From positions 186,001 to 250,000 of the forward strand of contig NZ_JAHNZT010000002.1 of NCBI RefSeq assembly GCF_019039035.1: a DNA stretch of 64,000 bases. Reading direction: 5' to 3'. Origin of the DNA: Citreicoccus inhibens (GTDB taxonomy: Bacteria; Myxococcota; Myxococcia; Myxococcales; Myxococcaceae). Numbering within the stretch: the first letter of the stretch is position 1; each line of letters begins with the position of its first letter. This document shows positions 1 to 64,000 of the stretch, in pieces. The position numbers were made by a program, and so were the translations under genes. A model generated the notes under the pieces. The model did no database searches and was not told where the DNA came from. It was given only the letters and a program-made list of their open reading frames with translations.

Positions 1-741
1 CGGTCCTTCCTCGCCGCGCGTCACCACGGCGAGATAGCGCCCGTGCTCGTCGTCATAGAGGCCCAGCGCCGTCGCGCGCGTCATCACGCTGCCCGCGGGG
101 AACGCGGTGGGCTCGGGCACGTGCGGCGCGTCCTGCTCGGGAGCGCCATGCGCCAGACGGCCTCCGAGCACGTCATCGCGCTCCAGGAGCCGGAAGGGGA
201 TGCCGCGGGTGGACAGCACGCGCGCGGCCTCCAGGCCCGCGGCGCCCGCGCCCACCACGGCCACGTGGGTGCGCAGCGTCTGGGCGGGGGGAAGCGGATC
301 CGCCGCCTCGCGCGGCAACAGGCCGAGGCCCGCCAGCTGACGGGCCACCTTGGCCATCACCGTCTCGGCCACCGGCACGCCCGCGAACATCTCGTGATGG
401 TCCAGCCCTTTGGGGAAGAACCAGTCGATGGTTTCGAACACATCCACCTTCGCGGAGGGGTAGGCGTTCTGCCGCTCCAGCTTCATGCCCGCCTGCGCGG
501 GCGTGCGGCACGTGTAGACGTTGGGCTGGCCATCCACTCGCATGAGGCAGTGCGAGCAGGCCGCGGCGAAGCAATACGGGCCGCGAGGTCGGTGGTACTT
601 CACGGAGCGGGCAAGCACGGACTCGCCCGCGGCGATGAGCGAGCACGCCACCGGTTCACCTTCGATGGCGGGAATGCTCTCGCCCTCGAGGTCCACGGTG
701 ATGGCCCTGCCGCGCGGAGGTACATCGGGGAGGCGTCGCAT
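1..741 (-). CDS. 2Fe-2S / FAD-dependent oxidoreductase, sarcosine oxidase alpha-like (partial)
   Basis: The ATG is at 741 and 247 codons are open to the left edge, so the C-terminal part is missing. Residues 15-90 form a plant-ferredoxin-like Fer2_4 domain with Cys57-x4-Cys62-x2-Cys65-x12-Cys78, which should hold one 2Fe-2S cluster. Residues 158-180 start an FAD/NAD(P) Rossmann fold with GAGAAG at 164-169. This order (Fer2_4, then a pyridine-nucleotide-disulphide oxidoreductase fold) is that of the alpha subunits of heterotetrameric sarcosine oxidase, opine oxidases and hydrogen cyanide synthase. No beta subunit gene is visible on the retained side. The substrate cannot be told from this fragment. 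It is probably cytoplasmic because no signal peptide is present. Confidence 0.8.
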   Translation of the reverse strand, partial: MRRLPDVPPRGRAITVDLEGESIPAIEGEPVACSLIAAGESVLARSVKYHRPRGPYCFAAACSHCLMRVDGQPNVYTCRTPAQAGMKLERQNAYPSAKVDVFETIDWFFPKGLDHHEMFAGVPVAETVMAKVARQLAGLGLLPREAADPLPPAQTLRTHVAVVGAGAAGLEAARVLSTRGIPFRLLERDDVLGGRLAHGAPEQDAPHVPEPTAFPAGSVMTRATALGLYDDEHGRYLAVVTRGEEGP

Positions 742-980
742 GGGTGGGCGCAAAATGGCGCACCCGGACCGGGTGGTCAAAGCCTGTCGCGACCCACGCA
801 CACACCCCCACGCGGGGCAGTCGACAGTGCGTGTGATGGAGCGCGCGACGTTCTCTTGTACGCACCGCCATGGCGCGGCGCGGTGTGCTGCCTCGCTCGG
901 GCCCCAAACGATTTCGGGGACCGCGACGGGCCGGTGCGGCTCCGTGGCGATCCCCGAAGGGTGCTGCTTGACGCGTTGAG

Positions 981-2486
981 CTAACCGGGCTGGACGGTGT
1001 TCTCGTCGCGGAAGATGGGCTCGGGGATTCCGCGCAGCCGCTGACCGAACCGGGTGCGGATGACGGCGCCGAACGCGGCGAGGATGGCGGCGATGTTGGC
1101 GAGCCAACCGAGCACCGGGACGTGGCCGAGCGCGAGGAGGATCGACAGGCCGAGCGCCAGCACCACCGCCTGCGTCTTGCGACCGCGCATCACCGGCAAC
1201 CGCGTGCCCACTTCGCTCGCCACCGCCGCGTAGCCGAGGGCCGCCGCGAGTGGCGCTACGATCCAGAGGAGCACGGCCACCGGGATGCCGATGAGCGTGA
1301 TGATGAGCACCAGCGTCAGCGGCACGAGCGCGATCGCCCCGAGGAAGCCCGCCATTCCACTCTGTAGCGGGCGGGTGCGGATCTCCTCGCCCAGCTCCTT
1401 CATCCGCGTGGGGAAGAAGAGCTGCCCCAGGAAGCCCAGGCCGAAGAGGACCGCGAACTGGAGGATGAAGCTCGCGAACCCATTGGAGCGGCCGTTGTCG
1501 TCGTCCTCGTCAGCGTCGCTGCTGGAGTCGTCCGAGTCCGAGTGCTTGCCCATGTCCCGGCTCTTCAGGTGGCGGCCGTTGCGAAGCTCGCGCAGGCCCT
1601 CCTTGAGCTCGCCGGCGACGACGCGGCCGATGCCCGCGCCGCCGAAGGACTCGGTGCTGCCGTCCACCTTGGCGCCCTCGGACTTCTGCACGGTGCCGCC
1701 GAAGGCCGAGACGTCGCCCTCCACCACGGCGTCGGGCCCGAGGATGACGTTGCCTCCGAAGGCGTGCGCGTCACCTTCCACGTGGCCGCGAATCTCCAGC
1801 GTTCCGCCGAAGGCCACCGCGTCATCCTCCACGTGGCCGTTCACGAGCAGGTTGCCGCCGTAGACGACGGCGCTCTCCACCGTCTCGCCCTCCTTGACCT
1901 CCAGGGACTGGCCGCGCGCGACCACGTTCTTGGAGCCTCGGCGACCCCCGCGCACCTCGTTCTGGGCCTGCTGGAGCTTCTCGCGCACCGCCTCGCGGAC
2001 CTGCTGGCGGATGTCCTCGAGGTCCTCGTTCTCCGGCGCGGCGTCGTCGGACTTCGCGCCCCCCTGCGCGGCGACGGCGGCCGGCTTGGGCGGAGCCGGC
2101 GGCGCGGGCGGGGCCACCGGCGCGGCGTCCTCCGGCGCGCTGCCCGCGGACTGCTCCTGCGCCGTCATGGGCCGCAGCGTGTAGATGGAGCCGTCCGCGT
2201 CGATGCGCAGCGAGTAGGCGCGGGCCACCGTGCGCAGGGCCTGCTCGGCGGTGACGCCGCGCAGTCGCACCTCGGCGGGCGTGTCCAGCGCGCCGGTGAC
2301 GACGATGTTGATGCCGCCCTTCTCGGCGATGGCCTTGAGCGCATCACGCAGCGTGCCGCGATAGCTCACGTCGATGGTGGGCGCGGCGGCGGCGACCGCG
2401 GGGGCCGGAGTGGGGGACTCGGCGCCGAGGGCGAGGGGGGCACCGAGCAGGAGGGCGGAGACGACGAGTCGCGAGGGGATTCTCAT
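981..2486 (-). CDS. Membrane protein with STN-like and polymer-forming (bactofilin-like) repeats
   Basis: 501 residues. An N-terminal signal peptide (about 1-22) is followed by an STN-like segment (about 38-107), the short domain found at the N terminus of secretins and TonB-dependent receptors. A Pro/Ala linker and an acidic-basic helical stretch follow. Residues about 195-285 form a right-handed-helix-like repeat in which VAFGG, HAFGG, SAFGG and SFGG recur every 15-20 residues, as in bactofilin/polymer-forming proteins. The C-terminal third (about 335-490) has three or four hydrophobic membrane segments. It lies 7 bases after the anti-sigma gene and is probably the third gene of the ECF operon, so it may be a sensor or target of that system. 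Placing STN, repeats and membrane segments on one chain suggests an envelope scaffold. The function is unproven. Confidence 0.75.
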   Translation of the reverse strand: MRIPSRLVVSALLLGAPLALGAESPTPAPAVAAAAPTIDVSYRGTLRDALKAIAEKGGINIVVTGALDTPAEVRLRGVTAEQALRTVARAYSLRIDADGSIYTLRPMTAQEQSAGSAPEDAAPVAPPAPPAPPKPAAVAAQGGAKSDDAAPENEDLEDIRQQVREAVREKLQQAQNEVRGGRRGSKNVVARGQSLEVKEGETVESAVVYGGNLLVNGHVEDDAVAFGGTLEIRGHVEGDAHAFGGNVILGPDAVVEGDVSAFGGTVQKSEGAKVDGSTESFGGAGIGRVVAGELKEGLRELRNGRHLKSRDMGKHSDSDDSSSDADEDDDNGRSNGFASFILQFAVLFGLGFLGQLFFPTRMKELGEEIRTRPLQSGMAGFLGAIALVPLTLVLIITLIGIPVAVLLWIVAPLAAALGYAAVASEVGTRLPVMRGRKTQAVVLALGLSILLALGHVPVLGWLANIAAILAAFGAVIRTRFGQRLRGIPEPIFRDENTVQPG

Positions 2487-2493
2487 GAGGCGC

Positions 2494-2997
2494 TCAGGCT
2501 TCGGTGAGGGAGGGGGAACCGCCGACGAGCCGCTTGAGTCCGAACAGCGAGGTGAGCAGCAAGAGGGCCAGGATGCCCGCGATGCTCACGCCCACCGTGC
2601 TCCACAGCGCATGGGCGCCGCTAAGGAGTCCTTCGAAGAACACCCGTCCGTTCACCACCGTGGAGGCCGCGGTGGTGCCCAGCCGGCCCAGGGCCCTGTC
2701 GTTGCTGATCAGGTACCCCAGTCCCATGGAAATCGACGTGACGAGGATGATGAGGCCGGACCAGACCTCGCGCTGCCGCGGCACGGGCTCTTCGGCGACC
2801 CGGGCCATGACGGAGGCGACCAGCGTGGGCGGCGGGAGCGGATCCGCCAGCCGGTACAGGTCCTGCTCCAACAGGCGGTGCTCCTCGAGGACTCCGGCGC
2901 AGGCGTCGCACTCGGCGGCGTGGTCCAGCGCGGGACCCTCGCCGGCCTCCAGCTCCGTGAAGAGCTGCTCCAGGTCCGGGCAGGGATGCGGGCTCAT
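2494..2997 (-). CDS. Anti-sigma factor (zinc-finger type) for the adjacent ECF sigma factor
   Basis: 167 residues. The N-terminal cytoplasmic part holds the zinc-binding anti-sigma signature His-x3-Cys-x2-Cys (HAAECDAC, about residues 26-33). A membrane segment around 80-100 and a second hydrophobic helix near 140-160 follow. The start codon overlaps the stop of the sigma gene (ATGA), giving translational coupling and a near 1:1 supply of the two proteins, as is usual for ECF/anti-sigma pairs. It should hold the sigma factor at the membrane until an envelope signal arrives. The downstream STN/bactofilin-like protein is the best candidate for a partner. Confidence 0.85.
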   Translation of the reverse strand: MSPHPCPDLEQLFTELEAGEGPALDHAAECDACAGVLEEHRLLEQDLYRLADPLPPPTLVASVMARVAEEPVPRQREVWSGLIILVTSISMGLGYLISNDRALGRLGTTAASTVVNGRVFFEGLLSGAHALWSTVGVSIAGILALLLLTSLFGLKRLVGGSPSLTEA

Positions 2998-3566
2998 GCG
3001 GACTCCTCCTCAGAGGGGGACATCTTCTTGCGGAGCTTCTCGCGGGCGCGGAACAGCCTGGCCATGATGGTGCCCGGCGCGCAGCCGAGGAGCTGGGCGA
3101 TCTCCTTCGTCGTGCGCTTCTGGACGTAGTAGAGCGCCAGCACTTCGCGGTCGTCCACGGAGAGGGTGTTCATCGCGGCCTCGAGCGACTGGCGCTCCTC
3201 GCGGGCGATGGCCCCTTCCTCCTGCGACGCCTCGCCGCTGGCGAGGACCTCCTTCATGGGCTCCAGCTCCTCGGTGCGCACCTTGGTGCGGCGGCGGAGC
3301 AGGTCCAGGCAGAGGTTCCGGGTGATGGCGAGCACCCACAGGTCGAACGGACGCGAGTCGTCATACCGGTGGAGGTTCTGGTAGGCGCGGAGCAGGGCCT
3401 CCTGCGCCACCTCGGCGGCCTCCGCCTCGCTCTGGAGCAGGCGCAGCGCCAGGCCGTACACCGGCCGCTGGACGCTGCGCACGAGTGCCGCGAAGGCGGA
3501 GGGGTCTCCCCGGCGGGCGGCCTGCACGTCCGCCGTCCAGGGGAGGGGGGCGGCTTCCTCAGCCAT
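2994..3566 (-). CDS. ECF (sigma-70 family) RNA polymerase sigma factor
   Basis: About 190 residues from the ATG at 3566; reading is open upstream to 3650. I chose 3566 because GGA sits six bases before it and the residues before it do not look like sigma protein. Region 2 is seen in ADVQAARRGDPSAFAALVRS and the following core-binding helix (VAQEALLRAYQNL). Region 4 contains the helix-turn-helix KEIAQLLGCAPGTIMARLFR near the C terminus. There is no C-terminal extension. It should direct core polymerase to its own promoter and to an envelope regulon, and is antagonised by the coupled anti-sigma factor. Confidence 0.9.
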   Translation of the reverse strand: MAEEAAPLPWTADVQAARRGDPSAFAALVRSVQRPVYGLALRLLQSEAEAAEVAQEALLRAYQNLHRYDDSRPFDLWVLAITRNLCLDLLRRRTKVRTEELEPMKEVLASGEASQEEGAIAREERQSLEAAMNTLSVDDREVLALYYVQKRTTKEIAQLLGCAPGTIMARLFRAREKLRKKMSPSEEESA

Positions 3567-3595
3567 CAACATTCCGATGGCCAGGGGCAGCGAGT

Positions 3596-3621
3596 CGAGG
3601 GCGAGTGAGTTCACGCCCTCG
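3596..3621 (-). repeat. 8-bp inverted repeat in the leader of the ECF sigma gene
   Basis: CGAGGGCG at 3596-3603 and its exact complement CGCCCTCG at 3614-3621 are separated by ten bases. The element lies 30 bases upstream of the chosen sigma start. It could be a leader hairpin or an operator. If translation started further upstream it would be inside the gene. Confidence 0.4.
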
Positions 3622-3662
3622 TCTACGGGAAATCCGCCCACCCATTGCAAACCGCGTCACAA

Positions 3663-5294
3663 TCACTTTTTCTTTCGTGATTTCAGGGCTTTGGCGGCCT
3701 TTTCCGCGCGTGCCTGTGCCTTGACGAGCTTGCGCTGGCGCTGCTTCTCCCGGAATCCGAGCGGAACAGCGGGCTCGGGAGGCGGGGGGGCGATGACCTC
3801 CGGCTCGGGCGCGGCGCGGCGCGGCCGGGCCGTGGGCGCGCGGGCGTCCTCTCGGGTCGGCGCCTCGGCGTGGGGCTCGGCCTTCGACCGGCGGGCGCTC
3901 CAGGCGGGCGCGCTGCTGGGACGGGCAGGGCGGCCGGATGGCGGGGCCTTGCTGGCGAGCGCGCGGTGGCGCGAGGGCCCTGCGTCCGACACGGGGGCCT
4001 TGGCTCCCGGGGCGCGGGGGCCGCTGGCGGCGCGAGCGCTGGCGCTCCGGGGCGGGGCCGCGGCCTCCAGCTCGGCGCGCAGCGGACGCTGGGTGGCGCG
4101 GATGGTTTCCGCCGAGTCCTCGGCGTACTCGAAGTGGAAGAGGCGCTTGACCACGAGGGTGGCGTAGGCGCCCGGCGGCAGGGTGAAGGCGACGTTGACC
4201 TTGATGTCGCCGCGGTTCACCTCGTCGTTCTGCGTGCGGCCCACGACGAGCTTGTGCGGGAACATCAGGAGCGGGCGCTCCTCGGACTTGAAGTAAAGCA
4301 TCCGAGGGGTCTCCTCGATGCTCAGGTCCTTGAGCGCGAGCTTCTCGCGACCCAGCACCCACTTCACCGCCTCCTCGATCTGCGGATTGGAGAAGGTGGT
4401 GTTGGGGCCGAGCAGGGGGAAGGTGGCGTCGCGCAGGGTGCGGAGCACCTCCGGGCTGGCGTCGCGGTGGTGCAGGAGCGTGCCGGCCTGGTAGCGCATG
4501 GGGAAGAGGTGCTCGCGCGGCATGAGCAGCTGGAGGTAGCGCCGCACGCCCTCGTTCCAGAGGTAGCTCTGGTACTCGAAGAGCATCATCGCTCGGTAGT
4601 CCGAGTCGATCTGCATGAAGGCGCGCACCCAGTCATTGGGGTAGTCGCGCAAGGAGCGCAGGACGCGGTGGTACTTGCGCGAGCCCTCGAAGGGGACGCG
4701 GGCGTCCCAGCGGCCCCAGTTGTCGCGCCAGAAGGCCTTCACCTTGGCGTCCTCGGTGCGATCCAACTCCGAGGGCTTGGCGAAGAAGTTGTGCAGCGCG
4801 GCCTCGAAGTCGCCCCGGATGAGGTCCTTGGCGATGAAGCCCTGGCCGTGCTTGAGCGAGCCGAAGCGCTGGCTGTCGAAGTAGTTGATGACCCCGAGGC
4901 GGTTGACCTCGGCGGCGGCCATGTTGAGGGGGCCGAGGGACTCCGGGCCCAGGGCGCGTACGGTGACGGAGAAACGGTTGGAGGTGATGTTGGCCGCGGA
5001 GAGGGCGCGGTCCGTCCGGCCCAGGTACTTCAGGCGCAGGTCGGGGTCCTGCATGTCCACGTCGGAGCCGTCCACCGCGATGAGCTGCTCGGTCCGACCC
5101 TGCTTGTCCTTGAGGCCGCAATAACTGATGGCGCCGGGCTTCAGGCCGAAGGCGTCACGGATACGTCCGACCGCGTCGAAGGTGGACAGCTTCTGCTTGT
5201 CCATGAGGTACACCCGGTGCTTCCCGGTGGGGACCTCGTCGAAGCGGTAGGACTCCTTCACCGAGAAGTCCTCGGGCTTTTGCTTGATTCGCAC
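3663..5294 (-). CDS. truD: tRNA pseudouridine synthase D with a long basic C-terminal tail
   Basis: 543 residues. TruD makes pseudouridine 13 in tRNA. The catalytic motif GLKDKQGRTEQ holds the nucleophilic Asp at residue 63. SNRFSVTVR (about 105-113) and YFDSQRFG (about 150) are the other conserved TruD blocks. The usual TruD length is about 350-420 residues, so the catalytic protein ends near residue 410. The remaining 130 or so residues are Ala/Pro/Arg/Lys-rich, low complexity, and end in a run of lysines. Such a tail could be an RNA- or ribosome-binding extension; this is inference. The start at 5294 gives the typical MRIKQKPEDF-like beginning. Confidence 0.93.
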   Translation of the reverse strand: MRIKQKPEDFSVKESYRFDEVPTGKHRVYLMDKQKLSTFDAVGRIRDAFGLKPGAISYCGLKDKQGRTEQLIAVDGSDVDMQDPDLRLKYLGRTDRALSAANITSNRFSVTVRALGPESLGPLNMAAAEVNRLGVINYFDSQRFGSLKHGQGFIAKDLIRGDFEAALHNFFAKPSELDRTEDAKVKAFWRDNWGRWDARVPFEGSRKYHRVLRSLRDYPNDWVRAFMQIDSDYRAMMLFEYQSYLWNEGVRRYLQLLMPREHLFPMRYQAGTLLHHRDASPEVLRTLRDATFPLLGPNTTFSNPQIEEAVKWVLGREKLALKDLSIEETPRMLYFKSEERPLLMFPHKLVVGRTQNDEVNRGDIKVNVAFTLPPGAYATLVVKRLFHFEYAEDSAETIRATQRPLRAELEAAAPPRSASARAASGPRAPGAKAPVSDAGPSRHRALASKAPPSGRPARPSSAPAWSARRSKAEPHAEAPTREDARAPTARPRRAAPEPEVIAPPPPEPAVPLGFREKQRQRKLVKAQARAEKAAKALKSRKKK

Positions 5295-5445
5295 GCCAGC
5301 CCCCTTAGCAGCGCGGGGGCGTGGTTAGAAGGGCGAGCCCCAGGAAAAGGGGGCCCGGACGCTGACCGGCCGTACAGGAGGCGTATCCGGACGTTCCCCC
5401 TGGCTTGGTGGCTCTGGTAGTGTCCGGCGCTCTGAGGATCCGCGC

Positions 5446-7107
5446 GTGAGCCAGGCACCCGCTCCATTCCCACCCAAGCCCGGGTCGCAGCTGCGTGGGC
5501 CGCACCTGACAGGGCGGTTCGCGGACGGCTCGCTTGGGGAGTTTCCGCTCGGCCCGAAGACGTCGCTCGGCCGCCACCCCTCCAACACGCTCCGTCTGGT
5601 GGACCGCGAGGTCTCCAAGGAACACGCCATCATCGAGCGCGTGGGCCGGGACTTCGTCCTGAAGGACCTGGGGTCCTCGAACGGGACCTTCGTCAACGGC
5701 CGCAAGGTGCTGGAGCTGAAGCTGCGGGACGGGGACGAGATTGCCCTGGGCGCCTCGCGGCTCGTCTTCCACAGCGGCGAGCCGCCGGCGGCCAGCAACA
5801 CCGCGCCCACCATGCCGGGCGTGACAGTGGTCGCCCACTCGGTCTCCGTGCCGGCGTTCCTGGCGCAGATGGACGCGGTGCCGCAGAACTTCCGGCCGGC
5901 CGAGCAGGTGACGGACACGGAGGCGCTGCGCCGGGACTACGAGAAGCTGCGCATCGCGCACGAGTTCCACCGGCAGGTGACGGTCCAGGGGCGGCAGCAG
6001 GACCTGTTCGATCAGATCCTCAAGGTGGCCTTCCAGCTTTTGGCCGCGGACCACGGCGTCATCCTCAAGGTGGCGGACGGCCAGTTCATCCCGGTGGCGG
6101 TGCAGCACCGGCAGGGCCGGCAGGCCAACGTGATGCTGTCCGACACGGTGCTCAAGCGCGTGGTGGAGACGCGCAAGGCCGTGCTGACGGCGGACGCCAT
6201 CATCGACGAGCGCTTCAGCGCCGCGGAGAGCATCGTCGCGCAGGGCATCCGCTCGGCCATGGCCGTGCCGCTGATGGTCAACGAGAAGCTCCAGGCGGTG
6301 CTGTTCCTGGACAGCCGGCAGCAGATCAACGCCTTCTCCGAGAAGGACCTGGCCATCCTCTCCGGCATCGCCGCTCAGGCCGGCATCGCGCTGGAGAACG
6401 CGGCGCTGGCCGAGCAGATCCGCGCCGAGGCAGTGACGCGCGCCGAGCTGTCGCGCTTCCTGTCCAAGGCGGTGGCGGACGCGGTGATCAACGGTGGGAC
6501 GGAGGACCTGCGCCAGAGCCGGCTCGCGGAGGTCAGCTGCCTGTTCGCGGACATCCGGGGGTTCACCACCCTGGCGGAGAACGATTCGCCGCAGGAGGTG
6601 GTGTCCATGCTCAACGCCTTCTTCACGGCGATGGCGGACGTGGTGTTCCGCTACGAGGGCAACCTGGACAAGTTCATCGGGGACTGCGTGATGGCCGTGT
6701 GGGGCCCGCCGTCCTCGCACCCGGATGATCCGGGCCGAGCGCTGCGCGCCGCGCTGGAGATGCAGGACGCCGTGACGGAGCTCAACCGGCAGCGCGTGCT
6801 GGCGGGCAAGCGCCCCATCGAGGTGGGCATCGGCGTCAACACGGGTCAGGCGGTTGTCGGCTACATGGGCAGCGCCGAGCGGCACGAGTTCACCGCCATC
6901 GGCGACACCGTGAACACCGCATCGCGCCTGTGCGGACTGGCCAAGAGCGGCGAGGTGCTGGCCTCGGAGATGACCGTGCGCAAGGCGGGCCCGGGCTTCG
7001 ACGTGGAGGCGCTGCCGGTCCTACAGGTGAAGGGCAAGGAGAAGGGCGTCCAGACGTACCGCGTCCACGGCGCCGAGCTGACCACCTCCACCTCGCGTCG
7101 CGCATGA
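5446..7107 (+). CDS. FHA-GAF-class III adenylate cyclase
   Basis: 553 residues, GTG start at 5446 with GAGG eight bases before it. Residues about 25-110 are an FHA phosphothreonine-binding domain (GRHPSN, SKEH, GSSNGT motifs). About 180-330 is a GAF domain. About 355-535 is a class III nucleotide cyclase with metal-binding Asp369 and Asp413, purine-contacting Lys409 paired with a Thr in FTAIGD, and the transition-state Asn/Arg of VNTASRL. The Lys/Thr pair occurs in known adenylate cyclases such as cyanobacterial CyaB1, so cAMP is the likely product. The FHA domain suggests recruitment by a phosphorylated protein, and the next gene, overlapping by four bases, is a Ser/Thr kinase. No membrane segment is visible. 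Confidence 0.9.
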   Translation: MSQAPAPFPPKPGSQLRGPHLTGRFADGSLGEFPLGPKTSLGRHPSNTLRLVDREVSKEHAIIERVGRDFVLKDLGSSNGTFVNGRKVLELKLRDGDEIALGASRLVFHSGEPPAASNTAPTMPGVTVVAHSVSVPAFLAQMDAVPQNFRPAEQVTDTEALRRDYEKLRIAHEFHRQVTVQGRQQDLFDQILKVAFQLLAADHGVILKVADGQFIPVAVQHRQGRQANVMLSDTVLKRVVETRKAVLTADAIIDERFSAAESIVAQGIRSAMAVPLMVNEKLQAVLFLDSRQQINAFSEKDLAILSGIAAQAGIALENAALAEQIRAEAVTRAELSRFLSKAVADAVINGGTEDLRQSRLAEVSCLFADIRGFTTLAENDSPQEVVSMLNAFFTAMADVVFRYEGNLDKFIGDCVMAVWGPPSSHPDDPGRALRAALEMQDAVTELNRQRVLAGKRPIEVGIGVNTGQAVVGYMGSAERHEFTAIGDTVNTASRLCGLAKSGEVLASEMTVRKAGPGFDVEALPVLQVKGKEKGVQTYRVHGAELTTSTSRRA

Positions 7108-9380
7108 GCACGACGCGGCAGGCCTGCCCCAACTGCGGCGTGGTGCACGACACGCGGGTGTACGTGAGCGGCCAGAAGGTGGCCTGCCGTTGCGGCATCC
7201 GCTTCGAGGTCCGTCGCAACGACGTCTCCCTCATCCGGCCCGCGGCGCGGCTGGAGGAGGGGCAGGCCACCCTCGTCCCGCACCCCGCGGAGCCTCCGGC
7301 GCAGAGGCCCGCCCAGGTGCCGAGCGAGGCGTCGGTGTCACTTTCCGCCGGCTCGGGTGTTTCTCCCGCCATGGACGCGAGCGAACCCGCGCGCGCGGGT
7401 CGACCGGGCGGGGACGAGGTGGGTGGAACTGCTCCCGTGGGGGGGGCCTGGGCACCCGTGTCCCGAGAGCCCTCGGGAGTCGCGCTGCCCTCCACGCCCG
7501 GCGTGGAGGACGCGGCGGGCGCCGGTGCGGCCACCCTGGTGCGCGGCTCTGCGCCTGGGTCCGCGTCGTCGGCCGTGACGCCGGTGGCGAGCGGGGCGGA
7601 GGAGGGCGCGGAGACGTTCGTGGCGGCGCCTCGGCCCGAGCTGCCGGGCTTCGAGTTGCAAGAGGTGCTGGGGCGGGGCGGGATGGGCGAGGTGTGGCGC
7701 GCGCGACAGCAGTCGCTCGGGCGTACGGTGGCGGTGAAGCTGTTGCCGCCGCGGCTCGCCAAGGATCCGGAGTTCGTCACCCGCTTCGAGAAGGAGGCCA
7801 CCGCGCTGGCGGCGCTGAGCCACCCGCACATCGTGCAGATCATCGACCGGGGCGTGGTGGGCGAGCACTACTACTTCGTCATGGAGTACGTGGAGGGCCG
7901 CTCGCTGCGCGAGGCGATGAGCACGGGCGAGGGCCTCACGCCGCAGCAGACGCTGAAGCTGCTGCTCCAGGTGTCGCGCGCCATCGAGTGCGCGCACGAC
8001 AAGGGCATCATCCACCGCGACCTCAAGCCGGAGAACATCCTGCTGGACGCGCGCGGCCACGTGAAGGTCGCGGACTTCGGGTTGGCGGGCATCCGGCAGC
8101 CGGACTCGCGCCTGCAGCTGACCGCGACCGCGGTGGCCATGGGGACGCTCAATTACATGGCGCCCGAGCAGCGCCGCGACGCGAAGAACGTGGACGGGCG
8201 CGCGGACCTCTTCTCCCTGGGGGTCATGCTCTACGAGGCGCTCACCGGCGAGCTGCCGCTGGGCCGCTTCAAGCTGCCCTCGGCACGCGTCCCCGGGTTG
8301 GATCCCCGCGTGGACGCCGTGGTGGAGCGCCTGCTGGAGACGGAGCCCGCCGCCCGCTACGCGAACGCCGGTGAGGTGTGCGCGGCGTTGGAGGTAATGG
8401 TCTCCAGTTCGTCCGCGCCGGCGCTGGCGCTGGGGGACTCCGCGCGGGCGTTTCCGTCGGGGACGCCTCGGGCGCGCAGCGAGCTGACGCGGCGGCTGCG
8501 GCTGGGTTGGCGGCGCGTGCGCGCGGGCCTGTCCGTGGTGGGCGGGCTGGCGCTCCTGGGGCTCACCGTGCGGTGGGCCGTGGGGCCCGTGAGCCTGCAC
8601 GTGGGCCAGGATGACAAGGTCGTCATCGGCACCCAGGGCGTGAAGGTCCGGCCGGGCACTCAGCCCTGGCCTCCCAACACGGAAGGCGAGGTGTTTGCCT
8701 CGGCCAACGTGGTGGAGGGCCCGGGCGGCACCACGCGGTTCGAGGTGGGCTTCGACGCGGGCGAAGAGGAGCTCAACGTCCACAGCGGCGAGTGGAAGAT
8801 GCAGGATGGGCAGCTCCAGGCGCGCCAGGGCGGCAAGGAGACGGACGGGCATCGCCTGGTGCCGCGCGCGTACGTGGCCCACCGCTACTTCATGAGCGAC
8901 GACTTCACGTCCGAGGTGCTCATGGACGTGAAGCCGCTGGGGCCGGCCTATCCCGAGGAGCCGGACGCGCAGCACTTCGGTGAGCTGGCCTTCCGCATCA
9001 AGGATCTCCAGGTGTCCGCCTTCGCCATCCCCGAGGTGGGCATGCGGCTGTCCTGGCGCTACATCACCGACGCGGGGCAGGAGATTGTCGGCAACAGCGC
9101 GCAGGACCTGGACAACATGGTGGCGGACGAGATGCCGCTGCCCACGCACGGGCCCTTCCTCGTGCGACTCCAGCTCCGGCGCCTGAAGAGCGACGCCGTG
9201 AAGGTGGAGGCGTTCCTCAACAACCAGCTGTTCGCGAGCAAGGTGCTGCCCGGCTTCCAAGGGCGCGTGGGCAAGGTGGCGCTCGGCTGCCGCAACCTCG
9301 CGTGCACCTTCGATGACCTCAAGGTGCGGGGCGTGCTGGGCGCTCGGCCCGCGCGCAAGGTGGCCGCGGGCATCGAGTAG
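7104..9380 (+). CDS. Membrane Ser/Thr protein kinase with N-terminal zinc ribbon
   Basis: 758 residues from the ATG that overlaps the cyclase stop (ATGA). A zinc-ribbon-like segment (about 8-37; CPNCG then CRC) comes first, followed by a Pro/Ala-rich linker. The Hanks-type kinase domain spans about 179-431 with the GRGGMGEVW glycine loop, the VAVK lysine, HRDLKPEN with catalytic Asp306, DFG and APE. One membrane helix lies near 474-495. The external C-terminal part (about 500-758) is beta-rich and looks like a concanavalin/LamG-like sensor fold, but I cannot assign it firmly. Coupling to the FHA-cyclase suggests that kinase output is read by the cyclase's FHA domain. Confidence 0.9.
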   Translation: MSTTRQACPNCGVVHDTRVYVSGQKVACRCGIRFEVRRNDVSLIRPAARLEEGQATLVPHPAEPPAQRPAQVPSEASVSLSAGSGVSPAMDASEPARAGRPGGDEVGGTAPVGGAWAPVSREPSGVALPSTPGVEDAAGAGAATLVRGSAPGSASSAVTPVASGAEEGAETFVAAPRPELPGFELQEVLGRGGMGEVWRARQQSLGRTVAVKLLPPRLAKDPEFVTRFEKEATALAALSHPHIVQIIDRGVVGEHYYFVMEYVEGRSLREAMSTGEGLTPQQTLKLLLQVSRAIECAHDKGIIHRDLKPENILLDARGHVKVADFGLAGIRQPDSRLQLTATAVAMGTLNYMAPEQRRDAKNVDGRADLFSLGVMLYEALTGELPLGRFKLPSARVPGLDPRVDAVVERLLETEPAARYANAGEVCAALEVMVSSSSAPALALGDSARAFPSGTPRARSELTRRLRLGWRRVRAGLSVVGGLALLGLTVRWAVGPVSLHVGQDDKVVIGTQGVKVRPGTQPWPPNTEGEVFASANVVEGPGGTTRFEVGFDAGEEELNVHSGEWKMQDGQLQARQGGKETDGHRLVPRAYVAHRYFMSDDFTSEVLMDVKPLGPAYPEEPDAQHFGELAFRIKDLQVSAFAIPEVGMRLSWRYITDAGQEIVGNSAQDLDNMVADEMPLPTHGPFLVRLQLRRLKSDAVKVEAFLNNQLFASKVLPGFQGRVGKVALGCRNLACTFDDLKVRGVLGARPARKVAAGIE

Positions 9381-9595
9381 CGCCGCGGGCACCCGAGCCG
9401 TGTCCGTCCAGGAAGGTAGGAGTGGGAGCGGCTGCCCCCGCCGTGAACGCGGCGTGCGAACTGGCGTGGTCGCGCTACACCCTGGGTCGGGCCGCACGCG
9501 GCGCGCCTTCTCCGGGCGCGGACACCTCTGCTGCAATGCAGGGGCTCGCACTGGATTTCCCCCCTCGTCCCCCTCACCGCGAGCCCCCTCTCGCC

Positions 9596-10132
9596 ATGCC
9601 TCTCTCCACGTGGACCATTGATCCTGCCCACTCCTCCGTCCTCTTCATCGCGCGCCACATGGTGGTCGCGAAGGTGCACGGTCGCTTCGAGCGCGTCACC
9701 GGAACCCTTCGGGTCGATCCCCAGCAGCCCACGCAGGGGGAGGTGGACGTGGAGGTGGCGACGGCGAGCATCTACACGGGCTCACCCGAGCGCGACGCGC
9801 ACCTGCGCTCGCCCGAGTTCCTGGACGTGGAGGTGTCCCCGCGGCTGTCGTTCCGGGGCGTTCAGCAGGAGGCCGTGGTGGGCGCGGGCTTCCGCGTCCT
9901 GGGGGACCTGACCCTGCGCGGCGTGACGAAGCCCGTGCTCCTGGAGGCGCGTCATCTGGCGGCTCAGAAGGACCTGTGGGGCAACATGCGCCTCATCTAC
10001 ACGGCGCGCACCACGCTGAACCGCTCGGACTTCGGCATCCGCTGGAACAAGACGCTCGATAACGGCGGCTGGCTGGTGGGCGAGAAGGTGGACATCGAGT
10101 TGGACATCCAGGCCGTGCCCGCGGCCGCCTGA
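9596..10132 (+). CDS. YceI family lipid-binding-like protein
   Basis: 178 residues from the ATG at 9596. The start WTIDPAHSSVLFIARHMVVAKVHGRF-type segment, the central SPEFLDVEV block and the GDLTLRGVTKPV block are those of the YceI lipocalin-like barrel, which binds isoprenoid or polyprenyl chains in characterised members. No signal peptide is present, so this copy is probably cytoplasmic, unlike the periplasmic E. coli protein. Reading is open upstream to 9422 but those residues do not resemble the family. The 215 bases between the kinase stop and this start show no further gene. Confidence 0.88.
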   Translation: MPLSTWTIDPAHSSVLFIARHMVVAKVHGRFERVTGTLRVDPQQPTQGEVDVEVATASIYTGSPERDAHLRSPEFLDVEVSPRLSFRGVQQEAVVGAGFRVLGDLTLRGVTKPVLLEARHLAAQKDLWGNMRLIYTARTTLNRSDFGIRWNKTLDNGGWLVGEKVDIELDIQAVPAAA

Positions 10133-10264
10133 CGTCCATCGTCGGACGGAGGACGGCCACCTGCCCCGGGAGTGGCCTTGCCCGAGGCCGCCCGACGCCC
10201 AACCCTTGTCCCGCGCGACGCGCCCCCCAGGACGCGTGCGTGGAACAGCTCGGCGGGGGTCGGG

Positions 10265-11158
10265 ATGGAGTCGTGGCGCATCCTGCTGGCGCCCTTCTAC
10301 GCGGCGGCGCTGGCCGCGTGGGTGGTCGCGGCCATCACGTTTGGAAGGCGCGAGCCGGGGCCCTCGCTCGCGCTGCGCGTGCACCTCCTGTGGCTGACGC
10401 TGCTGGCGATCGGCTCGCTGTTGGTGCTCGTGCAGTTCCGGCATGAGTCCCTGATGGAGGGGGACCCGTTCGATACGCTGTGGCGCGCCGTGGCCAGCGG
10501 CCTGTTGGTGCTGGCCGGGGCGCTCGCGGTGAGCGGTTCGCGCGCGCGCCTGCGGGCCGTGGCCCTGCGCTCGTGTGCTCCGCTGTCCTTGGATGAGGCG
10601 GTGGCCGAGCTGCGCGCGGGGCGTCCGCCTGGCATCGCGGTCTATGGCGGGGTGCTGGAGGCCACGGACTCGCTGGTGTCCCCCGGTGGCGTGACGTGCG
10701 CGTTCTACGACGCGGCCGTGCACGCGGTGGCGCCGCGAGGACGCCGAGGGCCGCTGCTGTCCCGCGAGCGGGCCTACGTGCCCGTGCTGTCGCTCCGGGG
10801 CACCACCACGCGCGCCACCGTGCGCTTCGCGCCCTCCACGCTGCGGGCGCCGCTGGAGGTGCGGCGGTGCCGGAGCGCCTCCGTCTCATTCGGGGGGCTC
10901 GGGGACTCTGCGGACGCGCTGTCCTGGGAGCGCGTGGGGCTGGCGGGCGAGGCCTGCCTCGTGGAAGGCGAGCTGCGTCCGGGCCGCACCCAGGGAAGCT
11001 ACGAGTTGCGCGGGCGGGATGGTCGTCCCGCGCTGGTCATCCTGGGAGACGAAGCCCCCAGCACGGGCGCCGTGCTGGCGCGCCGGGCGTGGGGGCGGTT
11101 CGTGGTGGCCGGAGCGCTGTCCGCCACCGCGATGCTCGTGTTGTCTCGCGCGATGTGA
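10265..11158 (+). CDS. Membrane protein with a possible GIDE/MULAN-like domain
   Basis: 297 residues from the ATG at 10265 (GGGGG precedes it). Membrane helices lie at about 5-25, 38-58 and 75-95 and one more at the C terminus (about 275-295). The segment between about 130 and 265, with LVSPGGVTCAFYDAAV, resembles the GIDE domain that sits between the membrane spans of the mitochondrial ligase MULAN and its bacterial relatives, but no RING finger is present. This assignment is by eye and weak. It ends three bases before the convergent gene to the right. Confidence 0.6.
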   Translation: MESWRILLAPFYAAALAAWVVAAITFGRREPGPSLALRVHLLWLTLLAIGSLLVLVQFRHESLMEGDPFDTLWRAVASGLLVLAGALAVSGSRARLRAVALRSCAPLSLDEAVAELRAGRPPGIAVYGGVLEATDSLVSPGGVTCAFYDAAVHAVAPRGRRGPLLSRERAYVPVLSLRGTTTRATVRFAPSTLRAPLEVRRCRSASVSFGGLGDSADALSWERVGLAGEACLVEGELRPGRTQGSYELRGRDGRPALVILGDEAPSTGAVLARRAWGRFVVAGALSATAMLVLSRAM

Positions 11159-11161
11159 GCG

Positions 11162-13498
11162 CTACGGGGTGCCCGAGCCGCGCGCGGTGGTGAAGACGAG
11201 CTGCTGATCCTTCTCCACGCGCTTGACGGTGAACGTGCGCTCCACGCTGGCCAGCCCGCGCGACGTGCCCTTCGCCAGCTCCAGCAGCAGGGCGCCGGTG
11301 GCGCGCAGGTGGAACCCAGTGTTCCACATGCCTTCGAGCTTGCCGAACACGGTCTGGAAGGACTCCGGTCCCCAGCGCTGGGCGAAGGCGTTGTTCAGGT
11401 GCGTCACGCCCTCCACGAAGTCGAGGCACTTGCCCAACGTGCGTGGGTTCTTGTCCGTCACCTCCGCGAACGAGAACGCGCCCCCGGGCGGACGGAAGAT
11501 GGACTCGATGGCCATCAGGTCCTGGCCCACCGCATGCGCGGATGCGTCGTTCTTCAGGACCCAGCCGGCGATCTGCGCGGCGCGGGTGGGGGCGAGGTCC
11601 TGCACGCGGGCGCTGCCGTTCTGCCGCACCTCGCGCAGGTAGGCGTCCCACATGGGGCCGTAGACAATCTGCCGGGTGTCCGCGCGAGCGCGGGCGGTGT
11701 TGCTGCTCCACGGCATGGCGCGCGCGAGCACCCGCGCGAAGAGCGCCACGTCGAAGCCCTGGAGCCCGGGGAGCATGGCGCGGAAGGTGTCGTTGTCGAC
11801 CTTCAGGTCGAGCCGCGTCTCCAACGCCTCCGTGTTCACCGCGTCCTTCAGCGAGTCCAGGATGCCCGGCACGTCCTTCTCGTCCAGCGCGCCCCAGACG
11901 ACCGCGTCATCCATCGCGGCGGAGAGGTCATCGCGCGACAGCTTCTTCTTGCTGCCCGACAGCATGAAGTGCAGGCCGCAGTAGAAGTCCGAGGCCACGG
12001 GGGAGGGGGAGAACTGCGTCATCTCCGCCTTGAGGTCCACCATCCACTGGCCCCGGGTGCCGAGCAGCGTGTCCTCGTAGCCGCGCTGTCCCTGGAAGGC
12101 CATGCGCCGAGCGCCCTGCACGTTCTCCTGCGTCACCCAGCTCAGCTCGCGCGTGGTGCGTGAGGTGAGCACCTCGGCGCTCCCGAGCCCCAGCGTGAAG
12201 CCATAGTTGTGGCGCACCGCGAGGCTCGTCTGGCGCAGGAAGCTCTTGAGGGTGAAGGCCTGGGCATGGGCCGGATCCCGCAGCCAGCCGAGCAGGTCCT
12301 CCAAGTTGCCGCGGATGAGCCCGCCATGGAACTGCATGGCCACGGCGTCATCCAGTTCCACTTGCAACAGGGTGGACGCTTGGGGAATGCGCAGGTATTC
12401 GTACCGGAAGCCCGCGGAGATCTGCGCCTGGGCGACCTTCTCCAGGGTGGACTGGAGGGTCGCCTTCAGCTCCTCCCACTTCGCCTTCACGGTGGTCAGG
12501 TCGGCGAGCTGCGGATCCAACCCGAGGCGGTCCAGGATGAGCGCGAGCGCCTTCTTCTCCAGGTCCGAGAGCTGGCGGTTGGCGGCCTTCTCCACCAGCG
12601 CGTCCACCTCCGCCATGGGCTTGCCGGCGATGGCCGTGACGAGGTCCGCGAGCTTGTCCTTCACCGCGTTCTTGTCCGCGAACTCCAGCGACAGGCTCAG
12701 CCCGGCGCCCATCGCCGTTTCGCGGGACTTCGCCTTGCGCACCGCGACCTCGATGCGCCCCGTGCGCGGGCGGGAGAAGGACACCTGGAAGTCATCCGTG
12801 ACGGACACGGACGCCGTCACCGAGGCGCTCAAGGCGAGCTTGATGCCCAGCAACTCGCCGCCCTTCACGAAGGTGAGCGCCGCCAGGTTGGCCGTGAAGA
12901 GGTCCGCCCAATTGACCGTCACGGAGGTCTTGAGCTGGCCGCGCGTCTGCCAGCCCAGCGCGTCGCCCACGCCCAGCTTGCTCAGGTCGGTCTGCTGCAC
13001 CGCGAGCCGAGGCGCGGAGAGGTCCGCTTTCACGGCGGCGGGCATGCGCTCGTCCAGGCCGTGGGCCCGGTAGTCAGACAGCGTCGCGGCGAACTCGCCC
13101 TGGCCCGAGGCGGCGACGAAGAAGACCTTCGCGTTCGCGCCGGACTTGATGCGCGCGGACACCTGGTAGCGCATCCATCCCCGCGTTCCATCGAGCAGGA
13201 GCTGCGGTTGGAGCGACGTGCCCGCGCCGTTGGGGGACGTCTGCGGCGGATCCCCCACGATGCCGTTGTCGTCCTTGTCCCCGACCGAGTTGAAGTTGCG
13301 GAGGGTGCCGTCGCCCGCGGCTTCGAACGAGAGGGTGAAGTCCTTCAGGTCCAGGAGGGGCGGGAGGATGTTCTCGCGCGTGAAGGTCCCTTGCGCCACG
13401 GTCACGTCGATGTCCTGCGCGCCCAGGTTCACGTCCGGAATCTTCTGAGCCAGTGCGTCCGGAATCTTGTCCAGCAGTCGGTTCAGCGTGTCCGCCAT
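11162..13498 (-). CDS. Large orphan protein of unknown function
   Basis: 778 residues from the ATG at 13498, which has a G-run a few bases before it; reading is open to 13657. No signal peptide, long hydrophobic helix or recognised motif is visible. The sequence alternates beta-like stretches rich in Thr/Val with helical Asp/Lys/Leu segments around 320-400 (LSDLEKKALALILDRLG). It begins with a short amphipathic helix (LNRLLDKIPDALAQKIPDV). Composition and third-position GC match the neighbours, so it is a real gene. I do not recognise its family. It is not obviously in an operon: the neighbour to the right is divergent and the one to the left convergent. Confidence 0.7.
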   Translation of the reverse strand: MADTLNRLLDKIPDALAQKIPDVNLGAQDIDVTVAQGTFTRENILPPLLDLKDFTLSFEAAGDGTLRNFNSVGDKDDNGIVGDPPQTSPNGAGTSLQPQLLLDGTRGWMRYQVSARIKSGANAKVFFVAASGQGEFAATLSDYRAHGLDERMPAAVKADLSAPRLAVQQTDLSKLGVGDALGWQTRGQLKTSVTVNWADLFTANLAALTFVKGGELLGIKLALSASVTASVSVTDDFQVSFSRPRTGRIEVAVRKAKSRETAMGAGLSLSLEFADKNAVKDKLADLVTAIAGKPMAEVDALVEKAANRQLSDLEKKALALILDRLGLDPQLADLTTVKAKWEELKATLQSTLEKVAQAQISAGFRYEYLRIPQASTLLQVELDDAVAMQFHGGLIRGNLEDLLGWLRDPAHAQAFTLKSFLRQTSLAVRHNYGFTLGLGSAEVLTSRTTRELSWVTQENVQGARRMAFQGQRGYEDTLLGTRGQWMVDLKAEMTQFSPSPVASDFYCGLHFMLSGSKKKLSRDDLSAAMDDAVVWGALDEKDVPGILDSLKDAVNTEALETRLDLKVDNDTFRAMLPGLQGFDVALFARVLARAMPWSSNTARARADTRQIVYGPMWDAYLREVRQNGSARVQDLAPTRAAQIAGWVLKNDASAHAVGQDLMAIESIFRPPGGAFSFAEVTDKNPRTLGKCLDFVEGVTHLNNAFAQRWGPESFQTVFGKLEGMWNTGFHLRATGALLLELAKGTSRGLASVERTFTVKRVEKDQQLVFTTARGSGTP

Positions 13499-13659
13499 GT
13501 GGGAGCCCCCCAGGGGTGTGTCAGCGCCACCGCGGGCGCCGAGGCCCTGGTCGTACGCCGTCCTCGCACGTCCGGCAAGCTGCACTCGAATTGCATGAAA
13601 GGCGGCAAAACGACCCGGAGGTGATGTCTTATGCTCGGGGCCTTCCGGGAGCCCCATCC

Positions 13660-14712
13660 ATGACCGAGTTCCTGTTGGATCTCCGCCTCGCGCTGCGTCG
13701 GATGCGCCGTGAGCCTGGGTTCACCCTCGTGGTCGTGGCCACGCTCGCGCTGGCGATGGGCGCGACCACGGCCGTGCTCAGCGCGGTCTACCGGGTGATG
13801 GTTCGGCCGTTGCCCTATCCCGCGTCTGAGCAGTTGGTGCGGCTCTATCAGTCCACGCCGCAGCGGGAGCGCATCGGGGTGTCGTACGGGGCGCTCCAGG
13901 CGTGGCGTGAGCGCACCCACGCCTTCCAGGCGCTGGAGGGGCTGTCGAAGCAGGACATGACGCTCACCGGTGAGGAGGGCGCCGAGCGGGTCATGGTGGG
14001 CCGCGCGACGGATGGGCTCTTACCGCTGTTGGGGGCCTGGCCCCACTTGGGACGGCCGTTCGCTCCCGACGCAGAGAACTCGGGGCGAGCGCGGGACGTG
14101 TTGATCTCCGCGTCGTTGTGGCAGCGGCGATTCGGCGGTCGCCCCGACGTGGTCGGGCAGGTGCTCACGCTCGATGGCGCACCGCACACGGTCCTCGGCG
14201 TGCTACCGGCGACCTTCCGCTTCGCGCCCGAGGTGGACCTCTGGATGCCCCTGGTGCCCCGCGTGGCCGAGGGAGAGGCGCCCGAGGCCATCTTCTTGCG
14301 GGCCGTGGCGCGACTGCGGCCCGGTGTCTCGGTGGTATCGGCGCGCGCGGAGTTGACCCCCGTGGCCGCCGCGCTCGCCCGGGAGCCTGCGCATGCGCGC
14401 GAGCCCGCGGGGGTGCGCGTCGTTCCGCTCCAGGCGCAGCTCGCGGAGGACTCCCAGGAGCCGCTGACGTTGCTCGCGGGGGTGGGGCAGGGGCTGCGCC
14501 TCACCGGCTTGGGCGTGGCGCTGGGGCTTGTGGGGGCCGCGGTGCTGGCGCGGAGCCTCGCGGGGATGGTTCACGGGGTCGCGCCGTTGGATCCCGTGAC
14601 GTTCGTGGCGGTGCCCGGCGTGTTGGCGACCGTGGCGTTGCTGGCGAGCTGGTTGCCCACGCGTCGGGCGCTGCGCGTGTCCCCCGGTGAGGCGCTGCGG
14701 CGCGACGGTTAG
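13660..14712 (+). CDS. MacB/FtsX-type permease with an internal deletion (orphan, ADOP-like)
   Basis: 350 residues, ATG at 13660 after GGGAG. Residues 1-260 match the start of acidobacterial-duplicated-orphan-permease proteins: a first membrane helix (about 20-45) and a MacB periplasmic core domain with WQRRFGG and VLPATFRF-like blocks. At about residue 270 (PLTLLAGVGQGLRLTG) the text passes from the sequence that normally precedes the first FtsX domain straight to the sequence that begins the last two membrane helices of the second one. It then ends with ARR/EALR-type motifs. Full-length relatives are about 800 residues, so some 400-450 residues are absent while the frame stays open. It is probably a remnant. 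No ATPase gene is adjacent. Confidence 0.75.
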   Translation: MTEFLLDLRLALRRMRREPGFTLVVVATLALAMGATTAVLSAVYRVMVRPLPYPASEQLVRLYQSTPQRERIGVSYGALQAWRERTHAFQALEGLSKQDMTLTGEEGAERVMVGRATDGLLPLLGAWPHLGRPFAPDAENSGRARDVLISASLWQRRFGGRPDVVGQVLTLDGAPHTVLGVLPATFRFAPEVDLWMPLVPRVAEGEAPEAIFLRAVARLRPGVSVVSARAELTPVAAALAREPAHAREPAGVRVVPLQAQLAEDSQEPLTLLAGVGQGLRLTGLGVALGLVGAAVLARSLAGMVHGVAPLDPVTFVAVPGVLATVALLASWLPTRRALRVSPGEALRRDG

Positions 14713-14726
14713 GCGGGTGAAAAGAA

Positions 14727-14764
14727 GAGGGCCGCTGTCGGAGAGGTCTCCGCCAGCGGCCCTC
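14727..14764 (-). terminator. Rho-independent terminator of the cysteine-rich lipoprotein gene
   Basis: GAGGGCCGCTG (14727-14737) and CAGCGGCCCTC (14754-14764) are an exact 11-base inverted repeat with a 16-base loop. On the minus strand the stem is followed by TCTTCTTTTC, a usable U-rich tract. It lies 17 bases after the minus-strand stop at 14782 and 14 bases after the convergent plus-strand stop, for which no T tract exists. Confidence 0.8.
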
Positions 14765-14781
14765 GAGCAGGTCAGCTCAAC

Positions 14782-16539
14782 TCAGCCGATGATGGACTTG
14801 CAGGTGGCGCTGCACGTGCGCGTCGGGCCGCCGTCGTCGCACTCCTCGCCGTAGTCCGCGTCGATGCGCTTGTCGCCGCAGCGGGGGCCCCACACGCAGC
14901 CCGGGGAGCACTGGTTGTAGCCGCCCAGATTGCCATCCTTGTTGTCGCACTCCTCGCCCGCCTCGACCGTGCCGTTGCCGCAGGTGGAGGTGCACGTGGT
15001 CGTCTTGGTGGTGAAGTTGCTCAGGGTGAGCTTGTACGAGGACGCGGTCGTGTGGCGCTCGGCCTGGAGCACGACGACCTCGTAGATGCGGCCCTTCTGC
15101 AGTCCCAGATTGCTCACCATCGTGGCGTTGGTGAGGTCGACCGAGCCGTTCATCGCGCCGTGCACGCCGCCCAAGTCCAGCGCGAGCTTGCCGTTGATGA
15201 AAACCCAGACGTCGTCGTCACCGCGGAAGGCGAGCACCTCGGTGCCCTTGAACTCGAACCAGTAGCGGACCTCGCTGGTGAAGCTGAAGTTGTGACCGTT
15301 CGTGCGCTTGGGCTCCTTGCCCAGCGCCACCCAGCCCTTGTCATCCAGCGGGAAGAAGTTCGGCTCGTCGAAGACGTAGATGCCGGAGGTGGGGCCGCCC
15401 GCGGTGTTGCGGGTCAGCTTCATGGTGGACACGTACGGGATGTTCACGTTCTTGGTGTCCTTGTACCACTGGTCAAAGGCCGCCTTGCCGTGGGTGGTCG
15501 CCGAGCCCGAGCCATCCACGCCCTTGGCATACACAGGCTTGTGCGTCGTGGCGTCCAGCGGCGAGTAGAGCGGCCCCAGGATGCCCGTCTCGGCGGCGTT
15601 GCCATTCTCGAAGTCGATGTGGCCCGCGGGCAGGGTGCCGTCAGCTTGCAGGTCGGCGCCGCGGAAGTCGCGGTAGACGATGGTGAGGTTCACGGAGTCC
15701 GGCAGGGTCGTGTCGGCGATGGTGCAGTTGAAGCCCGGCTCCAACTGACACGTGTGCGAGCAGCCGTCGTTGTCGCGGGTGTTGCCGTCATCGCACTGCT
15801 CGGTCTTGGTGCCGGGGAGCATCACGCCGTCGCCGCAGACCTCCTGGCAGATGCCGTTGGGGCACTTGGGCTCATTGCGGCACAAGGGCGAGCAGCCATC
15901 GCCCAGGTCGTTGTTGCCGTCATCGCACTGCTCATTGCCCTCGACGACGCCGTCGCCACAGCGGATGGCCACGCACGCGGCGCCGGGCGTCGGGCACTTG
16001 AAGTTGTCCTCGACGCGGCAGGTGGCGCTGCAGCCGTCCCCTGCCTTGTTGTTGCCGTCGTCGCAGTCCTCATCGCCGGCGATGATGCTGTCGCCACACT
16101 GCTTGGCCACGCAGCGCCCGCCGCTCTTGGGGCAGTTCCAGCCCGCCTCCTCCTTGCAACTCGACGAGCAGCCATCTCCAGAGGCGGTGTTGTGGTCGTC
16201 GCAGCTCTCGCCCGTCTCCACCACGCCGTTGCCGCAGACCGGGATGCGGTAACAGGGCTTGCCTGCCTCCGGGCACGTGAAGCCCGCCTCGACCGCGTCA
16301 CACTTGGCCGAGCACCCATCTCCTGAGATGGTATTACCGTCGTCACACGCCTCGGAGTCGTGCTTGATGTTGTCGCCGCAGACCGCGACCGTCGGCTTGG
16401 GGCCGGTGTCTGGCTCTCCTGGATCCGTGCCGCCATCTGGATCCTTGCTGGGGGTCGAGCCGCCACAAGCGGCGAGGGTGAGCATGAGGGAGGTCAACAA
16501 CACCCTCAAAAGCAGGGGGCGGGTCGAGGAGGTCACCAT
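14782..16539 (-). CDS. Surface lipoprotein with cysteine-rich repeats and fibro-slime domain
   Basis: 585 residues from the ATG at 16539; an earlier in-frame ATG at 16587 would put extra residues before the signal peptide. The lipobox LTLAAC gives a lipidated Cys. Five copies of a Cys-rich repeat of the CGDG-x-EQCDDGN-x-GDGCS-x-C type (Myxococcus cysteine-rich repeat/DUF4215) fill about 45-290. A fibro-slime domain follows (about 300-510) with the typical RGDDDVWVFINGKLALDLGG core and a basic WFEF segment. Two or three more degenerate Cys repeats close the chain. Known relatives are secreted matrix or adhesin proteins of slime-forming organisms, so an extracellular-matrix role is likely. The gene ends in a terminator. 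Confidence 0.88.
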   Translation of the reverse strand: MVTSSTRPLLLRVLLTSLMLTLAACGGSTPSKDPDGGTDPGEPDTGPKPTVAVCGDNIKHDSEACDDGNTISGDGCSAKCDAVEAGFTCPEAGKPCYRIPVCGNGVVETGESCDDHNTASGDGCSSSCKEEAGWNCPKSGGRCVAKQCGDSIIAGDEDCDDGNNKAGDGCSATCRVEDNFKCPTPGAACVAIRCGDGVVEGNEQCDDGNNDLGDGCSPLCRNEPKCPNGICQEVCGDGVMLPGTKTEQCDDGNTRDNDGCSHTCQLEPGFNCTIADTTLPDSVNLTIVYRDFRGADLQADGTLPAGHIDFENGNAAETGILGPLYSPLDATTHKPVYAKGVDGSGSATTHGKAAFDQWYKDTKNVNIPYVSTMKLTRNTAGGPTSGIYVFDEPNFFPLDDKGWVALGKEPKRTNGHNFSFTSEVRYWFEFKGTEVLAFRGDDDVWVFINGKLALDLGGVHGAMNGSVDLTNATMVSNLGLQKGRIYEVVVLQAERHTTASSYKLTLSNFTTKTTTCTSTCGNGTVEAGEECDNKDGNLGGYNQCSPGCVWGPRCGDKRIDADYGEECDDGGPTRTCSATCKSIIG

Positions 16540-16692
16540 AGGACGCCGATCGTGGGAGGGCCGAGGACAGGGTGTCAACCTCAACATCCCCGAGGGCAGA
16601 CCGGTGTTGAACGCGCGAGCAGGGGTATCAGACTTGTGCAGGTGGGCGCGATCGAGGTGGGTTCCTCTCCTGCATCGTCACACTCCACACGG

Positions 16693-18033
16693 TCACCCGG
16701 AGGCGGCTCGGCCCGTGTCGTCCGCCTGAGACGGCGCGAGGGGGCGCGGGCTGGCCGTGGACTCACCCTCGGCGGTGATACGGCTGGTGTCGCGTGTATC
16801 ACGCATGAAGACATACACGGCCAGCGAGCAGGCGATGGCGGCGGTGACGTACCAGAAGAACCAGGACTCGTGTCCCGCCAGCTTCAGTCTCGTGGCCACG
16901 TATTCGGCGCTGCCGCCAAAGACAGACACCGTGAGCGCATACGGCAGCCCCACCCCGAGGGCGCGGATGCGAGCGGGGAACAGCTCGGCCTTCACCACGG
17001 CGTTGATGGACGTGTAGCCCGAGAGGATGCCCAGCGCCGCCATGACGAGCAGGAACGCGGTGAGGGCATCGCGCGTCTGGGTGAGCGCGGTGAGCAAGGG
17101 AACGGTGCACAGGGTCCCCAGGATTCCAAAGCCCATCAGCACCGGGCGGCGGCCCACCTTGTCCGAGAGCCAGCCGAACACGGGTTGCAGCAGCATGTAC
17201 ACGAACAAGCTGGACACCGAGACGCGCGTGGACTGCTCGCGCGTCAGGCCCACGGAGTTCACCAGGAACTTCTGCATGTAGACGGTGTATGTGTAGAACG
17301 CGAGCGTGCCGCCCATCGTGAGGCCCACCACGGTGGCGATCTCCCTCGGGTGGCGCAGCAGCTCGCGCAAGGGGTGGGCGCGGGCCTGCGCGTGCGCCTC
17401 GTGCTGGAACGCCTGGGTCTCCACCATGTCGCGCCGCACGGCGAAGCCCACCACCGCGAGCAGCGCGCCCAGGAGGAACGGGATGCGCCAGCCCCATGAC
17501 TGGAGTTCGGCCTCGGTGAGCACGACTTGCTGGAGGACGAGCAGCGTCACCGTGGCGAGCAGCTGGCCCATGATGAGGGTGACGTACTGGAACGAGCTGA
17601 AGAAGCCCCGGTGGCGCGAGGTGGCGACCTCGCTCAAGTAGGTGGCGCTGGTGCCGTACTCGCCGCCCAATGACAGCCCTTGCAGCAGTCGGGCGAGGAG
17701 GAGCACGGCGGGGGCCCACACGCCGATGCGCTCATACGTGGGGCACAGCGCGATGACGAGCGAGCCCAGGCACATGAGCGCGACGGAGAGGGTCAACGCG
17801 GCGCGGCGCCCGTGGCGATCCGCGTGGAGCCCCATCAGCCATCCCCCCACGGGGCGGATGAGAAAGCCCAGCGCGAAGACGCCCGCTGAGTTGAGCTGCT
17901 CGACGACGGGATCCGCGGAGGGGAAGAACGCCTTGGCGAAGTACAGCGAGAAGGCGCTGTACACGTAGAAGTCGTACCACTCGATGAGGTTGCCGACCGA
18001 GCCACCGAGAATCGAGAGCAGACGCTGGCGCAT
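16693..18033 (-). CDS. MFS transporter, MHS (metabolite:H+ symporter) family
   Basis: 446 residues from the ATG at 18033, preceded by GAAGG; reading is open to 18108 but the extra residues are not membrane-like. Twelve hydrophobic helices are evident. Family marks are GNLIEWYDFYVYS in helix 1, the loop motif ADRHGRRAAL, and RLLQGLSLGGEYG. These are characteristic of ProP/KgtP/ShiA-type symporters that take up organic acids, betaines or shikimate. The substrate cannot be read from the sequence. The gene is divergent from a second MHS transporter with 47 bases between their starts. Confidence 0.9.
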   Translation of the reverse strand: MRQRLLSILGGSVGNLIEWYDFYVYSAFSLYFAKAFFPSADPVVEQLNSAGVFALGFLIRPVGGWLMGLHADRHGRRAALTLSVALMCLGSLVIALCPTYERIGVWAPAVLLLARLLQGLSLGGEYGTSATYLSEVATSRHRGFFSSFQYVTLIMGQLLATVTLLVLQQVVLTEAELQSWGWRIPFLLGALLAVVGFAVRRDMVETQAFQHEAHAQARAHPLRELLRHPREIATVVGLTMGGTLAFYTYTVYMQKFLVNSVGLTREQSTRVSVSSLFVYMLLQPVFGWLSDKVGRRPVLMGFGILGTLCTVPLLTALTQTRDALTAFLLVMAALGILSGYTSINAVVKAELFPARIRALGVGLPYALTVSVFGGSAEYVATRLKLAGHESWFFWYVTAAIACSLAVYVFMRDTRDTSRITAEGESTASPRPLAPSQADDTGRAASG

Positions 18034-18080
18034 GTCGCGCCTTCTATCCCAGCTTCGGCCTATGCTCCCGCTCCACTCGC

Positions 18081-19409
18081 ATGTCGACCTCATCTCCCGC
18101 CGAGACACACGCGCAGCGCCCGCTGACCGCCCAGGACGCCAAGACCCTTGGGCTGGCGGCCCTCGGGGGCGCGCTGGAGTTCTACGACTTCATCATCTTC
18201 GTGTTCTTCACCCAGGTCATCGGCGCGCTCTTCTTCCCTCCGGATACTCCGGACTGGCTGCGACAGTTGCAGTCCTTCGGCGTGTTCGCGGCGGGCTATC
18301 TGGCGCGACCGCTGGGCGGCATCGTGATGGCGCACTTCGGTGACCGCGGCGGACGCAAGCGCATGTTCACGTTGAGCGTGTTCATGATGGCGGTTCCCAC
18401 GCTGCTCATCGGTCTGCTGCCGACGTACGCGACGGCGGGACACATCGCGCCGGTGGCCTTGCTCATCCTGCGCATCTTCCAGGGCGCGGCGGTGGGCGGT
18501 GAGGTGCCAGGGGCGTGGGTCTTCGTCTCGGAGCACGTGCCGGAGCGGCGCGTGGGATTCGCCTGCGGCACGCTGACCTCGGGGCTCACGCTGGGCATCC
18601 TTCTGGGGTCGCTGGTGGCGACGGCCATCAACACGTTCTTCGTCCCCGCGCAGGTGCGGGACTTCGGCTGGCGCATCCCGTTCCTGGTGGGCGGCGTGTT
18701 CGGATTCCTCGCCGTGTTCCTGCGGCGCTGGTTGGCGGAGACGCCGGTGTTCGAGGAGATGCGCCGACGGCACGCGCTGGTGAAGGAGCTGCCGCTCAAG
18801 ACGGTGCTGCGCGGCCATGGGCGCGCGGTCGTGGTGTCCATGCTGCTCACCTGGGTGCTCACCGCGGCCATCGTCGTCGTCATCCTCATGACGCCCACGC
18901 TGGTGCAGACCTTGTTCAAGATTCCCTCGGCCGTGGCGCTCGGCGCGGGCAGCGTGGCCACGGCGGCGCTCACCGTGGGGTGCATCTGCTTCGGGCTGAT
19001 GGCGGATCGCTTCGGCGCGGGGCGAGCCCTGGGCGTCGGGTGTCTGGCCCTGCTCGCGACGACGTATGCCTTCTATCTCGGCGTGGCTTCGCAGCCGGAG
19101 CGCATCGTCCCGCTCTACGCGCTGGTGGGCTTCTGCGTGGGCGTGGTGGGCGTGGTGCCCACGGTGATGGTGCGAGCGTTCCCGGCCGAGGTCCGCTTCT
19201 CCGGGCTGTCGTTCTCATACAACGTGGCCTACGCCATCTTCGGCGGGTTGACCCCGCTGGTGGTCACGCTGCTGATGAAGGCGGACCCGCATGCGCCCGC
19301 GCACTATGTCGCGGCGCTGTGCGCCCTGGGGGTGGGCGTCTCGCTCTATCTGGTGGCGAGTGGCGGAGTGAGCCATCCGATGGCGCTGCGCTCCGAGGCC
19401 GAGCGATGA
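18081..19409 (+). CDS. MFS transporter, MHS-like, first gene of a three-gene coupled operon
   Basis: 442 residues. It has twelve helices, the loop motif HFGDRGGRKRMF and RIFQGAAVGGEVPG, as in MHS-family symporters; helix 1 begins GGALEFYDFIIF, matching the EWYDF/EFYDF mark. It is clearly a different clade from its divergent neighbour. The stop overlaps the next start (ATGA), and that gene in turn overlaps a DUF2071 gene, so transport, a membrane protein and a winged-helix protein should be made together. The 47-base gap to the left must hold both promoters. Confidence 0.9.
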   Translation: MSTSSPAETHAQRPLTAQDAKTLGLAALGGALEFYDFIIFVFFTQVIGALFFPPDTPDWLRQLQSFGVFAAGYLARPLGGIVMAHFGDRGGRKRMFTLSVFMMAVPTLLIGLLPTYATAGHIAPVALLILRIFQGAAVGGEVPGAWVFVSEHVPERRVGFACGTLTSGLTLGILLGSLVATAINTFFVPAQVRDFGWRIPFLVGGVFGFLAVFLRRWLAETPVFEEMRRRHALVKELPLKTVLRGHGRAVVVSMLLTWVLTAAIVVVILMTPTLVQTLFKIPSAVALGAGSVATAALTVGCICFGLMADRFGAGRALGVGCLALLATTYAFYLGVASQPERIVPLYALVGFCVGVVGVVPTVMVRAFPAEVRFSGLSFSYNVAYAIFGGLTPLVVTLLMKADPHAPAHYVAALCALGVGVSLYLVASGGVSHPMALRSEAER

Positions 19410-20020
19410 ACCGCGAGGAGGCCACGCAGGCCCTGGAGCTGTTGCGGCGGGTCGTCACCCAGGCGCGCGACGACACGGCCTTGCAGAACTGGGGCCTCAT
19501 CTGGATGGTGCACGCGTTCCTGAACGGCGGCGGCTTCCTCGCCACCGATGCGCTGTGGGCGCGCGGACTGCGCGAGCCCGGCCCCTACATGCTGCTGTGG
19601 GGCGTGCTGCTCGGGTGCAACTTCGCGAGCATCTTCTTCATGAAGCGCGGCCAGACGGCCGGGGTGCGCTCGTTCATCGAGCGGCAGATCTGGGCCATCT
19701 GGACCAGCTTCATCGGATGCATGGTGTTGGTGGCGGTCCTCAATCTGTTGCTGGGATTGGATCGCCTGTTCTTCCCGTCGGTGGCGTGCGTCCTGTTCGC
19801 CATGGCGTTCTGTGGCATGGGCGCGCTGATGGGGCGGGGCTGGTATGCGATGGCGGCGCTGTTCGGGCTCGTCTCGCTGGGGATGACACGCGTGCCGGAG
19901 CATGCCTTCGGGGTGCTGGGCGGGCTGTGGTTCCTGGTCCAGTTCTGCTCGGGGTTGGCGCTGCACCGTGCGCGCATCCGGAGGATCGCGGCCGAGGGCC
20001 TGGGGCCGCGGCTCGTATGA
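19406..20020 (+). CDS. Integral membrane protein of unknown function
   Basis: 204 residues, start overlapping the transporter stop by four bases. A short soluble start (NREEATQALELLRRVV) resembles the beginnings of small multi-pass proteins in which a helix precedes the membrane part. Five or six hydrophobic segments follow between about 25 and 185, with a basic end (RARIRRIAAEG) that should be cytoplasmic. No catalytic motif is visible. It also overlaps the next gene by four bases. Confidence 0.75.
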   Translation: MNREEATQALELLRRVVTQARDDTALQNWGLIWMVHAFLNGGGFLATDALWARGLREPGPYMLLWGVLLGCNFASIFFMKRGQTAGVRSFIERQIWAIWTSFIGCMVLVAVLNLLLGLDRLFFPSVACVLFAMAFCGMGALMGRGWYAMAALFGLVSLGMTRVPEHAFGVLGGLWFLVQFCSGLALHRARIRRIAAEGLGPRLV

Positions 20021-21036
20021 CGCCTGAGTCGCTCGCGGCCCTCGTCGCGCTGGCGATTTCGCCGAGTGGCCTGCCGCGCGTGGAGGCTGAGCGACGGCTG
20101 CGAGAGGCGGGCGTGGCGGATGCGGACGCGGCGCTGCGCGGGCTCGTGGCCGCGGGCCATGCGCGCGTGGAGTCTCGGGGCACCTGGAGGCTCACCCCTC
20201 GGGGACACGATGCGCTGCGCGAGGCCCATGCCGCGCTGGCGCTCGCGCACGATGCGAGCCCGAGCACCCCGGGGATGGAGACATGCCCGTCCGTGCCGTG
20301 GCTCACGCAAGTGCAGACGCACTGGGTGGAGGCCGTGTCCCTCAACTACGCGGTGTCGCCCGAGCGGCTCGCGCGCCTGCTGCCCGCGCCGCTGGAGCCC
20401 GAGGTGTTCCACGGCACGGCCTGGGTCCAGGTGTTGATGTCCTCGCTGCGAGACATGCGCCCGGTGGGCGTGGCGCCGGTGCTGGGCGTCTGCTTCTACC
20501 AGGTGAGCTATCGCGCGGCGGTCCGCTATCGCAACGCGCGCGGAGACTGGCGACGCGGCGGCTACTTCGTGCGCAGCGAGACCAATGATCCGGTCATGCG
20601 ACGCGTGGGCAACGCCCTCGTCGAGTTCAAGTTCCACGCCTTCGGCGAGGCGCAGATGGTGATGGCGCGCGAGGGGAACCTGCTGACGACGGCGGTGGAC
20701 CCCGAGCCCTCACATCCAGGGGGCCGCCTGGTGGGCGTGTTCGACACGCGGCCGAGCACACGACCGCCCGAGGGCAGCGTGTGGAGCGGGCTGGAGGCGC
20801 TGCACGAGCCCCTCGTCGAGTGCTACGACGCGCTCGGCGTGGCGGACGGGTACGTGTACGTGCTGACGATTGACCGGGCGCCGTGGAACGCGCGCTTCGT
20901 CACCCCGGTGCAACTGTATTGCGAGTACCTCCAGGAAGGGCCCCTGGCGGATGGGGCTCGGCTGGACTCCGTGCTTCACCTCACCGAGTGTGCCTACCGC
21001 TGGCGCCCCCTCCGGCGTGAGCGGCACGGGGCATGA
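20017..21036 (+). CDS. Winged-helix-like N terminus fused to a DUF2071 (YqjF-like) domain
   Basis: 339 residues. The first 85 or so look like a winged helix (SGLPRVEAERRLREAGVADADAALRGLVAAGHARV, then GTWRLTPRGHDALREA), a pattern used by small DNA-binding modules that end in a wing with TPRG. From about 95 onward is a DUF2071 domain, an acetoacetate-decarboxylase-like beta fold (WVEAVSLNYAVSP, GTAWVQVLMSSLRDMRP, VCFYQVSYR). The fusion suggests a sensor-regulator, with the DUF2071 pocket binding a small molecule and the N terminus binding DNA; this is inference. It is the last gene of the MHS transporter operon. Confidence 0.7.
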   Translation: MTPESLAALVALAISPSGLPRVEAERRLREAGVADADAALRGLVAAGHARVESRGTWRLTPRGHDALREAHAALALAHDASPSTPGMETCPSVPWLTQVQTHWVEAVSLNYAVSPERLARLLPAPLEPEVFHGTAWVQVLMSSLRDMRPVGVAPVLGVCFYQVSYRAAVRYRNARGDWRRGGYFVRSETNDPVMRRVGNALVEFKFHAFGEAQMVMAREGNLLTTAVDPEPSHPGGRLVGVFDTRPSTRPPEGSVWSGLEALHEPLVECYDALGVADGYVYVLTIDRAPWNARFVTPVQLYCEYLQEGPLADGARLDSVLHLTECAYRWRPLRRERHGA

Positions 21037-21097
21037 CGGACGAAAGGGACGGCGGAGCGCTTGACCCTCGCGCGCGTCCGGGGGAAGAGCCGGGCGC

Positions 21098-21766
21098 ATG
21101 AAACCGTGGGAGACCCTCGACAGCGCCCGAGTTCCAGACGTGGGCGAAGTCATCCTGGCGCGGCGCTCGGACGAGTACGTCCTGCGGGTGCGCGGGCAGA
21201 TCCTCATGTCGAGCCGGCAGCATGGCTCCGAGGAGGCCCTGGCCGAAGCGGGCTGCGCGCACCTGTCAGGCCAGGGCGGGGGGCGGGTGCTCGTGGGCGG
21301 CCTGGGCTTTGGCTACACGGTGCGGGCGGCGCTGAACCGCCTGGGGCCCGAGGGCCGCGTGACGGTGGCGGAGCTGCTGCCCGCGGTGGTGGCGTGGAAC
21401 CGAGGACCGCTCGCGCCCCTGGCGAGGGCGCCGCTCGAGGACCCGCGCGTGACGGTGGTGGAGGGGGACGTGGGGGCGTTGATGGCTCGGCACTCCGCGG
21501 TCTTCGACGCCATCCTGCTGGACGTGGACAACGGGCCGGTGGCCCTCACGCACCCGGACAATCATGCGCTGTACGGCCTGGGCGGCCTGGCCCGAGCGGC
21601 GCGGGCGCTGCGGCCTCAGGGGAGGCTGGTGGTGTGGAGCGCGGGCCCCGCGCCGGGCTTCGAGAAGCGGCTGGGCATGGCGGGGTTCACCACCCAGGTC
21701 CTGAACCCGGCCGCGCATGGCACCAAGGGCACGCGGCATACGCTGTTCGTGGGGCGGCGCGCGTGA
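21098..21766 (+). CDS. Spermidine synthase-like methyltransferase-fold protein
   Basis: 222 residues, ATG at 21098. The nucleotide-binding loop VLVGGLGFGYTVRAAL is that of polyamine aminopropyltransferases and related class I folds, followed by the acidic VAELLPAVVAWNRG strand and DAILLDVDNGP, which places the gate Asp. The protein is shorter than true spermidine synthases (about 280-310) because the N-terminal beta domain is reduced. It may therefore be one of the many stand-alone relatives with unknown substrate. It sits 61 bases after the DUF2071 gene and 37 bases before a small membrane protein gene. Confidence 0.8.
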   Translation: MKPWETLDSARVPDVGEVILARRSDEYVLRVRGQILMSSRQHGSEEALAEAGCAHLSGQGGGRVLVGGLGFGYTVRAALNRLGPEGRVTVAELLPAVVAWNRGPLAPLARAPLEDPRVTVVEGDVGALMARHSAVFDAILLDVDNGPVALTHPDNHALYGLGGLARAARALRPQGRLVVWSAGPAPGFEKRLGMAGFTTQVLNPAAHGTKGTRHTLFVGRRA

Positions 21767-21803
21767 GGCACGTGTCCGGCGGCCGCGCCAGGTGCGGAAC
21801 ACC

Positions 21804-22151
21804 ATGAAGCTCTCGGGCGTCTCGGTGCTCACGGTCGTGGCGTTGCTGGTGCTGGCCTTCGAGCTGGCGCTGGCGTTCTGGCCCGTGCCCGGCAAGTACC
21901 CGTGGACGTTGCCCATGGTCATGGCGGCGGCGGGCGCGGGGATGGCGCTGCTCGGCCGAAAGAATGATGTCGCGTGCTACGGGTTGGGGCTCGCGACGGT
22001 GGCGGGGCTGGCCGCCTGGACGGTGAAGTCGCTGGGCGACCTGGGCGTGGAGGTGGCGTTCCTGCTCGCCGCGGGGATGCTGGGCCTGCCCATGGGCATG
22101 GTGGTGCTGGCCATGGGGCGCTCAGGGCGCGCCGACCCTTACGGCGACTGA
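21804..22151 (+). CDS. Small membrane protein
   Basis: 115 residues from the ATG at 21804, with AGGTG eleven bases before it. Four hydrophobic segments (about 7-26, 35-51, 57-73, 83-103) leave little soluble sequence. No family is recognised. It ends eight bases from the convergent stop of the sigma54 activator gene. Confidence 0.65.
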   Translation: MKLSGVSVLTVVALLVLAFELALAFWPVPGKYPWTLPMVMAAAGAGMALLGRKNDVACYGLGLATVAGLAAWTVKSLGDLGVEVAFLLAAGMLGLPMGMVVLAMGRSGRADPYGD

Positions 22152-22159
22152 GTCGCGGC

Positions 22160-23713
<1,554 letters not shown>

Positions 23714-23723
23714 GGCTCCCGCC

Positions 23724-24563
23724 TCACGCGCCCGCCGCGCGGCCCAGGAGCAGCCGCTGGCCCTCGCGCGCTGGCTCGGTGGGGGCGAAGTACGCGCGCG
23801 CCTGCTGGGCCATGTCCTCCACGACCTCGTCCGGGTGAGACGGATCATGATGGAAGAGCAGCAGCCGCCCCGCGCCCACGGTGGCGGCCACCCGCGCCGC
23901 GTCCAGGTTCGTCGAGTGGCCCCAGCCCTTCTTCGGCATGCCCTTGCGCCCGTCGTACTCCTCCGGCGTGTACTGGGCATCCAGGCACAGCGCGTCCACG
24001 CCCTCGAAGCCCCGCGCGATGTCCGGCACCAACTGTCCGGGCGCCAGCTCCACGTCCGTGGCGTAGACGAACGAATGTCCATCCGCTTCCACGCGGTAGG
24101 CCATGCATCCGTTCGGGTGCGGCACGTCCAGCGGCGTGACGCGGAACGGGCCCGCCTCCACCGTCCGCCCGTGCTCGGCGGATCCGAAGGTCATCTTCGA
24201 GCGCATGGTGGACAGCGGCACCGGGAACTGCGGCGGCTGCATCTGCTGCGCGAGCGTGGACTCCAGCGCCTGCGCGCCGTTGCTGCCCGGGCCGTACAGC
24301 GTCAGCTCCGTGGTGGGCAGGTACGCTGGCGTGAAGAAGGGAAAGCCCTGCACGTGATCCCAGTGCAGGTGCGAGAAGAACAGCGTGGCCTTCTGGGGCG
24401 CGCCCTCGCGCAGCATCACCTCGCCCAGCCCGCGGATGCCCGTTCCCGCGTCGAGGATGATCCGATGCCCCTGGCTCGTCACTTCCACGCAGGCCGTGTT
24501 CCCCCCGATGCGCGAGCCCGACACCGCGATGCTGCCCCGAACTCCGAAGAAGCGGATTTCCAT
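23724..24563 (-). CDS. Metallo-beta-lactamase-fold hydrolase
   Basis: 279 residues, ATG at 24563 with AGGAGA before it. The metal motif HLHWDH is at 65-70; a later HPNG and the ATDVEL Asp give further ligands, and HHDPSH closes the site. The start EIRFFGVRGSIAVSG is typical of a cyclic-nucleotide-phosphodiesterase/PhnP-like MBL group, often found beside two-component or sigma54 regulators. It is probably a cytoplasmic phosphodiesterase; the substrate is unknown. It is the first gene of a pair with the GAF-sigma54 activator, so it could turn over the ligand of that GAF domain. Confidence 0.82.
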   Translation of the reverse strand: MEIRFFGVRGSIAVSGSRIGGNTACVEVTSQGHRIILDAGTGIRGLGEVMLREGAPQKATLFFSHLHWDHVQGFPFFTPAYLPTTELTLYGPGSNGAQALESTLAQQMQPPQFPVPLSTMRSKMTFGSAEHGRTVEAGPFRVTPLDVPHPNGCMAYRVEADGHSFVYATDVELAPGQLVPDIARGFEGVDALCLDAQYTPEEYDGRKGMPKKGWGHSTNLDAARVAATVGAGRLLLFHHDPSHPDEVVEDMAQQARAYFAPTEPAREGQRLLLGRAAGA

Positions 24564-24770
24564 GACCAATCTCCTGGCGCCCGGCGACCGTAGTCGGCGC
24601 GCCTGACGCGGGGGACCGGAGCACGGGCAGTGCCAGGGCCAACCCCTGGAAATCGTTGGAGAGGGGCGCGGGGTGGGGGGCCCCTGCGCCATTCTGGGGC
24701 GCTCGGGATGGCGCGGGGTGCGCCAGTCTGGGGCAACGAGGGGTGGGGGGCTTGAGATATAGGACGGGGC

Positions 24771-25532
24771 ATGCCGTCGATCGCGTTCTCCACCATCAAG
24801 GGAGGGGTCGGAAAGACCACCCTCTGCGCGCACGTGGCCGCGGCCCTGGCGGACGCGGGGCACCGGGTGCTGCTGTTGGATCTGGATCCGCAGGCCCATG
24901 CCTCGCTGGTGCTGGGGCTGGAGTCTCGCGAGGGGCCGTGCGTGGCGGATGCGCTGGGGGCCCGGCCCGCGCGCCGGATGGATGATGTGGTGGTGGTGTC
25001 CCCCAAGCGCCCGGGTCTGTTCATCGCGCCCGGCGCGCCGCGCATGGCCACGCAGGAGCGCGAGCTGTTCCAGTGGGGGCACCGCCTCCAGGCGATTCCG
25101 CGCGCGCTCAAGACGCTGAGCTGGACGCCGGACGTGGTTCTGATGGACACGCCGCCGAGCATCGGCGCGTTCACCGAGGCGGTTCTGAGCTACGCGGACC
25201 TGGTGGTCGCCCCCGTGCCCACGGGCGCGTTCGCGCTCCAGGGGCTGGGTGAGATTGAGTCGGCGTGGCGCGGGATTCGCGAGCAGGGCGGCGAGCTGGT
25301 GGCGGCGATCAACCTGTGGGATCGCCGGACCACCGCCACCAACGACGCCATGGACGAGGCCCTGAAGGACTCGACCGTCCCGGTGCTCCGCACGCGCATC
25401 CCCCGCTCGGAGTCCATCAACCAGGCGGGGCTGGGCTACGAGGTCGTCTTCGACACGAGCCCGGCCGCGCCTGGAGTGCAGGAGCTGCGCGCGCTGGCGC
25501 AGGAGCTGGCCAGGCGCGCCGGGGTGCGCTGA
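24771..25532 (+). CDS. ParA/MinD-family ATPase (orphan)
   Basis: 253 residues. The deviant Walker A KGGVGKTT is at about 10-17, the switch strand LLLDLDPQA at 34-42 and the Walker B VVLMDTPPS near 123-131. No ParB gene or parS-like array lies next to it, so it is not a chromosome partition pair. It more likely positions a protein complex or acts with a distant partner. The 207 bases upstream, shared with the divergent MBL gene, hold GATATAGG close to the start as a possible -10 region. Confidence 0.88.
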   Translation: MPSIAFSTIKGGVGKTTLCAHVAAALADAGHRVLLLDLDPQAHASLVLGLESREGPCVADALGARPARRMDDVVVVSPKRPGLFIAPGAPRMATQERELFQWGHRLQAIPRALKTLSWTPDVVLMDTPPSIGAFTEAVLSYADLVVAPVPTGAFALQGLGEIESAWRGIREQGGELVAAINLWDRRTTATNDAMDEALKDSTVPVLRTRIPRSESINQAGLGYEVVFDTSPAAPGVQELRALAQELARRAGVR

Positions 25533-25541
25533 GCGCTGCGC

Positions 25542-27308
25542 TCAGGCGCGATCGCGGTCCGGGCGCACGGCGACCTTGCGCCCACGCACGGTGGCCTGCT
25601 TCAGCGCGGCGATGATGCGTGACGCCTCGCGCTCGGGGACCTCCACGAGCGAGTAGGTGTCCGCGATGTGGATGGCGCCGATCTGCGAGGAGTCCAGCCC
25701 GGACTCGCCGGCGATGGCACCCACGAGGTCCGCGGGCCGCATGCCCGCGTTGCGCCCGGCGTTGATGTGCAGCCGGGTGATCTCCCAGTCCTGGGGACCG
25801 CCTCGGCGCCGAGCCGGGGCGCCGCGATCGGGCCGCTCGGCGCGCTCGAACCTGTCGCCTCGCTCGGTTCGCTCGCCTCGTTGGGGGGGCTGCGCGCGGG
25901 CGAACCCGGGGCGCTCCGGGCGCTCACGCCGCTCGGAGGGCGGCGGCAGGGTGGGGATCTCCTCCTCGGCGCTTTCGTGGCCCTCGTCCCGAGCCTCCTG
26001 GAGCAGCTTGAGGGCGGCGGCGGCCACGTCCAGCACGTCGAACTCGGAGGCGAGACCCTCGACCACGCCACGGAAGGACTCCAGCTCTCCGGCGAGCAGG
26101 GCCTCGCGCATGGAGGCGCGCAAGAGGTCCATGCGCCGCACCCGGAGGTCCGCGACGGTGGGCACGGTGGCCACGTCGATGCGCTGGCCGGTCAGCTTCT
26201 CGATGTTGCGCAGCAGCCGGTGCTCGCGGGGCTCCAGCAGCGTGATGGCCACGCCCTCGCGCCCGGCGCGGCCCGTGCGCCCGATGCGGTGCACGTACGC
26301 TTCCGGGGCGTTGGGGACGTCGAAGTTCACGACGTGCGACAGCCGCGGGATGTCCAGGCCGCGCGCCGCCACGTCCGTGGCGATGAGCAGGTCGGTGCCC
26401 TGCGACTTGAGCTGCTTGATGACCCGGCCGCGCTGCTCCTGCGTCATGCCGCCGTGCAGCGCGTGCGCGCGCCAGCCGCGACCGTTGAGGGACAGGGTCA
26501 GCTCGTCCACCTCCGTGCGCGTGCGGCAGAAGACGATGGCGGCGCTCGGCGCCTCCAGGTCCAGGACGCGGCCCAGGGTGGCGACCTTGTAGGCGCGCGG
26601 GACGACGTACGCCGTCTGGCGCACGCGCGGCATCGAGCCCGGCTCCACCTTCTCCTTGGCGATCTTCACGCGCACCGGGTTCTTCAGGTGGCGCTCGGCG
26701 ATGCTCGCGATGCGGGGGGGCAGCGTCGCGGAGAACAGCGCCGTCTGCCGGTCCTCGGGCGTCTCGGAGAGGATGGCCTCCAGGTCGTCCGCGAAGCCCA
26801 TGTCGAGCATCTCGTCCGCCTCGTCGAGCACCACCGTCTGCACCGAGTCCAGGCGCAGCGTCTTGCGGCGCAGGTGGTCCAACGCGCGGCCCGGCGTGGC
26901 GACGACGACGTCCACGCCGCGCTTGAGCACGCGCAGCTGCCGGCCAATCTCCTGGCCGCCGTACAGCGGCAGGGCGCTGATGCCCAGCTTCTGGCCATAG
27001 CGATGAATGGCCTCGGACACCTGCATGGCCAGCTCGCGCGTGGGCACGAGCACCAGCGCGGACGTGGCGTGGGGGCCAGCCTGGCCCGGGGTGATGTGGT
27101 GGAGCATCGGCAGCGAGAAGGCGGCCGTCTTTCCGGTCCCGGTGGCGGCGATGCCCAACAGGTCCTTGCCATCCAGCAGGGGCGGCAGGGCGGCCCGCTG
27201 GATGGGAGTGGGCTCCTCGTAGCCGAGGGTGGTCAACGCCTCGACGAGGGCCGGCTTGAGGCCCAGGCCGTCAAAGCCAGCATCAGAGGGGGGATTGGGG
27301 GCAGTCAC
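25542..27308 (-). CDS. DEAD-box RNA helicase, DeaD/DbpA-type
   Basis: 588 residues from a GTG at 27308 chosen because the helicase family begins here (FDGLGLKPALVEALTTLGY, a Q motif). ATGTGKT (55-61), DEAD with VLDEADEMLDMGF, SAT, and HRIGRTGRAGREG are all intact. An Arg/Glu/Pro-rich linker (about 465-510) is followed by a DbpA-type RNA-binding domain of about 75 residues (GRNAGMRPADLVGAIAGESG). The protein should unwind RNA in ribosome assembly or cold adaptation. The reading frame continues upstream without a stop through a signal-peptide-like leader to an ATG at 27827; see that entry. If translation starts there, the protein is 761 residues. Confidence 0.9.
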   Translation of the reverse strand: MTAPNPPSDAGFDGLGLKPALVEALTTLGYEEPTPIQRAALPPLLDGKDLLGIAATGTGKTAAFSLPMLHHITPGQAGPHATSALVLVPTRELAMQVSEAIHRYGQKLGISALPLYGGQEIGRQLRVLKRGVDVVVATPGRALDHLRRKTLRLDSVQTVVLDEADEMLDMGFADDLEAILSETPEDRQTALFSATLPPRIASIAERHLKNPVRVKIAKEKVEPGSMPRVRQTAYVVPRAYKVATLGRVLDLEAPSAAIVFCRTRTEVDELTLSLNGRGWRAHALHGGMTQEQRGRVIKQLKSQGTDLLIATDVAARGLDIPRLSHVVNFDVPNAPEAYVHRIGRTGRAGREGVAITLLEPREHRLLRNIEKLTGQRIDVATVPTVADLRVRRMDLLRASMREALLAGELESFRGVVEGLASEFDVLDVAAAALKLLQEARDEGHESAEEEIPTLPPPSERRERPERPGFARAQPPQRGERTERGDRFERAERPDRGAPARRRGGPQDWEITRLHINAGRNAGMRPADLVGAIAGESGLDSSQIGAIHIADTYSLVEVPEREASRIIAALKQATVRGRKVAVRPDRDRA

Positions 27309-27827
27309 GCCGCGGCTTGTAACACCTTCCTTCGCCTCAGGAGGCAATGAGGTTCGTGAGGGCGTCCCTCCCCGGACACCCGGGATGTTCAGCGACCCCG
27401 GTGAATCCAGGGATGCGTGTCGGGCTCCCACCTCGGAATCCCGCTCGGAGGGGGCTCCGGTGAGGGTGGCCCAGGCGCGCTGCATGCGGGCGAGCGGCCG
27501 GCGCAGACTCGCCTGGAATCGGGTGGTCAGCTCCGTCCGGGCCCTGGCCCACACCGAGGCGAGCGACGGGCGGTGCGTGACGACGGTGGCGACGAAGAGC
27601 GTATCCGGAGGGCTGTCCGACAGCCCGCTCGCCCCGATGGAGTAGGTGATCCGAGCGACGCCATCGCGGTGCAGGTGCAGTGTCATCCCAGGTTCGGATG
27701 AGCCAAGGTTTCCCGCCACCACGGCGGTCCAGACCGACTGAGGACTCGCAAGGGCGGGCGGGGTGCCGCTCGCCTCCGACGGAGACGCGGCGTGGAGCAG
27801 CAGGAACAGGGAAACGAGGGTGTGCAT
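27309..27827 (-). CDS. Signal-peptide-like leader reading frame continuous with the helicase
   Basis: 173 codons from an ATG at 27827 run in frame into the helicase with no stop. AGGAGG lies four bases before the ATG and a good promoter lies just upstream, so translation here is likely. The N terminus is MHTLVSLFLLLHAAS, a signal-peptide-like segment ending near residue 20. The next 70 residues look like a small exported beta-rich protein (MTLHLHRDGVARITYSIG). The rest is Arg/Ser/Pro-rich and of low complexity up to the helicase. A secreted protein fused to a helicase makes little sense, so either the stop of a small exported protein was lost or the helicase restarts at 27308. Function unknown. 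Confidence 0.5.
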
Positions 27828-27853
27828 GGGGCCTCCTCGCGCGACGTGCGACG

Positions 27854-27895
27854 TTTATACGAAGTGCTTCGTAGATGTCTACGAAGAAGTTCGTA
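27854..27895 (-). promoter_or_regulatory. Promoter with two palindromic operator-like sites
   Basis: TACGAAGTGCTTCGTA (27858-27873) and TACGAAGAAGTTCGTA (27880-27895) are two near-identical 16-base palindromes with centres 22 bases apart, two helical turns. On the minus strand a TAGACA -35 (27881-27876) and a TATAAA -10 (27859-27854) are 16 bases apart. One palindrome covers the spacer and the -10, and the other lies just upstream of the -35. This is the layout of a repressed promoter, with transcription starting about 20 bases before the leader ATG. The repressor is not encoded next to it. Palindromes ending in TAC/GTA recall BlaI/MecI/CopY operators, but this is inference. Confidence 0.7.
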
Positions 27896-27969
27896 AGTTC
27901 GACGTCAGAGCGGTGGCGCGTCGACTCCCGCCTCCGAGCGCTCAGGAGGGGGAGTCTGGGACTCGGGCC

Positions 27970-29883
27970 CTACGGGTGGAAGCGGACGAGGGTGCCCTGC
28001 TGTCCGCTGGCCCAGATCTCCGTCGGCGTCGGGCCATCGATGGCGGTCAACCCCGTGACGCCGCGATAGGCCGTCACCCAGGCGGCCCCGCCATCGGAGA
28101 ACCGCACCTCGCCATCGCTGGCGACGGCATAGATGGCGTGCCGGCCATAGGCCACCACGCCCGTCGCATCCCGGGGCGTGCCGGTGGCGTCCGTGAGGCG
28201 CGGGAGCATTCGCCAGGCTCCGTTCGCGCGCTCCAGCACCAGCCCCTGGTCACCCACCGCGTAGGCCGTGCGCGCATCCACCACGTGCACGCCGCGCAGG
28301 AACCCCGCGCCCGTGTTGCCCAGGGCCTCCGAGGTCCAGCTGCCGGTGGCCACGTCGAAGCGGAACGCCCGGGGCTGCGGCGAGTCCACGCCCTGATCCA
28401 ACGCGCCCACCGCGAGCAGCGTCTGTGGGCCCGGCGCGCCATGGATGGCGCGCAGGTTGACGCCCAGGTTCGCCACCTCCACGGGCGCGGCGGCCGAGGG
28501 GTAGTCCCAGCGCAGGACACGGCCACTGCTCGTCACGGCATACAGCGTGGTGCCGTTCCCGGCCTCGAAGCCCACGAGGCCGTTGATGCTGGCGCTCATG
28601 CCGGCGAGCGACACCACCGCGCAGTCCTCGGTGGCCGTGCGCGTGGCGATGCGCCCGTCGTCAGCGCCCAGGAAGACGCGGCCCGAAGCCGTCGCCCACG
28701 CGGACCTCCAGTTGCCCGCGCAGGTGAGGGGCGTGCTCGCGGCGCCGTCCACATCCAGGAGCTGCTGCTCCTCGCCCGCGAACCACGCCTTGCCCGCTCC
28801 ATAGGCCGCCACGGCGTTCCACCGCGTGCTCGTGGCGGGCGCGTTGGCCAGGGGCGCCCATGTCAGCACGCAACTGGCGCTGTCCACGTGTCCGTCGCAG
28901 TCGTTGTCCATCCGGTCGCAGACCTCCGAGAGGCCCTGGGCCACGAAGCGCGAGCTCTCATCGCAGTCCTCGGACACGTGGGTGGCGCCCGGGGCGGGGG
29001 ACACGCAGCTCGGAGCGGTGCTCGTCCCCGCGCGGCCATCACCGTCCTCGTCCACGAACCACGCCTGGGGACTCTGCGAGCCCAGACACGCCGAGGCCAG
29101 GCCGCTGGCCGCGCAGGCATACGTCCCGGGGCACTGCTGCTCCGTGACGCAGGCCTGGCCCACCCGGAAGGGCTCGTCCTTGGTGCCGTCGCAGTTCTCA
29201 TCCACGCCGTCGCAGCGCGTCTCCTCCTGCCCGGGGTGGATGCTCGCGTCCGAGTCATCGCAGTCGCCGCCCTGCGCCGCCGCGTTCGCGGGCCGGCCAC
29301 AAGCGGGGAAGGGCGTGGTGCCGTAGCCGTCCCCGTCGCGATCCACGTACCAGAGCTGATTGCCGGAGGCATCCGCCTCGCCCTGGGAGCAGTTGTTGTC
29401 CACGCCGTCGCAGACCTCGGGGGCCTCGGGGTTCACGTCCGCGCGGGTGTCGTCGCAGTCCGTGCCGCCCTGGGCCGTGGAGATGAAGCCGTCGTCGTCG
29501 AGGTCCTCGGCGCGCAGGTCCATCTCCACGTCCAAGCGGCCCTCGCGCGGCACCGTCGCCGTCACGGTCTGCTCGGCCACCACGGGCCCCGCGCAGGAGC
29601 GCTCGCGGGCCTGCACCGTCAGCCGCAGGTCCTGGCTCCAGCCCTGCTGCCGGAACACCGCGACCATCCGTGTGTCGCTCTGGCGCGTGGCGTCCACGGA
29701 GATGGGCGTGTGAGCCTCACGGCTCGTGTCAGCCACGTCACGGGCGGTCAGCGTGAGACAGGCCGGCCGGAACGTCGCGTAGAAGACGAGGACGCGCAGC
29801 GCGCCCGTGCGGGGATCGTCCTTGGGCTCGCGCTTGCACGCCGCCATCGACACACACAGCAAGCCCAGCAGGAATAAACGCAT
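27970..29883 (-). CDS. Lipoprotein with MopE-like metal-binding repeats and a propeller-like C terminus
   Basis: 637 residues from the ATG at 29883; an earlier ATG at 29955 would precede the signal peptide. The lipobox SMAAC is at about residues 12-16. The middle (about 145-360) has four or more Asp/Cys motifs of the kind CDGVDNNC, CDGVDENCDG and CDRMDNDCDG, the putative metal-binding motif seen in Methylococcus MopE and in many myxobacterial exported proteins. After about 370 come WD/YCF48-like beta repeats with GAGKAWFAGEE, GRVFLGADDG, TAYAVGDQGLVLE and IWASGQQG. It is probably an outer-surface calcium- or metal-binding protein. It ends 142 bases before the leader gene start. Confidence 0.85.
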   Translation of the reverse strand: MRLFLLGLLCVSMAACKREPKDDPRTGALRVLVFYATFRPACLTLTARDVADTSREAHTPISVDATRQSDTRMVAVFRQQGWSQDLRLTVQARERSCAGPVVAEQTVTATVPREGRLDVEMDLRAEDLDDDGFISTAQGGTDCDDTRADVNPEAPEVCDGVDNNCSQGEADASGNQLWYVDRDGDGYGTTPFPACGRPANAAAQGGDCDDSDASIHPGQEETRCDGVDENCDGTKDEPFRVGQACVTEQQCPGTYACAASGLASACLGSQSPQAWFVDEDGDGRAGTSTAPSCVSPAPGATHVSEDCDESSRFVAQGLSEVCDRMDNDCDGHVDSASCVLTWAPLANAPATSTRWNAVAAYGAGKAWFAGEEQQLLDVDGAASTPLTCAGNWRSAWATASGRVFLGADDGRIATRTATEDCAVVSLAGMSASINGLVGFEAGNGTTLYAVTSSGRVLRWDYPSAAAPVEVANLGVNLRAIHGAPGPQTLLAVGALDQGVDSPQPRAFRFDVATGSWTSEALGNTGAGFLRGVHVVDARTAYAVGDQGLVLERANGAWRMLPRLTDATGTPRDATGVVAYGRHAIYAVASDGEVRFSDGGAAWVTAYRGVTGLTAIDGPTPTEIWASGQQGTLVRFHP

Positions 29884-30079
29884 CGCGGAGGCATTCTGGG
29901 GCACGCCGCGTGCCCCCGGAGAAGCGCGGTGAGGACGACTACCGAGGAGAATCACGTCGTACCCTTAGACCGTGCCGCCGGCCATCGTCCAGGGTGGAAC
30001 GCGGTCAGGGAACCCCGTGGGCCATGCCCGTGATATGGCCCGCCGACCCGCCACCACCGGCTCGAACACCTTTTTGCCC

Positions 30080-31414
30080 ATGCTCACCGACGTCCGCCGC
30101 CCCCTCCTCGCCGCGCCCTTGTGTGCCTGGCTCACCCTGATTCCAGTCGGAGCCCGCGCCGAAGCCCCGGCCACCGAGGCGCCGCTGACGCTCGAGCGGG
30201 CGGTGGCCCTGGCCGCGGAGCGCAACGAGAGCGTCCTGTCCGCCGACCAGCGCGCCCAGGCGGCCGATGCCCGCGTGGCCCGCGCCCGCGCCTTCTTCTT
30301 CCCCGAGCTGACGGCGAGCGGCACCTACACGCGGCGACTGCACCAATCGACGCGCGAGGTGGGCGGGCAGACCGTGGTGCTCCAGAAGTACGACGCGCTC
30401 GGTGCCAACTTCACCGGGCGCATGACCCTGTTCGACGCGCGCGGCTTTCCGCTCTACACGGCGGCGAAGCTGGAGGGACAGGCGGCTCGGCTGGACGTGC
30501 GTGAGGCGCGCCGGCAGGTGCAGTTCGAGGCGGCCAACGCGTTCCTCATCAGCCTGGAGAACCAGCAGGTGGCGAGCGCCGCGGAGCAGCGGCTCGCGTT
30601 CGCGCGCCAGGGGCTGGAGGACGCCCAGGCGCGGGCCAGGGCTGGGCTCTCCAGCTCCAACGACGTGACGCGCGCGGAGCTGGAGGTGGCCACGGCCGAG
30701 TCGGGCCGGGCCTCGGCGCTGGGCACCGCGCAGACGAGCAACCTGGAGCTGGGCTACCTGCTGGTGGAGCGGGTGGGGGACTCGCTCGCGCCGCCCGATG
30801 TGCTGTTGGCGGAGGCCGCGCGCCCGTCGCCCGCGCTGGACGTGCTGACGCAGGGCGCGGCGGACAAGCGGTTGGACATCCTGGCCGCGCGCCTGCGCGT
30901 GCGCTCGCTGGAGGCCAATGCCCGCGAGCCGCTGGCGCGCTTGCTGCCCACGCTGGGCGCCACCGCGCAGTACAAGCTGACCAACGAGGCGGGCCTCACG
31001 GGCCGCGTCGGAGATGGCTTCCTGTCGGTGGACCTCACCTGGAACCTGTTCGACGGTGGCGAGCGCTATGCCGAGCGGCGTGAGCGCGTGGCCAACACGC
31101 GGGCGGCGGCGCTGGACGAGCAGGCGCGCACCCGCCGCGTGGATGTGGACATCGAGCGGGCGCGCGTGGCACTGGAGACGGCTCGGGCCGCGCTGGCGCA
31201 GAGCGATCAGGCCGCTCGGGCCGCGCGCAAGAACGCCGAGGAGACCGGCGTCCTCTATCGCCAGGGGTTGTCCACCGCGCTCGCGGTGGCGGACGCCTCG
31301 CTCCGGCTCTTCGAGGCCGAGGTGACCCTGGCGAGCAGCCGGTATGGACTGGGCGTGGCGCTGCTGGGGCTGCGCGCATCCGTGGGACTCGATCCGCTGG
31401 GGAAGGAACCGTGA
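30080..31414 (+). CDS. TolC-family outer-membrane efflux channel
   Basis: 444 residues from the ATG at 30080, which starts a signal peptide (LLAAPLCAWLTLIPVGARA); an ATG at 30035 and more upstream codons are also open. Two OEP repeats with long coiled-coil helices are visible (about 45-225 and 260-440). Each is rich in Ala/Arg/Glu heptads and contains a LFDARG or LFDGG turn. It should be the outer-membrane duct of a tripartite pump. The next gene overlaps its stop by four bases (GTGA). Confidence 0.88.
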   Translation: MLTDVRRPLLAAPLCAWLTLIPVGARAEAPATEAPLTLERAVALAAERNESVLSADQRAQAADARVARARAFFFPELTASGTYTRRLHQSTREVGGQTVVLQKYDALGANFTGRMTLFDARGFPLYTAAKLEGQAARLDVREARRQVQFEAANAFLISLENQQVASAAEQRLAFARQGLEDAQARARAGLSSSNDVTRAELEVATAESGRASALGTAQTSNLELGYLLVERVGDSLAPPDVLLAEAARPSPALDVLTQGAADKRLDILAARLRVRSLEANAREPLARLLPTLGATAQYKLTNEAGLTGRVGDGFLSVDLTWNLFDGGERYAERRERVANTRAAALDEQARTRRVDVDIERARVALETARAALAQSDQAARAARKNAEETGVLYRQGLSTALAVADASLRLFEAEVTLASSRYGLGVALLGLRASVGLDPLGKEP

Positions 31415-32622
31415 AGGCAATGCGACGCGCTGGAATCGTGGTCCTGTCGGTGGCTGTGCTGGCCACGGGCGCTGGTTGCAAGAAGGACGAGGCGGGCGCG
31501 CCAGGAGCCCCGCCGGCCGCGGGCAAGGGTGGACCGGGAGGCGGCCGTGGTCCGCTCCAGTTCCCCGTCGAGGTGGCCCCCGTGGAGGCGCGCGACGTGG
31601 AGTATGTCGTCAGCGCGGTGGGCTCGGTGGATGCCTTCGAGCGCGTGCAGATCACCGCGCGCGTGCCGGGCGCCGTGGAGCGCGTGCTCTTCATGGAGGG
31701 GCAGGCGGTGAAGCGCGGCGAGGTGCTCGCGGAGATCGAGCCCAACCGCTACGCCATCGCGGTGCGCGCCGCCGAGGCCGCGCTCCAGAAGGCCCAGGCC
31801 TCGCTGGCGGATGCGCAGGCCGGCGCGCAGCGCCGCTCGGCGGTGAACACGGAGCGCCCGGGCCTGCTGCCCGCCGAAGAGCTGCAGACCTACAACGCGC
31901 GCGCGGCCACGGCGCAGGCCGAGGTGGCCGCGGCGAAGGCCGCGCTGGAGCAGGCGCAGCTCAACCAGCGCGACGCGTACGTGAAGGCGCCCATGGACGG
32001 CGTGCTCCAGACGCGCACGGTGCAGACGGGCCAGTACCTCCAGCCCGGCGCGGTGATGGCCACGCTGCTGCGCCGGGAGCCGCTGCTGCTGCGCTTCAAC
32101 GTCCCCGAGGCGGACGTGGCGCGCATCCAGCCGGGCATGACGGCGCGCTTCACGGTGCGCTCGGATGGGGGCGCGTACGCGGGGAAGATCACCCACGTGT
32201 CCGCCAGCGCGGACGACCAGAGCCGCATGGTGGCCGTGACGGCCGAGGTGACGGGCGCGGACGCGGCTCGACTGCGGCCCGGCGCGTTCGCCACGGTCAA
32301 CGTGCCGGTGGAGACGCGCGGCGGCAGCCCCGTGGTGCCGCAGACGGCCATCCGCCCCAGCGAGCGCGGCTTCCTCGCCTTCGTGGTGGTGGGCGACAAG
32401 GCGCGTGAGCGCGTGCTGGACCTGGGCATGCGCACCGCGGACGGCCGCGTGGAGGTGCGCGACGGCCTGAAGGCCGGAGAGCAGCTGGTGGTGCGTGGCG
32501 CCGAGGCGCTCCGAGACGGCGCGGCGGTGCGCGTGACGCAGGGCACCGGGCCTGCCTTCACCGGTGAGCCGCGACAGCAGACGCCCGCCGGGGCGGATGT
32601 CGCCGGGGGCGCCCGGCCATGA
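31411..32622 (+). CDS. RND efflux periplasmic adaptor (MFP) lipoprotein
   Basis: 403 residues, GTG at 31411 overlapping the TolC stop; an ATG at 31420 is the alternative. A lipobox (TGAGC) puts Cys near residue 24. The lipoyl halves (AVGSVDAFERVQITARVPG and KAPMDGVLQTR) flank a short hairpin of Ala/Glu-rich helices. Beta-barrel and membrane-proximal parts follow (VPQTAIRPSERG). The end is Gly/Ala/Pro-rich. It should be anchored in the inner membrane, joining the TolC channel to the RND pump. The HAE-1 pump start overlaps its stop. Confidence 0.9.
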   Translation: MKAMRRAGIVVLSVAVLATGAGCKKDEAGAPGAPPAAGKGGPGGGRGPLQFPVEVAPVEARDVEYVVSAVGSVDAFERVQITARVPGAVERVLFMEGQAVKRGEVLAEIEPNRYAIAVRAAEAALQKAQASLADAQAGAQRRSAVNTERPGLLPAEELQTYNARAATAQAEVAAAKAALEQAQLNQRDAYVKAPMDGVLQTRTVQTGQYLQPGAVMATLLRREPLLLRFNVPEADVARIQPGMTARFTVRSDGGAYAGKITHVSASADDQSRMVAVTAEVTGADAARLRPGAFATVNVPVETRGGSPVVPQTAIRPSERGFLAFVVVGDKARERVLDLGMRTADGRVEVRDGLKAGEQLVVRGAEALRDGAAVRVTQGTGPAFTGEPRQQTPAGADVAGGARP

Positions 32623-35600
32623 ACATCACCGAGGTCTGCATCAAGAAGCCGGTCCTCGCCTGGATGATCATGGCGGCGACCATCGTCTTCGGGCTGGTGG
32701 CCGCGCAGCGCATCGGCATCAGCCAGTTCCCGGACGTGGACTTTCCCACCATCAACATCGGGGTGACGTGGGAAGGCGCCAACCCGGAGGCGGTGGAGAG
32801 CGACGTCATCGAGCCCATCGAGGAGGCGGTGACGCAGGTCGAGGGCGTCAAGAGCATCACCTCCACGGCGCGCCAGGGCGGCGCCAGCATCACGGTGGAG
32901 CTGGACCTGTCGCGCAACGTGGACCTGGCGCTCCAGGACGTGCAGACGAAGGTGAGCCAGGCGCAGCGCGCGCTGCCGCGGGACATCGATCCGCCCGTCG
33001 TCTCCAAGACGAACCCGGAGGATCAGCCCATCATGTGGCTGGGCGTGTCCGGCCCCTTCGCGCAGCAGGTGGTGGGTGACTTCGCCCGCTACCGGGTGAA
33101 GGAGCAGCTGCAGACGGTGCCCGGCGTGGGCGAGGTGCAGCTCGGCGGCCTCTTGGAGCGCAACGTGCGCATCTGGGTGGACGCGCAGAAGCTGGATGCG
33201 CACGCGCTCACCGTGGAGGACGTCATCAACGCGCTCCAGCGCGAGCACGTGGAGCTGCCCGCGGGCCGCATCGAGACGCAGGGCCGCGAGGTCAACGTCC
33301 GCGTGCTCGGCGAGGCGTTGGACCTGGAGACGCTGCGGCACATCGTGCTGCGCGAGCAGAGTGGTCAGCCCGTCTACCTGAGCGATGTGGCGCTGGTGGA
33401 GGACGGCTTCGAGGACGTGCGCCGCATGGCCCGCGTCAACGGCGAGCCCGCGCAGGGCCTGGGCATCAAGAAGCAGCGCGGCGCCAACGCGGTGGCCGTG
33501 GCCCAGGGCGTGCGCACGGAGCTGGCGCGCATCCAGAAGGAAGCGCCGGCCGGGATGACCATCGGCATCAACTTCGACTCGTCGCAGTTCATCGAGGAGA
33601 GCGTCCACGAGATCGAGTTCGAGCTGATGCTGGCGTGTCTGCTCACCGCGCTCGTGTGCTGGGTGTTCCTCGGCTCGCTGTCCAGCACGCTCAACGTGGT
33701 GCTCGCCATCCCCATGTCGCTGCTCGGCACGGTGGCGGTCATCTACTTCCTCGGCTTCACGCTCAACACCTTCACGCTCCTGGGGTTGGCGCTGGCGGTG
33801 GGCATCGTGGTGGACGACGCCATCATGGTGTTGGAGAACATCTTCCGACACTCGGAGGAGGGGAAGGAGCGGGTGCGCGCCGCGCGCGAGGGCACCGCGG
33901 AGATCACCTTCGCCGCGCTGGCGGCCACGGTGGCCGTGGTGGCCATCTTCCTGCCCGTCATCTTCATGAAGGGCATCATCGGCCGCTTCTTCCTCCAGTT
34001 CGGCGTCACGCTGTGCGTGGCCGTGCTGCTCTCCTACGTGGAGGCCATCACCCTGGCGCCAGCGCGCTGCGCGCAGCTGTTGCGCACCACGCGCGAGGGC
34101 CGCGGCCGCGTGGGGCTCGCGGTGGACCGGGCCTTCACCCGCCTGGAGCATCTGTACGCGCGCGTGCTGGCGTGGGGCCTGAAGCGCCCGTGGCGCGTGC
34201 TGGGCAGCGCGTCGCTGATGTTGCTGGCGAGCGTGTTCGCCTTCCGCGCCCTGCCCGGGGAGTTCGTCCCGTCGCAGGACCAGGGGCGCCTGGTCATTCG
34301 CCTGCAGACGGCGGTGGGCAGCAGCCTGGACGAGACGAACCAGCTCTTCAAGCAGGCCGAGGAGTTCGTCATGCACCGCCCCGAGGTGGACCGCGTGTTC
34401 GCCGTGGTGGGCGGCATGGGAGGCTCGGGTGTGAACACCGGCATGCTGATGCTCACGCTGGTGCCGGCGAAACAGCGCATGACGCAGGCCGAGTTCCAGC
34501 AGGTGCTGCGCAAGGGCCTCAACGCCTTCCCCGGCCTGCGCGCCGTGGTGCAGGACCTGTCGCAGAGCGGCTTCACCGCGCAGCGTGGCTTTCCGGTGGA
34601 GTTCAGCGTGCGCGGCTCGGATTGGGACCGGCTGGTGGATGCCAGCCAGGAGATGCGCGAGAAGCTCCAGGCCAGCGGCAAGGTGGTGGACGTGGACACC
34701 GACTACCAGCTGGGCATGCCCGAGCTGCGCATCACCCCGGATCGGGCGCGCGCGGCGGACCTGGGCGTGCCCATGCAGTCGGTGGCCTCCACCATCAACG
34801 CCCTGGTGGGCGGCGTGCGCGTGGGCAAGTACAGCACCGGCGGGCGGCGCATCGACGTGCGCTTGCGGCTGATGTCGGGGCAGCGCTCGCGGCCGGAGGA
34901 CTTGTCGCTGCTGAAGCTGCGCACCGCGAGCGGCGCGTTGGTGCCCCTGTCCACGCTGGTGGCGCAGGAGGAGCGCCCCGCGCTCCAGGCGATCACGCGC
35001 CGGGACCGTGAGCGCGCCATCAGCATCTTCGCCAACGTGTCGCCCAGCTCGAATCAGGAGGAGGCGCTCGCCACGGTGGAGCGGCTGGCCAAGGACCTGC
35101 CCGGGGGCACCCGCGTGGTGGTGGGCGGCGCCAGCGTGGCGTTCCGCGAGTCGATGAGCAGCCTCGTGTTCGCGCTCTTCCTGGGGATTGGCGTCGCGTA
35201 CATGGTGCTCGGCGCGCAGTTCAACTCGTTCCTGCACCCCGTCACGGTGCTCACCATCTTGCCGCTGTCGGTGGCGGGCGCGTCCTTCGCGCTGTTGGGC
35301 ACCGGGAGCACGCTGAACATCTTCAGCATGATTGGCCTCTTGCTGCTGATGGGCATCGTGAAGAAGAACTCCATCATCCTGGTGGACTACGCGCTCCAGC
35401 AGCGCGAGCTGGGGGCGAACGCCGAGGAGGCCATGCTGCGGGCCGGCCCGGTGCGCCTGCGGCCCATCCTCATGACGTCCATGGCCACCATGATGGCCGC
35501 GGTGCCGGCCGCGCTGTCGCTGGGCGCGGGCAGCGAGACGCGCGCGCCCATGTCCATCGCGGTGCTCGGCGGCCTGTCCGTCTCCACCGTGCTCAGCCTC

Positions 35601-35717
35601 CTGGTGGTGCCCGCCTTCTATGTGGTGGCGGACCGCATCAAGACGCGGCTGGGCGGTGGCAAGGCGGACGCGGAGTCCGCTCCGGCCGAGGTCGCGCACC
35701 CGGCGCCGCACGGGTAG
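32619..35717 (+). CDS. RND efflux pump, HAE-1 (AcrB-like) family
   Basis: 1032 residues, the normal length for AcrB-type pumps. It begins NITEVCIKKPVLAWMIMAAT with helix 1, then PDVDFPTINI. Helix 4 carries VVDDAIMVLENI with the two proton-relay Asp residues. A second half repeats the arrangement, with a final helix pair near VLSLLVVPAFYVVADR. It should export hydrophobic drugs, dyes or signal molecules by proton antiport. The operon order is TolC, adaptor, pump. No regulator gene is adjacent. The only possible leader is the 196 bases between 29884 and 30079, divergent from the MopE-like lipoprotein gene. Confidence 0.95.
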   Translation: MNITEVCIKKPVLAWMIMAATIVFGLVAAQRIGISQFPDVDFPTINIGVTWEGANPEAVESDVIEPIEEAVTQVEGVKSITSTARQGGASITVELDLSRNVDLALQDVQTKVSQAQRALPRDIDPPVVSKTNPEDQPIMWLGVSGPFAQQVVGDFARYRVKEQLQTVPGVGEVQLGGLLERNVRIWVDAQKLDAHALTVEDVINALQREHVELPAGRIETQGREVNVRVLGEALDLETLRHIVLREQSGQPVYLSDVALVEDGFEDVRRMARVNGEPAQGLGIKKQRGANAVAVAQGVRTELARIQKEAPAGMTIGINFDSSQFIEESVHEIEFELMLACLLTALVCWVFLGSLSSTLNVVLAIPMSLLGTVAVIYFLGFTLNTFTLLGLALAVGIVVDDAIMVLENIFRHSEEGKERVRAAREGTAEITFAALAATVAVVAIFLPVIFMKGIIGRFFLQFGVTLCVAVLLSYVEAITLAPARCAQLLRTTREGRGRVGLAVDRAFTRLEHLYARVLAWGLKRPWRVLGSASLMLLASVFAFRALPGEFVPSQDQGRLVIRLQTAVGSSLDETNQLFKQAEEFVMHRPEVDRVFAVVGGMGGSGVNTGMLMLTLVPAKQRMTQAEFQQVLRKGLNAFPGLRAVVQDLSQSGFTAQRGFPVEFSVRGSDWDRLVDASQEMREKLQASGKVVDVDTDYQLGMPELRITPDRARAADLGVPMQSVASTINALVGGVRVGKYSTGGRRIDVRLRLMSGQRSRPEDLSLLKLRTASGALVPLSTLVAQEERPALQAITRRDRERAISIFANVSPSSNQEEALATVERLAKDLPGGTRVVVGGASVAFRESMSSLVFALFLGIGVAYMVLGAQFNSFLHPVTVLTILPLSVAGASFALLGTGSTLNIFSMIGLLLLMGIVKKNSIILVDYALQQRELGANAEEAMLRAGPVRLRPILMTSMATMMAAVPAALSLGAGSETRAPMSIAVLGGLSVSTVLSLLVVPAFYVVADRIKTRLGGGKADAESAPAEVAHPAPHG

Positions 35718-35726
35718 GGGCGCTCA

Positions 35727-35757
35727 GGCGGGCGAGGGGCCTGGCCCGTCGCCCGCC
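35727..35757 (+). terminator. GC-rich hairpin after the RND operon
   Basis: GGCGGGCGA (35727-35735) and TCGCCCGCC (35749-35757) are exact complements enclosing a further GGGCC/GGCCC pairing. The element starts ten bases after the pump stop. There is no clear T run on the plus strand, so it is a likely but not canonical terminator. Confidence 0.5.
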
Positions 35758-35832
35758 GTCCCGTGCCAGGGAGGAGGGCCGTGCGCACCGTGACTGGCGG
35801 TGGACGGCCCCACGCGGGCCAGGAGGCTCTCC

Positions 35833-36297
35833 ATGGCGCAGCACCCCGACGTTCCCCGCGATCCCGACACGGTGCCGGTGAAGGAGCGCGACGAGTCCGC
35901 GGAGCTCCAGCCCTTCCTCGACGAGCTGCAGAACAGCCAGGAGCTGCGGGTCAACGGGTTGGATGCGCGCGACGCGGCCAGCGCCGTGCTCTGCACGCTG
36001 GCGCGGCGCCTGTCCGACGGCGAGGACGTGAAGCTGATGCGCGCGCTGCCCGGCGGAATCGGGCAGCTGTTGGGCGCGTGTGAGATTCACCGCGGCCCCT
36101 CCCACGCCAAGCGCATGCACCGCGCCGAGTTCATCGGCGATGTGGCGGACCACCTGCGCATCCCGGTGGACCAGGCGTTCCGCGTCCTCACCGCCGTCTT
36201 CACGGCGGTGCGCGACCGCATCCCCGAGGACGAGGTGGCGGCGGTGGCCTCGCAGCTCCCCGCCGACCTCGCGGACCTCTTCCGCCGGCCCGTGTAG
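35833..36297 (+). CDS. DUF2267 family protein
   Basis: 154 residues from the ATG at 35833, which has AGGAGG six bases before it. The two blocks AASAVLCTLARRLSDGEDVKLMRALPGG and AFRVLTAVFTAVRDRIPEDEVAAVASQLPADL belong to the DUF2267 helical repeat. It is soluble and has no signal peptide. Function is unknown; homologues occur in stress-linked loci. It ends seven bases before a convergent gene. Confidence 0.8.
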   Translation: MAQHPDVPRDPDTVPVKERDESAELQPFLDELQNSQELRVNGLDARDAASAVLCTLARRLSDGEDVKLMRALPGGIGQLLGACEIHRGPSHAKRMHRAEFIGDVADHLRIPVDQAFRVLTAVFTAVRDRIPEDEVAAVASQLPADLADLFRRPV

Positions 36298-36304
36298 CGC
36301 GGGC

Positions 36305-37894
36305 CTACAGGCGGAAGCCGACCTGGAGGGCCAGTCCGGGGTACTGGTCCACCGCGCCACCGGCGACGCGCGAGTCGCCCACCTCGGGCTTGAACTTGAA
36401 GAAGTAGCGCTTCAGCTCGGTGGACAGGCGCACATCCAGGTTCTGCGTCAGGCGGTACGCCAGCCCGAGGCTCGCGGTGATGCCGCCCATGGACGTGTGG
36501 GGGAACCACTCGTCGGACGACAGCTCGCCCGCGCCGAGCGGCAGGAGGTAGCCCACGCGCGCGCCCACCTCCACCTTGCGCGTCACCGCCATGCGCAGGC
36601 CCACGTCCACGCCCACTTCGTCATAGGCCACGTTGGGCACGTCCGCGGGGCGCGAGCCGTCCTCCGCGGGATCGATGCGGAAGGCGTGCTGGCCATAGGT
36701 GCCGGAGAAGTCCACCGCGCTGCGGCCACCGGAGTCGAGCGGCAGCACGTAGCGCAGGCCCACGCGCCACTCGCTGGCCACCGTGGGGTAGCGCGTCGCG
36801 CCCGTGGCGCCGGTGGAGTGGAGCACGAGCGAGCGCTCCATTCCGCCCGTGAGGCCCAGCCGGGTCATGGGGCCATGCGAGAAGGCCGCGGCCGGGTAGA
36901 CGGTGAGCGTTCCGGCCACCTGCGGCGCGCCGGGCAGCGCGTAGCCCGCCACGTCCTTGCCCAGCGTGTACGGCCGCAGCGTCTGGAAGACGTCGTCGCG
37001 GTAGCGCAGCGTCCGGCCGAGCAGCCGCAGGCCCACCGCGCCTTCCACGATCGTCGAGCGCTCCGGCGACAGCTGCGGCATGGGCGTCGCGTCGTCGTCG
37101 GGCGTCGCCGGCTTCTCGGGCTGGGCGGCCACGACGACGGGCGGCTTCGACACGGGCTTGCGCGTCTCCGCGGGCGGTGGCGTCGGGGGCGGCTCGGCTG
37201 GTGGCGGAGGCGAGGTGGGCCGCGTCGCCGTGGCGGGCTTGTCCGTCAGTTGGGTGGCGGGCTCCAGCGGCGTGACGTCCGGGCTCGCCTCGGCGGGCGC
37301 GCGCGCCTTGCCGAGTCCACGCTCCACGGCGGGCCACTGCCGCTTCACCGAGGCGGGCACCGTGCGCGCCGAAGGCACGCGCGCGGCGGCGGGCGAGGCG
37401 AGCGCCTTGCCGTCATTGCCATTGCGCACGGAGAGGCGCAGCTGCTGCTTGCCCGCGGGGCCGGACGTGTCCACGACGATGATCGCGGCGAGGTTCAGCT
37501 CGCGCGCGACGTCCGCGGCGCCGTCGGCCTGGGTGGGGTCCTCGCCGTGCCGGGACGCGGCGGCTCGCACCTGCGACTCGGGCACCAGCGTGTAGCGCGC
37601 GGCGCGGCGGGCCAGCTCGGCCTCCACGGCGGTGCGCGCCTCGGCGGCCAGCGGCCCGGAGGCGAGCACCGCCACCCGGAGCTGCTCGCTCTTCTTGCCC
37701 GCCGAGGGCCTGGCCTTGGCGGTCTTCTTCGTCGCGCCGGCCTTCTTCGTCGCGGTCGCGGCGGGGCGGCTGCCCTTGCGCGCCGTGGGAGCGGCCTCCG
37801 ACGTGGGCGCGAACACCAGCGCCGCGCCGAGCGCGGACACCGAGAGGAGCGCTCGACCCGAGCGCCACGAACGCGACAGGCGGAACGGGCTCAT
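36305..37894 (-). CDS. Probable outer-membrane beta-barrel protein with a Lys/Pro-rich periplasmic domain
   Basis: 529 residues from the ATG at 37894, which overlaps the cytochrome gene stop (ATGA); reading is open to 37990. A signal peptide (about 12-34) is followed by a Lys/Ala-rich stretch (about 38-65). A soluble alpha/beta domain (about 70-165) comes next, with LRVAVLASGPLAAEARTAVEAELAR, as in proteins that sense or assemble. A Pro-rich linker (about 215-280) leads to a C-terminal part (about 290-529) with alternating beta strands and an ending LALQVGFRL, typical of an outer-membrane barrel. Coupling to the cytochrome lipoprotein suggests they act together in the envelope. Confidence 0.65.
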   Translation of the reverse strand: MSPFRLSRSWRSGRALLSVSALGAALVFAPTSEAAPTARKGSRPAATATKKAGATKKTAKARPSAGKKSEQLRVAVLASGPLAAEARTAVEAELARRAARYTLVPESQVRAAASRHGEDPTQADGAADVARELNLAAIIVVDTSGPAGKQQLRLSVRNGNDGKALASPAAARVPSARTVPASVKRQWPAVERGLGKARAPAEASPDVTPLEPATQLTDKPATATRPTSPPPPAEPPPTPPPAETRKPVSKPPVVVAAQPEKPATPDDDATPMPQLSPERSTIVEGAVGLRLLGRTLRYRDDVFQTLRPYTLGKDVAGYALPGAPQVAGTLTVYPAAAFSHGPMTRLGLTGGMERSLVLHSTGATGATRYPTVASEWRVGLRYVLPLDSGGRSAVDFSGTYGQHAFRIDPAEDGSRPADVPNVAYDEVGVDVGLRMAVTRKVEVGARVGYLLPLGAGELSSDEWFPHTSMGGITASLGLAYRLTQNLDVRLSTELKRYFFKFKPEVGDSRVAGGAVDQYPGLALQVGFRL

Positions 37895-38355
37895 GGCGCA
37901 CCCGCCTTGCCGGCGGTCAGCCACGCGGAGAGGCAGGCCACCTGAGCGGAGCTGAGCGCCTGTCCGCCCTGGGGCATGCGCACGCCGCACGATGGGTCCG
38001 CGCCCAGCTTCTGGAGGAAGTACGAGCCGGCCGGGTTGCTCGAGTCCGCGAGCGGGCGCTGCTGACCGCAGCTCGTGCTCGTGGTGGTGAAGAGGCGCCC
38101 GGGTAGGCCCGCGGCCTCCAGGTCCAGGTCACCCAGCTTCGACGCCGTCGAGTGACAGGAGAGGCACTGGCTCTGGATGATGCTTTGCGCGGTGGTGCCG
38201 CTGGGGCACCCGGTGCTCTCCCCGGTGAAGCGCTCGGGGTCATCGAGGGCGCCGGCACAGCCAGCGGTGAAGGAGAACCCCAGGGCGAGCAGCACAGTCG
38301 CCAGCGGAGCTCGGGACGGACGGCGGGCAGGAGCGTTCGCGAACAAGTCGGCCAT
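37891..38355 (-). CDS. c-type cytochrome lipoprotein
   Basis: 154 residues, ATG at 38355. A lipobox (FTAGC, Cys at about residue 30) is followed by a single heme-binding QCLSCH motif near residue 60. Later Cys pairs (SCGQQ, SCGVRMPQGG, ACLSAW) may form disulfides. The MPQGG Met is a possible axial ligand, as in the MPxGG ends of planctomycete-type cytochromes. It should be an exported heme protein on the membrane face. It is coupled to the outer-membrane barrel gene. Confidence 0.78.
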   Translation of the reverse strand: MADLFANAPARRPSRAPLATVLLALGFSFTAGCAGALDDPERFTGESTGCPSGTTAQSIIQSQCLSCHSTASKLGDLDLEAAGLPGRLFTTTSTSCGQQRPLADSSNPAGSYFLQKLGADPSCGVRMPQGGQALSSAQVACLSAWLTAGKAGAP

Positions 38356-38489
38356 CTTGGAAGGGAAGGGAAACGGGGCCTTCAGCCTAGCCCGGCGCCC
38401 TGCGCGGCGCAGCCCCGAACACGCACGGTACGCACGTGTCACGCGCACCCGAAGCCACCCGGGTCCGCCGCGCTTCAGGGGGTTGGCGG

Positions 38490-40175
38490 CTACCGGTGTT
38501 TCTTGGTGAGCCAACGGCTGACGCTCACCTTCCCCAGTCGCCCGCCGAACAGGTACCAGGTGATGGCCGCGCCAAAGAGCGCCGCCGCGAAGGCGATGCC
38601 CACCACGCCCAGGACGGGGACATTGCCGTACATGGGCGGGCGGGGCGCGAAGGCGATGAACGCCCCGACGATGAACCCGCAGGCGCACAGGCCCAGGAAG
38701 GCGATGACGGCCGCGCTGCGCAGGTTCTCGTTGAGCTTGTCGAACTGCTCGGCGCGCACGTTGACGCTGAACTTGCCGGACTCCAGGTCCAGGAGGATTT
38801 GCGACAACTGCGTAGGCAGGTCCTGCGCCAGCGATTGGAAGCGCAGGAGCGTGCGCATCAGCCCGCCCTGGAGCTGCGTGGGGTCGTACCGCCCGGCGAG
38901 CAGCTCCTTGGCGTAGGGGAGCGCGACCTCCAGGATGTTCAGCTCCGGGTAGAGGCCCCGCAGCATGCCCTCGGTGGAGATGGAGGCGCGCGACAGCAGC
39001 GCGTACTCCTTGGGGATGCGGATGCGGTACTTGACGGCCAGGTCCAACAGGTCGCGCAGCAGCGTGCGCGCGTCCACCTGCCCCAGCGTGGTGGGCAGGT
39101 GCTGGCCGAGGATGCCTTCAATGTCGTTGCGGAAGCCCACCAGGTTGGCCCGCGCGTCGGGCACGCCCACCCGGTAGAGGATGCGCGCCACCGAGTCGCT
39201 GTCCTTCAGCGCCACCGCGAGGCACAGCATCACGAGCGTCTCCTGCATGGGGCGCGTGAGCCGGCCCACCACGCCGAAGTCGAGCAGCGCCAGCCGGTGG
39301 TCCTCCATGAGCAGGATGTTCCCGGGGTGGGGGTCGCCATGGAACAGCCCGTCGTCGAAGAGCTGCCGGAAGCTCGCCTCCACGATGTTCTGCGCCAGCT
39401 GCTTGCGCACCGCATCCGAGAGCTGCGCCGGGTTCACCTTCACGCCGCGGATGAACTCCAGCGTGAGCACCGTGCGACTGGACAGCTCCGAGTAGACGCG
39501 CGGAATCTTCAGGTACGGCCGCTCGCGGTGGTTCTCCAGGAACGCGCGGACGTTGGTGGCCTCGTTGACGAAGTCCAGCTCCTCGTGGATGGCGCGGTCG
39601 AACTCGTCCACGATGCCGCTGGGCGTGTACACGCCCGTCTCCTCCACCACCGCCTCGAGCAGCCTCGCCAGCGAGCGCAGCACGCCCAGGTCCGAGTCGA
39701 TCTGCGCGGCGATGCCCGGCCGCTGCACCTTCACCACGACTTCCTCGCCCTCGAGCGTCACCGCGCGGTGCACCTGCGCGATGGAGGCCGCGGCCAAGGG
39801 CGTGGGGTCAATCTGCGCGAACAGCTCGGAGGCGTCCTTGCCCAGCGAGCCGCGAATCTGCGCGTGCACCTCCGCGAGCGGGATGGGCTCGACGTGGTCC
39901 TGGAGCGTGGACAGCTCCTCCACGTACTCGGCGGGCAGCAGGTCCGCGCGCGTGGAGAGCACCTGTCCCAGCTTGATGAAGGTGGGGCCCAGGTCCGCCA
40001 GCAGCATGCGGAAGCGCCGGGCCGTCGACGCGCGCTGCGCCTCCGGCGAGACCTCCACCTTCTCCTTGCGGCCCAGCATCCGCCACAGCCCGGCGCGCTC
40101 CGCCATCTCGCCGAAGCCGTGGCGCGCGGCGATGACGGTAATCTGGCGGACGCGGTTGAGGTCCTGGAGGATCAT
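38490..40175 (-). CDS. UbiB/ABC1-family atypical kinase
   Basis: 561 residues. The KxGQ motif is seen in PTFIKLGQVLSTRADLLP, the Ala-rich loop in PLAAASIAQVHRA, and the catalytic parts in HGDPHPGN and LLDFGVVG. Two C-terminal membrane helices lie at about 495-550. These are the marks of the UbiB/COQ8 family, ATPases that support quinone biosynthesis at the membrane. The start overlaps the NhaA stop by four bases (ATGA). No other ubiquinone or menaquinone gene is near. Confidence 0.93.
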   Translation of the reverse strand: MILQDLNRVRQITVIAARHGFGEMAERAGLWRMLGRKEKVEVSPEAQRASTARRFRMLLADLGPTFIKLGQVLSTRADLLPAEYVEELSTLQDHVEPIPLAEVHAQIRGSLGKDASELFAQIDPTPLAAASIAQVHRAVTLEGEEVVVKVQRPGIAAQIDSDLGVLRSLARLLEAVVEETGVYTPSGIVDEFDRAIHEELDFVNEATNVRAFLENHRERPYLKIPRVYSELSSRTVLTLEFIRGVKVNPAQLSDAVRKQLAQNIVEASFRQLFDDGLFHGDPHPGNILLMEDHRLALLDFGVVGRLTRPMQETLVMLCLAVALKDSDSVARILYRVGVPDARANLVGFRNDIEGILGQHLPTTLGQVDARTLLRDLLDLAVKYRIRIPKEYALLSRASISTEGMLRGLYPELNILEVALPYAKELLAGRYDPTQLQGGLMRTLLRFQSLAQDLPTQLSQILLDLESGKFSVNVRAEQFDKLNENLRSAAVIAFLGLCACGFIVGAFIAFAPRPPMYGNVPVLGVVGIAFAAALFGAAITWYLFGGRLGKVSVSRWLTKKHR

Positions 40176-41539
40176 TCGGGAGACGCCACGGCGCGGGAGG
40201 GCTTCGTCACGAAGCGCAGCAGAACGTAGCCCACCACCCCCGACAGGAGCGAGCCCAGGAGGATGCCCAGCTTCGCCTCGGTCAAGAGCACGGGCTGCGT
40301 CGGGAAGGCGAGGCCCGCCACGAACAGGGCCACCGTGAACCCGATTCCCGCCACCACCGAGACCCCGTGCAACTGGCCCACGCTCGCGTTGCCCGGTGGG
40401 CTGGACACGCCCAGCTTCACCGCGACCCAGGTGAACACGAAGATGCCCACCTGCTTGCCCACGAAGAGGCCAAAGAACACGCCCAGGGTGAGCGGGGACA
40501 AGAGCTCCTCACGGCCCATGCCCGCCAGGCTGATGCCCGAGTTGGCGAGGGCGAACAGCGGAACTATCCCGAACGCGACCCAGCGGTGCCACAGGTGCTC
40601 GAAGCGGTTGAGCGGGGGCTCGATGTCCTCCAGCGCTTCTTCGATGTGGAGGATCTGCGCGCCCCGGCGCGTCTCGTCCTCGGGCTCGCTCACGCAGGTG
40701 TTGAGATAGGACTGCAGTTCCTGCAGCACGTCCATCCCCCGGCGCGTGGGGCGTGAGGGAATGCACAGCCCGAGCACCACGCCCGAGAGCGTCGCGTGGA
40801 TGCCACCGTGGTGCATGCAGTACCAGAGCGCCGCGCCGGCCAGCGCATAGGCCACGCCCCAGCGGACGGAGAAGAGGTTGAAGCCCACCAGCACGAGCAC
40901 CACGCCCGCCGCCGCGAGCAGCCACACCGCGTGCAGGCCCGTGCCATAGAAGAGGGCGATGACGAGGATGCCGCCGATGTCATCGAAGATGGCGAGCGCG
41001 GTGAGGAACACCACGAGCCCATGGCCCACCCGCTGCTTCACCAGCGTGAGGCACCCGATGGCGAACGCGATGTCCGTGGCCATGGGGATGGCCCAGCCCC
41101 CTTGGGCCGGCGTGCCCGCGTTGAAGGCGAGGTAGACGAGCGCGGGGACAATCATTCCGCCCAGCGCGGCGATGAGCGGCAGCACGGCGCGCGAGAACGT
41201 GCGCAGCTCGCCCGAGGACAGCTCGCGTTTGATCTCCATCCCGACGAGGAAGAAGAACACCGTCATCAACCCGTCGTTGATGAACTCGCGGAAGGTGAAG
41301 TGGCCCTCGGCGCCGGCGAGCGCCACGGAGAGCGGCGCGTCGAAGACGGCCGTGTACGTGGCGGCCCACGGGGAGTTTGCCCAGACGAGCGCGGCCAGGG
41401 CGCACAGCGCCAGGAGGATGCCGCTGCTCGCCTCCAGGCGGAAGAAGGCCTGCAAGGGGGCGAGCGCCACCCGGAACAAGGCGGGCACGGGCGGCGGGGG
41501 CCGTGGCTCGGGAGCGGGAGTCGTGGGGGGCGTCGCCAT
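40172..41539 (-). CDS. nhaA: Na+/H+ antiporter NhaA
   Basis: 455 residues, ATG at 41539; upstream open residues to 42040 belong to the shadow of mutS. Twelve hydrophobic helices are visible. The ion-binding pair of Asp residues is in IFDDIGGILVIALFY. The MEIKRELSSGEL and ATDIAFAIG blocks are characteristic. It exchanges two H+ for one Na+ at alkaline pH. A long soluble loop around 265-310 (EPEDETRRGAQILHIEEALEDIE) is found in many NhaA relatives of soil bacteria. It is coupled to the UbiB-family gene. Confidence 0.95.
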   Translation of the reverse strand: MATPPTTPAPEPRPPPPVPALFRVALAPLQAFFRLEASSGILLALCALAALVWANSPWAATYTAVFDAPLSVALAGAEGHFTFREFINDGLMTVFFFLVGMEIKRELSSGELRTFSRAVLPLIAALGGMIVPALVYLAFNAGTPAQGGWAIPMATDIAFAIGCLTLVKQRVGHGLVVFLTALAIFDDIGGILVIALFYGTGLHAVWLLAAAGVVLVLVGFNLFSVRWGVAYALAGAALWYCMHHGGIHATLSGVVLGLCIPSRPTRRGMDVLQELQSYLNTCVSEPEDETRRGAQILHIEEALEDIEPPLNRFEHLWHRWVAFGIVPLFALANSGISLAGMGREELLSPLTLGVFFGLFVGKQVGIFVFTWVAVKLGVSSPPGNASVGQLHGVSVVAGIGFTVALFVAGLAFPTQPVLLTEAKLGILLGSLLSGVVGYVLLRFVTKPSRAVASPE

Positions 41540-41689
41540 CGAGCCGCCCAGCCTGCCGAGTGCGCGGCGCCCGGGGAACCGTTTTCGGACGGGCGCGCGG
41601 CGAAATGTCGGCGGGCGGTGGTATGGGAACGCGGCGGGTAGGGCCCGCGTTCGTTGATCCACGGGTGGGGGCATGCGAGAAGGGCGAGG

Positions 41690-44473
41690 ATGGCCGTGAC
41701 GCAGCAGGCGAAGACAGCGAAGGCACCAGCGGTGGAGCCCTCCGAGGAGGAGACCTCGGACGTCGGAAACCCGGCGGGCGACCAGCCCGCGGGCGCGAGG
41801 GAGATCGCCTCGCTCACCCCGATGATGCGCCAGTACCTGGAGCTCAAGGCGCTCCACCCCGACACCGTGCTCTTCTTCCGGCTCGGGGACTTCTACGAGA
41901 TGTTCTTCGAGGACGCGATCCGCGCCTCGGAGCTGCTCCAGATCACCCTGACCGCCCGGGCCAAGGGCGCGGACAAGGTGCCCATGTGCGGGGTGCCGTA
42001 CCACTCGGCGCGCCGCTACATCGCGCGGCTGGTGGAGCACGGCCTCAAGGTGGCCGTCTGCGAGCAGGTGGAGGCCCCGGGCAACGGGCCGGGCATCGTC
42101 CGGCGCGAAGTCACCCGCGTCATCACCCCGGGCATGGTGCTGGACGAGGAGGTGCTCGAGCCCCAGGCGAGCAACTTCCTGGCCGCGCTGTGCTGGAACG
42201 ACCAGGGCTTCGGCGCCGCCTTGCTGGAGGCCTCCACCGGTGAGTTCCTCTCCCTGGAGGCCGCGACGCTGTCCGAGGTGGTGGAGGGGCTGTCACGCGT
42301 GGATCCGCGCGAGCTGCTCGTGCCGGAAGGCAAGCGCGAGTCCCCCGAGGTGACGCAGGTCTGTCAGCGCCTGTCCCGGATGCCCGCGGTGGCCGAGGGC
42401 GAGGCCGCGTCGTTCGAGCCCACGCGCGCCTCCGCCTTCCTGCGCACGCACTTCGCCGTGCAGTCGCTCTCCGCGTTCGGCCTGGACGGAGCGCCCTTGG
42501 CGACGGGCGCCGCGGGCGCCGCGCTGCGCTACCTGAAGGACACGCAGAAGACGCCGGCCGCGCACGTGGACCGGCTGAGCCGCGTGGAGCGCTCGGGCCA
42601 GCTCCTGATGGACGAGTCCTCGCGGGGCAACCTGGAGGTGCTCAAGAGCCTGCGCGATGGAGGTCGGCGCGGCTCGCTGCTGGGGGTGTTGGACAGGACG
42701 GCGACGGGGCTCGGGGCGCGCAAGCTGGCCCGCTGGCTGGCGGCGCCGCTGTCGTCGCTGCCGGAGATCCACGCGCGGTTGGACTCCGTGGAGGAGCTGT
42801 CCCAGCGCGGCGTGTGGCGCGAGGAACTCACCGGCATCCTCAAGGAGGTGGGCGACCTGGAGCGGCTGTGCGGCCGGCTGTCGCTGGGCGCGGGCAACGC
42901 GCGCGACCTGCGGGCCCTGGGCTTGTCGCTGCTTCAGCTCCCTCGGCTGGAGGGGGCGTTGGCGCGCTGCCAGTCCGGACTGCTGAAGTCCCTCTCCGGT
43001 CCGCTGGGCGCGCTGCCCGAGCTGGCGTCGCTGCTCGCGCGCGCGGTGGCCGACGAGCCGCCCGTGACGTTGAAGGACGGGGGCCTCATCCGGCCCGGCT
43101 TCCATGCCGAGCTGGACAAACTGGTCGCCCTGTCCACCTCCGGCAAGGACGTGCTGCTTCAAATCGAGCAGCGCGAGCGGGAGCGCACCGGCATCGGCTC
43201 GCTCAAGGTGCGCTTCAACAAGGTGTTCGGCTACTACCTGGAGGTCACCAAGTCGAACCTGCACCTGGTGCCCGAGGATTACTTCCGCAAGCAGACGACG
43301 GTGGGCTCCGAGCGCTTCGTCACCCCGGAGCTGAAGGAGTACGAGGAGCAGGTGCTCACCGCCGAGGAGCGGCGGGGTGTGCTGGAGCTCCAGCTCTTCG
43401 AGGAGCTGCGCGCGCAGGTGGTGGCCGCGGCGCCGCGGATCCGCTCAGCGGCCGAGGCGGTGGCCACGGCGGACGCGCTCTTGTCGTTCGCGCGCTGCGC
43501 GGCGGAGTACGGCTATGCCCGCCCCGAGGTGGACACCTCCGAGGGGATGGTCATCACCGGTGGGCGCCACCCCGTGGTGGAGCGCATGTTGGGGGCGGGG
43601 GAGTCCTTCGTCCCCAATGACATCCGGTTGGATCCAGAGGACGCGCAGTTGTTGGTCATCACCGGTCCGAACATGGCCGGCAAGAGCACGGTGATGCGGC
43701 AGGTGGCGCTCACCGCGCTGATGGCGCAGGCCGGCTCGTTCGTGCCCGCGAAGGCGGCGCGCATCGGGCTGTGCGACCGAATCTTCACGCGCGTGGGCGC
43801 GGCGGACAATCTGGCGCGCGGCCAGTCCACCTTCATGGTGGAGATGACGGAGACCAGCCACATCCTCCATCACGCCACCCGCCGCAGCCTCATCATCCTG
43901 GACGAGATTGGGCGCGGCACCTCCACGTTCGACGGGCTCTCCATCGCGTGGGCGGTGGCGGAGCACCTGCACGACAAGGTGGGCGCGCGCACGCTGTTCG
44001 CCACGCACTACCACGAGCTGGTGGACCTGGCGCGCGAGCGGCCTCGGGTGAAGAACCTCTGCGTCGCGGTGAAGGAGCAGGGCGGCAAGGTCATCTTCCT
44101 GCGCAAGCTGGTGGCGGGCGGCGCCAGCCGCTCCTATGGCATCGAGGTGGCGAAGCTCGCGGGCCTGCCGCCGGAGGTGGTGACGCGCGCCCGGGAGCTG
44201 CTCCAGAACCTGGAGTCGGGAGAGCTGGACGAGGCGGGCCGCCCGCGCGTGGCGGTTCGTCAGCCCCCCGCGCGACGCGCGGCGCCCCCCGCTGGGGCCG
44301 CCACCGGGCAGCTCGGACTGTTCGGGACGGAGCCCACGCCCGTGGCGGCGGCTCCCGCGGTGAACCCGATGCACCAGAAGGTGGTGGAGGCGCTTCAGGC
44401 CGCGGCCATCGAGCGGATGACGCCGCTGGATGCGCTCAACCTGCTGGCGAAGCTGCAACGCGACCTGGGGTAG
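41690..44473 (+). CDS. mutS: DNA mismatch repair protein MutS
   Basis: 927 residues from the ATG at 41690 with GGCGAGG before it; an upstream in-frame ATG at 41654 is less likely. The mismatch-contact motif FYE is in LGDFYEMFF, after an N-terminal extension of about 55 residues. The clamp and lever domains fill the middle. Walker A is GPNMAGKST, Walker B is LIILDEIGRG, and FATHYHEL and a C-terminal helix-turn-helix follow. A Pro/Ala linker precedes the final dimerisation segment (HQKVVEALQ). It recognises mismatches during replication. No mutL is nearby. Confidence 0.97.
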   Translation: MAVTQQAKTAKAPAVEPSEEETSDVGNPAGDQPAGAREIASLTPMMRQYLELKALHPDTVLFFRLGDFYEMFFEDAIRASELLQITLTARAKGADKVPMCGVPYHSARRYIARLVEHGLKVAVCEQVEAPGNGPGIVRREVTRVITPGMVLDEEVLEPQASNFLAALCWNDQGFGAALLEASTGEFLSLEAATLSEVVEGLSRVDPRELLVPEGKRESPEVTQVCQRLSRMPAVAEGEAASFEPTRASAFLRTHFAVQSLSAFGLDGAPLATGAAGAALRYLKDTQKTPAAHVDRLSRVERSGQLLMDESSRGNLEVLKSLRDGGRRGSLLGVLDRTATGLGARKLARWLAAPLSSLPEIHARLDSVEELSQRGVWREELTGILKEVGDLERLCGRLSLGAGNARDLRALGLSLLQLPRLEGALARCQSGLLKSLSGPLGALPELASLLARAVADEPPVTLKDGGLIRPGFHAELDKLVALSTSGKDVLLQIEQRERERTGIGSLKVRFNKVFGYYLEVTKSNLHLVPEDYFRKQTTVGSERFVTPELKEYEEQVLTAEERRGVLELQLFEELRAQVVAAAPRIRSAAEAVATADALLSFARCAAEYGYARPEVDTSEGMVITGGRHPVVERMLGAGESFVPNDIRLDPEDAQLLVITGPNMAGKSTVMRQVALTALMAQAGSFVPAKAARIGLCDRIFTRVGAADNLARGQSTFMVEMTETSHILHHATRRSLIILDEIGRGTSTFDGLSIAWAVAEHLHDKVGARTLFATHYHELVDLARERPRVKNLCVAVKEQGGKVIFLRKLVAGGASRSYGIEVAKLAGLPPEVVTRARELLQNLESGELDEAGRPRVAVRQPPARRAAPPAGAATGQLGLFGTEPTPVAAAPAVNPMHQKVVEALQAAAIERMTPLDALNLLAKLQRDLG

Positions 44474-44488
44474 TCTCCCCGGTCGCCC

Positions 44489-45259
44489 ATGCGACTCGCC
44501 ATCCCCCATGCCCCTCGGCGCGTGCGTTTGACCCAGGTCCCCGGCGCGGTGGGGCGACTGGCGCGTGGTGTCGTGGTGGGCCTGGTTCTCATGGGCGCGG
44601 TGGCGGCCGGCGTGGGCTGGGCCGGGCGCTACTTCGTGGAGGAGCAGGCCTTCGCGGCGCGGGCCGAGGAGATCGAGGCCCGGGTGGCCCGCAGCCACTC
44701 GCCGCCTCCGGCCGAGCGCGAGGGCGCGGAGGGCACGCTGGACGTCCTCTACACCTACGCGCGGATGGAGCACTCCATCACCGGGGTGCGGACCTTCGCG
44801 GACGCCGCCGCGGCGATGGGGCCGGGCGCTCGGGTGACGCTGCTGGTGGATCCACGCCAGCCGGATCGGCCTCGCGAGGCGCGGTTTGCTCGGGCCCTGG
44901 CGTCACGGGTGGGGTGGCTGCCGTGGGGCCTGGCCTTGGGCGCGCTGCTGGCGGCGGGCGTCTTCGGCTGGGAGCTGCGGCGCTTGTGGCGCGCGGAGGT
45001 GGAGCCGCTGCGGCTGGGCGCCCTGGTGTGGCTCACCGTGGAGGAGCCCCTGCCGCGCACGCGCGCCGAGGTCGTCTTCCCCGCGCACTATTTCCGGCAA
45101 GACGTGAAACACGCGGTCCGCGCGCGGGCTCGGCCGGGGCGCGCGCCGGTGCGCAACGGGGAGAAGGTGCTGGCGGCGGTGGTGCCCCGGCAGCCCGGGT
45201 GGTGCCGCGTCATCGACGAGGACCTGGCGCGCACGTTGGGCTGGGCAGGGGCGCCCTGA
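44489..45259 (+). CDS. DUF3592-like membrane protein
   Basis: 256 residues. A membrane helix (about 28-48) and a second one (about 143-163) enclose an outer loop with the VTLLVDPRQPDRPREARF block, which matches the DUF3592 pattern. The C-terminal cytoplasmic part is basic. It follows mutS by 15 bases and may be cotranscribed, although no functional link is known. Confidence 0.65.
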   Translation: MRLAIPHAPRRVRLTQVPGAVGRLARGVVVGLVLMGAVAAGVGWAGRYFVEEQAFAARAEEIEARVARSHSPPPAEREGAEGTLDVLYTYARMEHSITGVRTFADAAAAMGPGARVTLLVDPRQPDRPREARFARALASRVGWLPWGLALGALLAAGVFGWELRRLWRAEVEPLRLGALVWLTVEEPLPRTRAEVVFPAHYFRQDVKHAVRARARPGRAPVRNGEKVLAAVVPRQPGWCRVIDEDLARTLGWAGAP

Positions 45260-45343
45260 GGGCCACGTCGAGGGGGCCGAAAATTTGCCGGGCTGTGGGG
45301 GCCGTGTGACACACGCATGTAGCTCCATGGTCCGGAGGACCTC

Positions 45344-47155
45344 ATGTCCGTGCGTCTGTCCCACCTCGTGCTGCCCGTGTTGCTGCTGCTCGCCCCGCGC
45401 GCATCCGGGGCCAGCAAGCGCGATGAGGCCGAGGCGGCGTATCAGCAGGCGCGCCGGGCCTACTACACGCTGAAGGACGACGCCGCGCGGCGGAAGCTGC
45501 GCCACCACTGGCTCAACGTGACGGCCCGCTTCGAGGCCGTGGCCGCGCGCTACCCCAAGAGCGACCGCGCCCCGGATGCGCTCTTCACCGCCGCCGAGCT
45601 GCTCCAGGAGCTCAGCCGCATCTCCTTCGTCGATGGGGACCTCCAGTCGGCCATCGCGGACTACACGAAGCTCTTGGAGGCGCACCCGAAGCACCGGCTC
45701 GCGGACGACGCGGCGCTGGCGCTGGCGCGCATCGATCTGAACCGGCTGGACAAGCCAGAGGCCGCGCGCCGCGTGCTGACCGAGGCGCTGGCCACCAACC
45801 CCAAGAGCGATCAGGCCAAGGAGCTGCGCGAGCTGCTCGCCTCGTTGCCGCCTCCGCCGCCGAAGCCGACCCCCGCGAAGTCCACCCCGAAGGCCCCGCC
45901 CTCCGCCCGCCCCGCGCCGGAGATCTCCGTTGCCGAGGCCCCCGTCGCCGGGCGCTCCGCGCTGGTGGAGGCCGTGACGAAACTGGCGCGCGAGCCGTCG
46001 CCGATGATTCCCCGCTTGGACCCTTCCACCGAAGGTGTGAGGGAGACGTCCAGCGCGCCCGCGAAGGAGTCCCGTCCGTCGCGCGAGCCGTCCGCTCCGG
46101 CCGTGGCCTCGGCCAAGGACACCAGTCCCGCCAGCGAGCCGTCCGCCGCGAAGGCCGAGCCGTCCGTGGCGAAGGCCGAGCCCGGCGCGAAGTCTGAGCC
46201 GCCCACCCCGAAGTCCGAGGTCATCGCCAAGGCGGAGCCCACACCCAAGTCCGAGCCCGTCGTCGCGAAGGCCGAGCCGGTCCGCGAGCCGCCGTCGAGC
46301 CGCGCGGTCGCGTCCAAGGTCGAGGCGCGCAAAGAGCCCATCATCGAGTCCGAGCCGCCGCGCCCCGTGACGGCGCCGGTGGACGAGCGCGTGGCGCAGG
46401 CCCGCCTCAAGGCCGTGGCCCGCCAGTCCAAGAGCGCCGAGCTGACGCTGGCGGAGCAGCTGGGCCTGAAGGTTCGCCGCGTCGTCATCGACCCAGGCCA
46501 TGGCGGTCATGACCCGGGCTCCATCGGCAAGGAGGGCACGCGCGAGAAGGACGTGGCGCTGGCCATCTCGAAGCGGCTGGCGGCGGAGCTGCGCTCGCGC
46601 GGGCTGGAGGTGCTCCTGACGCGTGACGATGACCGCTTCATCCGCTTGGAGGACCGCGCGAAGCTCGCCAACGAGCAGCACGGCGACCTCTTCATCTCGG
46701 TGCACTGCAACTCGGCGGTGAGCCGCAAGCTGCGCGGCATCGAGACCTACACGCTGAACACGTCGGCGGACCGCTACTCCATCCGGCTGGCCGCGCGCGA
46801 GAACGCCTCCTCGGAGAAGGGCATCGGCGACCTCCAGTTCATCCTGGCGGACCTGGCCACCAAGGCGAACACCGAGGAGTCCTCGCGGCTGGCCATGCAG
46901 GTGCAGAAGAGCCTCGTGTCCAACCTGGCGCCCAAGTACGGCGGCATCAAGGACCTGGGCCACAAGGAGGCCCTCTTCTACGTGCTGCTGGGCGCGAAGA
47001 TGCCGGCCATCCTGGTGGAGACCGCCTTCATCTCCAACGCGGAGGAGGAGGATCGCCTCGCCTCGGACGGCTACCAGGAGGCCGTGGCCCAGTCCATCGC
47101 CCACGGTGTCGAGGAGTTCCTCGGCGACCGCAGCCGCGTGGCCAAGGTGGACTGA
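45344..47155 (+). CDS. N-acetylmuramoyl-L-alanine amidase (Amidase_3) with TPR-like and Lys/Pro-rich parts
   Basis: 603 residues; GGAGG is five bases before the ATG. A signal peptide (1-22) is followed by TPR-like helices (about 25-165). A Pro/Lys/Glu-rich linker (about 166-360) contains repeated AKAEP and KSEP units. The catalytic Amidase_3 domain (about 370-600) has zinc ligands in IDPGHGGHD, GTREKD, ISVHCN and ETAFISN. It cuts the amide between N-acetylmuramic acid and L-alanine in peptidoglycan. It probably acts in the periplasm during division or growth; the linker would span the wall. Confidence 0.93.
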   Translation: MSVRLSHLVLPVLLLLAPRASGASKRDEAEAAYQQARRAYYTLKDDAARRKLRHHWLNVTARFEAVAARYPKSDRAPDALFTAAELLQELSRISFVDGDLQSAIADYTKLLEAHPKHRLADDAALALARIDLNRLDKPEAARRVLTEALATNPKSDQAKELRELLASLPPPPPKPTPAKSTPKAPPSARPAPEISVAEAPVAGRSALVEAVTKLAREPSPMIPRLDPSTEGVRETSSAPAKESRPSREPSAPAVASAKDTSPASEPSAAKAEPSVAKAEPGAKSEPPTPKSEVIAKAEPTPKSEPVVAKAEPVREPPSSRAVASKVEARKEPIIESEPPRPVTAPVDERVAQARLKAVARQSKSAELTLAEQLGLKVRRVVIDPGHGGHDPGSIGKEGTREKDVALAISKRLAAELRSRGLEVLLTRDDDRFIRLEDRAKLANEQHGDLFISVHCNSAVSRKLRGIETYTLNTSADRYSIRLAARENASSEKGIGDLQFILADLATKANTEESSRLAMQVQKSLVSNLAPKYGGIKDLGHKEALFYVLLGAKMPAILVETAFISNAEEEDRLASDGYQEAVAQSIAHGVEEFLGDRSRVAKVD

Positions 47156-47185
47156 CGGGCCAGGGCACCCGGGGGACGTGGGAGT

Positions 47186-47217
47186 GCACTGAACCGGACA
47201 GGCACTGATAACCGGAC
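47186..47217. repeat. Direct repeat upstream of the FIST gene
   Basis: GCACTGAACCGGAC (47186-47199) is repeated as GCACTGATAACCGGAC (47202-47217), sixteen bases apart with a two-base insertion. It lies between the amidase stop and the FIST start, about 110 bases before that start, and could be a tandem regulator site. Confidence 0.35.
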
Positions 47218-47325
47218 TAGTTGGCAAGCCCCTTCTTGGCGTATGGACGGGGGAGCGCTGACTGGCGCTCCGCAGCGGCCCCAGCCGAGACCGTGCGCCA
47301 CGCTCCGCAGCCGACGGGTGCTCCC

Positions 47326-48495
47326 GTGACTGAATCCGCCGTCGTTCACTCGAACGCGTTGGGGTCCGCCGAGGCGGCCCGTGAGCTGTGTGAGCGGCTG
47401 GAGGACGCCCTGCCGGGAGGGGCTCCGGATGCGCTCGTCGTGTTCGCCTCGCCCTCGTACGAGCACCCCGTCCTGCTGCGCGCCCTGCAAGACGCGCTCT
47501 CTCCGCGCGCGCTCATTGGCGCGTCGTCCGCGGGGGAGTTCGCCTCGGGGATGCGAGGATCGGGGCGGGTGTGCGCGCTGGCGCTGCGCTCCTCGGCGAT
47601 GGCATTCCATGCGGGGCTTGGCCGAGGCCTCGCGGCGAATCGCGCGGGTGCGGCACGGGAGCTGGTGTCCTCCTTCCGGGGGCTCTCCCAGGGCCCCTAC
47701 GCGCACCGCACGGCGCTGCTGTTCACGGACGCGCTGTCGGGCGAGACGGACGACCTGGTGAGTCAGCTCACCCTGGCCACCTCGGGCGGCTACCAGTTCT
47801 TCGGTGGCGCGGCGGGAGATGACGCGCGCTTCCAGAAGACCTCGGTCTTCTTCGGCTCCGAGGTGCTCACGGATGCGGTGGTGGGGCTGGAGATGCTCTC
47901 GCATGCGCCGGTGGGCGTGGGGGTAGGGCACGGGTGGGGAGTGGCCTCACGGCTGATGCGCGTGACGGCGGCGGAGGGCCGGCGGCTCATCAGCCTCAAC
48001 GGGCTGCCCGCGCTCCAGGTGTTCGAGCAGCACGCGGACGAGACGGGCCAGCGCTTCGTCCTCACCGGCCCCGACCGGTTCTTCCTCCACAACCTGCTGG
48101 GCATCGAGACGGCCACGGGCCACTACTTGCTGCGGGTTCCGCTGGCGGCGAAGCCGGATGGCTCCATCCTCTTCGCGTCCGAGGTGCCGGTGGGCTCCAA
48201 GGTTCACCTGATGCGCACGACGGTGGACGCGGCGGTCGAGGCGACCACGTGGGCCACGCGTCAGGCGCTGGAGGCCTTGCGCGGACATCCGGCCCAGGTG
48301 GCGCTGTTCTTCGACTGCGTCGCGTCCCGTCTGCGGATGGGTGAGGCGTTCGGGCAGGAGCTGGGCGCGCTGGCCGCGCAGCTCGGCACGGCCGAGTACG
48401 TGGGGTGCAACACCCACGGGCAGATTGTCCGCGCGCCGGGCCAGTTCAACGGCTTCCACAACTGCACGGCCGTGGTGTGCGTCTTGCCTGGCTAG
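47326..48495 (+). CDS. FIST-domain sensory protein
   Basis: 389 residues from the GTG at 47326; the frame is open from 47221 but those residues do not look like protein. FIST_N (about 20-215) includes GASSAGEF and GGYQFFGGAAGDDARF; FIST_C (about 225-375) includes HLMRTTVDAAVEA and YVGCNTHGQIV. FIST domains bind small ligands such as amino acids and act as inputs for kinases and cyclases. The next gene, 18 bases downstream, is a hybrid histidine kinase, so this protein is probably its ligand sensor. The start codon is uncertain. Confidence 0.85.
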   Translation: MTESAVVHSNALGSAEAARELCERLEDALPGGAPDALVVFASPSYEHPVLLRALQDALSPRALIGASSAGEFASGMRGSGRVCALALRSSAMAFHAGLGRGLAANRAGAARELVSSFRGLSQGPYAHRTALLFTDALSGETDDLVSQLTLATSGGYQFFGGAAGDDARFQKTSVFFGSEVLTDAVVGLEMLSHAPVGVGVGHGWGVASRLMRVTAAEGRRLISLNGLPALQVFEQHADETGQRFVLTGPDRFFLHNLLGIETATGHYLLRVPLAAKPDGSILFASEVPVGSKVHLMRTTVDAAVEATTWATRQALEALRGHPAQVALFFDCVASRLRMGEAFGQELGALAAQLGTAEYVGCNTHGQIVRAPGQFNGFHNCTAVVCVLPG

Positions 48496-48513
48496 CACGG
48501 GGATTCGCGCACC

Positions 48514-50202
48514 ATGCCCGCATCGCTGGCGCTCAGGCTCTGCTGTCAGCTCGCGGTCCCCCAGACCCGAGCCGAGGCGGCGGCGGAGCTCGCTCGCGAA
48601 CTGGGCGCCGAGCACTGCCTGGTGTTCATCCTCGACGAGGAAGTGGAGGCGTTCGTCCCCGCCCCCGGCTTCCCGCAGACGCTCCCGGGGGGGCCCGCGT
48701 GGAGTTGTCTGCTGGAGCGCTGCCGGGCCTCTGGCGCCCACGTGGGCGACGTGGCCTATCCCACGCCGGACCGCCTGACGCGAGCGCACGCCTGGAGCCT
48801 GCCCGAAGGACTGCTGTTCATGTTGCTCGGCGGTGAGCCGCGCCCCTTGGAGCCCGACGCCCTGGCGCTGCCGCTGCTGGCCACGGCGCTGCGCGCGGAG
48901 AGCGCCAACGCGCTGACCCAGCGACAGCTCACCGCCGAGCGCGAGGTCGCGCGACACGCCACGGCGCTCGCGTCCGCGCTGGACAAGGCGCGATGGGAGT
49001 TGGAGGCCGTGCTGTCGGAGTCCGATCGCCTGAACCGGGAGCTCGCCGCGGCGGCGAAGGAGCGCGCGGCGCTCTTGGCGAGCGAGCAGTCCGCGAGCCG
49101 CGCCAAGGATGAGTTCCTCGCCATGCTCGGGCACGAGCTGCGCAATCCGCTGGCCCCCATCGTCACCGCGCTCCAGCTCCTCAAGTTGCGAGGTGGACCG
49201 ACGCTGCCGCGTGAACTCTCCGTCATCGAGCGGCAGGTGGCGCACCTGGGGCAGCTCGTGGACGACCTGCTGGATGTCTCGCGCATCACCCGCGGGGTGG
49301 TCGTCCTCAAGCGCGCGCGCGTCGAGCTGTCCGTCGTGGCGCACAAAGCGGTGGAGATGGCGGGCCCGCTGTTGGAGCAACACCATCACCGGCTCACGTT
49401 GGAGGTGCCCGAGCGCGGACTGTTGCTCGATGCGGACGAGCGTCGCATGGCGCAGGTGATCTCCAACCTCCTCACCAACGCCGCGCGCTACACGCCGCCG
49501 GGCGGAGAGGTGTCGCTGACCGCCGCGCGGGAAGGGGCGCGCATCGTCGTGCGCGTGCGCGACAACGGCATGGGCATTGAGCCGTCGATGCTCCGGCGCA
49601 TCTTCGACCTGTTCGTCCAGGGGGAGCGCTCGAAGGACCGCGGCGGCTTGGGGCTGGGCCTGTGCATCGTGAGCAACCTCGTCACGTTGCACGGGGGCTT
49701 CGTGGAGGCGCGCAGCGCGGGGCTCGGGATGGGCAGCGAGTTCGTGGTGGATCTGCCCGCCGCGCAGCTCCACGTGGTGGAGGAGCCGGCGCAGGCGTCA
49801 CCCGGCTGGGGACGGCCGCCCTTGCGGGCCAAGGGCACCCGCGTCCTCGTCGTCGACGACAACGAGGACGCGGCGGAGCTCCTCACGGAGGCCCTGCGCC
49901 TGCACGGCTACGAGGTGGCGTGCTGCAACGATGGACCGGGGGCCCTGGAGGCCGTGGGCCGCTTCGCGCCCGATGTCGCCATCCTCGACATCGGGCTGCC
50001 CGTGATGGATGGCGTCGAGCTGGCCCGACGCCTCCGAGGGCGCGAGGACCTCCCGCGCCTGCGCCTCATCGCCGCGACCGGCTACGGCCAGGAGGCGGAC
50101 CGCGCGCTCACGCGGGACGCGGGCTTCGAGCACCACCTGGTGAAGCCCATTCGCGTGGCCTCGCTGGTGGAGCTGATTGAAGGTGCGCCCGAGGCCGCGT
50201 GA
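48514..50202 (+). CDS. Hybrid histidine kinase with C-terminal receiver
   Basis: 562 residues, no membrane helices. Residues about 10-150 are GAF-like. A coiled coil (about 130-195) leads to the H-box in EFLAMLGHELRNPLAPI. N-box NLLTNAARYTPPGG, G1 DNGMGIEP and G2 GGLGLGLCIV give a HATPase_c domain. The receiver (about 445-555) has acidic VDDNED, phospho-acceptor Asp in AILDIGLPVMDG and Lys in HLVKPI. It forms a two-gene unit with the FIST gene. The final output protein is not adjacent. Confidence 0.93.
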   Translation: MPASLALRLCCQLAVPQTRAEAAAELARELGAEHCLVFILDEEVEAFVPAPGFPQTLPGGPAWSCLLERCRASGAHVGDVAYPTPDRLTRAHAWSLPEGLLFMLLGGEPRPLEPDALALPLLATALRAESANALTQRQLTAEREVARHATALASALDKARWELEAVLSESDRLNRELAAAAKERAALLASEQSASRAKDEFLAMLGHELRNPLAPIVTALQLLKLRGGPTLPRELSVIERQVAHLGQLVDDLLDVSRITRGVVVLKRARVELSVVAHKAVEMAGPLLEQHHHRLTLEVPERGLLLDADERRMAQVISNLLTNAARYTPPGGEVSLTAAREGARIVVRVRDNGMGIEPSMLRRIFDLFVQGERSKDRGGLGLGLCIVSNLVTLHGGFVEARSAGLGMGSEFVVDLPAAQLHVVEEPAQASPGWGRPPLRAKGTRVLVVDDNEDAAELLTEALRLHGYEVACCNDGPGALEAVGRFAPDVAILDIGLPVMDGVELARRLRGREDLPRLRLIAATGYGQEADRALTRDAGFEHHLVKPIRVASLVELIEGAPEAA

Positions 50203-50212
50203 GCCGCGAGCC

Positions 50213-51583
50213 TCACGAGTCGTAGCCGTAGTGCCCGGACAGCACGATGACCTTGTGGCTCGCCGGGTAGTACAGGACCGCCTGCGCGCCGAACTGGTGG
50301 CAGTTCTGGCACGACTCGGGCTGCGAGGAGATCCACGCCTGCACCTCGCCGCCGCCCGCGAAGGCGTCCAGCGCGGAGAGCAGCGCCGCGCCGTTGCCGT
50401 ACGACTGGTTGAAGAAGACGTTCTGGCTCAGGCCCGCGCGGTTGGTGAAGGTTCCGGCCGAGACATCGGGTCCGCCCTGGTTCGCCGCCAACTGCGCCAT
50501 GATGGTTTGGAAGGGAGTCGGATCCGTGAAGCAGCTCGGGGTGCTGTAGGTCGTCATGGCGCTGAGCGAGTGCCACGCGCCATTGTTCGAGCCCGCGTTC
50601 CAGGCCGTGCGCGCCGGCTCGAGCGAGGAGCCGTCGATGGGCGACAGCGTCAGCTGCGGCAGCGGATGAATCTCGCACGCGGTGACGTACTGGCAGTTGG
50701 CGACCTGGCGGTACTTGCCGCAGACCGAGAAGTCGGTGGTGCCCGCGGGCTGGGCGTGGATGCAGTCATAGACGGGCCGGACGCAGCCCGGCTCCGGCCA
50801 CACGTCGTAGGCATCGCCCGTGGTCAGCGCCAGGCTCACCACGCGCGCGACCAGCCGAGCCGTCTTGGACGCCGTCGTCCCGCCCGCCAGCGGGGCGGTG
50901 AAGGTGAGCGGCACGGTGTGCGGGTCGATGGCCTGGTGCAGCGTCGTGTAGGACCAGTTGAGCTGGAAGCTGTCCGCGGCCACGCGGCTGACCGCGGGCG
51001 CCCCGTCCGGAGCGGTGACCGAGAGGCTGTCCGCGACCACGCCGGCGCTGCCGCGATAGACGAGGTTATCCGTGCCGTTGTGCACGTAGTAGGGCGTGAC
51101 GGCGGAGTCCACCCAGATGGAGTCGTCGCCGCGGAAGTCGAAGAACTGCGGCGTCACTTCGATGCGCGCCGTGTACTGCGTGGGCGTGCCCGTGAAGGTG
51201 TTGATGAGGATGAACAGCGGCAGGCCGGAGAGCACGCTGTTCAGCTCGTGGCCCTCGTGCAGGACGATCTCGAAGCGGCGCTCGCTGATGACGTGCGCAT
51301 CGCCGAAGGCGTCATCCGGAACGAAGCTGAGCACGCTGCTCACGTAGCGGTTGGCCGTGGCGCGCAGCACGAGCGCGCGAACGCCGTCGCGGTCCTCGAA
51401 CGTGCCGAGCGTCTCGAAGCTCAGGTTGTGCGCGCCCAGCTCCGCGTACAGCCGGGTGGGCACCGTGACCGCGCCCGTGCTCGTGCCCGTCTCCTGAGCG
51501 GGAGGCGGGGGCGTCGGCTCGTCCGTGCCGGAACAGGCCGGCGTGGCGAGGGCAAGGAGTGAGGCGAGTGCGAGGTATTTCAT
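50213..51583 (-). CDS. Lipoprotein with a C-terminal CxxCH motif
   Basis: 456 residues from the ATG at 51583; reading is open to 51643. Lipobox LATPAC gives the lipidated Cys at about 17. The middle is beta-rich, with few recognisable motifs. Six Cys residues in about 250-310 may be paired. Near the C terminus CQNCHQ could bind heme c, and a Pro-rich stretch (PTPPPP) follows the lipid anchor. It is divergent from the LysR gene with three 13-base direct repeats in between. It ends ten bases from the hybrid kinase stop. Family not recognised. Confidence 0.72.
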   Translation of the reverse strand: MKYLALASLLALATPACSGTDEPTPPPPAQETGTSTGAVTVPTRLYAELGAHNLSFETLGTFEDRDGVRALVLRATANRYVSSVLSFVPDDAFGDAHVISERRFEIVLHEGHELNSVLSGLPLFILINTFTGTPTQYTARIEVTPQFFDFRGDDSIWVDSAVTPYYVHNGTDNLVYRGSAGVVADSLSVTAPDGAPAVSRVAADSFQLNWSYTTLHQAIDPHTVPLTFTAPLAGGTTASKTARLVARVVSLALTTGDAYDVWPEPGCVRPVYDCIHAQPAGTTDFSVCGKYRQVANCQYVTACEIHPLPQLTLSPIDGSSLEPARTAWNAGSNNGAWHSLSAMTTYSTPSCFTDPTPFQTIMAQLAANQGGPDVSAGTFTNRAGLSQNVFFNQSYGNGAALLSALDAFAGGGEVQAWISSQPESCQNCHQFGAQAVLYYPASHKVIVLSGHYGYDS

Positions 51584-51590
51584 GTGCGGG

Positions 51591-51629
51591 ACTCCGGGTG
51601 TGAACTCCAGGTGTGTACTCCAGGAGAGA
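51591..51629. repeat. Three tandem 13-base repeats in the lipoprotein/LysR gap
   Basis: ACTCCGGGTGTGA (51591-51603), ACTCCAGGTGTGT (51604-51616) and ACTCCAGGAGAGA (51617-51629) follow one another without gaps. On the minus strand the innermost copy supplies GGAG eight bases before the lipoprotein ATG, so it doubles as its ribosome-binding site. The position between divergent genes would suit a LysR binding array. Confidence 0.55.
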
Positions 51630-51726
51630 GCAGCATCGTGCACATTCGCTGTAATATCGGTGCCGATGGTGAAACGAGAGTGTCACGTCGGAGGTGCTCG
51701 CACGGGAAGGACGGGGTGCGTAGTGT

Positions 51727-52659
51727 GTGTGCGTGGCCGCACGACCGCCGTTGTTGGATGACATGCTGCTCTTCACGGAGGTGGTGGCCACGGGCGGAAT
51801 CACGGCCGCGGCCGAGCGCCTGGGGCTCCGCAAGTCGACGGTGAGCCGGCGGCTGGCGGCGTTGGAGGAGCGGTTGGGCATCCGGCTGGTGGAGCGGAAC
51901 ACGCGCCGGCTGCGGCTCACGGAGGCGGGGCGCGAGTACCACCTGCAGTGCGCGCGGCTCGTCGCCGAGGCCCACGAGGTGAACCGGGCGGTGAGCGAGG
52001 CGCGCGGCTCGGCGCGAGGGACGCTGCGGCTGGCGACGCTGTCCCTGCTGGGCGAGCTGTTGACCCCGCTCATCGCGGAGTTCCTGGTGCGTCAGCCGCA
52101 GATGCGCGTGGAGGTGTCGCTCGCCCAGGCGCACGTGGACCTCATCGCCGAGGAATATGACCTGGCGCTGCGGACCGGACCGCTCGCGGATTCATCGCTG
52201 GTGGCGCGGCGGCTGGGGCGCCTGCGCACGGGGTACTACGCCAGCCCCGCGTACCTTCGTCGGCAAGGCATGCCGCGCCAGCCGGACGACTTGCGCCGCC
52301 ACGCCTGCGTCGTGCTGGCCGAGCCCGGGACCGAAGAGGTGTGGTTCTTCGGGGAGGGCAAGGGCGCTCGGACGGTGCCCGTCACGGGGCGGCTGCGGGT
52401 GGCCAGCGTGCGCGCCGGGCAGATCGCCGCGCGGGCGGGGCTGGGCGTGGTGCGCTTGCCCGCGTCGCTCGTGGCGGAGGACGTGCGCTCGGGGCAGCTC
52501 GCGCCGGTGTTGGAGGACGTGACGCCGCCGGGCATCCCGGTGTTCGCGGTCTACCCGAGCAGTCGCCAACTGCCGCTCAAGGTGCGCGCGTTCCTGTCGC
52601 TGTTGGCGGAGCGCGGCGCCGAGCTGCCCTGGGATGCAAGAGAAGCCGACGCAAGCTGA
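51727..52659 (+). CDS. LysR-family transcriptional regulator
   Basis: 310 residues from a GTG at 51727; a GTG at 51733 and an ATG at 51763 are alternatives. The helix-turn-helix is in TAAAERLGLRKSTVSRRLAAL and the effector domain (about 95-300) is of the usual LysR periplasmic-binding type. It lies 19 bases before ureD on the same strand and may control the urease operon, the divergent lipoprotein or both. Effector unknown. Confidence 0.9.
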   Translation: MCVAARPPLLDDMLLFTEVVATGGITAAAERLGLRKSTVSRRLAALEERLGIRLVERNTRRLRLTEAGREYHLQCARLVAEAHEVNRAVSEARGSARGTLRLATLSLLGELLTPLIAEFLVRQPQMRVEVSLAQAHVDLIAEEYDLALRTGPLADSSLVARRLGRLRTGYYASPAYLRRQGMPRQPDDLRRHACVVLAEPGTEEVWFFGEGKGARTVPVTGRLRVASVRAGQIAARAGLGVVRLPASLVAEDVRSGQLAPVLEDVTPPGIPVFAVYPSSRQLPLKVRAFLSLLAERGAELPWDAREADAS

Positions 52660-52678
52660 ACCCCTGCGAGGTGCGCGG

Positions 52679-53533
52679 ATGGCGAGGCGAATCGAGGACG
52701 TGGAGTCAGGCCCCCCGCGCGCGGCAGGACGCGCGGGCACGGCGCGCCTGGTTTTCGAGCGCGGGGGTGCGCGCACCATCGTGCGCACCGCGCTGGCGCA
52801 CAGTCCGTTGCGGCTGCTCACGCCCCGCAACCATGGCCACGCCGCGTGGGTCTACAGCAGCACGCTCGGCGGCGGCTTGGTGGACGGGGACTCGCTGCGC
52901 CTGGACCTGGAGGTGGGGCCCGGTGCCACGGCGCTCCTGGCCAGTCAGGGCGCCAATCGCGTGTACCGCTCGCCGTCCGGTTGTGGGAGCCAGGTGCGAG
53001 CACGGGTGGCGGAGGATGCCTTGCTCGCGCTCGTGCCCGACCCCACCGCGTGCTTCGCGGGCGCGCGCTACGCCCAGCTCACGGAGGTGCGGATGGCGCG
53101 GTCCGCGTCGCTCGTGCTGACGGAGGTGCTCACCTCGGGCCGCAGCGCGCAGGGCGAGCGGTGGGCCTTCGCGCGCCAGTCCTCCACCGTGCGCGTCGTC
53201 GTGGAGGACCGCGCGCTCCTGGATGAGTGTTGGCTATTGGACCCCGCGCATGGCCCGGTGGCGGAGCGGATGGGGCGCTTCGAGGCGCTCGCGACGGTGG
53301 TGTTGGTGGGGCCCGCGACCGAGGCCGCGCGGGCACGGCTGGCGCGAGACTTCGCGGAGACGCGCGTGACGCCTCGCGCCGGCCTCGTTCGCTCGGCGAG
53401 CCCGCTGGGAGATGCGGGCCTGCTGCTGCGCGCGGCGGCGGTGTCGGTGGAGGCGCTTCAGGGCGCGGTGCGCGCGTGGCTGGACTTCCTGCCCGAGGGT
53501 CTGGGGGATGACCCCTGGGCGCGGCGCGTCTGA
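52679..53533 (+). CDS. ureD: Urease accessory protein UreD
   Basis: 284 residues from the ATG at 52679, chosen because GAGGTG precedes it; the ATG at 52634 would overlap the LysR gene by 26 bases. Conserved UreD blocks are LLTPRNHGHAAWVYSSTLGGGLVDGD (split here as LLTPRNHGHAAW and GGGLVDGD), ATALLASQGANRVY and PDPTACFAGARY. UreD forms the scaffold with UreF and UreG that inserts nickel and carbon dioxide into urease. It opens the urease operon. Confidence 0.9.
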   Translation: MARRIEDVESGPPRAAGRAGTARLVFERGGARTIVRTALAHSPLRLLTPRNHGHAAWVYSSTLGGGLVDGDSLRLDLEVGPGATALLASQGANRVYRSPSGCGSQVRARVAEDALLALVPDPTACFAGARYAQLTEVRMARSASLVLTEVLTSGRSAQGERWAFARQSSTVRVVVEDRALLDECWLLDPAHGPVAERMGRFEALATVVLVGPATEAARARLARDFAETRVTPRAGLVRSASPLGDAGLLLRAAAVSVEALQGAVRAWLDFLPEGLGDDPWARRV

Positions 53534-53617
53534 GCGCCGTGCTGGTGGCCGCTCGGGCGCGGAACTAGGGTAGCGCGCCGTTGGTCCATCGCTGCGCGCC
53601 GTTCGGGAGTTGGGCTC

Positions 53618-54388
53618 ATGCACCTGTCCCCACGAGACGTCGACAAGCTGTTGCTCCATCAAGCGGGCTTCCTCGCGCAGAAGCGGCTCGCGCGCGGCCT
53701 GAGGTTGAGCTACCCGGAGGCCGTCGCCCTCATTGCCACCCAGTTGCTGGAGTTCATCCGTGACGGGAAGAGCGTGGCCGAGCTGATGAACCTGGGGCGG
53801 GGCCTGCTGGGGCGCGCCCAGGTGATGGACGGCGTGCCGGAGATGCTGGTCGAGGTGCAGGTGGAGGGCACCTTCGCGGATGGCTCGAAGCTCGTCACCG
53901 TGCACCACCCGGTGGAGGCGGACCACGGCGACCTGTCGCTGGCGCTCCATGGCAGCTTCTTGCCCGTGCCTCCTCGCGAGCGCTTCCCGTGGCCCGTGGC
54001 CTCCTCGGAGGGGACGCCCGGAGAAGTGCGCACGGCGCCCGGAGAGATCCTGTTGAACGCGGGCCGTGAGGCCGTGTCGCTCGTCGTCACCCACCGAGGG
54101 GATCGCCCCATCCAGGTGGGCAGCCACTACCCCTTCTTCGAGACGAACCGCGCGCTGGTGTTCGACCGGGCTCGGGCCTACGGCCACCGCCTGGACATCC
54201 CCGCGGGCACCGCGGTGCGCTTCGAGCCAGGGGAGCGCAAGACGGTGCGGCTGGTGCCCATCGCGGGTGCGCGCATCGTGCAGGGAGGCAACGCGTTGGG
54301 GAGCGGAGAGGTGACGCCCGAGGGCCTGGAGCGCGCCATGGCGCAGGTGCGAGCGCGCGGCTTCGGTCACGAGGAGGGGCAGTCATGA
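53618..54388 (+). CDS. ureAB: Urease gamma-beta fusion subunit (UreAB)
   Basis: 256 residues. The gamma part (1-100) begins [21 protein letters not shown] and contains [13 protein letters not shown]. The beta part (about 130-235) has [23 protein letters not shown] and [15 protein letters not shown]. In most bacteria these are separate genes; fusion into one chain is known in Helicobacter and some others. It overlaps ureC by four bases (ATGA). GGGAG lies nine bases before its ATG. Confidence 0.93.
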
Positions 54389-56100
54389 GCCGGGGAATCG
54401 ATCGCCGTCACTACGCGGACATGTTCGGGCCCACCACCGGGGACCGCGTGCGCCTGGGCGACACCGGCCTGTGGGCCGAGGTGGAGCGCGACGCCACTGT
54501 CTACGGTGACGAGTGCAAGTTCGGCGGAGGCAAGGTCCTGCGTGAGGGCATGGGCCAGCGCGCGGGGACGGGAGACGCGGACGCGCTCGACTGCGTCATC
54601 ACCAACGCGCTCATCCTGGACTGGACCGGCATCTACAAGGCGGACATCGGCATCAAGGCGGGGCGGATCAGCGCCATTGGCAAGGCGGGCAATCCGGACA
54701 TCATGGCGGGGGTGACGCCGGGCATGGTGGTGGGCGTCACCACCGAGGCCATCTCCGCGGAGGGGCTCATCGTCACGGCGGGCGGGCTGGACACGCACAT
54801 CCATTTCATCTGCCCGCAGCAGGCGGACGAGGCGCTCGCCAGCGGCATCACCACGTGGGTGGGCGGGGGCACGGGGCCCGCGACGGGCAGCAAGGCGACC
54901 ACGTGCACGCCGGGAGCGTGGAACCTGCACCGGATGCTCCAGTCCACGGACTCGCTGCCGCTCAACATCGGGCTGACGGGGAAGGGGAACACGTCGCTGC
55001 CGCAGGGACTGCTGGAGCAGATCCGCGGTGGCGCCATTGGCCTGAAGCTCCACGAGGACTGGGGCACCACGCCCGCCGCCATCGACACGTGCCTGAGCGT
55101 GGCCGAGGGCGAGGACATCCAGGTCACCATCCACACCGACACGCTCAACGAGTCGGGCTACGTGGACGACTCGCTCGCGGCCTTCCGGGGGAGGACCATC
55201 CACACGTACCACTCGGAGGGCGCGGGTGGCGGACACGCGCCGGACATCATCCGCGTGTGCGGCGTGGAGCACGTGCTGCCCAGCTCGACGAACCCCACGC
55301 GGCCGTACACGGTGAACACGCTGGATGAGCACCTGGACATGCTCATGGTGTGTCACCACCTGGATACGGAGATCCCCGAGGACGTGGCCTTCGCGGAGAG
55401 CCGCATCCGGGGCGAGACGATCGCCGCGGAGGACATCCTTCATGACCTGGGGGCCATCAGCATGATGTCCTCGGACAGCCAGGCCATGGGGCGCGTGGGC
55501 GAGGTCATCTGCCGCACCTGGCAGACCGCGCACAAGATGCGCGAGCAGCGCGGGCGCTTGCGTGAGGAGCGCGGCGACAATGACAACCTGCGCATCCGCC
55601 GCTACGTGGCCAAGTACACCATCAACCCCGCCATCGCCCACGGGCTGTCTCATGACGTGGGCTCGGTGGAGGTGGGGAAGCTGGCGGATCTGGTGCTGTG
55701 GCGCCCGGCCTTCTTTGGCATCCGTCCGGAGCTGGTGCTCAAGGGCGGGCTGACCGCCTGGGCGCAGATGGGAGACGCGAACGCGTCCATCCCCACGCCG
55801 CAGCCCTATCTCATGCGCCCGATGTTCGGGGCGCGAGGCCGCGCGGTGGGCGCCACGAGCGTGGCCTTCGTCTCGGCGCGTGCGCTGTCCGAGGGGCGAT
55901 TGGACGAGCTCGGGTTGACCAAGCGCCTGTCCGCGGTGCGGCGGTGTCGGGGCCTGACCAAGCGCGACATGCGCCTCAACGACGCGCTGCCGCGCCTGAC
56001 GGTGGACCCGGAGACCTACGAGGTCCGCGCCGACGGCGAACTCTTGCGCTGCGCGCCGGCCGCGCGGCTCCCGCTCACGATGCGCTACTCGCTGTTCTGA
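54385..56100 (+). CDS. ureC: Urease alpha subunit
   Basis: 571 residues, the usual length. Urea is hydrolysed to ammonia and carbamate at a two-nickel site. The bridging carbamylated Lys is Lys221 in [18 protein letters not shown] gives two nickel His, HTDTLNESG and [15 protein letters not shown] others. The flap Cys-His pair is in MVCHHLD (Cys323-His324). All active-site residues appear intact. The gene is coupled to ureAB and followed 12 bases later by ureF. Confidence 0.97.
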
Positions 56101-56112
56101 GAGGCACGGACC

Positions 56113-56775
56113 TTGGGCACCTCCTGGCGCGTGTTGCAGCTGGCGGACTCGGGCTTTCCCACGGGGGGCTTCGCGCACTCCGGTGGCCTGGAGGCGGCCG
56201 TCCAACAGGGCGAGGTGCGCGGGGCCGAAGGCATGCGGCGCTTCGTGCGCGAGCTGCTGTGGCAGGCCGGCCTGGGGGGCCTCCCGTTGGTGAACGAGGC
56301 GCACGCGGACCCCACGGCGCTGGCTCGGCTGGACGCGCGCGCGGACAGCTTCCTCGCCAACCACATGGCGCACCGCGCGAGCCGCACGCAGGGCCGCGCG
56401 TTCCTGGACACGTGCGCGCGAATCTTCCCGGAGCCCGTCGCGCCGCTGCGCGAGTCCGCGCGGGCCCAGGGACTGCGTTGCCACCATGCGCCGCTGTTCG
56501 GCGCGGTGCTGCGGGTGTTGGGGGTGGAGGCGGACGACACGCGCCGGCTGTTCCTCTCGTTGACGCTGCGAGGCGCGCTTTCGGCGGGCGTGCGGCTCGG
56601 CATCCTCGGCACGCACGAGTCACACCAGCTCCAGCACGAGAGCGCGCCGCGGCTCGACGCGGTGCTGGAGCAATGCGCGGAGCTGGGCGTGGCATCCCTG
56701 GCGCAGCCATCTCCCGTGTTGGACCTGCTCGGCTCGACGCACGACCGGCTCTATTCGAGGCTCTTCCTGTCCTGA
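56113..56775 (+). CDS. ureF: Urease accessory protein UreF
   Basis: 220 residues, TTG start at 56113; the ureC stop lies in frame 12 bases upstream, so no other early start is available. LLQLADSGFPTGGFAHSGGLEA-like start is split here as LQLADSGFPTGGFAHSGG. The helical protein binds UreD and acts as the GTPase-activating checkpoint for UreG. It is shorter at the N terminus than some relatives. Confidence 0.9.
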   Translation: MGTSWRVLQLADSGFPTGGFAHSGGLEAAVQQGEVRGAEGMRRFVRELLWQAGLGGLPLVNEAHADPTALARLDARADSFLANHMAHRASRTQGRAFLDTCARIFPEPVAPLRESARAQGLRCHHAPLFGAVLRVLGVEADDTRRLFLSLTLRGALSAGVRLGILGTHESHQLQHESAPRLDAVLEQCAELGVASLAQPSPVLDLLGSTHDRLYSRLFLS

Positions 56776-56786
56776 GGTGAGGCGAC

Positions 56787-57518
56787 ATGCACGACGACCA
56801 CCGTGGCCATGGCCATGACGACACCGACCACGAGCACGAGGAGTGGGAGCACCCTGGTCATTACGAGGAGCGCGAGCTTCCTCGCCGGCGAGACTTCTCC
56901 GCCCGCGCGTTCACGATTGGCATTGGCGGCCCCGTGGGCAGCGGGAAGACGGCGCTCGTGCTCGCGCTGTGCCGGGCCTTGCGCGAGCGGATCCGCCTGG
57001 GCGTGGTGACGAACGACATCTTCACGAAGGAGGACGCGGAGTTCCTCGTGCGCAATCAGGCGCTGTCGCCCGAGCGCATCCGCGCCGTGGAGACCGGAGG
57101 CTGTCCGCACGCGGCCATTCGCGAGGACATCAGCCACAACCTCCTGGCGCTGGAGCAGCTCATGGAGGAGCTGCAACCGGAGCTGCTCATCGTCGAGAGC
57201 GGGGGAGACAACCTCGCGGCGCAGTACAGTCGCGAGCTGGCGGACTACACCGTGTATGTCATTGACGTGGCGGGCGGAGACAAGGTGCCGCGCAAGGGCG
57301 GCCCCGGCATCACCCAGTCGGATCTGCTCATCATCAACAAGACGGACCTGGCGCCGCACGTGGGCGCGGACCTGGGCGTCATGGAGCGCGATGCGCGCAA
57401 GATGCGGGGCCCCGGGCCCTTCGTCTTCACCCAGGTGACGCGCGGTGTGGGCCTGGACGCGGTCATCACGCACCTGCTCGATGCCTGGCGGCGTCACGGG
57501 GGGAGAGCGGTGGCATGA
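56787..57518 (+). CDS. ureG: Urease accessory GTPase UreG with a His-rich N terminus
   Basis: 243 residues. GPVGSGKT (48-55) is the P-loop, with NKTD and CPH metal-binding residues in [11 protein letters not shown]. The first 25 residues contain eight His among Asp and Glu, unlike the bare start of most bacterial UreG proteins. UreE, the usual nickel carrier with a His-rich tail, is missing from the cluster, so this extension may store or deliver nickel, as proposed for plant UreG. The end overlaps a possible 55-codon gene. Confidence 0.95.
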
Positions 57519-57682
57519 CGGCCCTCCGCGCGGGACACGTCGCGTGGTACGTGACGGGCGAGGCGGGGCCCACGGGCGTGATGCCCCCGACGGCCCGGTT
57601 CACGAGCGTCGTGCCGTTCAGCGGCTCGGCGGTGGCCGTGGGGCCCTGCGCCACGGCGCCCTTGCGCAAGCGCCCGCGTTGA
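57515..57682 (+). CDS. Possible 55-residue protein coupled to ureG
   Basis: A small reading frame of 55 codons starts at the ATG overlapping the ureG stop and ends at TGA 57682. The product has no signal peptide or known motif ([16 protein letters not shown], then PLRKRPR). Position and coupling favour translation, but its composition could also be chance in high-GC DNA. Confidence 0.3.
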
Positions 57683-57709
57683 GGTTCGTAGGCGGATCGA
57701 CCTCGCGCC

Positions 57710-58534
57710 ATGTCGATCCGCCCTGTGTTCTCAGCCCCCCCTCTCCCCGTGGCAGTGCTCCCTCACCGTGCGTGGCTCGCGCTGGCGTTCCTCCTCCTCT
57801 TCGCCGCCTACGAGGCGCCCGAGGGCATCGGGGGTCGGCTGCTCGGCAACGCGGCGCTGGCCGCGGCGATGATGGTGGCCTTCCACGCGGTGGCCTGGTG
57901 TGTGGGGCGCGGGCTGGGCTACCGCAATGGCTTCCATGCCTACGGGCTGGCGTGGCGCTGGCGTGCGCTGTTGCCCGCGTTGGCGGGAATGCTCGTGCTC
58001 AAGCCGCTGTCGCTGGGGGTGGGGGCCGCGTTGGGCTGGGTCCGCATCCAGCCCCTGGCGAACCCTCCCCAGGCGAGCGCGGTGGCCGTCGCGACGCTGG
58101 CGCTCCTGGTGACGACGTTCATTCCGTCGGTGGCGGAGGACATCGTCGCGCGCGGCTTCTGGTTGCGCGCGTGGCCGGTGGCGGGGCAGGGCCGGGGCTA
58201 TGTCCTGCTCTCCGCGACCTGCTTCGTGCTGACCCACGTCTATCGCTTGGGGAAGGGCCCCCTGGAATGGTTGATGCTGTTCTCCATGGGGCTGGCCTTC
58301 GCCGCGGCCGCCGCGCGCACCGGCTCCCTGTGGGGCGCGGTGGGACTGCATTGGGGCTGGAACCTCGCGAACGGAGGGATGGACCTGGTGCTGGACGTCA
58401 CCCCGGTGGGCGGGTGGCTGCCGGTGCTGTCCACCATGACAGGGTGGGTGGCGCTGGGGTGTGTGGCGCTCCTGCCGCGATGGAGCACTGCGGCATCCAC
58501 GGGGTCGTCCGTGCCCCGGGACCCCGGTGAGTAG
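57710..58534 (+). CDS. CPBP-family intramembrane protein, protease motifs altered
   Basis: 274 residues with six to eight membrane helices. CPBP (CAAX-type) motifs are recognisable: AEDIVARGFW near 145, FVLTHVYRL near 172 and GLHWGWNLANG near 210. The first motif of active members has two adjacent Glu; here it is Glu-Asp, which may weaken or alter the activity. It follows the urease cluster by 27-190 bases and is not obviously part of it. The protein could process a membrane peptide or act only as a binding partner. Confidence 0.7.
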   Translation: MSIRPVFSAPPLPVAVLPHRAWLALAFLLLFAAYEAPEGIGGRLLGNAALAAAMMVAFHAVAWCVGRGLGYRNGFHAYGLAWRWRALLPALAGMLVLKPLSLGVGAALGWVRIQPLANPPQASAVAVATLALLVTTFIPSVAEDIVARGFWLRAWPVAGQGRGYVLLSATCFVLTHVYRLGKGPLEWLMLFSMGLAFAAAAARTGSLWGAVGLHWGWNLANGGMDLVLDVTPVGGWLPVLSTMTGWVALGCVALLPRWSTAASTGSSVPRDPGE

Positions 58535-58569
58535 GCTACGCATGGCTGTCTGGTTTACAATCGTGTGCC

Positions 58570-58920
58570 GTGCCTACCGAGACCGGCCCGATCGACCGTC
58601 GTTCGTTCCCTCGCCTCCAGGCCCCGTTGTATGCGCGTCCGGCGCGGGTCCAGTTCGGAGAGAAGCGAAAGGTGCTGGACGTCAGCCTCAGTGGCGCCCG
58701 CATCTACTCCGACGAATACCACGCCGAGGGCAGTCGCCTGGACGTCGAGTTGTTCCTGCCGGACGGCGGGAGCCTCGAGTGTACCGCGCGCGTGGTGTGG
58801 ACGTTGAAGCTGCCCAAGGACGCGGTGGCCCGCTACGAGGTGGGGCTGGCGTTCCTGGATGTTTCGCCGGACGCGCTCGCCCGGCTCCAGCCCGTGCTGA
58901 TCGACGACTTGGGCCAGTGA
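58570..58920 (+). CDS. PilZ-domain protein
   Basis: 116 residues, GTG at 58570. The c-di-GMP-binding pattern RRSFPR (near residues 10-15) and DVSLSGARI (near 38-46) is intact. A single PilZ domain fills the protein. It should read c-di-GMP and affect motility, extracellular polymer or an adjacent system. It lies 63 bases before the ABC operon on the same strand. Confidence 0.9.
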   Translation: MPTETGPIDRRSFPRLQAPLYARPARVQFGEKRKVLDVSLSGARIYSDEYHAEGSRLDVELFLPDGGSLECTARVVWTLKLPKDAVARYEVGLAFLDVSPDALARLQPVLIDDLGQ

Positions 58921-58983
58921 GCGCCCGGGCCCGCGAGGCCCGAGCCCACGCAGTCACCTTCGCCCAGCAGGAATCGCCTTCAC

Positions 58984-59937
58984 ATGATTGATGAGAATGC
59001 CGCTGTCGCCACGGGGGAGGCGGCGGACGTGCCGGCTTCAGGGGCTCCTCTTTCCGAGCCCGAGGTGGTGCTACGCACGTTCGGCCTCGTGCGCGCGTTC
59101 GATGCGGTGCGCGCGGTCAACGGCGTGGACCTGGAGCTGCGCCGCGGTGAGGTCTACGGCTTCCTCGGGCGCAATGGCGCCGGGAAGACGACGACGCTGC
59201 GGATGCTGATGGGCATCCTGCGACCTGACTCCGGAGAGATCGAGCTGATGGGCGAGCGCGTGCGCCGTGTCCGCGCGGCGCAGAAGCGGCGGCTCGGCTA
59301 CGTGTCGCAGGAGCAGGTGTTCTATCCGTGGATGACGGCGAAGCAGCTCGGGGAGTTCGTCGCCGGCTTCTATGCGGATTGGGACGCGGCCCACTTCACG
59401 CGGCTCTTGCGCGTGCTGGACGTCCCGGTGGAGCGCAAGTCCGCGCAGCTCTCCGGCGGCACGCGCATGAAGTTGGGGCTGGCCCTGGCCCTGGCGCATC
59501 GCCCGCCGTTGCTCATCCTGGATGAACCCACCGCCGGGTTGGATCCGGTCGCGCGGCGCGAGTTCCTCGACATCCTCCGCGAGCAGGTCCGGAGCGAGGG
59601 GCAGACCGCGCTGTTCTCCTCGCACCTCGTCGGCGAGGTGGAGGAAGTGGCGCATCGCATCGGCATCCTCCACGAAGGACGTCTGCGCTATCAGGGCAGC
59701 CTGGAGCGCCTGCGCCAGTCCGTGCGTCGGGTGCGCTTGGAGGAGCCAGGCCCCGAGTCAGCCCCTCCAGGTCTGGAGTTGGTGCGCAAGGAGCGCGCGA
59801 ACGAGGGCCGACGGGCATGGGTCTACTCGGGCGCGCCTGAGTCGTGGGACACGAGCCCGTTTCCGCGCGAGGCCATCGAGGCGCTCTCGCTGGAGGACAT
59901 CTTCCTCGCCTACGCGCGCCGGTCGGACGAGGCATGA
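58984..59937 (+). CDS. ABC transporter ATP-binding protein
   Basis: 317 residues. Walker A is GRNGAGKTT, Q-loop YVSQEQ, signature LSGGTRMKLGLALAL, Walker B LLILDEPTAGLDP and the switch His in FSSHLVGEVEE. It has a C-terminal extension of about 80 residues beyond the usual end, as in ABC-2 exporters. It overlaps the next gene by four bases and should power both downstream permeases as a single complex. Confidence 0.93.
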   Translation: MIDENAAVATGEAADVPASGAPLSEPEVVLRTFGLVRAFDAVRAVNGVDLELRRGEVYGFLGRNGAGKTTTLRMLMGILRPDSGEIELMGERVRRVRAAQKRRLGYVSQEQVFYPWMTAKQLGEFVAGFYADWDAAHFTRLLRVLDVPVERKSAQLSGGTRMKLGLALALAHRPPLLILDEPTAGLDPVARREFLDILREQVRSEGQTALFSSHLVGEVEEVAHRIGILHEGRLRYQGSLERLRQSVRRVRLEEPGPESAPPGLELVRKERANEGRRAWVYSGAPESWDTSPFPREAIEALSLEDIFLAYARRSDEA

Positions 59938-61787
59938 GCGCCGCGTTGTTGCGCAAGGAGTGGCGCGAGCACCGGGGCGCGCTCATCCTCCTCAACGTGC
60001 TGTTCGGCGTGTTGGGCGCGCTGCTCGTCCTCAACGAGGCGCGCTACGCGACGCACGGCACCTTGATGGAGGTGCTCAAGATACCCGCGGTGATGCTGTC
60101 CACGGCGGCGGCATTGTTCGTGGCGCACCGGCTGGTGACGCGCGAGTACGGTCAGCGCACCCAGCTCTTCTTGGAGTCGCTCCCGCTCTCGCGAGCGAGC
60201 ATCCTCGCGACCAAGCTGCTGTTGGGCGGCGGGGTGTTGTTGTTGCCGCTCGTGCTGACGGGGCTGGCGCTGTGGAGTCGCGCGCGCCTGCACGAGGACC
60301 TGTCCGCGCGGTTCTTGCTCATCCTGGGCCTGCGCGCGGCCACGCCCGTGCTGCTGGGGTGGATGTTCTGCGCGCTCGCGGGACTGATCGGCCGCTATCG
60401 CAACCCGCTCTTCCTGCTGCTCTTTCTCGCGCTGTTCGCGGCGGACCGCCTCACGGACTTCGACCTCACGCGCGTGGGGCCCACGGTGCTGCTGGGCAGT
60501 GACTTCGCGTTCGAGCGCCAGCACTTTCCCTGGGCTGCGTTGGGGCTCTGCTGGGCCGCCATCCTGGGGATGGCCGCGGTGTGCTTCGGCCTCGTGTTGC
60601 ACCGCGATGGGACGCTGGCCGAGCTGCTCTCCCAGCGGATGAGTCACCGCGAGAAGGTCTTCATCGCGTGCATCTGCGTCGGCCTGGTGGTGGTCATCTC
60701 GGTGATGGACGCGGCCAAGCAGCGGCAGCCATTCACGCTGCATGACGCGGAGCAGGCCCTGGCGGTGGGCTCGCCCGTCCAAGTGTCGTCGGGCGTGGGT
60801 TTCTCACGCGAAGACGCGGCGCGGTTGGCCACGCGGCTCGCGAATGATCTCGGCGCGCTCTCCCGCTATCTGGGGCTGGAGCGGCTGCCCGCGGTGGCGG
60901 TGATGCCCATTCGCGAACTGGACGCGGACGTGTTCCAGCGCGCGGAGTTGGAGAACGCGGATGGCGTCGTCGTGCGCGCCAACCTCGCGGACCCCGCGTT
61001 CGACGTGCGCGACTTCGAGGCCTTCCTCTTCCAGCAGGTGCTGATCTGGACGAGCAAGGGGCAAGTGCTGCGCGAGGAGCGCCGATGGTGGTTGGACGGC
61101 TTCACCGCGTGGTGGGCGCGCCGCGACGAGGAGGATCCCCGTCTGTCTCCGCGCGTCGCCGTGGCCTCGCGTGATGATTTCGATCCACGGGCCTGGCTCA
61201 CGACGCGCGAACGCGTGGGGCCCTGCCTCGCGGGGGCGCTGGCCGCGCGAGGCATCACCGTGCTGCGCTCCCAGCTTGACGAAGAGGCCTTCCACTCCCT
61301 CGCGCGACAGCTGCTGGCATGGCCGCCTGGGACCGGCGTCACGGGAAGGCTCAGCGAGCCTCGCCTGGAGGACCTGTTGCGCGCGCGGGGCCTCGGCTCC
61401 GAGTCCGAGCTGTTCACGCGCTGGCGCACCGCCGCGAGTCAGGACCGGGCCGTGCACGCCGCCTTGCTCGAAGCGCTGTCGCGCCTGCACCCCTCGCTGC
61501 ACGTGGTGGCGGAATCCCAGGAGACGTTCCGCCTGGAGCACCGGCTGCGCGGAGAAGGGAACACGCCAGCCGGACGGTACGCGCTGCTGTCGCAGAATCT
61601 GGGCCCGTTCACCGCGGAGGTGGCGCCCTACGCGCTGTCGCGGCAGGACGCGGTGGGCGCGGAGGATGCCGTCATCCTCCCCCAAGGGCTCGCGCGAGGA
61701 GAGCGCTGGCTGTTCGTGATGCAGCAAGAGCGGCCCGAGCTGGGGTGCCCGGTGCGGCTGGTGGCGGAGCGGAGGGAGATTCCATGA
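59934..61787 (+). CDS. ABC-2 permease with a degenerate gluzincin-like C-terminal domain
   Basis: 617 residues, ATG overlapping the ATPase stop. The first 265 residues contain six membrane helices of an ABC-2 permease, with a further helix at about 240-265. The C-terminal part (about 290-617) is outside the membrane. Its core (about 310-400) can be aligned by eye to the peptidase domain of the next gene. The HETTH site is replaced by FLFQQVL (364-370) and the downstream SEGLA by LDGFTA, with Asp388 in place of the Glu. The zinc site is lost, so it is a pseudo-enzyme. A beta-rich end of about 90 residues follows. Confidence 0.8.
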   Translation: MSAALLRKEWREHRGALILLNVLFGVLGALLVLNEARYATHGTLMEVLKIPAVMLSTAAALFVAHRLVTREYGQRTQLFLESLPLSRASILATKLLLGGGVLLLPLVLTGLALWSRARLHEDLSARFLLILGLRAATPVLLGWMFCALAGLIGRYRNPLFLLLFLALFAADRLTDFDLTRVGPTVLLGSDFAFERQHFPWAALGLCWAAILGMAAVCFGLVLHRDGTLAELLSQRMSHREKVFIACICVGLVVVISVMDAAKQRQPFTLHDAEQALAVGSPVQVSSGVGFSREDAARLATRLANDLGALSRYLGLERLPAVAVMPIRELDADVFQRAELENADGVVVRANLADPAFDVRDFEAFLFQQVLIWTSKGQVLREERRWWLDGFTAWWARRDEEDPRLSPRVAVASRDDFDPRAWLTTRERVGPCLAGALAARGITVLRSQLDEEAFHSLARQLLAWPPGTGVTGRLSEPRLEDLLRARGLGSESELFTRWRTAASQDRAVHAALLEALSRLHPSLHVVAESQETFRLEHRLRGEGNTPAGRYALLSQNLGPFTAEVAPYALSRQDAVGAEDAVILPQGLARGERWLFVMQQERPELGCPVRLVAERREIP

Positions 61788-63667
61788 TCCGTCCGCTCAT
61801 CGCGAAGGAGCTGAGGGATCAGCGCCCGTTCCTCTGGCTCTCGGTGTTCTTCCTTGCCGTGGAGGTCATCACCTCCCTGTGGACGGAGCCGCTGGGGTTC
61901 AGCCCCTACGCGCAGACATTCGTCGAGCGCTTCAAGGTGGGGGGTGACCTCTCCACCATGACCTTCGTCCTCGCCTTCGCGCTGGGGACGGGCTTGCTCG
62001 TGCGTGAGCAGGATGATCGCACGCTGGAGTTCCTCGACGCGCTGCCCACCTCGCGCGGGATGCTGTTCAGCGTGAAGCTGGGCGTCGCGCTCGGGCTGGT
62101 GTTGCTGTACCCGCTGGGGCTCACGGCCTGGACGCTCGTGGAGCACGGGCTGTCGCGCACGTCGCTCGACGCGAGCCTGCACGTGGACCTGCTGGTGGTT
62201 GGCTCGGTGCTGCGGATCATCCAGGCGCTCGCGGTGCTGGCCCTGGCCCTGGCCCTGGCGCCGCTGCGGCGGCTGTCGTGGACCGCGCTGGCGGTGCTGA
62301 TGCTGGCGCTGAGCCTCTGGCAGGACCGCGTGCCGTGGCTCGCCGCGCTCAACCCGCTTCAGCTCACCGCGCCGGAGTTCGAGGGGACGCGATGGCCATG
62401 GCCCGTGGAGGCAATGGCTGTTCAACTCGGCGCCTCGGGTGTGCTGCTGTTCATCGCGCTCGCGCAGTTCCTGGGGTTGGGGCAGCGGCGGTTGGGGGCG
62501 CTCCTGCGCTGGTTGCAGCAATCGTGGATGAGCGGCGTGGTGAGCCTGGGCACGCTCGGGTTGTTCATCGCGGTGCTCGCGCGAGTGCTTGGCCCCCCGC
62601 CGGGAGGCGCGGACGGTGGCGCCGCGGACGAGCGTCCTCGGGTTCGCTTCCCCACGAGCACGGTCGCGCAAGCGGCCACGCGCTACTACCGCTTCACGTA
62701 TCCCGCCGAGCTGCGCCATCGCGCGGGCCCGTTGGTGGACGCGGCGGATGGCGTGCATGAGCAGGTGCGTCAGTTCCTGGGCGAGTCGCCCGGCGCCCTC
62801 ATTCACGCGGACCTGGGCGGCAGCGCGGCGCATACGGGCGGCACGGCCTACTGGAACACCCTGCGGATGGACCTCGCGGGCGCGTCCGACGCGGAGCGCG
62901 CGAGCGCGGTGCTCGGGCACGAGACGACGCATGTCCTCGCCCATCGGTTGGTGGGCGTGGCCTCGGTGCCCAAGCTGTCGCGGATGAAGTTGCTCAGCGA
63001 GGGCCTGGCCACCTACGTGGAGACCCGCTTCTTCTCGCCCGAGCGGACGTCCGATTATCAACTCATCGCCGCGGCGGCGCGGGCGCGGCGTGAGGTGAAG
63101 ATCGAGGAGTTGTTGGACCCAGAGCGCCTCGCCGCGGATCGGGATGCGGACTGGGTGTATCCGCTGGGCCGGGCCTTCGTGGACGCGCTCGTGCGGAGGC
63201 ATGGAGAGGGCGCGCCGGCCCGCGTGCTCGCGGCAATCGGTCGCGAGGGAGCACCCGAGGGGCTCGACGGCGCGCTCGCGTGGCAGGACGCGTTCCAGAC
63301 CGCGGGCATCGACTTGTCCCAGGTGTTCGACGACATGTTCGCCGCGCTGGACGCGCAGGTTGCGGCGCAGCGAACGCTCTTGGATTCACTGCCGCGCCCG
63401 CGCGGGGTGGTGGAGCGTCAAGACGGTCGCGTGGCCATCCGCGCGCGGCTCGACAAGCCGTTGCCTTCCGGCTGGCGTGTAGTCTGCCGCTTCCGGCGGA
63501 CTGAGCGAGCCGAGTCGTACGAGTTGGACGGACCGTACGCCGGGGAAGGTCCGCACTGGCGCGAGGCGACGGATATCTCAGAGGGTCGTATCTGGTATCA
63601 ACTCGGCATCCAAGGGCCTGAGTCCCTCATCCTCTATGAGCCCTGGACGCTGGTGCGTGTGAAGTGA
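61784..63667 (+). CDS. ABC-2 permease fused to a gluzincin metallopeptidase-like domain
   Basis: 627 residues, ATG overlapping the previous stop. The first 270 residues are an ABC-2 permease with six helices. From about 300 on is an extracytoplasmic domain with HETTH at 379-383, followed 23 residues later by Glu406 in SEGLA. This is the HExxH plus distal Glu pattern of gluzincin (peptidase MA clan) zinc proteases. A helical tail and beta end (about 540-627) follow. The fusion suggests that a peptide or protein is cut as it is exported, or that the peptidase domain gates the transporter. M1-type peptidase/permease fusions exist in other phyla, but I do not recognise this shorter form. Confidence 0.8.
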   Translation: MIRPLIAKELRDQRPFLWLSVFFLAVEVITSLWTEPLGFSPYAQTFVERFKVGGDLSTMTFVLAFALGTGLLVREQDDRTLEFLDALPTSRGMLFSVKLGVALGLVLLYPLGLTAWTLVEHGLSRTSLDASLHVDLLVVGSVLRIIQALAVLALALALAPLRRLSWTALAVLMLALSLWQDRVPWLAALNPLQLTAPEFEGTRWPWPVEAMAVQLGASGVLLFIALAQFLGLGQRRLGALLRWLQQSWMSGVVSLGTLGLFIAVLARVLGPPPGGADGGAADERPRVRFPTSTVAQAATRYYRFTYPAELRHRAGPLVDAADGVHEQVRQFLGESPGALIHADLGGSAAHTGGTAYWNTLRMDLAGASDAERASAVLGHETTHVLAHRLVGVASVPKLSRMKLLSEGLATYVETRFFSPERTSDYQLIAAAARARREVKIEELLDPERLAADRDADWVYPLGRAFVDALVRRHGEGAPARVLAAIGREGAPEGLDGALAWQDAFQTAGIDLSQVFDDMFAALDAQVAAQRTLLDSLPRPRGVVERQDGRVAIRARLDKPLPSGWRVVCRFRRTERAESYELDGPYAGEGPHWREATDISEGRIWYQLGIQGPESLILYEPWTLVRVK

Positions 63668-63728
63668 GGATGACCCGAGCAGTCGGGGGCGCGCGGAAAG
63701 GGCGCCTGCTATCGTCCGCGCGGTCGCC

Positions 63729-64000
63729 ATGATGCCCCGTTCGTTCTCTCGCCTTCCGGCGCTCCTGCTGTTGCTGCTGGCGCTCCCCGCCACGGCCGCG
63801 AGGACGCCCCCGCCACCCGTGGCGGACGTCATGGCGATGCTGCGGACGGTGGAGTCGCGGCGCGTGCGCGGCAAGTCCACCGTGCTCGGGTTGGAGCTGG
63901 ATGATCAGGCGCGTGCGCGCCCGAGCGACCCCATGCCGCGCATCTACAAGGCCTGGTTGTCGTTTCCCTCGGATGCGTGCTGGAACGAGCTGAAGGCCAT
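63729..64000 (+). CDS. Secreted protein of unknown function (partial)
   Basis: About 90 codons are visible from the ATG at 63729 to the right edge without a stop. A signal peptide (SRLPALLLLLLALPATAA) ends near residue 24. The mature start is Pro-rich and then has VMAMLRTVESRRVRGKSTV and a short Cys-containing segment near the edge (DACWNE). It is 61 bases after the ABC permease-peptidase gene on the same strand and could be cotranscribed. No family is recognised from this fragment. Confidence 0.6.
   Translation, partial: MMPRSFSRLPALLLLLLALPATAARTPPPPVADVMAMLRTVESRRVRGKSTVLGLELDDQARARPSDPMPRIYKAWLSFPSDACWNELKA

Follow-up and report, generated by a model that had tools for sequence, protein, structure and literature searches.

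A conserved gene pair of Myxococcota that may connect a transmembrane Ser/Thr kinase to an FHA-GAF nucleotide cyclase

Results

An FHA-GAF-cyclase gene and a gene for a transmembrane Ser/Thr kinase overlap in the window analysed here, a 64,000-nucleotide stretch of the Citreicoccus inhibens genome. Because the two genes stay side by side in most related myxobacteria examined, we regard the pair as very probably one signalling unit, in which the kinase would provide a phosphothreonine (pThr) on which the FHA-cyclase docks, leading to cAMP. As a whole, this reading has a probability of roughly 0.55. The membrane kinase would dimerise or cluster through whatever its outer lectin-like domain binds, and would autophosphorylate both on Thr-hydrophobic-hydrophobic sites in its cytoplasmic linker and on its activation loop. 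The cyclase, made together with the kinase, would then dock with its FHA domain on one of these pThr residues. This would take the cyclase to the kinase and to the membrane, and phosphorylation or clustering would alter the activity of the homodimeric enzyme, whose product would be cAMP. Phosphorylation, docking site, cAMP product and ligand are all putative, and that kinase control activates the cyclase rather than lowering cAMP is a guess. The features are collected in Table 1.

Table 1. Features of the cyclase-kinase locus, in positions of the window
Feature	Position	Strand	Basis
truD, divergent neighbour	3663..5294	-	Pfam TruD 1.3e-56
FHA-GAF-class III nucleotide cyclase gene	5446..7107	+	ORF, GTG start, 553 aa; Pfam domains
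FHA domain, aa 39-102; R43, S57, H60, N79, G80 at pThr-binding positions	5560..5751	+	Pfam 6.2e-19
Thr127 codon, GVTVV motif just past FHA domain	5824..5826	+	T in 67/77 cyclases; candidate phospho-site or short beta strand
GAF domain, aa 185-316	5998..6393	+	Pfam 1.7e-17
Class III cyclase catalytic domain, aa 358-541	6517..7068	+	Pfam Guanylate_cyc 5.2e-29
ATGA, kinase start overlapping cyclase stop	7104..7107	+	Sequence
Zinc-ribbon transmembrane Ser/Thr kinase gene	7104..9380	+	ORF, ATG start, 758 aa; Pfam Pkinase 1.4e-49
N-terminal zinc ribbon, Cys 8, 11, 28, 30	7125..7193	+	Read from sequence
Low-complexity linker; motifs at T56 (codon 7269), T144 (7533), T171 (7614)	7230..7640	+	Sequence
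Kinase domain, aa 183-387; K212, E231, D306, D324; activation-loop T340, T342	7650..8264	+	Pfam Pkinase
Membrane helix, aa 475-493	8526..8582	+	Hydropathy about 1.6
Outer domain, concanavalin-like beta sandwich, core aa 528-746	8583..9377	+	AF2 model, Foldseek and VIA matches

The two genes overlap by an ATGA

The cyclase and kinase ORFs lie in two different frames and have an ATGA in common, which was read directly in the sequence and bears out the overlap of cyclase stop and kinase start described in an earlier note on this DNA. A short gene overlap is by itself common in bacteria; we place this one above chance because overlap and linkage are conserved across relatives. In the 69 cyclase-kinase pairs whose gap was measurable, a -4 overlap was found in 24 and a -1 overlap in 10, together 34; the count of 24 leaves out one locus (L099) with no standard start at that place. 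The overlap suggests that cyclase and kinase are translationally coupled. A scan for promoters and terminators gave nothing exceeding shuffled sequences. A truD match was present near the pair in 68 of 81 loci (the window counted among the 81); truD is conserved beside the pair, yet it is not thought to be part of the signalling unit.

Both proteins retain the residues of active signalling domains

The FHA, GAF and Guanylate_cyc matches of the cyclase all scored far over the Pfam cut-offs, the last with 101.6 bits against 21.9, as befits a class III domain. In all 77 aligned cyclases R43, S57, H60, N79 and G80 of the FHA domain are invariant, and with them the GR, SxxH and NG motifs of pThr-binding FHA domains, as these are defined in the available parts of PMC1262709 and PMC4238996. 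Likewise invariant in all 77 are the class III catalytic residues D369, D413, K409, T483, N490 and R494. We take D369 and D413 to bind metal, K409 and T483 the base, and N490 and R494 to stabilise the transition state; the K409/T483 combination presumably favours ATP as substrate. The nearest solved structures to the catalytic domain are mostly named adenylate cyclases, and the top solved match of the cyclase is a bacteriophytochrome-cyclase chimera (6fht). cAMP made from ATP is the predicted product. No clear membrane helix is apparent in the cyclase, whose best 19-residue stretch has a hydropathy of 1.40.

The Pkinase match likewise scored far over its Pfam cut-off. In the kinase, the four zinc-ribbon cysteines are invariant in 68 of 68 aligned sequences, as are K212, E231, D306, D324 and T340; every one of the 68 therefore has the Lys, Glu, HRD Asp and DFG Asp of an active Hanks-type kinase. 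T342 is found in 62 of 68. The PASTA kinase model PknB_PASTA_kin reached only 281.6 of the 450 bits needed, with a best stretch confined to aa 183-439. Topology was judged by the positive-inside rule. Since eight Lys or Arg residues occur in the 20 residues before the sole likely helix and one in the 20 after it, the kinase domain should lie inside and the C-terminal domain outside.

A lectin-like outer domain is predicted and not universal

The outer domain had no match in a Pfam search. Its AF2 model is all-beta (pLDDT 85, pTM 0.83) and was matched by Foldseek to CBM66 4b1m (E 1.9e-6). VIA matches to CBM66, galactocerebrosidase, GH16 and GH43 entries had Z of 15-17 over about 150-180 residues and mainly spanned model residues 42-252; identity to the structural matches listed was 6-14%. 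The predicted model thus points to a concanavalin-like fold of the lectin/glucanase type. The columns of Cys729 and Cys734 are invariant in 44 aligned outer domains. Clostridial neurotoxin binding domains also appeared next to many glycosidases in the fold matches, but a toxin reading was discarded, as the likeness is that of a beta-sandwich only, with 8-11% identity and an rmsd of about 6-12 A. Overall, the domain make-up proposed earlier (FHA, GAF and cyclase in one protein; ribbon kinase, helix and outer beta domain in the other) agrees with Pfam, sequence and model.

Judged by length and sequence, the outer domain is missing in genus g23 (3/3 read), and in the outgroup families f2 (4/4 read to the end) and f6 (3/3). 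The lasting core of the system, as far as these sequences indicate, is the cyclase plus the zinc-ribbon kinase, with the outer domain not universal. The earlier note had spoken of a complete route from an outside signal to cAMP. That claim stands in part: domains, invariant residues and linkage favour it, whereas the outer domain is absent from these three groups and the cyclase persists in places without the kinase. We also considered a glycan-gated form of the switch, rather unlikely as a whole. The outer domain would cluster the kinase on the cell's own matrix, prey or cell-wall polysaccharide, several linker Thr-hydrophobic-hydrophobic sites would be phosphorylated, and this multi-site pThr tail would recruit FHA-cyclase molecules and gather them, switching on the dimeric cyclase. 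If true, it would link a Hanks-type receptor kinase directly to bacterial cAMP, built on an old Myxococcota kinase-cyclase core retained even in reduced genomes.

The pair is conserved at one locus in most relatives

The family kinase search, which used helix and outer domain as query, covered 96 family genomes. The kinase lies directly downstream of the cyclase in 90 of these, three have the cyclase without it, two could not be classified and one has no cyclase, so that a cyclase orthologue is present in 95. Of the 88 family genomes that contain both, 86 have the outer domain on the contig and strand of the cyclase, 1.05-2.11 kb further downstream. Myxococcus xanthus strain AM003 has the pair (L199). 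The linkage on which the earlier note had made its reading depend is also seen in further orders of the phylum: of the 26 loci read outside the order, 13 have the pair, with the kinase motif lying 631-895 nt past the stop codon of the cyclase and on its strand, and the pair is kept in genomes of 2.1-2.7 Mb too. No kinase was found at the cyclase locus in 9 of the 26, nor within the readable 1.4-1.5 kb in the relatives L236 and L238. The FHA domain is present in relatives from other phyla, and none of ten has a kinase within about 3 kb downstream; the cyclase FHA domain was therefore not acquired to serve this kinase.

The cyclase lacks an adjacent kinase in G045, G081, G082, G132, G133 and G135. 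G081 and G082 give a paralogue without the ribbon as their best kinase match, and the best matches of G045 (1.8e-45) and G132 (3.2e-43) are weak; G133 and G135 have a ribbon kinase unlinked to the cyclase. Three lineages keep the cyclase with no close relative of this kinase found and two have both genes unlinked, which argues against an obligate pair. In the single-contig genome G059 (L089) the kinase frame is broken, which may reflect dispensability or a sequencing error. Mere co-production would fit these exceptions: the FHA domain would read pThr from other cellular kinases, and the targets of this kinase would lie elsewhere. The 95 kinase-like places in the C. inhibens genome, the cyclases that persist without this kinase and the FHA-GAF-cyclases of other phyla without kinase neighbours are in its favour. 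We nevertheless consider it unlikely in view of the gene order kept in the family, in distant orders and in the small genomes.

Thr-hydrophobic-hydrophobic motifs are enriched in the kinase linker

The motif T[LVMIF][VLIMF] occurs 88 times in the kinase linkers, against 13.4 ± 3.7 in shuffled sequences, and is present in 39 of 62 linkers. Neither the Ser version (15 observed, 22 expected) nor the Ala version (6 against 31) is enriched. With one linker per genus, the Thr motif was counted 21.5 times against an expected 4.4 ± 2.0, and the reversed motif 1.5 times against 4.4. In 18 linkers of 13 other kinases from the same genome, which served as a control, the motif was found 5 times against 3.2 ± 1.8. 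It is missing in 14 of 28 genera (g10, g12, g14, g16, g18, g23-g28, g30, g39 and g40). FHA domains prefer threonine over serine, and the Thr bias of the linker fits this preference. These motifs, whose enrichment is a new observation of this analysis, are candidate pThr docking sites for the cyclase FHA domain.

A second candidate phospho-site lies in the cyclase, where GVT127VV directly follows the FHA domain within an otherwise poorly conserved linker and T is found in 67 of 77 sequences. The nearest solved relatives of this FHA domain are GarA and OdhI, stand-alone proteins that act on metabolic enzymes and form a kinase-controlled FHA switch. By analogy, the kinase might phosphorylate a cyclase Thr, T127 being the best candidate, upon which the FHA domain would fold back in cis and close or open the cyclase, the linker motifs not being the docking site. 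Such a switch seems distinctly unlikely to us, for it leaves the linker motifs without explanation; moreover, T127 is modelled, at low confidence (pLDDT 53-58 for the surrounding block), as a short strand and may be structural, it is lost in genus g23 and outgroup family f2, which both keep the pair, and it is retained in 5 of 7 cyclases without an adjacent kinase.

Kinase and cyclase domains are joined repeatedly in the same genome

Only four of the 14 cyclase places in the 9.05 Mb genome have a kinase place less than 5 kb away, and in each of the four the distance is no more than 350 nt, so that kinase-cyclase joining is a repeated theme in this genome. Besides the present pair these are L285, where an FHA-GAF-cyclase gene is followed by a kinase gene; L284, with cyclase and kinase domains in one ORF; and C39, where the cyclase place has the same open frame length (1490 aa) as the adjoining kinase match. 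An impression from 20 regions (kinase parsed in 13) that no cyclase lies near other kinases was withdrawn: the pattern had been too strict, and a Pfam cyclase domain is present beside the kinase in one of these regions (C39, L272).

By eye, the catalytic residues of the L285 cyclase are replaced. This cyclase looks catalytically dead, and an FHA-cyclase can therefore adjoin a kinase for another reason. Signalling in the pair could accordingly run in reverse, the cyclase sensing a ligand through its GAF domain, docking on the kinase by its FHA domain and tuning the kinase, with cAMP secondary. There is precedent in the available part of PMC4238996, where MupFHA reduces the autophosphorylation of PknQ and EmbR2 acts as an inhibitor of PknH. 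Reverse flow is very unlikely in our judgement, since the six invariant catalytic residues imply that the product should matter.

Relation to known systems

It is well established that a kinase and its FHA partner can be encoded at a single locus, as described in the available part of PMC4238996 for the mycobacterial pairs PknB-Rv0019c, PknF-Rv1747 and PknH-EmbR, in which the FHA protein is phosphorylated or bound; the outputs there are an adaptor, an ABC transporter and a transcription factor, respectively, whereas here it is a nucleotide cyclase. The pair studied here, likewise conserved at one locus, would combine this known arrangement with a new output, cAMP. To our knowledge, mycobacterial PknH, PknF and PknB have neither a zinc ribbon nor a lectin-like domain. 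PpkA-Fha1 of type VI secretion is also a Ser/Thr kinase with an FHA substrate, but in the part of PMC6213207 available it controls secretion and no second messenger.

Kinase and cyclase-like domain are tied in one chain in M. xanthus Pkn2 (available part of PMC1262709), in contrast to the two genes here. The same holds for the TOMM kinase/cyclase fusion TIGR03903, a model that our cyclase and kinase proteins scored with only 38.5 and 151.7 bits against a cut-off of 705.75. Anabaena CyaB1, a GAF-cyclase, and the cyanobacterial FHA-cyclases have a regulatory domain, a linker helix and a class III cyclase, as here; we know of no neighbouring kinase partner for them. M. xanthus CyaA and CyaB are also myxobacterial adenylyl cyclases, but receptor-type and osmosensing as described in the available part of PMC7643160, a distinction from our cyclase, which lacks a clear membrane helix, made by description rather than by sequence. 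PMC12034629 was dropped as an FHA-cyclase precedent, the cyclase in its available part being a two-hybrid assay.

M. xanthus has 99 Ser/Thr kinases according to the available part of PMC6791715. Through the pair, which is also present in this genetically tractable species, a widely conserved kinase gains a named partner that can be tested, with defined residues to target. As far as we know, few M. xanthus Ser/Thr kinases have known substrates and most myxobacterial cyclases have no known inputs. A direct receptor kinase-to-cAMP connection was not found in the open-licence papers searched, most subscription journals being outside this scope; the proposed unit, if true, would join receptor kinases directly to cAMP.

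Gene structure in relatives

Three apparent rearrangements did not withstand re-reading. G093 and G095, with open frames 1230 and 1231 aa long, had suggested a cyclase-kinase fusion, but both have a TGA between the genes, and re-reading gave 562 aa. A link between FHA loss and a missing kinase was given up, as the sequences read at distant loci show the FHA domain (Pfam FHA in L152, L037 and L053). Finally, the cyclase ribbon of L037-L039 had suggested that the kinase, when lost, passed its zinc ribbon on to the cyclase; cyclases beside a ribbon kinase carry a ribbon too (L046-L048, L050, L053, L055 and L081), and the cyclase zinc ribbon therefore looks ancestral.

Organization of the cyclase-kinase pair

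The window lies at G000:C46:186001-250000 of the 9.05-Mb Citreicoccus inhibens genome (G000), and its DNA has a G+C content of ~71%. In the kinase of the pair, a four-Cys zinc ribbon is joined through ~137 linker residues to a Hanks-type kinase domain; a single membrane helix and an outer beta domain follow. With the window counted, the truD gene was matched at 68/81 loci and the YceI gene at 2/81, the latter count being no fair test as most fetched stretches stop ~0.8 kb past the kinase. Three other genes of the window (981-3650) resemble an ECF operon that includes the anti-sigma factor.

Features of the window and of two related loci in the same genome
Feature	Position	Strand	Description
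Cyclase gene	window 5446-7107	+	FHA, GAF and class III cyclase domains (Pfam)
Kinase gene	window 7104-9380	+	start inside cyclase stop, shared ATGA
truD	upstream of cyclase	divergent	Pfam domain search
YceI-domain gene	downstream of kinase		Pfam domain search
ECF-type sigma factor gene	window 2994-3650	-	
Small membrane protein	window 2494-2997	-	His/Cys-rich N-terminus
Protein with weak bactofilin and STN matches	window 981-2486	-	
Second FHA-GAF-cyclase and kinase	L285 (G000:C68:432500-440500) 722-6212	-	571-aa cyclase, ~85 nt, then 1229-aa kinase
Kinase-cyclase single chain	L284 (G000:C68:301500-309500) 3277-5808	+	843-aa ORF: kinase, cyclase, membrane stretch

Conservation of the pair

The earlier note had read the pair as a route from an outside signal via the kinase and the FHA-cyclase to cAMP. 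Conservation of the pair, which the note had proposed to check, was confirmed: the kinase adjoins the cyclase in 90/96 family genomes, all routes taken together. The cyclase was found in 95 of the 96 (no match in G083), and helix and outer domain in 88. In 86 of these 88, helix and outer domain share contig and strand with the cyclase and follow it 1.05-2.11 kb downstream. The remaining linked genomes are G088, where the kinase and the last part of the cyclase share one contig (L106), and three reduced genomes of 2.1-2.7 Mb (G084-G086), where a ribbon kinase without outer domain directly follows the cyclase. No kinase motif was found within 4 kb of the cyclase in G045, G081 and G082. Because of contig ends, G022, where the cyclase and kinase matches are split between contigs, and G051 were counted neither as linked nor as unlinked. 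Direct reading of loci showed the kinase start to overlap or almost touch the cyclase stop (-4 in 24/69, -1 in 10/69). Named organisms with the closest cyclase relatives are Corallococcus, Myxococcus, Pyxidicoccus, Hyalangium and Archangium; M. xanthus strain AM003 carries the full pair (L199).

Several single loci were also recorded. The reduced genomes (L040-L042) retain the pair with 3 cyclase places and 22-27 kinase-like places. In the single-contig genome G059 (L089) the kinase frame is broken, with tblastn pieces overlapping at aa 314-356, and the cyclase is intact. A second cyclase copy of G010 (L056, G010:C6:28000-37500), 58-59% identical, has no kinase motif within 4 kb. The pair is also present in the record BNCN01000004.1 (L194), where the cyclase is 87% identical to that of the window; the title of this record, Comamonas sp. 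KCTC 72670, does not look right for the genome of a myxobacterium.

Within the order, the cyclase was found in 114/145 genomes at 1e-100. At this threshold it was found in 0/18 listed genomes of family f3, and 11 further no-match genomes of the order lie outside that listing. The kinase follows the cyclase in 5/5 loci read of family f2 (gap 42-537 nt) and in G134, G136 and G137; in G139 the ribbon of the kinase starts before the contig end. G132, G133 and G135 have a cyclase without adjacent kinase, the ribbon kinase of G133 and G135 being located elsewhere (L179, L180), and the contig of G138 stops too early to judge. Across the phylum, a 21-row profile matched the cyclase in 142/195 searched genomes at 1e-120. 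Outside the order 26 loci were read. A kinase motif was found in 13, on the same strand and 631-895 nt past the cyclase stop, with the ribbon (by pattern) in 12 of these; 9 had no kinase at that place, one of them (L153) with only 1.06 kb readable, and 4 end within 0.45 kb. In other phyla (by record title), the FHA domain was found by pattern in 10 relatives, and a kinase within ~3 kb downstream in 0/10; L236 and L238, with 1.4-1.5 kb readable downstream, had no kinase. The FHA-GAF-cyclase is thus older and wider than its kinase partnership, which is typical of Myxococcota but not universal there.

The functional residues are conserved. FHA residues R43, S57, H60, N79 and G80 as well as cyclase residues D369, K409, D413, T483, N490 and R494 are invariant in 77/77 aligned cyclases, and K212, E231, D306, D324, T340 and the four ribbon Cys in 68/68 aligned kinases. 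The phosphothreonine reader residues are also intact in 7 aligned cyclases without neighbouring kinase, which presumably serve another kinase.

The outer domain

An AF2 model of the outer domain, built from 44 sequences, reached a pLDDT of 85 and a pTM of 0.83. Its best Foldseek match was CBM66 (4b1m; E 1.9e-6, TM by target 0.70, 14% identity), and VIA gave Z ~15-17 to galactocerebrosidase, CBM66, GH16 and GH43 entries. Carbohydrate might, as a guess from the fold, be the ligand. Two Cys near the domain end are invariant in the 44 aligned domains, in keeping with an extracytoplasmic disulphide bond. The outer domain is also present in families f7 (G137) and f5 (G133, kinase unlinked). Kinases of genus g23 stop shortly after a hydrophobic stretch, those of f6 have no such stretch (by eye), and a short tail is present in those f2 kinases whose end was reached.

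Threonine motifs in the kinase linker

Across kinases, the linker that separates the ribbon from the kinase domain gives poor alignments. A Thr followed by two hydrophobic residues occurred 88 times, compared to 13.4 ± 3.7 after shuffling of these linkers, and 39/62 linkers have at least one. As related sequences inflate counts, one linker was drawn per genus (28 genera); here 21.5 motifs were observed and 4.4 ± 2.0 expected. The corresponding controls gave 4.4 vs 6.1 for Ser, 2.8 vs 10.0 for Ala and 1.5 vs 4.4 for the reversed motif. In 18 linkers of 13 other G000 kinases, 5 Thr motifs were found vs 3.2 ± 1.8. The excess of Thr motifs in the linkers of this kinase is real, but not independent, as the genera are related to one another. 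The motif was found in 14/28 genera, and the window kinase has three (T56, T144, T171). Since FHA domains prefer phosphothreonine over phosphoserine, these threonines are good candidate docking sites for the FHA domain. They may instead be a kinase substrate motif or have a role unrelated to FHA; a like motif, GVT127VV, is present in 67/77 aligned cyclases, in a stretch modelled weakly as a strand.

Proposed mechanism and precedents

Parts, integrity, linkage and motif of the pair are established at the sequence level, and we infer every biochemical step of the proposed mechanism: the kinase would autophosphorylate, the FHA domain of the cyclase would dock and cyclase output would be altered. 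Domains binding cNMP were found at 24 places in G000 and at 6-7 places in the reduced genomes, and therefore cAMP has possible receivers.

A Ser/Thr kinase and an FHA protein are encoded at one locus in mycobacteria (PMC4238996), PpkA of type VI secretion has an FHA protein as substrate (PMC6213207), and Pkn2 combines a kinase and a cyclase-like domain (PMC1262709). Pkn2 is one chain, whereas the window pair comprises two separate genes. No separate FHA-cyclase serving as the conserved partner of a ribbon receptor kinase turned up in the open-licence papers searched. A kinase with an FHA partner at one locus is hence already known; an FHA-cyclase as that partner is, within this literature, a new variant.

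Related modules

In G000, 4/14 cyclase places have one of the 95 kinase places no more than 350 nt away; these four are the window pair, L285, L284 and a place on contig C39. In the L285 cyclase other residues replace the metal Asp, Lys, Asn and Arg (by eye); it looks catalytically inactive, a pseudo-cyclase of a sister pair. The L284 ORF has a layout like that described for Pkn2 (PMC1262709), and adjoining kinase and cyclase matches on contig C39 have equal reported open frame length. Among five more distant FHA-cyclase paralogues of family genomes (L174-L178), one, L177, is followed 607 nt downstream by a ribbon-less kinase motif. Because of these further neighbours in G000 and L177, kinase-cyclase joining is a recurrent theme, which supports a functional tie yet leaves the window pair less singular.

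Many cyclases have a zinc ribbon of their own at the N-terminus, ahead of the FHA domain (L037-L039, L043-L048, L050, L052, L053, L055, L081, L105), of a type that differs from the kinase's ribbon. A ribbon-less paralogue kinase (L181-L184; 48-58% in the kinase region), possibly a sister module, has a membrane helix, and a similar two-Cys motif stands at the end of its C-terminal domain. At L184 (G000:C43:48000-55500), a GAF-like gene lies just upstream of this kinase.

Follow-up and report, generated by a model that had tools for sequence, protein, structure and literature searches.

An ABC-2 type transporter unit whose two permeases carry related outer domains, one with an intact and one with a lost gluzincin-type zinc site

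Both peptidase fusions of ABC transporters and peptidase pairs in which one half is dead are already known. The C39 domain of peptidase-containing ABC transporters is cytosolic. C39 and degenerate C39-like ABC transporters resemble the unit described here in placing a live or dead peptidase domain on an exporter, but theirs is an N-terminal cysteine peptidase domain, whereas the unit has C-terminal domains of a zinc-type fold, predicted to be periplasmic, with live and dead forms together. NosY forms a pair with itself and has no peptidase domain fused to it; NosDFY nevertheless shares the NosY ABC-2 membrane fold with the unit. M16 pairs differ from a gluzincin pair in fold and zinc motif and involve no transporter. 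Two precedents are still informative: exporters use non-catalytic C39-like domains to recruit substrate (PMC6363468), and M16 pairs such as mitochondrial processing peptidase usually carry the active site on one half, with both halves required (PMC12731061). Each ingredient of the present arrangement has a precedent, while the live/dead combination on two transporter halves is apparently undescribed: a literature search, in which subscription papers were poorly covered, returned no description of an ABC permease fused with an M1, gluzincin or pseudopeptidase domain, or of transporter halves carrying such a pair.

The unit lies in a window of 64,000 nucleotides, the whole stretch of DNA that was analysed (bases 186001-250000 of its contig, in an assembly of 9.05 Mb). 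The three open reading frames listed in an earlier note on this DNA were found where it had placed them:

58984..59937, + strand: ATPase, an ABC ATPase subunit of 317 aa (P0003; Pfam ABC_tran, E 6e-31)
59934..61787, + strand: permease 1, 617 aa (P0001), an ABC-2 membrane part with 7 predicted segments plus an outer pseudo-peptidase domain
61784..63667, + strand: permease 2, 627 aa (P0002), an ABC-2 membrane part plus an outer gluzincin-type peptidase domain

Both joints, ATPase to permease 1 and permease 1 to permease 2, are 4-base ATGA overlaps, and the three genes are a coupled unit. With an ABC ATPase and ABC-2 membrane domains, the unit belongs to the ABC-2 type transporters. The earlier note had called both permeases ABC-2 type, and the folds agree: NosY is the best solved match for both membrane parts (VIA-align Z 16.9, range 16-17, for permease 2 and 14.3 for permease 1). 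In Pfam, PF12730 lies above the cut-off in P0002 and below it in P0001, where the weak ABC2 matches are likewise all below cut-off. Seven membrane segments are predicted in each permease, and in both a positive charge at the N terminus and ahead of the last segment favours the cytoplasmic side. Because the outer C-terminal domains come after the seventh predicted segment, and given the usual N-in ABC-2 topology, both are predicted to be periplasmic. A C39 Pfam match is absent from all three proteins and the extra domain is C-terminal, so the unit does not class as a PCAT.

The likeness to NosY bears on what the ATPase might drive. ATP hydrolysis could serve only to switch a periplasmic peptidase pair on and off, with nothing crossing the membrane. 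Mechanotransmission of this kind has been proposed for FtsEX-type ABC systems, and NosD, the partner of NosY in NosDFY, is periplasmic. ABCG and ABCA exporters and a mycobacterial efflux pump, however, match the membrane parts nearly as well as NosY does. Since NosY and true exporters both match, the membrane fold does not separate mechanotransmission from transport. We consider a pure switch rather unlikely.

The outer domain of permease 2 contains the following features:

62636..63664, + strand: outer peptidase domain of permease 2, residues 285-627
62918..62932, + strand: HETTH (residues 379-383), with both His and the Glu kept in 44 of 44 homologs
62999..63001, + strand: Glu406, candidate third zinc ligand, in 44 of 44 homologs and 22 residues past the second His in 42 of the 44
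63158..63160, + strand: Tyr459, candidate catalytic tyrosine, in 43 of 43 readable homologs, 79 residues past Glu380

HETTH and Glu406 had been read in the earlier note as a gluzincin zinc site, and H379, E380, H383 and E406 proved invariant across 44 permease 2 homologs from five phyla. In the model of permease 2, HETTH lies within helix 370-390, not in a surface loop, and Glu406 in the next-but-one helix (402-417), which is the gluzincin layout. On sequence and model together, the domain appears to be a gluzincin of the peptidase MA clan, with HExxH and a downstream Glu in helices and a thermolysin-like core. Tyr459 may have a catalytic role, by analogy with lugdulysin E242/Y315 (from a structure entry title). 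When the domain was shuffled, HExxH alone arose in 1.4% of shuffles and HExxH with E-[GA]-[LFVM]-[AS] at gluzincin spacing in 0.009%; these rates and the invariance across homologs rule out a chance origin of the motif.

Peptidase_MA_2 (PF13485) gave no match to P0002 even at E 1, and the best of 40 homologs reached E 0.0018, short of the gathering score. Peptidase_MA_2 proteins, including TPR-linked myxobacterial ones, are profile relatives of the live domain and share its HExxH and distant Glu, but they are not permeases; one such TPR/Peptidase_MA_2 protein is encoded in the same genome (probability 97.4, E 1.1e-11). PF01433 had no match in P0002 or its homologs, so the domain does not class as an M1 aminopeptidase. 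The M1 exopeptidase motif G-x-M-E-N is also missing: the strand before HETTH reads GTAYWN, and MEN occurs nowhere in P0002. A free-standing protein (L079, positions 8378-10147 on the minus strand of contig C4 of genome G157) has the same peptidase domain with HETAH...HEGLA intact, followed by Sel1 repeats and no ABC-2 part; its profile match to the permease 2 domain is 99.9%.

Permease 1 has a corresponding outer domain in which the site is lost:

60735..61784, + strand: outer pseudo-peptidase domain of permease 1, residues 268-617, an M1-like core plus a beta sandwich
61023..61043, + strand: FLFQQVL (residues 364-370), the lost HExxH helix according to the alignments
61095..61097, + strand: Asp388, replacing the third zinc ligand, D in 33 of 43 homologs
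61224..61226, + strand: Cys431, close to the position held by Tyr459 in the active subunit, C in 28 of 43 homologs
61746..61748, + strand: Cys605, possible disulfide partner of Cys431, C in 36 of the 38 homologs with a residue there

FLFQQVL and Asp388, which the earlier note had taken as marks of a lost site, were both found again. None of the 43 permease 1 homologs has HExxH at the zinc site, so the domain is not an active gluzincin, though its fold is kept; the alignment register here is uncertain by a few residues, and HExxH appears in none of the registers. A single homolog (L032) contains HEELH, at residue 498, far from the site. Another (L038) reads HELLK at the lost site itself, perhaps a trace of an earlier HExxH. 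Gly389, next to Asp388, is invariant in all 43 homologs. Cys431 is invariant in the order-level set of 17, and a Cys431-Cys605 disulfide linking the core and the beta domain is possible. Four Verrucomicrobiota homologs (L103, L105, L107 and L119) stop about 100 residues early, apparently without the C-terminal beta domain, and in L080 the outer domain of permease 1 is barely recognisable.

Both outer domains might instead be binding modules only, with a structural zinc or with an enzymatic activity other than that of a peptidase. Permease 1 does keep a domain of the same fold without catalysis, as this would lead one to expect, but every catalytic residue is strictly conserved in 44 permease 2 homologs from five phyla, and the free-standing L079 also has an intact site. 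We regard this explanation as quite improbable.

We then compared the two outer domains with each other. Taken alone (40 and 42 sequences), they aligned in hhalign with a probability of 96.6%, an E value of 4.8e-10 and a score of 78, where 100 column shuffles averaged 13.9 and reached 22.9 at most; the same comparison with earlier, narrow alignments gave only E 0.024. In this alignment the EGLA helix (permease 2) falls on the DGFT helix (permease 1). Full-length profiles of the two permeases align end to end, and it is the membrane part that carries this match. On their own, the C-terminal beta domains showed no profile match to each other (E 0.074, wide alignments). AlphaFold models of the single subunits (permease 1 and permease 2: mean pLDDT 78 and 80, pTM 0.55 and 0.72) have their structural elements in the same order. 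In VIA-align, the permease 2 outer domain matched M30 lugdulysin (Z 15.4), M1 ERAP2 (14.8) and M9 collagenase (14.1), and that of permease 1 matched M1 aminopeptidases with Z 12-13 over residues 270-502, as well as the yeast TFIID subunit 6hqa_A (Z 12.5), which we take to be TAF2, a non-catalytic M1 relative. Direct Foldseek gave clear support for the fold of permease 2 and weak support for that of permease 1, whose model returned nothing at E 0.001 or better and had implausible matches on top (spliceosomal Brr2); this ranking probably comes from the mix of membrane and soluble parts in the model. The M1 match of permease 1 is accordingly that of VIA-align and profile comparison. By these profiles and models the outer domains of permease 1 and permease 2 are homologous, and the common descent of a live and a dead domain proposed in the earlier note, as opposed to unrelated folds, held up, with both models on M1-type folds.

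The same genome also encodes a single-chain protein of 1204 aa (L122, positions 1628-5239 of contig C79 of G000) in which ABC-2 membrane parts are joined to a Peptidase_M1 domain at the C terminus that contains HEAAH. Like permease 2, this fusion joins ABC-2 membrane parts to a C-terminal gluzincin domain (HEAAH...E); unlike the unit, it has both membrane halves and one peptidase domain in one chain and no dead partner. The unit, with two chains and two outer domains, is thus not a single-chain ABC-2/M1 fusion. The permease parts of the two showed no detectable kinship (hhalign probability under 1%), and an origin of the unit from this fusion is unsupported, the permease parts being unrelated by profile.

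The permease pair is not confined to this genome. In an order-level profile search it was adjacent in 17 of 145 genomes, a phylum-wide search added pairs in G157 and G160, and an alignment-based scan of genome contigs yielded 36 loci in Myxococcota, Verrucomicrobiota, Planctomycetota, Acidobacteriota and Pseudomonadota; a single-sequence scan of the contigs with P0002 found nothing. One of the two DNA patterns in the cross-phylum scan contained HETxH, so part of the sample is biased for permease 2; this bias does not affect the profile searches at order and phylum level, nor the permease 1 partners. Wherever the contig was long enough, the order was ATPase, permease 1, permease 2 in all five phyla, with an ATPase relative upstream of the pair in every such locus. 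The closest named carriers of the three-gene unit are Myxococcota such as Archangium and Pyxidicoccus, and cultured carriers include Archangium, Pyxidicoccus, Massilia and Steroidobacter. No plasmid match was found.

The asymmetry between the two domains has been kept over long evolution, with the zinc site present in 44 of 44 homologs on one side and in 0 of 43 on the other across the five phyla. In a joint tree, every dead domain fell into one clade (support 1.0) and every live domain into a second (0.98), where the free-standing relative was placed as well. Because the two clades are so supported, loss of the zinc site looks old and shared in these sequences, a single loss being the simplest reading. 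Comparing the two genomes of the genus gives dN/dS values of 0.15 in the dead core and 0.16 in the live core. The dead domain of permease 1 is under purifying selection, and free decay of this domain is rejected by these values. Pairwise distances in one outer domain follow those in the other with a correlation of 0.86 (0.82 when only a non-redundant set of 27 is used), compared with 0.70 and 0.77 between an outer domain and its own membrane part and 0.61 between the membrane parts; the outer-outer correlation was the higher in at least 99% of subsamples. Such correlated divergence suits a possible contact between the outer domains, for which it is indirect evidence.

Around the unit, neighbours vary (glutathione S-transferase, elongation factor G, sugar transferase and others), and among the sampled loci we found no neighbour besides the three genes that is conserved across phyla. 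The downstream gene, suggested in the earlier note as a secreted cargo, encodes a TPR protein, which adjoins the unit here and in the second genome sampled from the genus but at none of the other loci. Because of this restriction the cargo proposal is unsupported, and synteny rejects the TPR gene as cargo. Nor did any conserved small peptide or cargo gene adjoin the unit in the sampled loci. Just upstream of the ATPase, window positions 58570-58920 encode a PilZ-domain protein (E 1e-13) that adjoins the unit only in the genus's two genomes. A membrane protein at 57710-58534 has EDIVARG, FVLTHVYR and HWGWN motifs that, by eye, resemble CPBP-type intramembrane proteases, and a urease-type cluster further upstream (54385-57518), likewise recognised by eye, comprises a UreC-like ORF (54385-56100) and a UreG-like ORF (56787-57518).

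These neighbourhoods also bear on the reading of the earlier note, in which an exporter trims a peptide or protein cargo during export and the dead domain serves as a grip. The permeases and ATPase are ABC-2 exporter-like (the closest NCBIfam ATPase model is PmtA, well below cut-off), and the peptidase domain with the intact site lies on the predicted exit side. Against this, no conserved small peptide or cargo gene lies by the unit and the TPR neighbour is confined to the genus, so that we hold cargo trimming to be possible but doubtful. The lack of a linked cargo gene would fit the alternative in which ATP merely switches the peptidase pair.

With moderate confidence, we favour as most likely an exporter or mechanotransmitter of the ABC-2 type in which the ATP cycle drives a heterodimeric metallopeptidase in the periplasm. 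One ATPase, presumably in two copies, would power a heterodimer of the two permeases, and each permease would set one peptidase-fold domain in the periplasm. Together the outer domains would make up a single heterodimeric metallopeptidase whose one zinc site sits on permease 2; the domain of permease 1, its catalysis lost and its fold kept, would bind or orient substrate or gate its partner. ATP-driven movement of the membrane part could then feed peptide to the domain pair, or open and close the pair. We infer zinc, proteolysis, domain contact and ATP coupling in this mechanism, and take the heterodimer from gene order and correlated divergence only.

The working and the non-working peptidase domain thus probably act as a pair, and the asymmetry is fixed in five phyla; therefore, the dead domain has a job. 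More tentatively, the unit might represent a new class of ATP-driven periplasmic metallopeptidase, a live/dead gluzincin heterodimer built into ABC-2 halves as an ATP-opened clamp, present in at least five phyla and with its asymmetry fixed once. The presence of the unit in cultured bacteria makes the live/dead pairing testable by point mutation.
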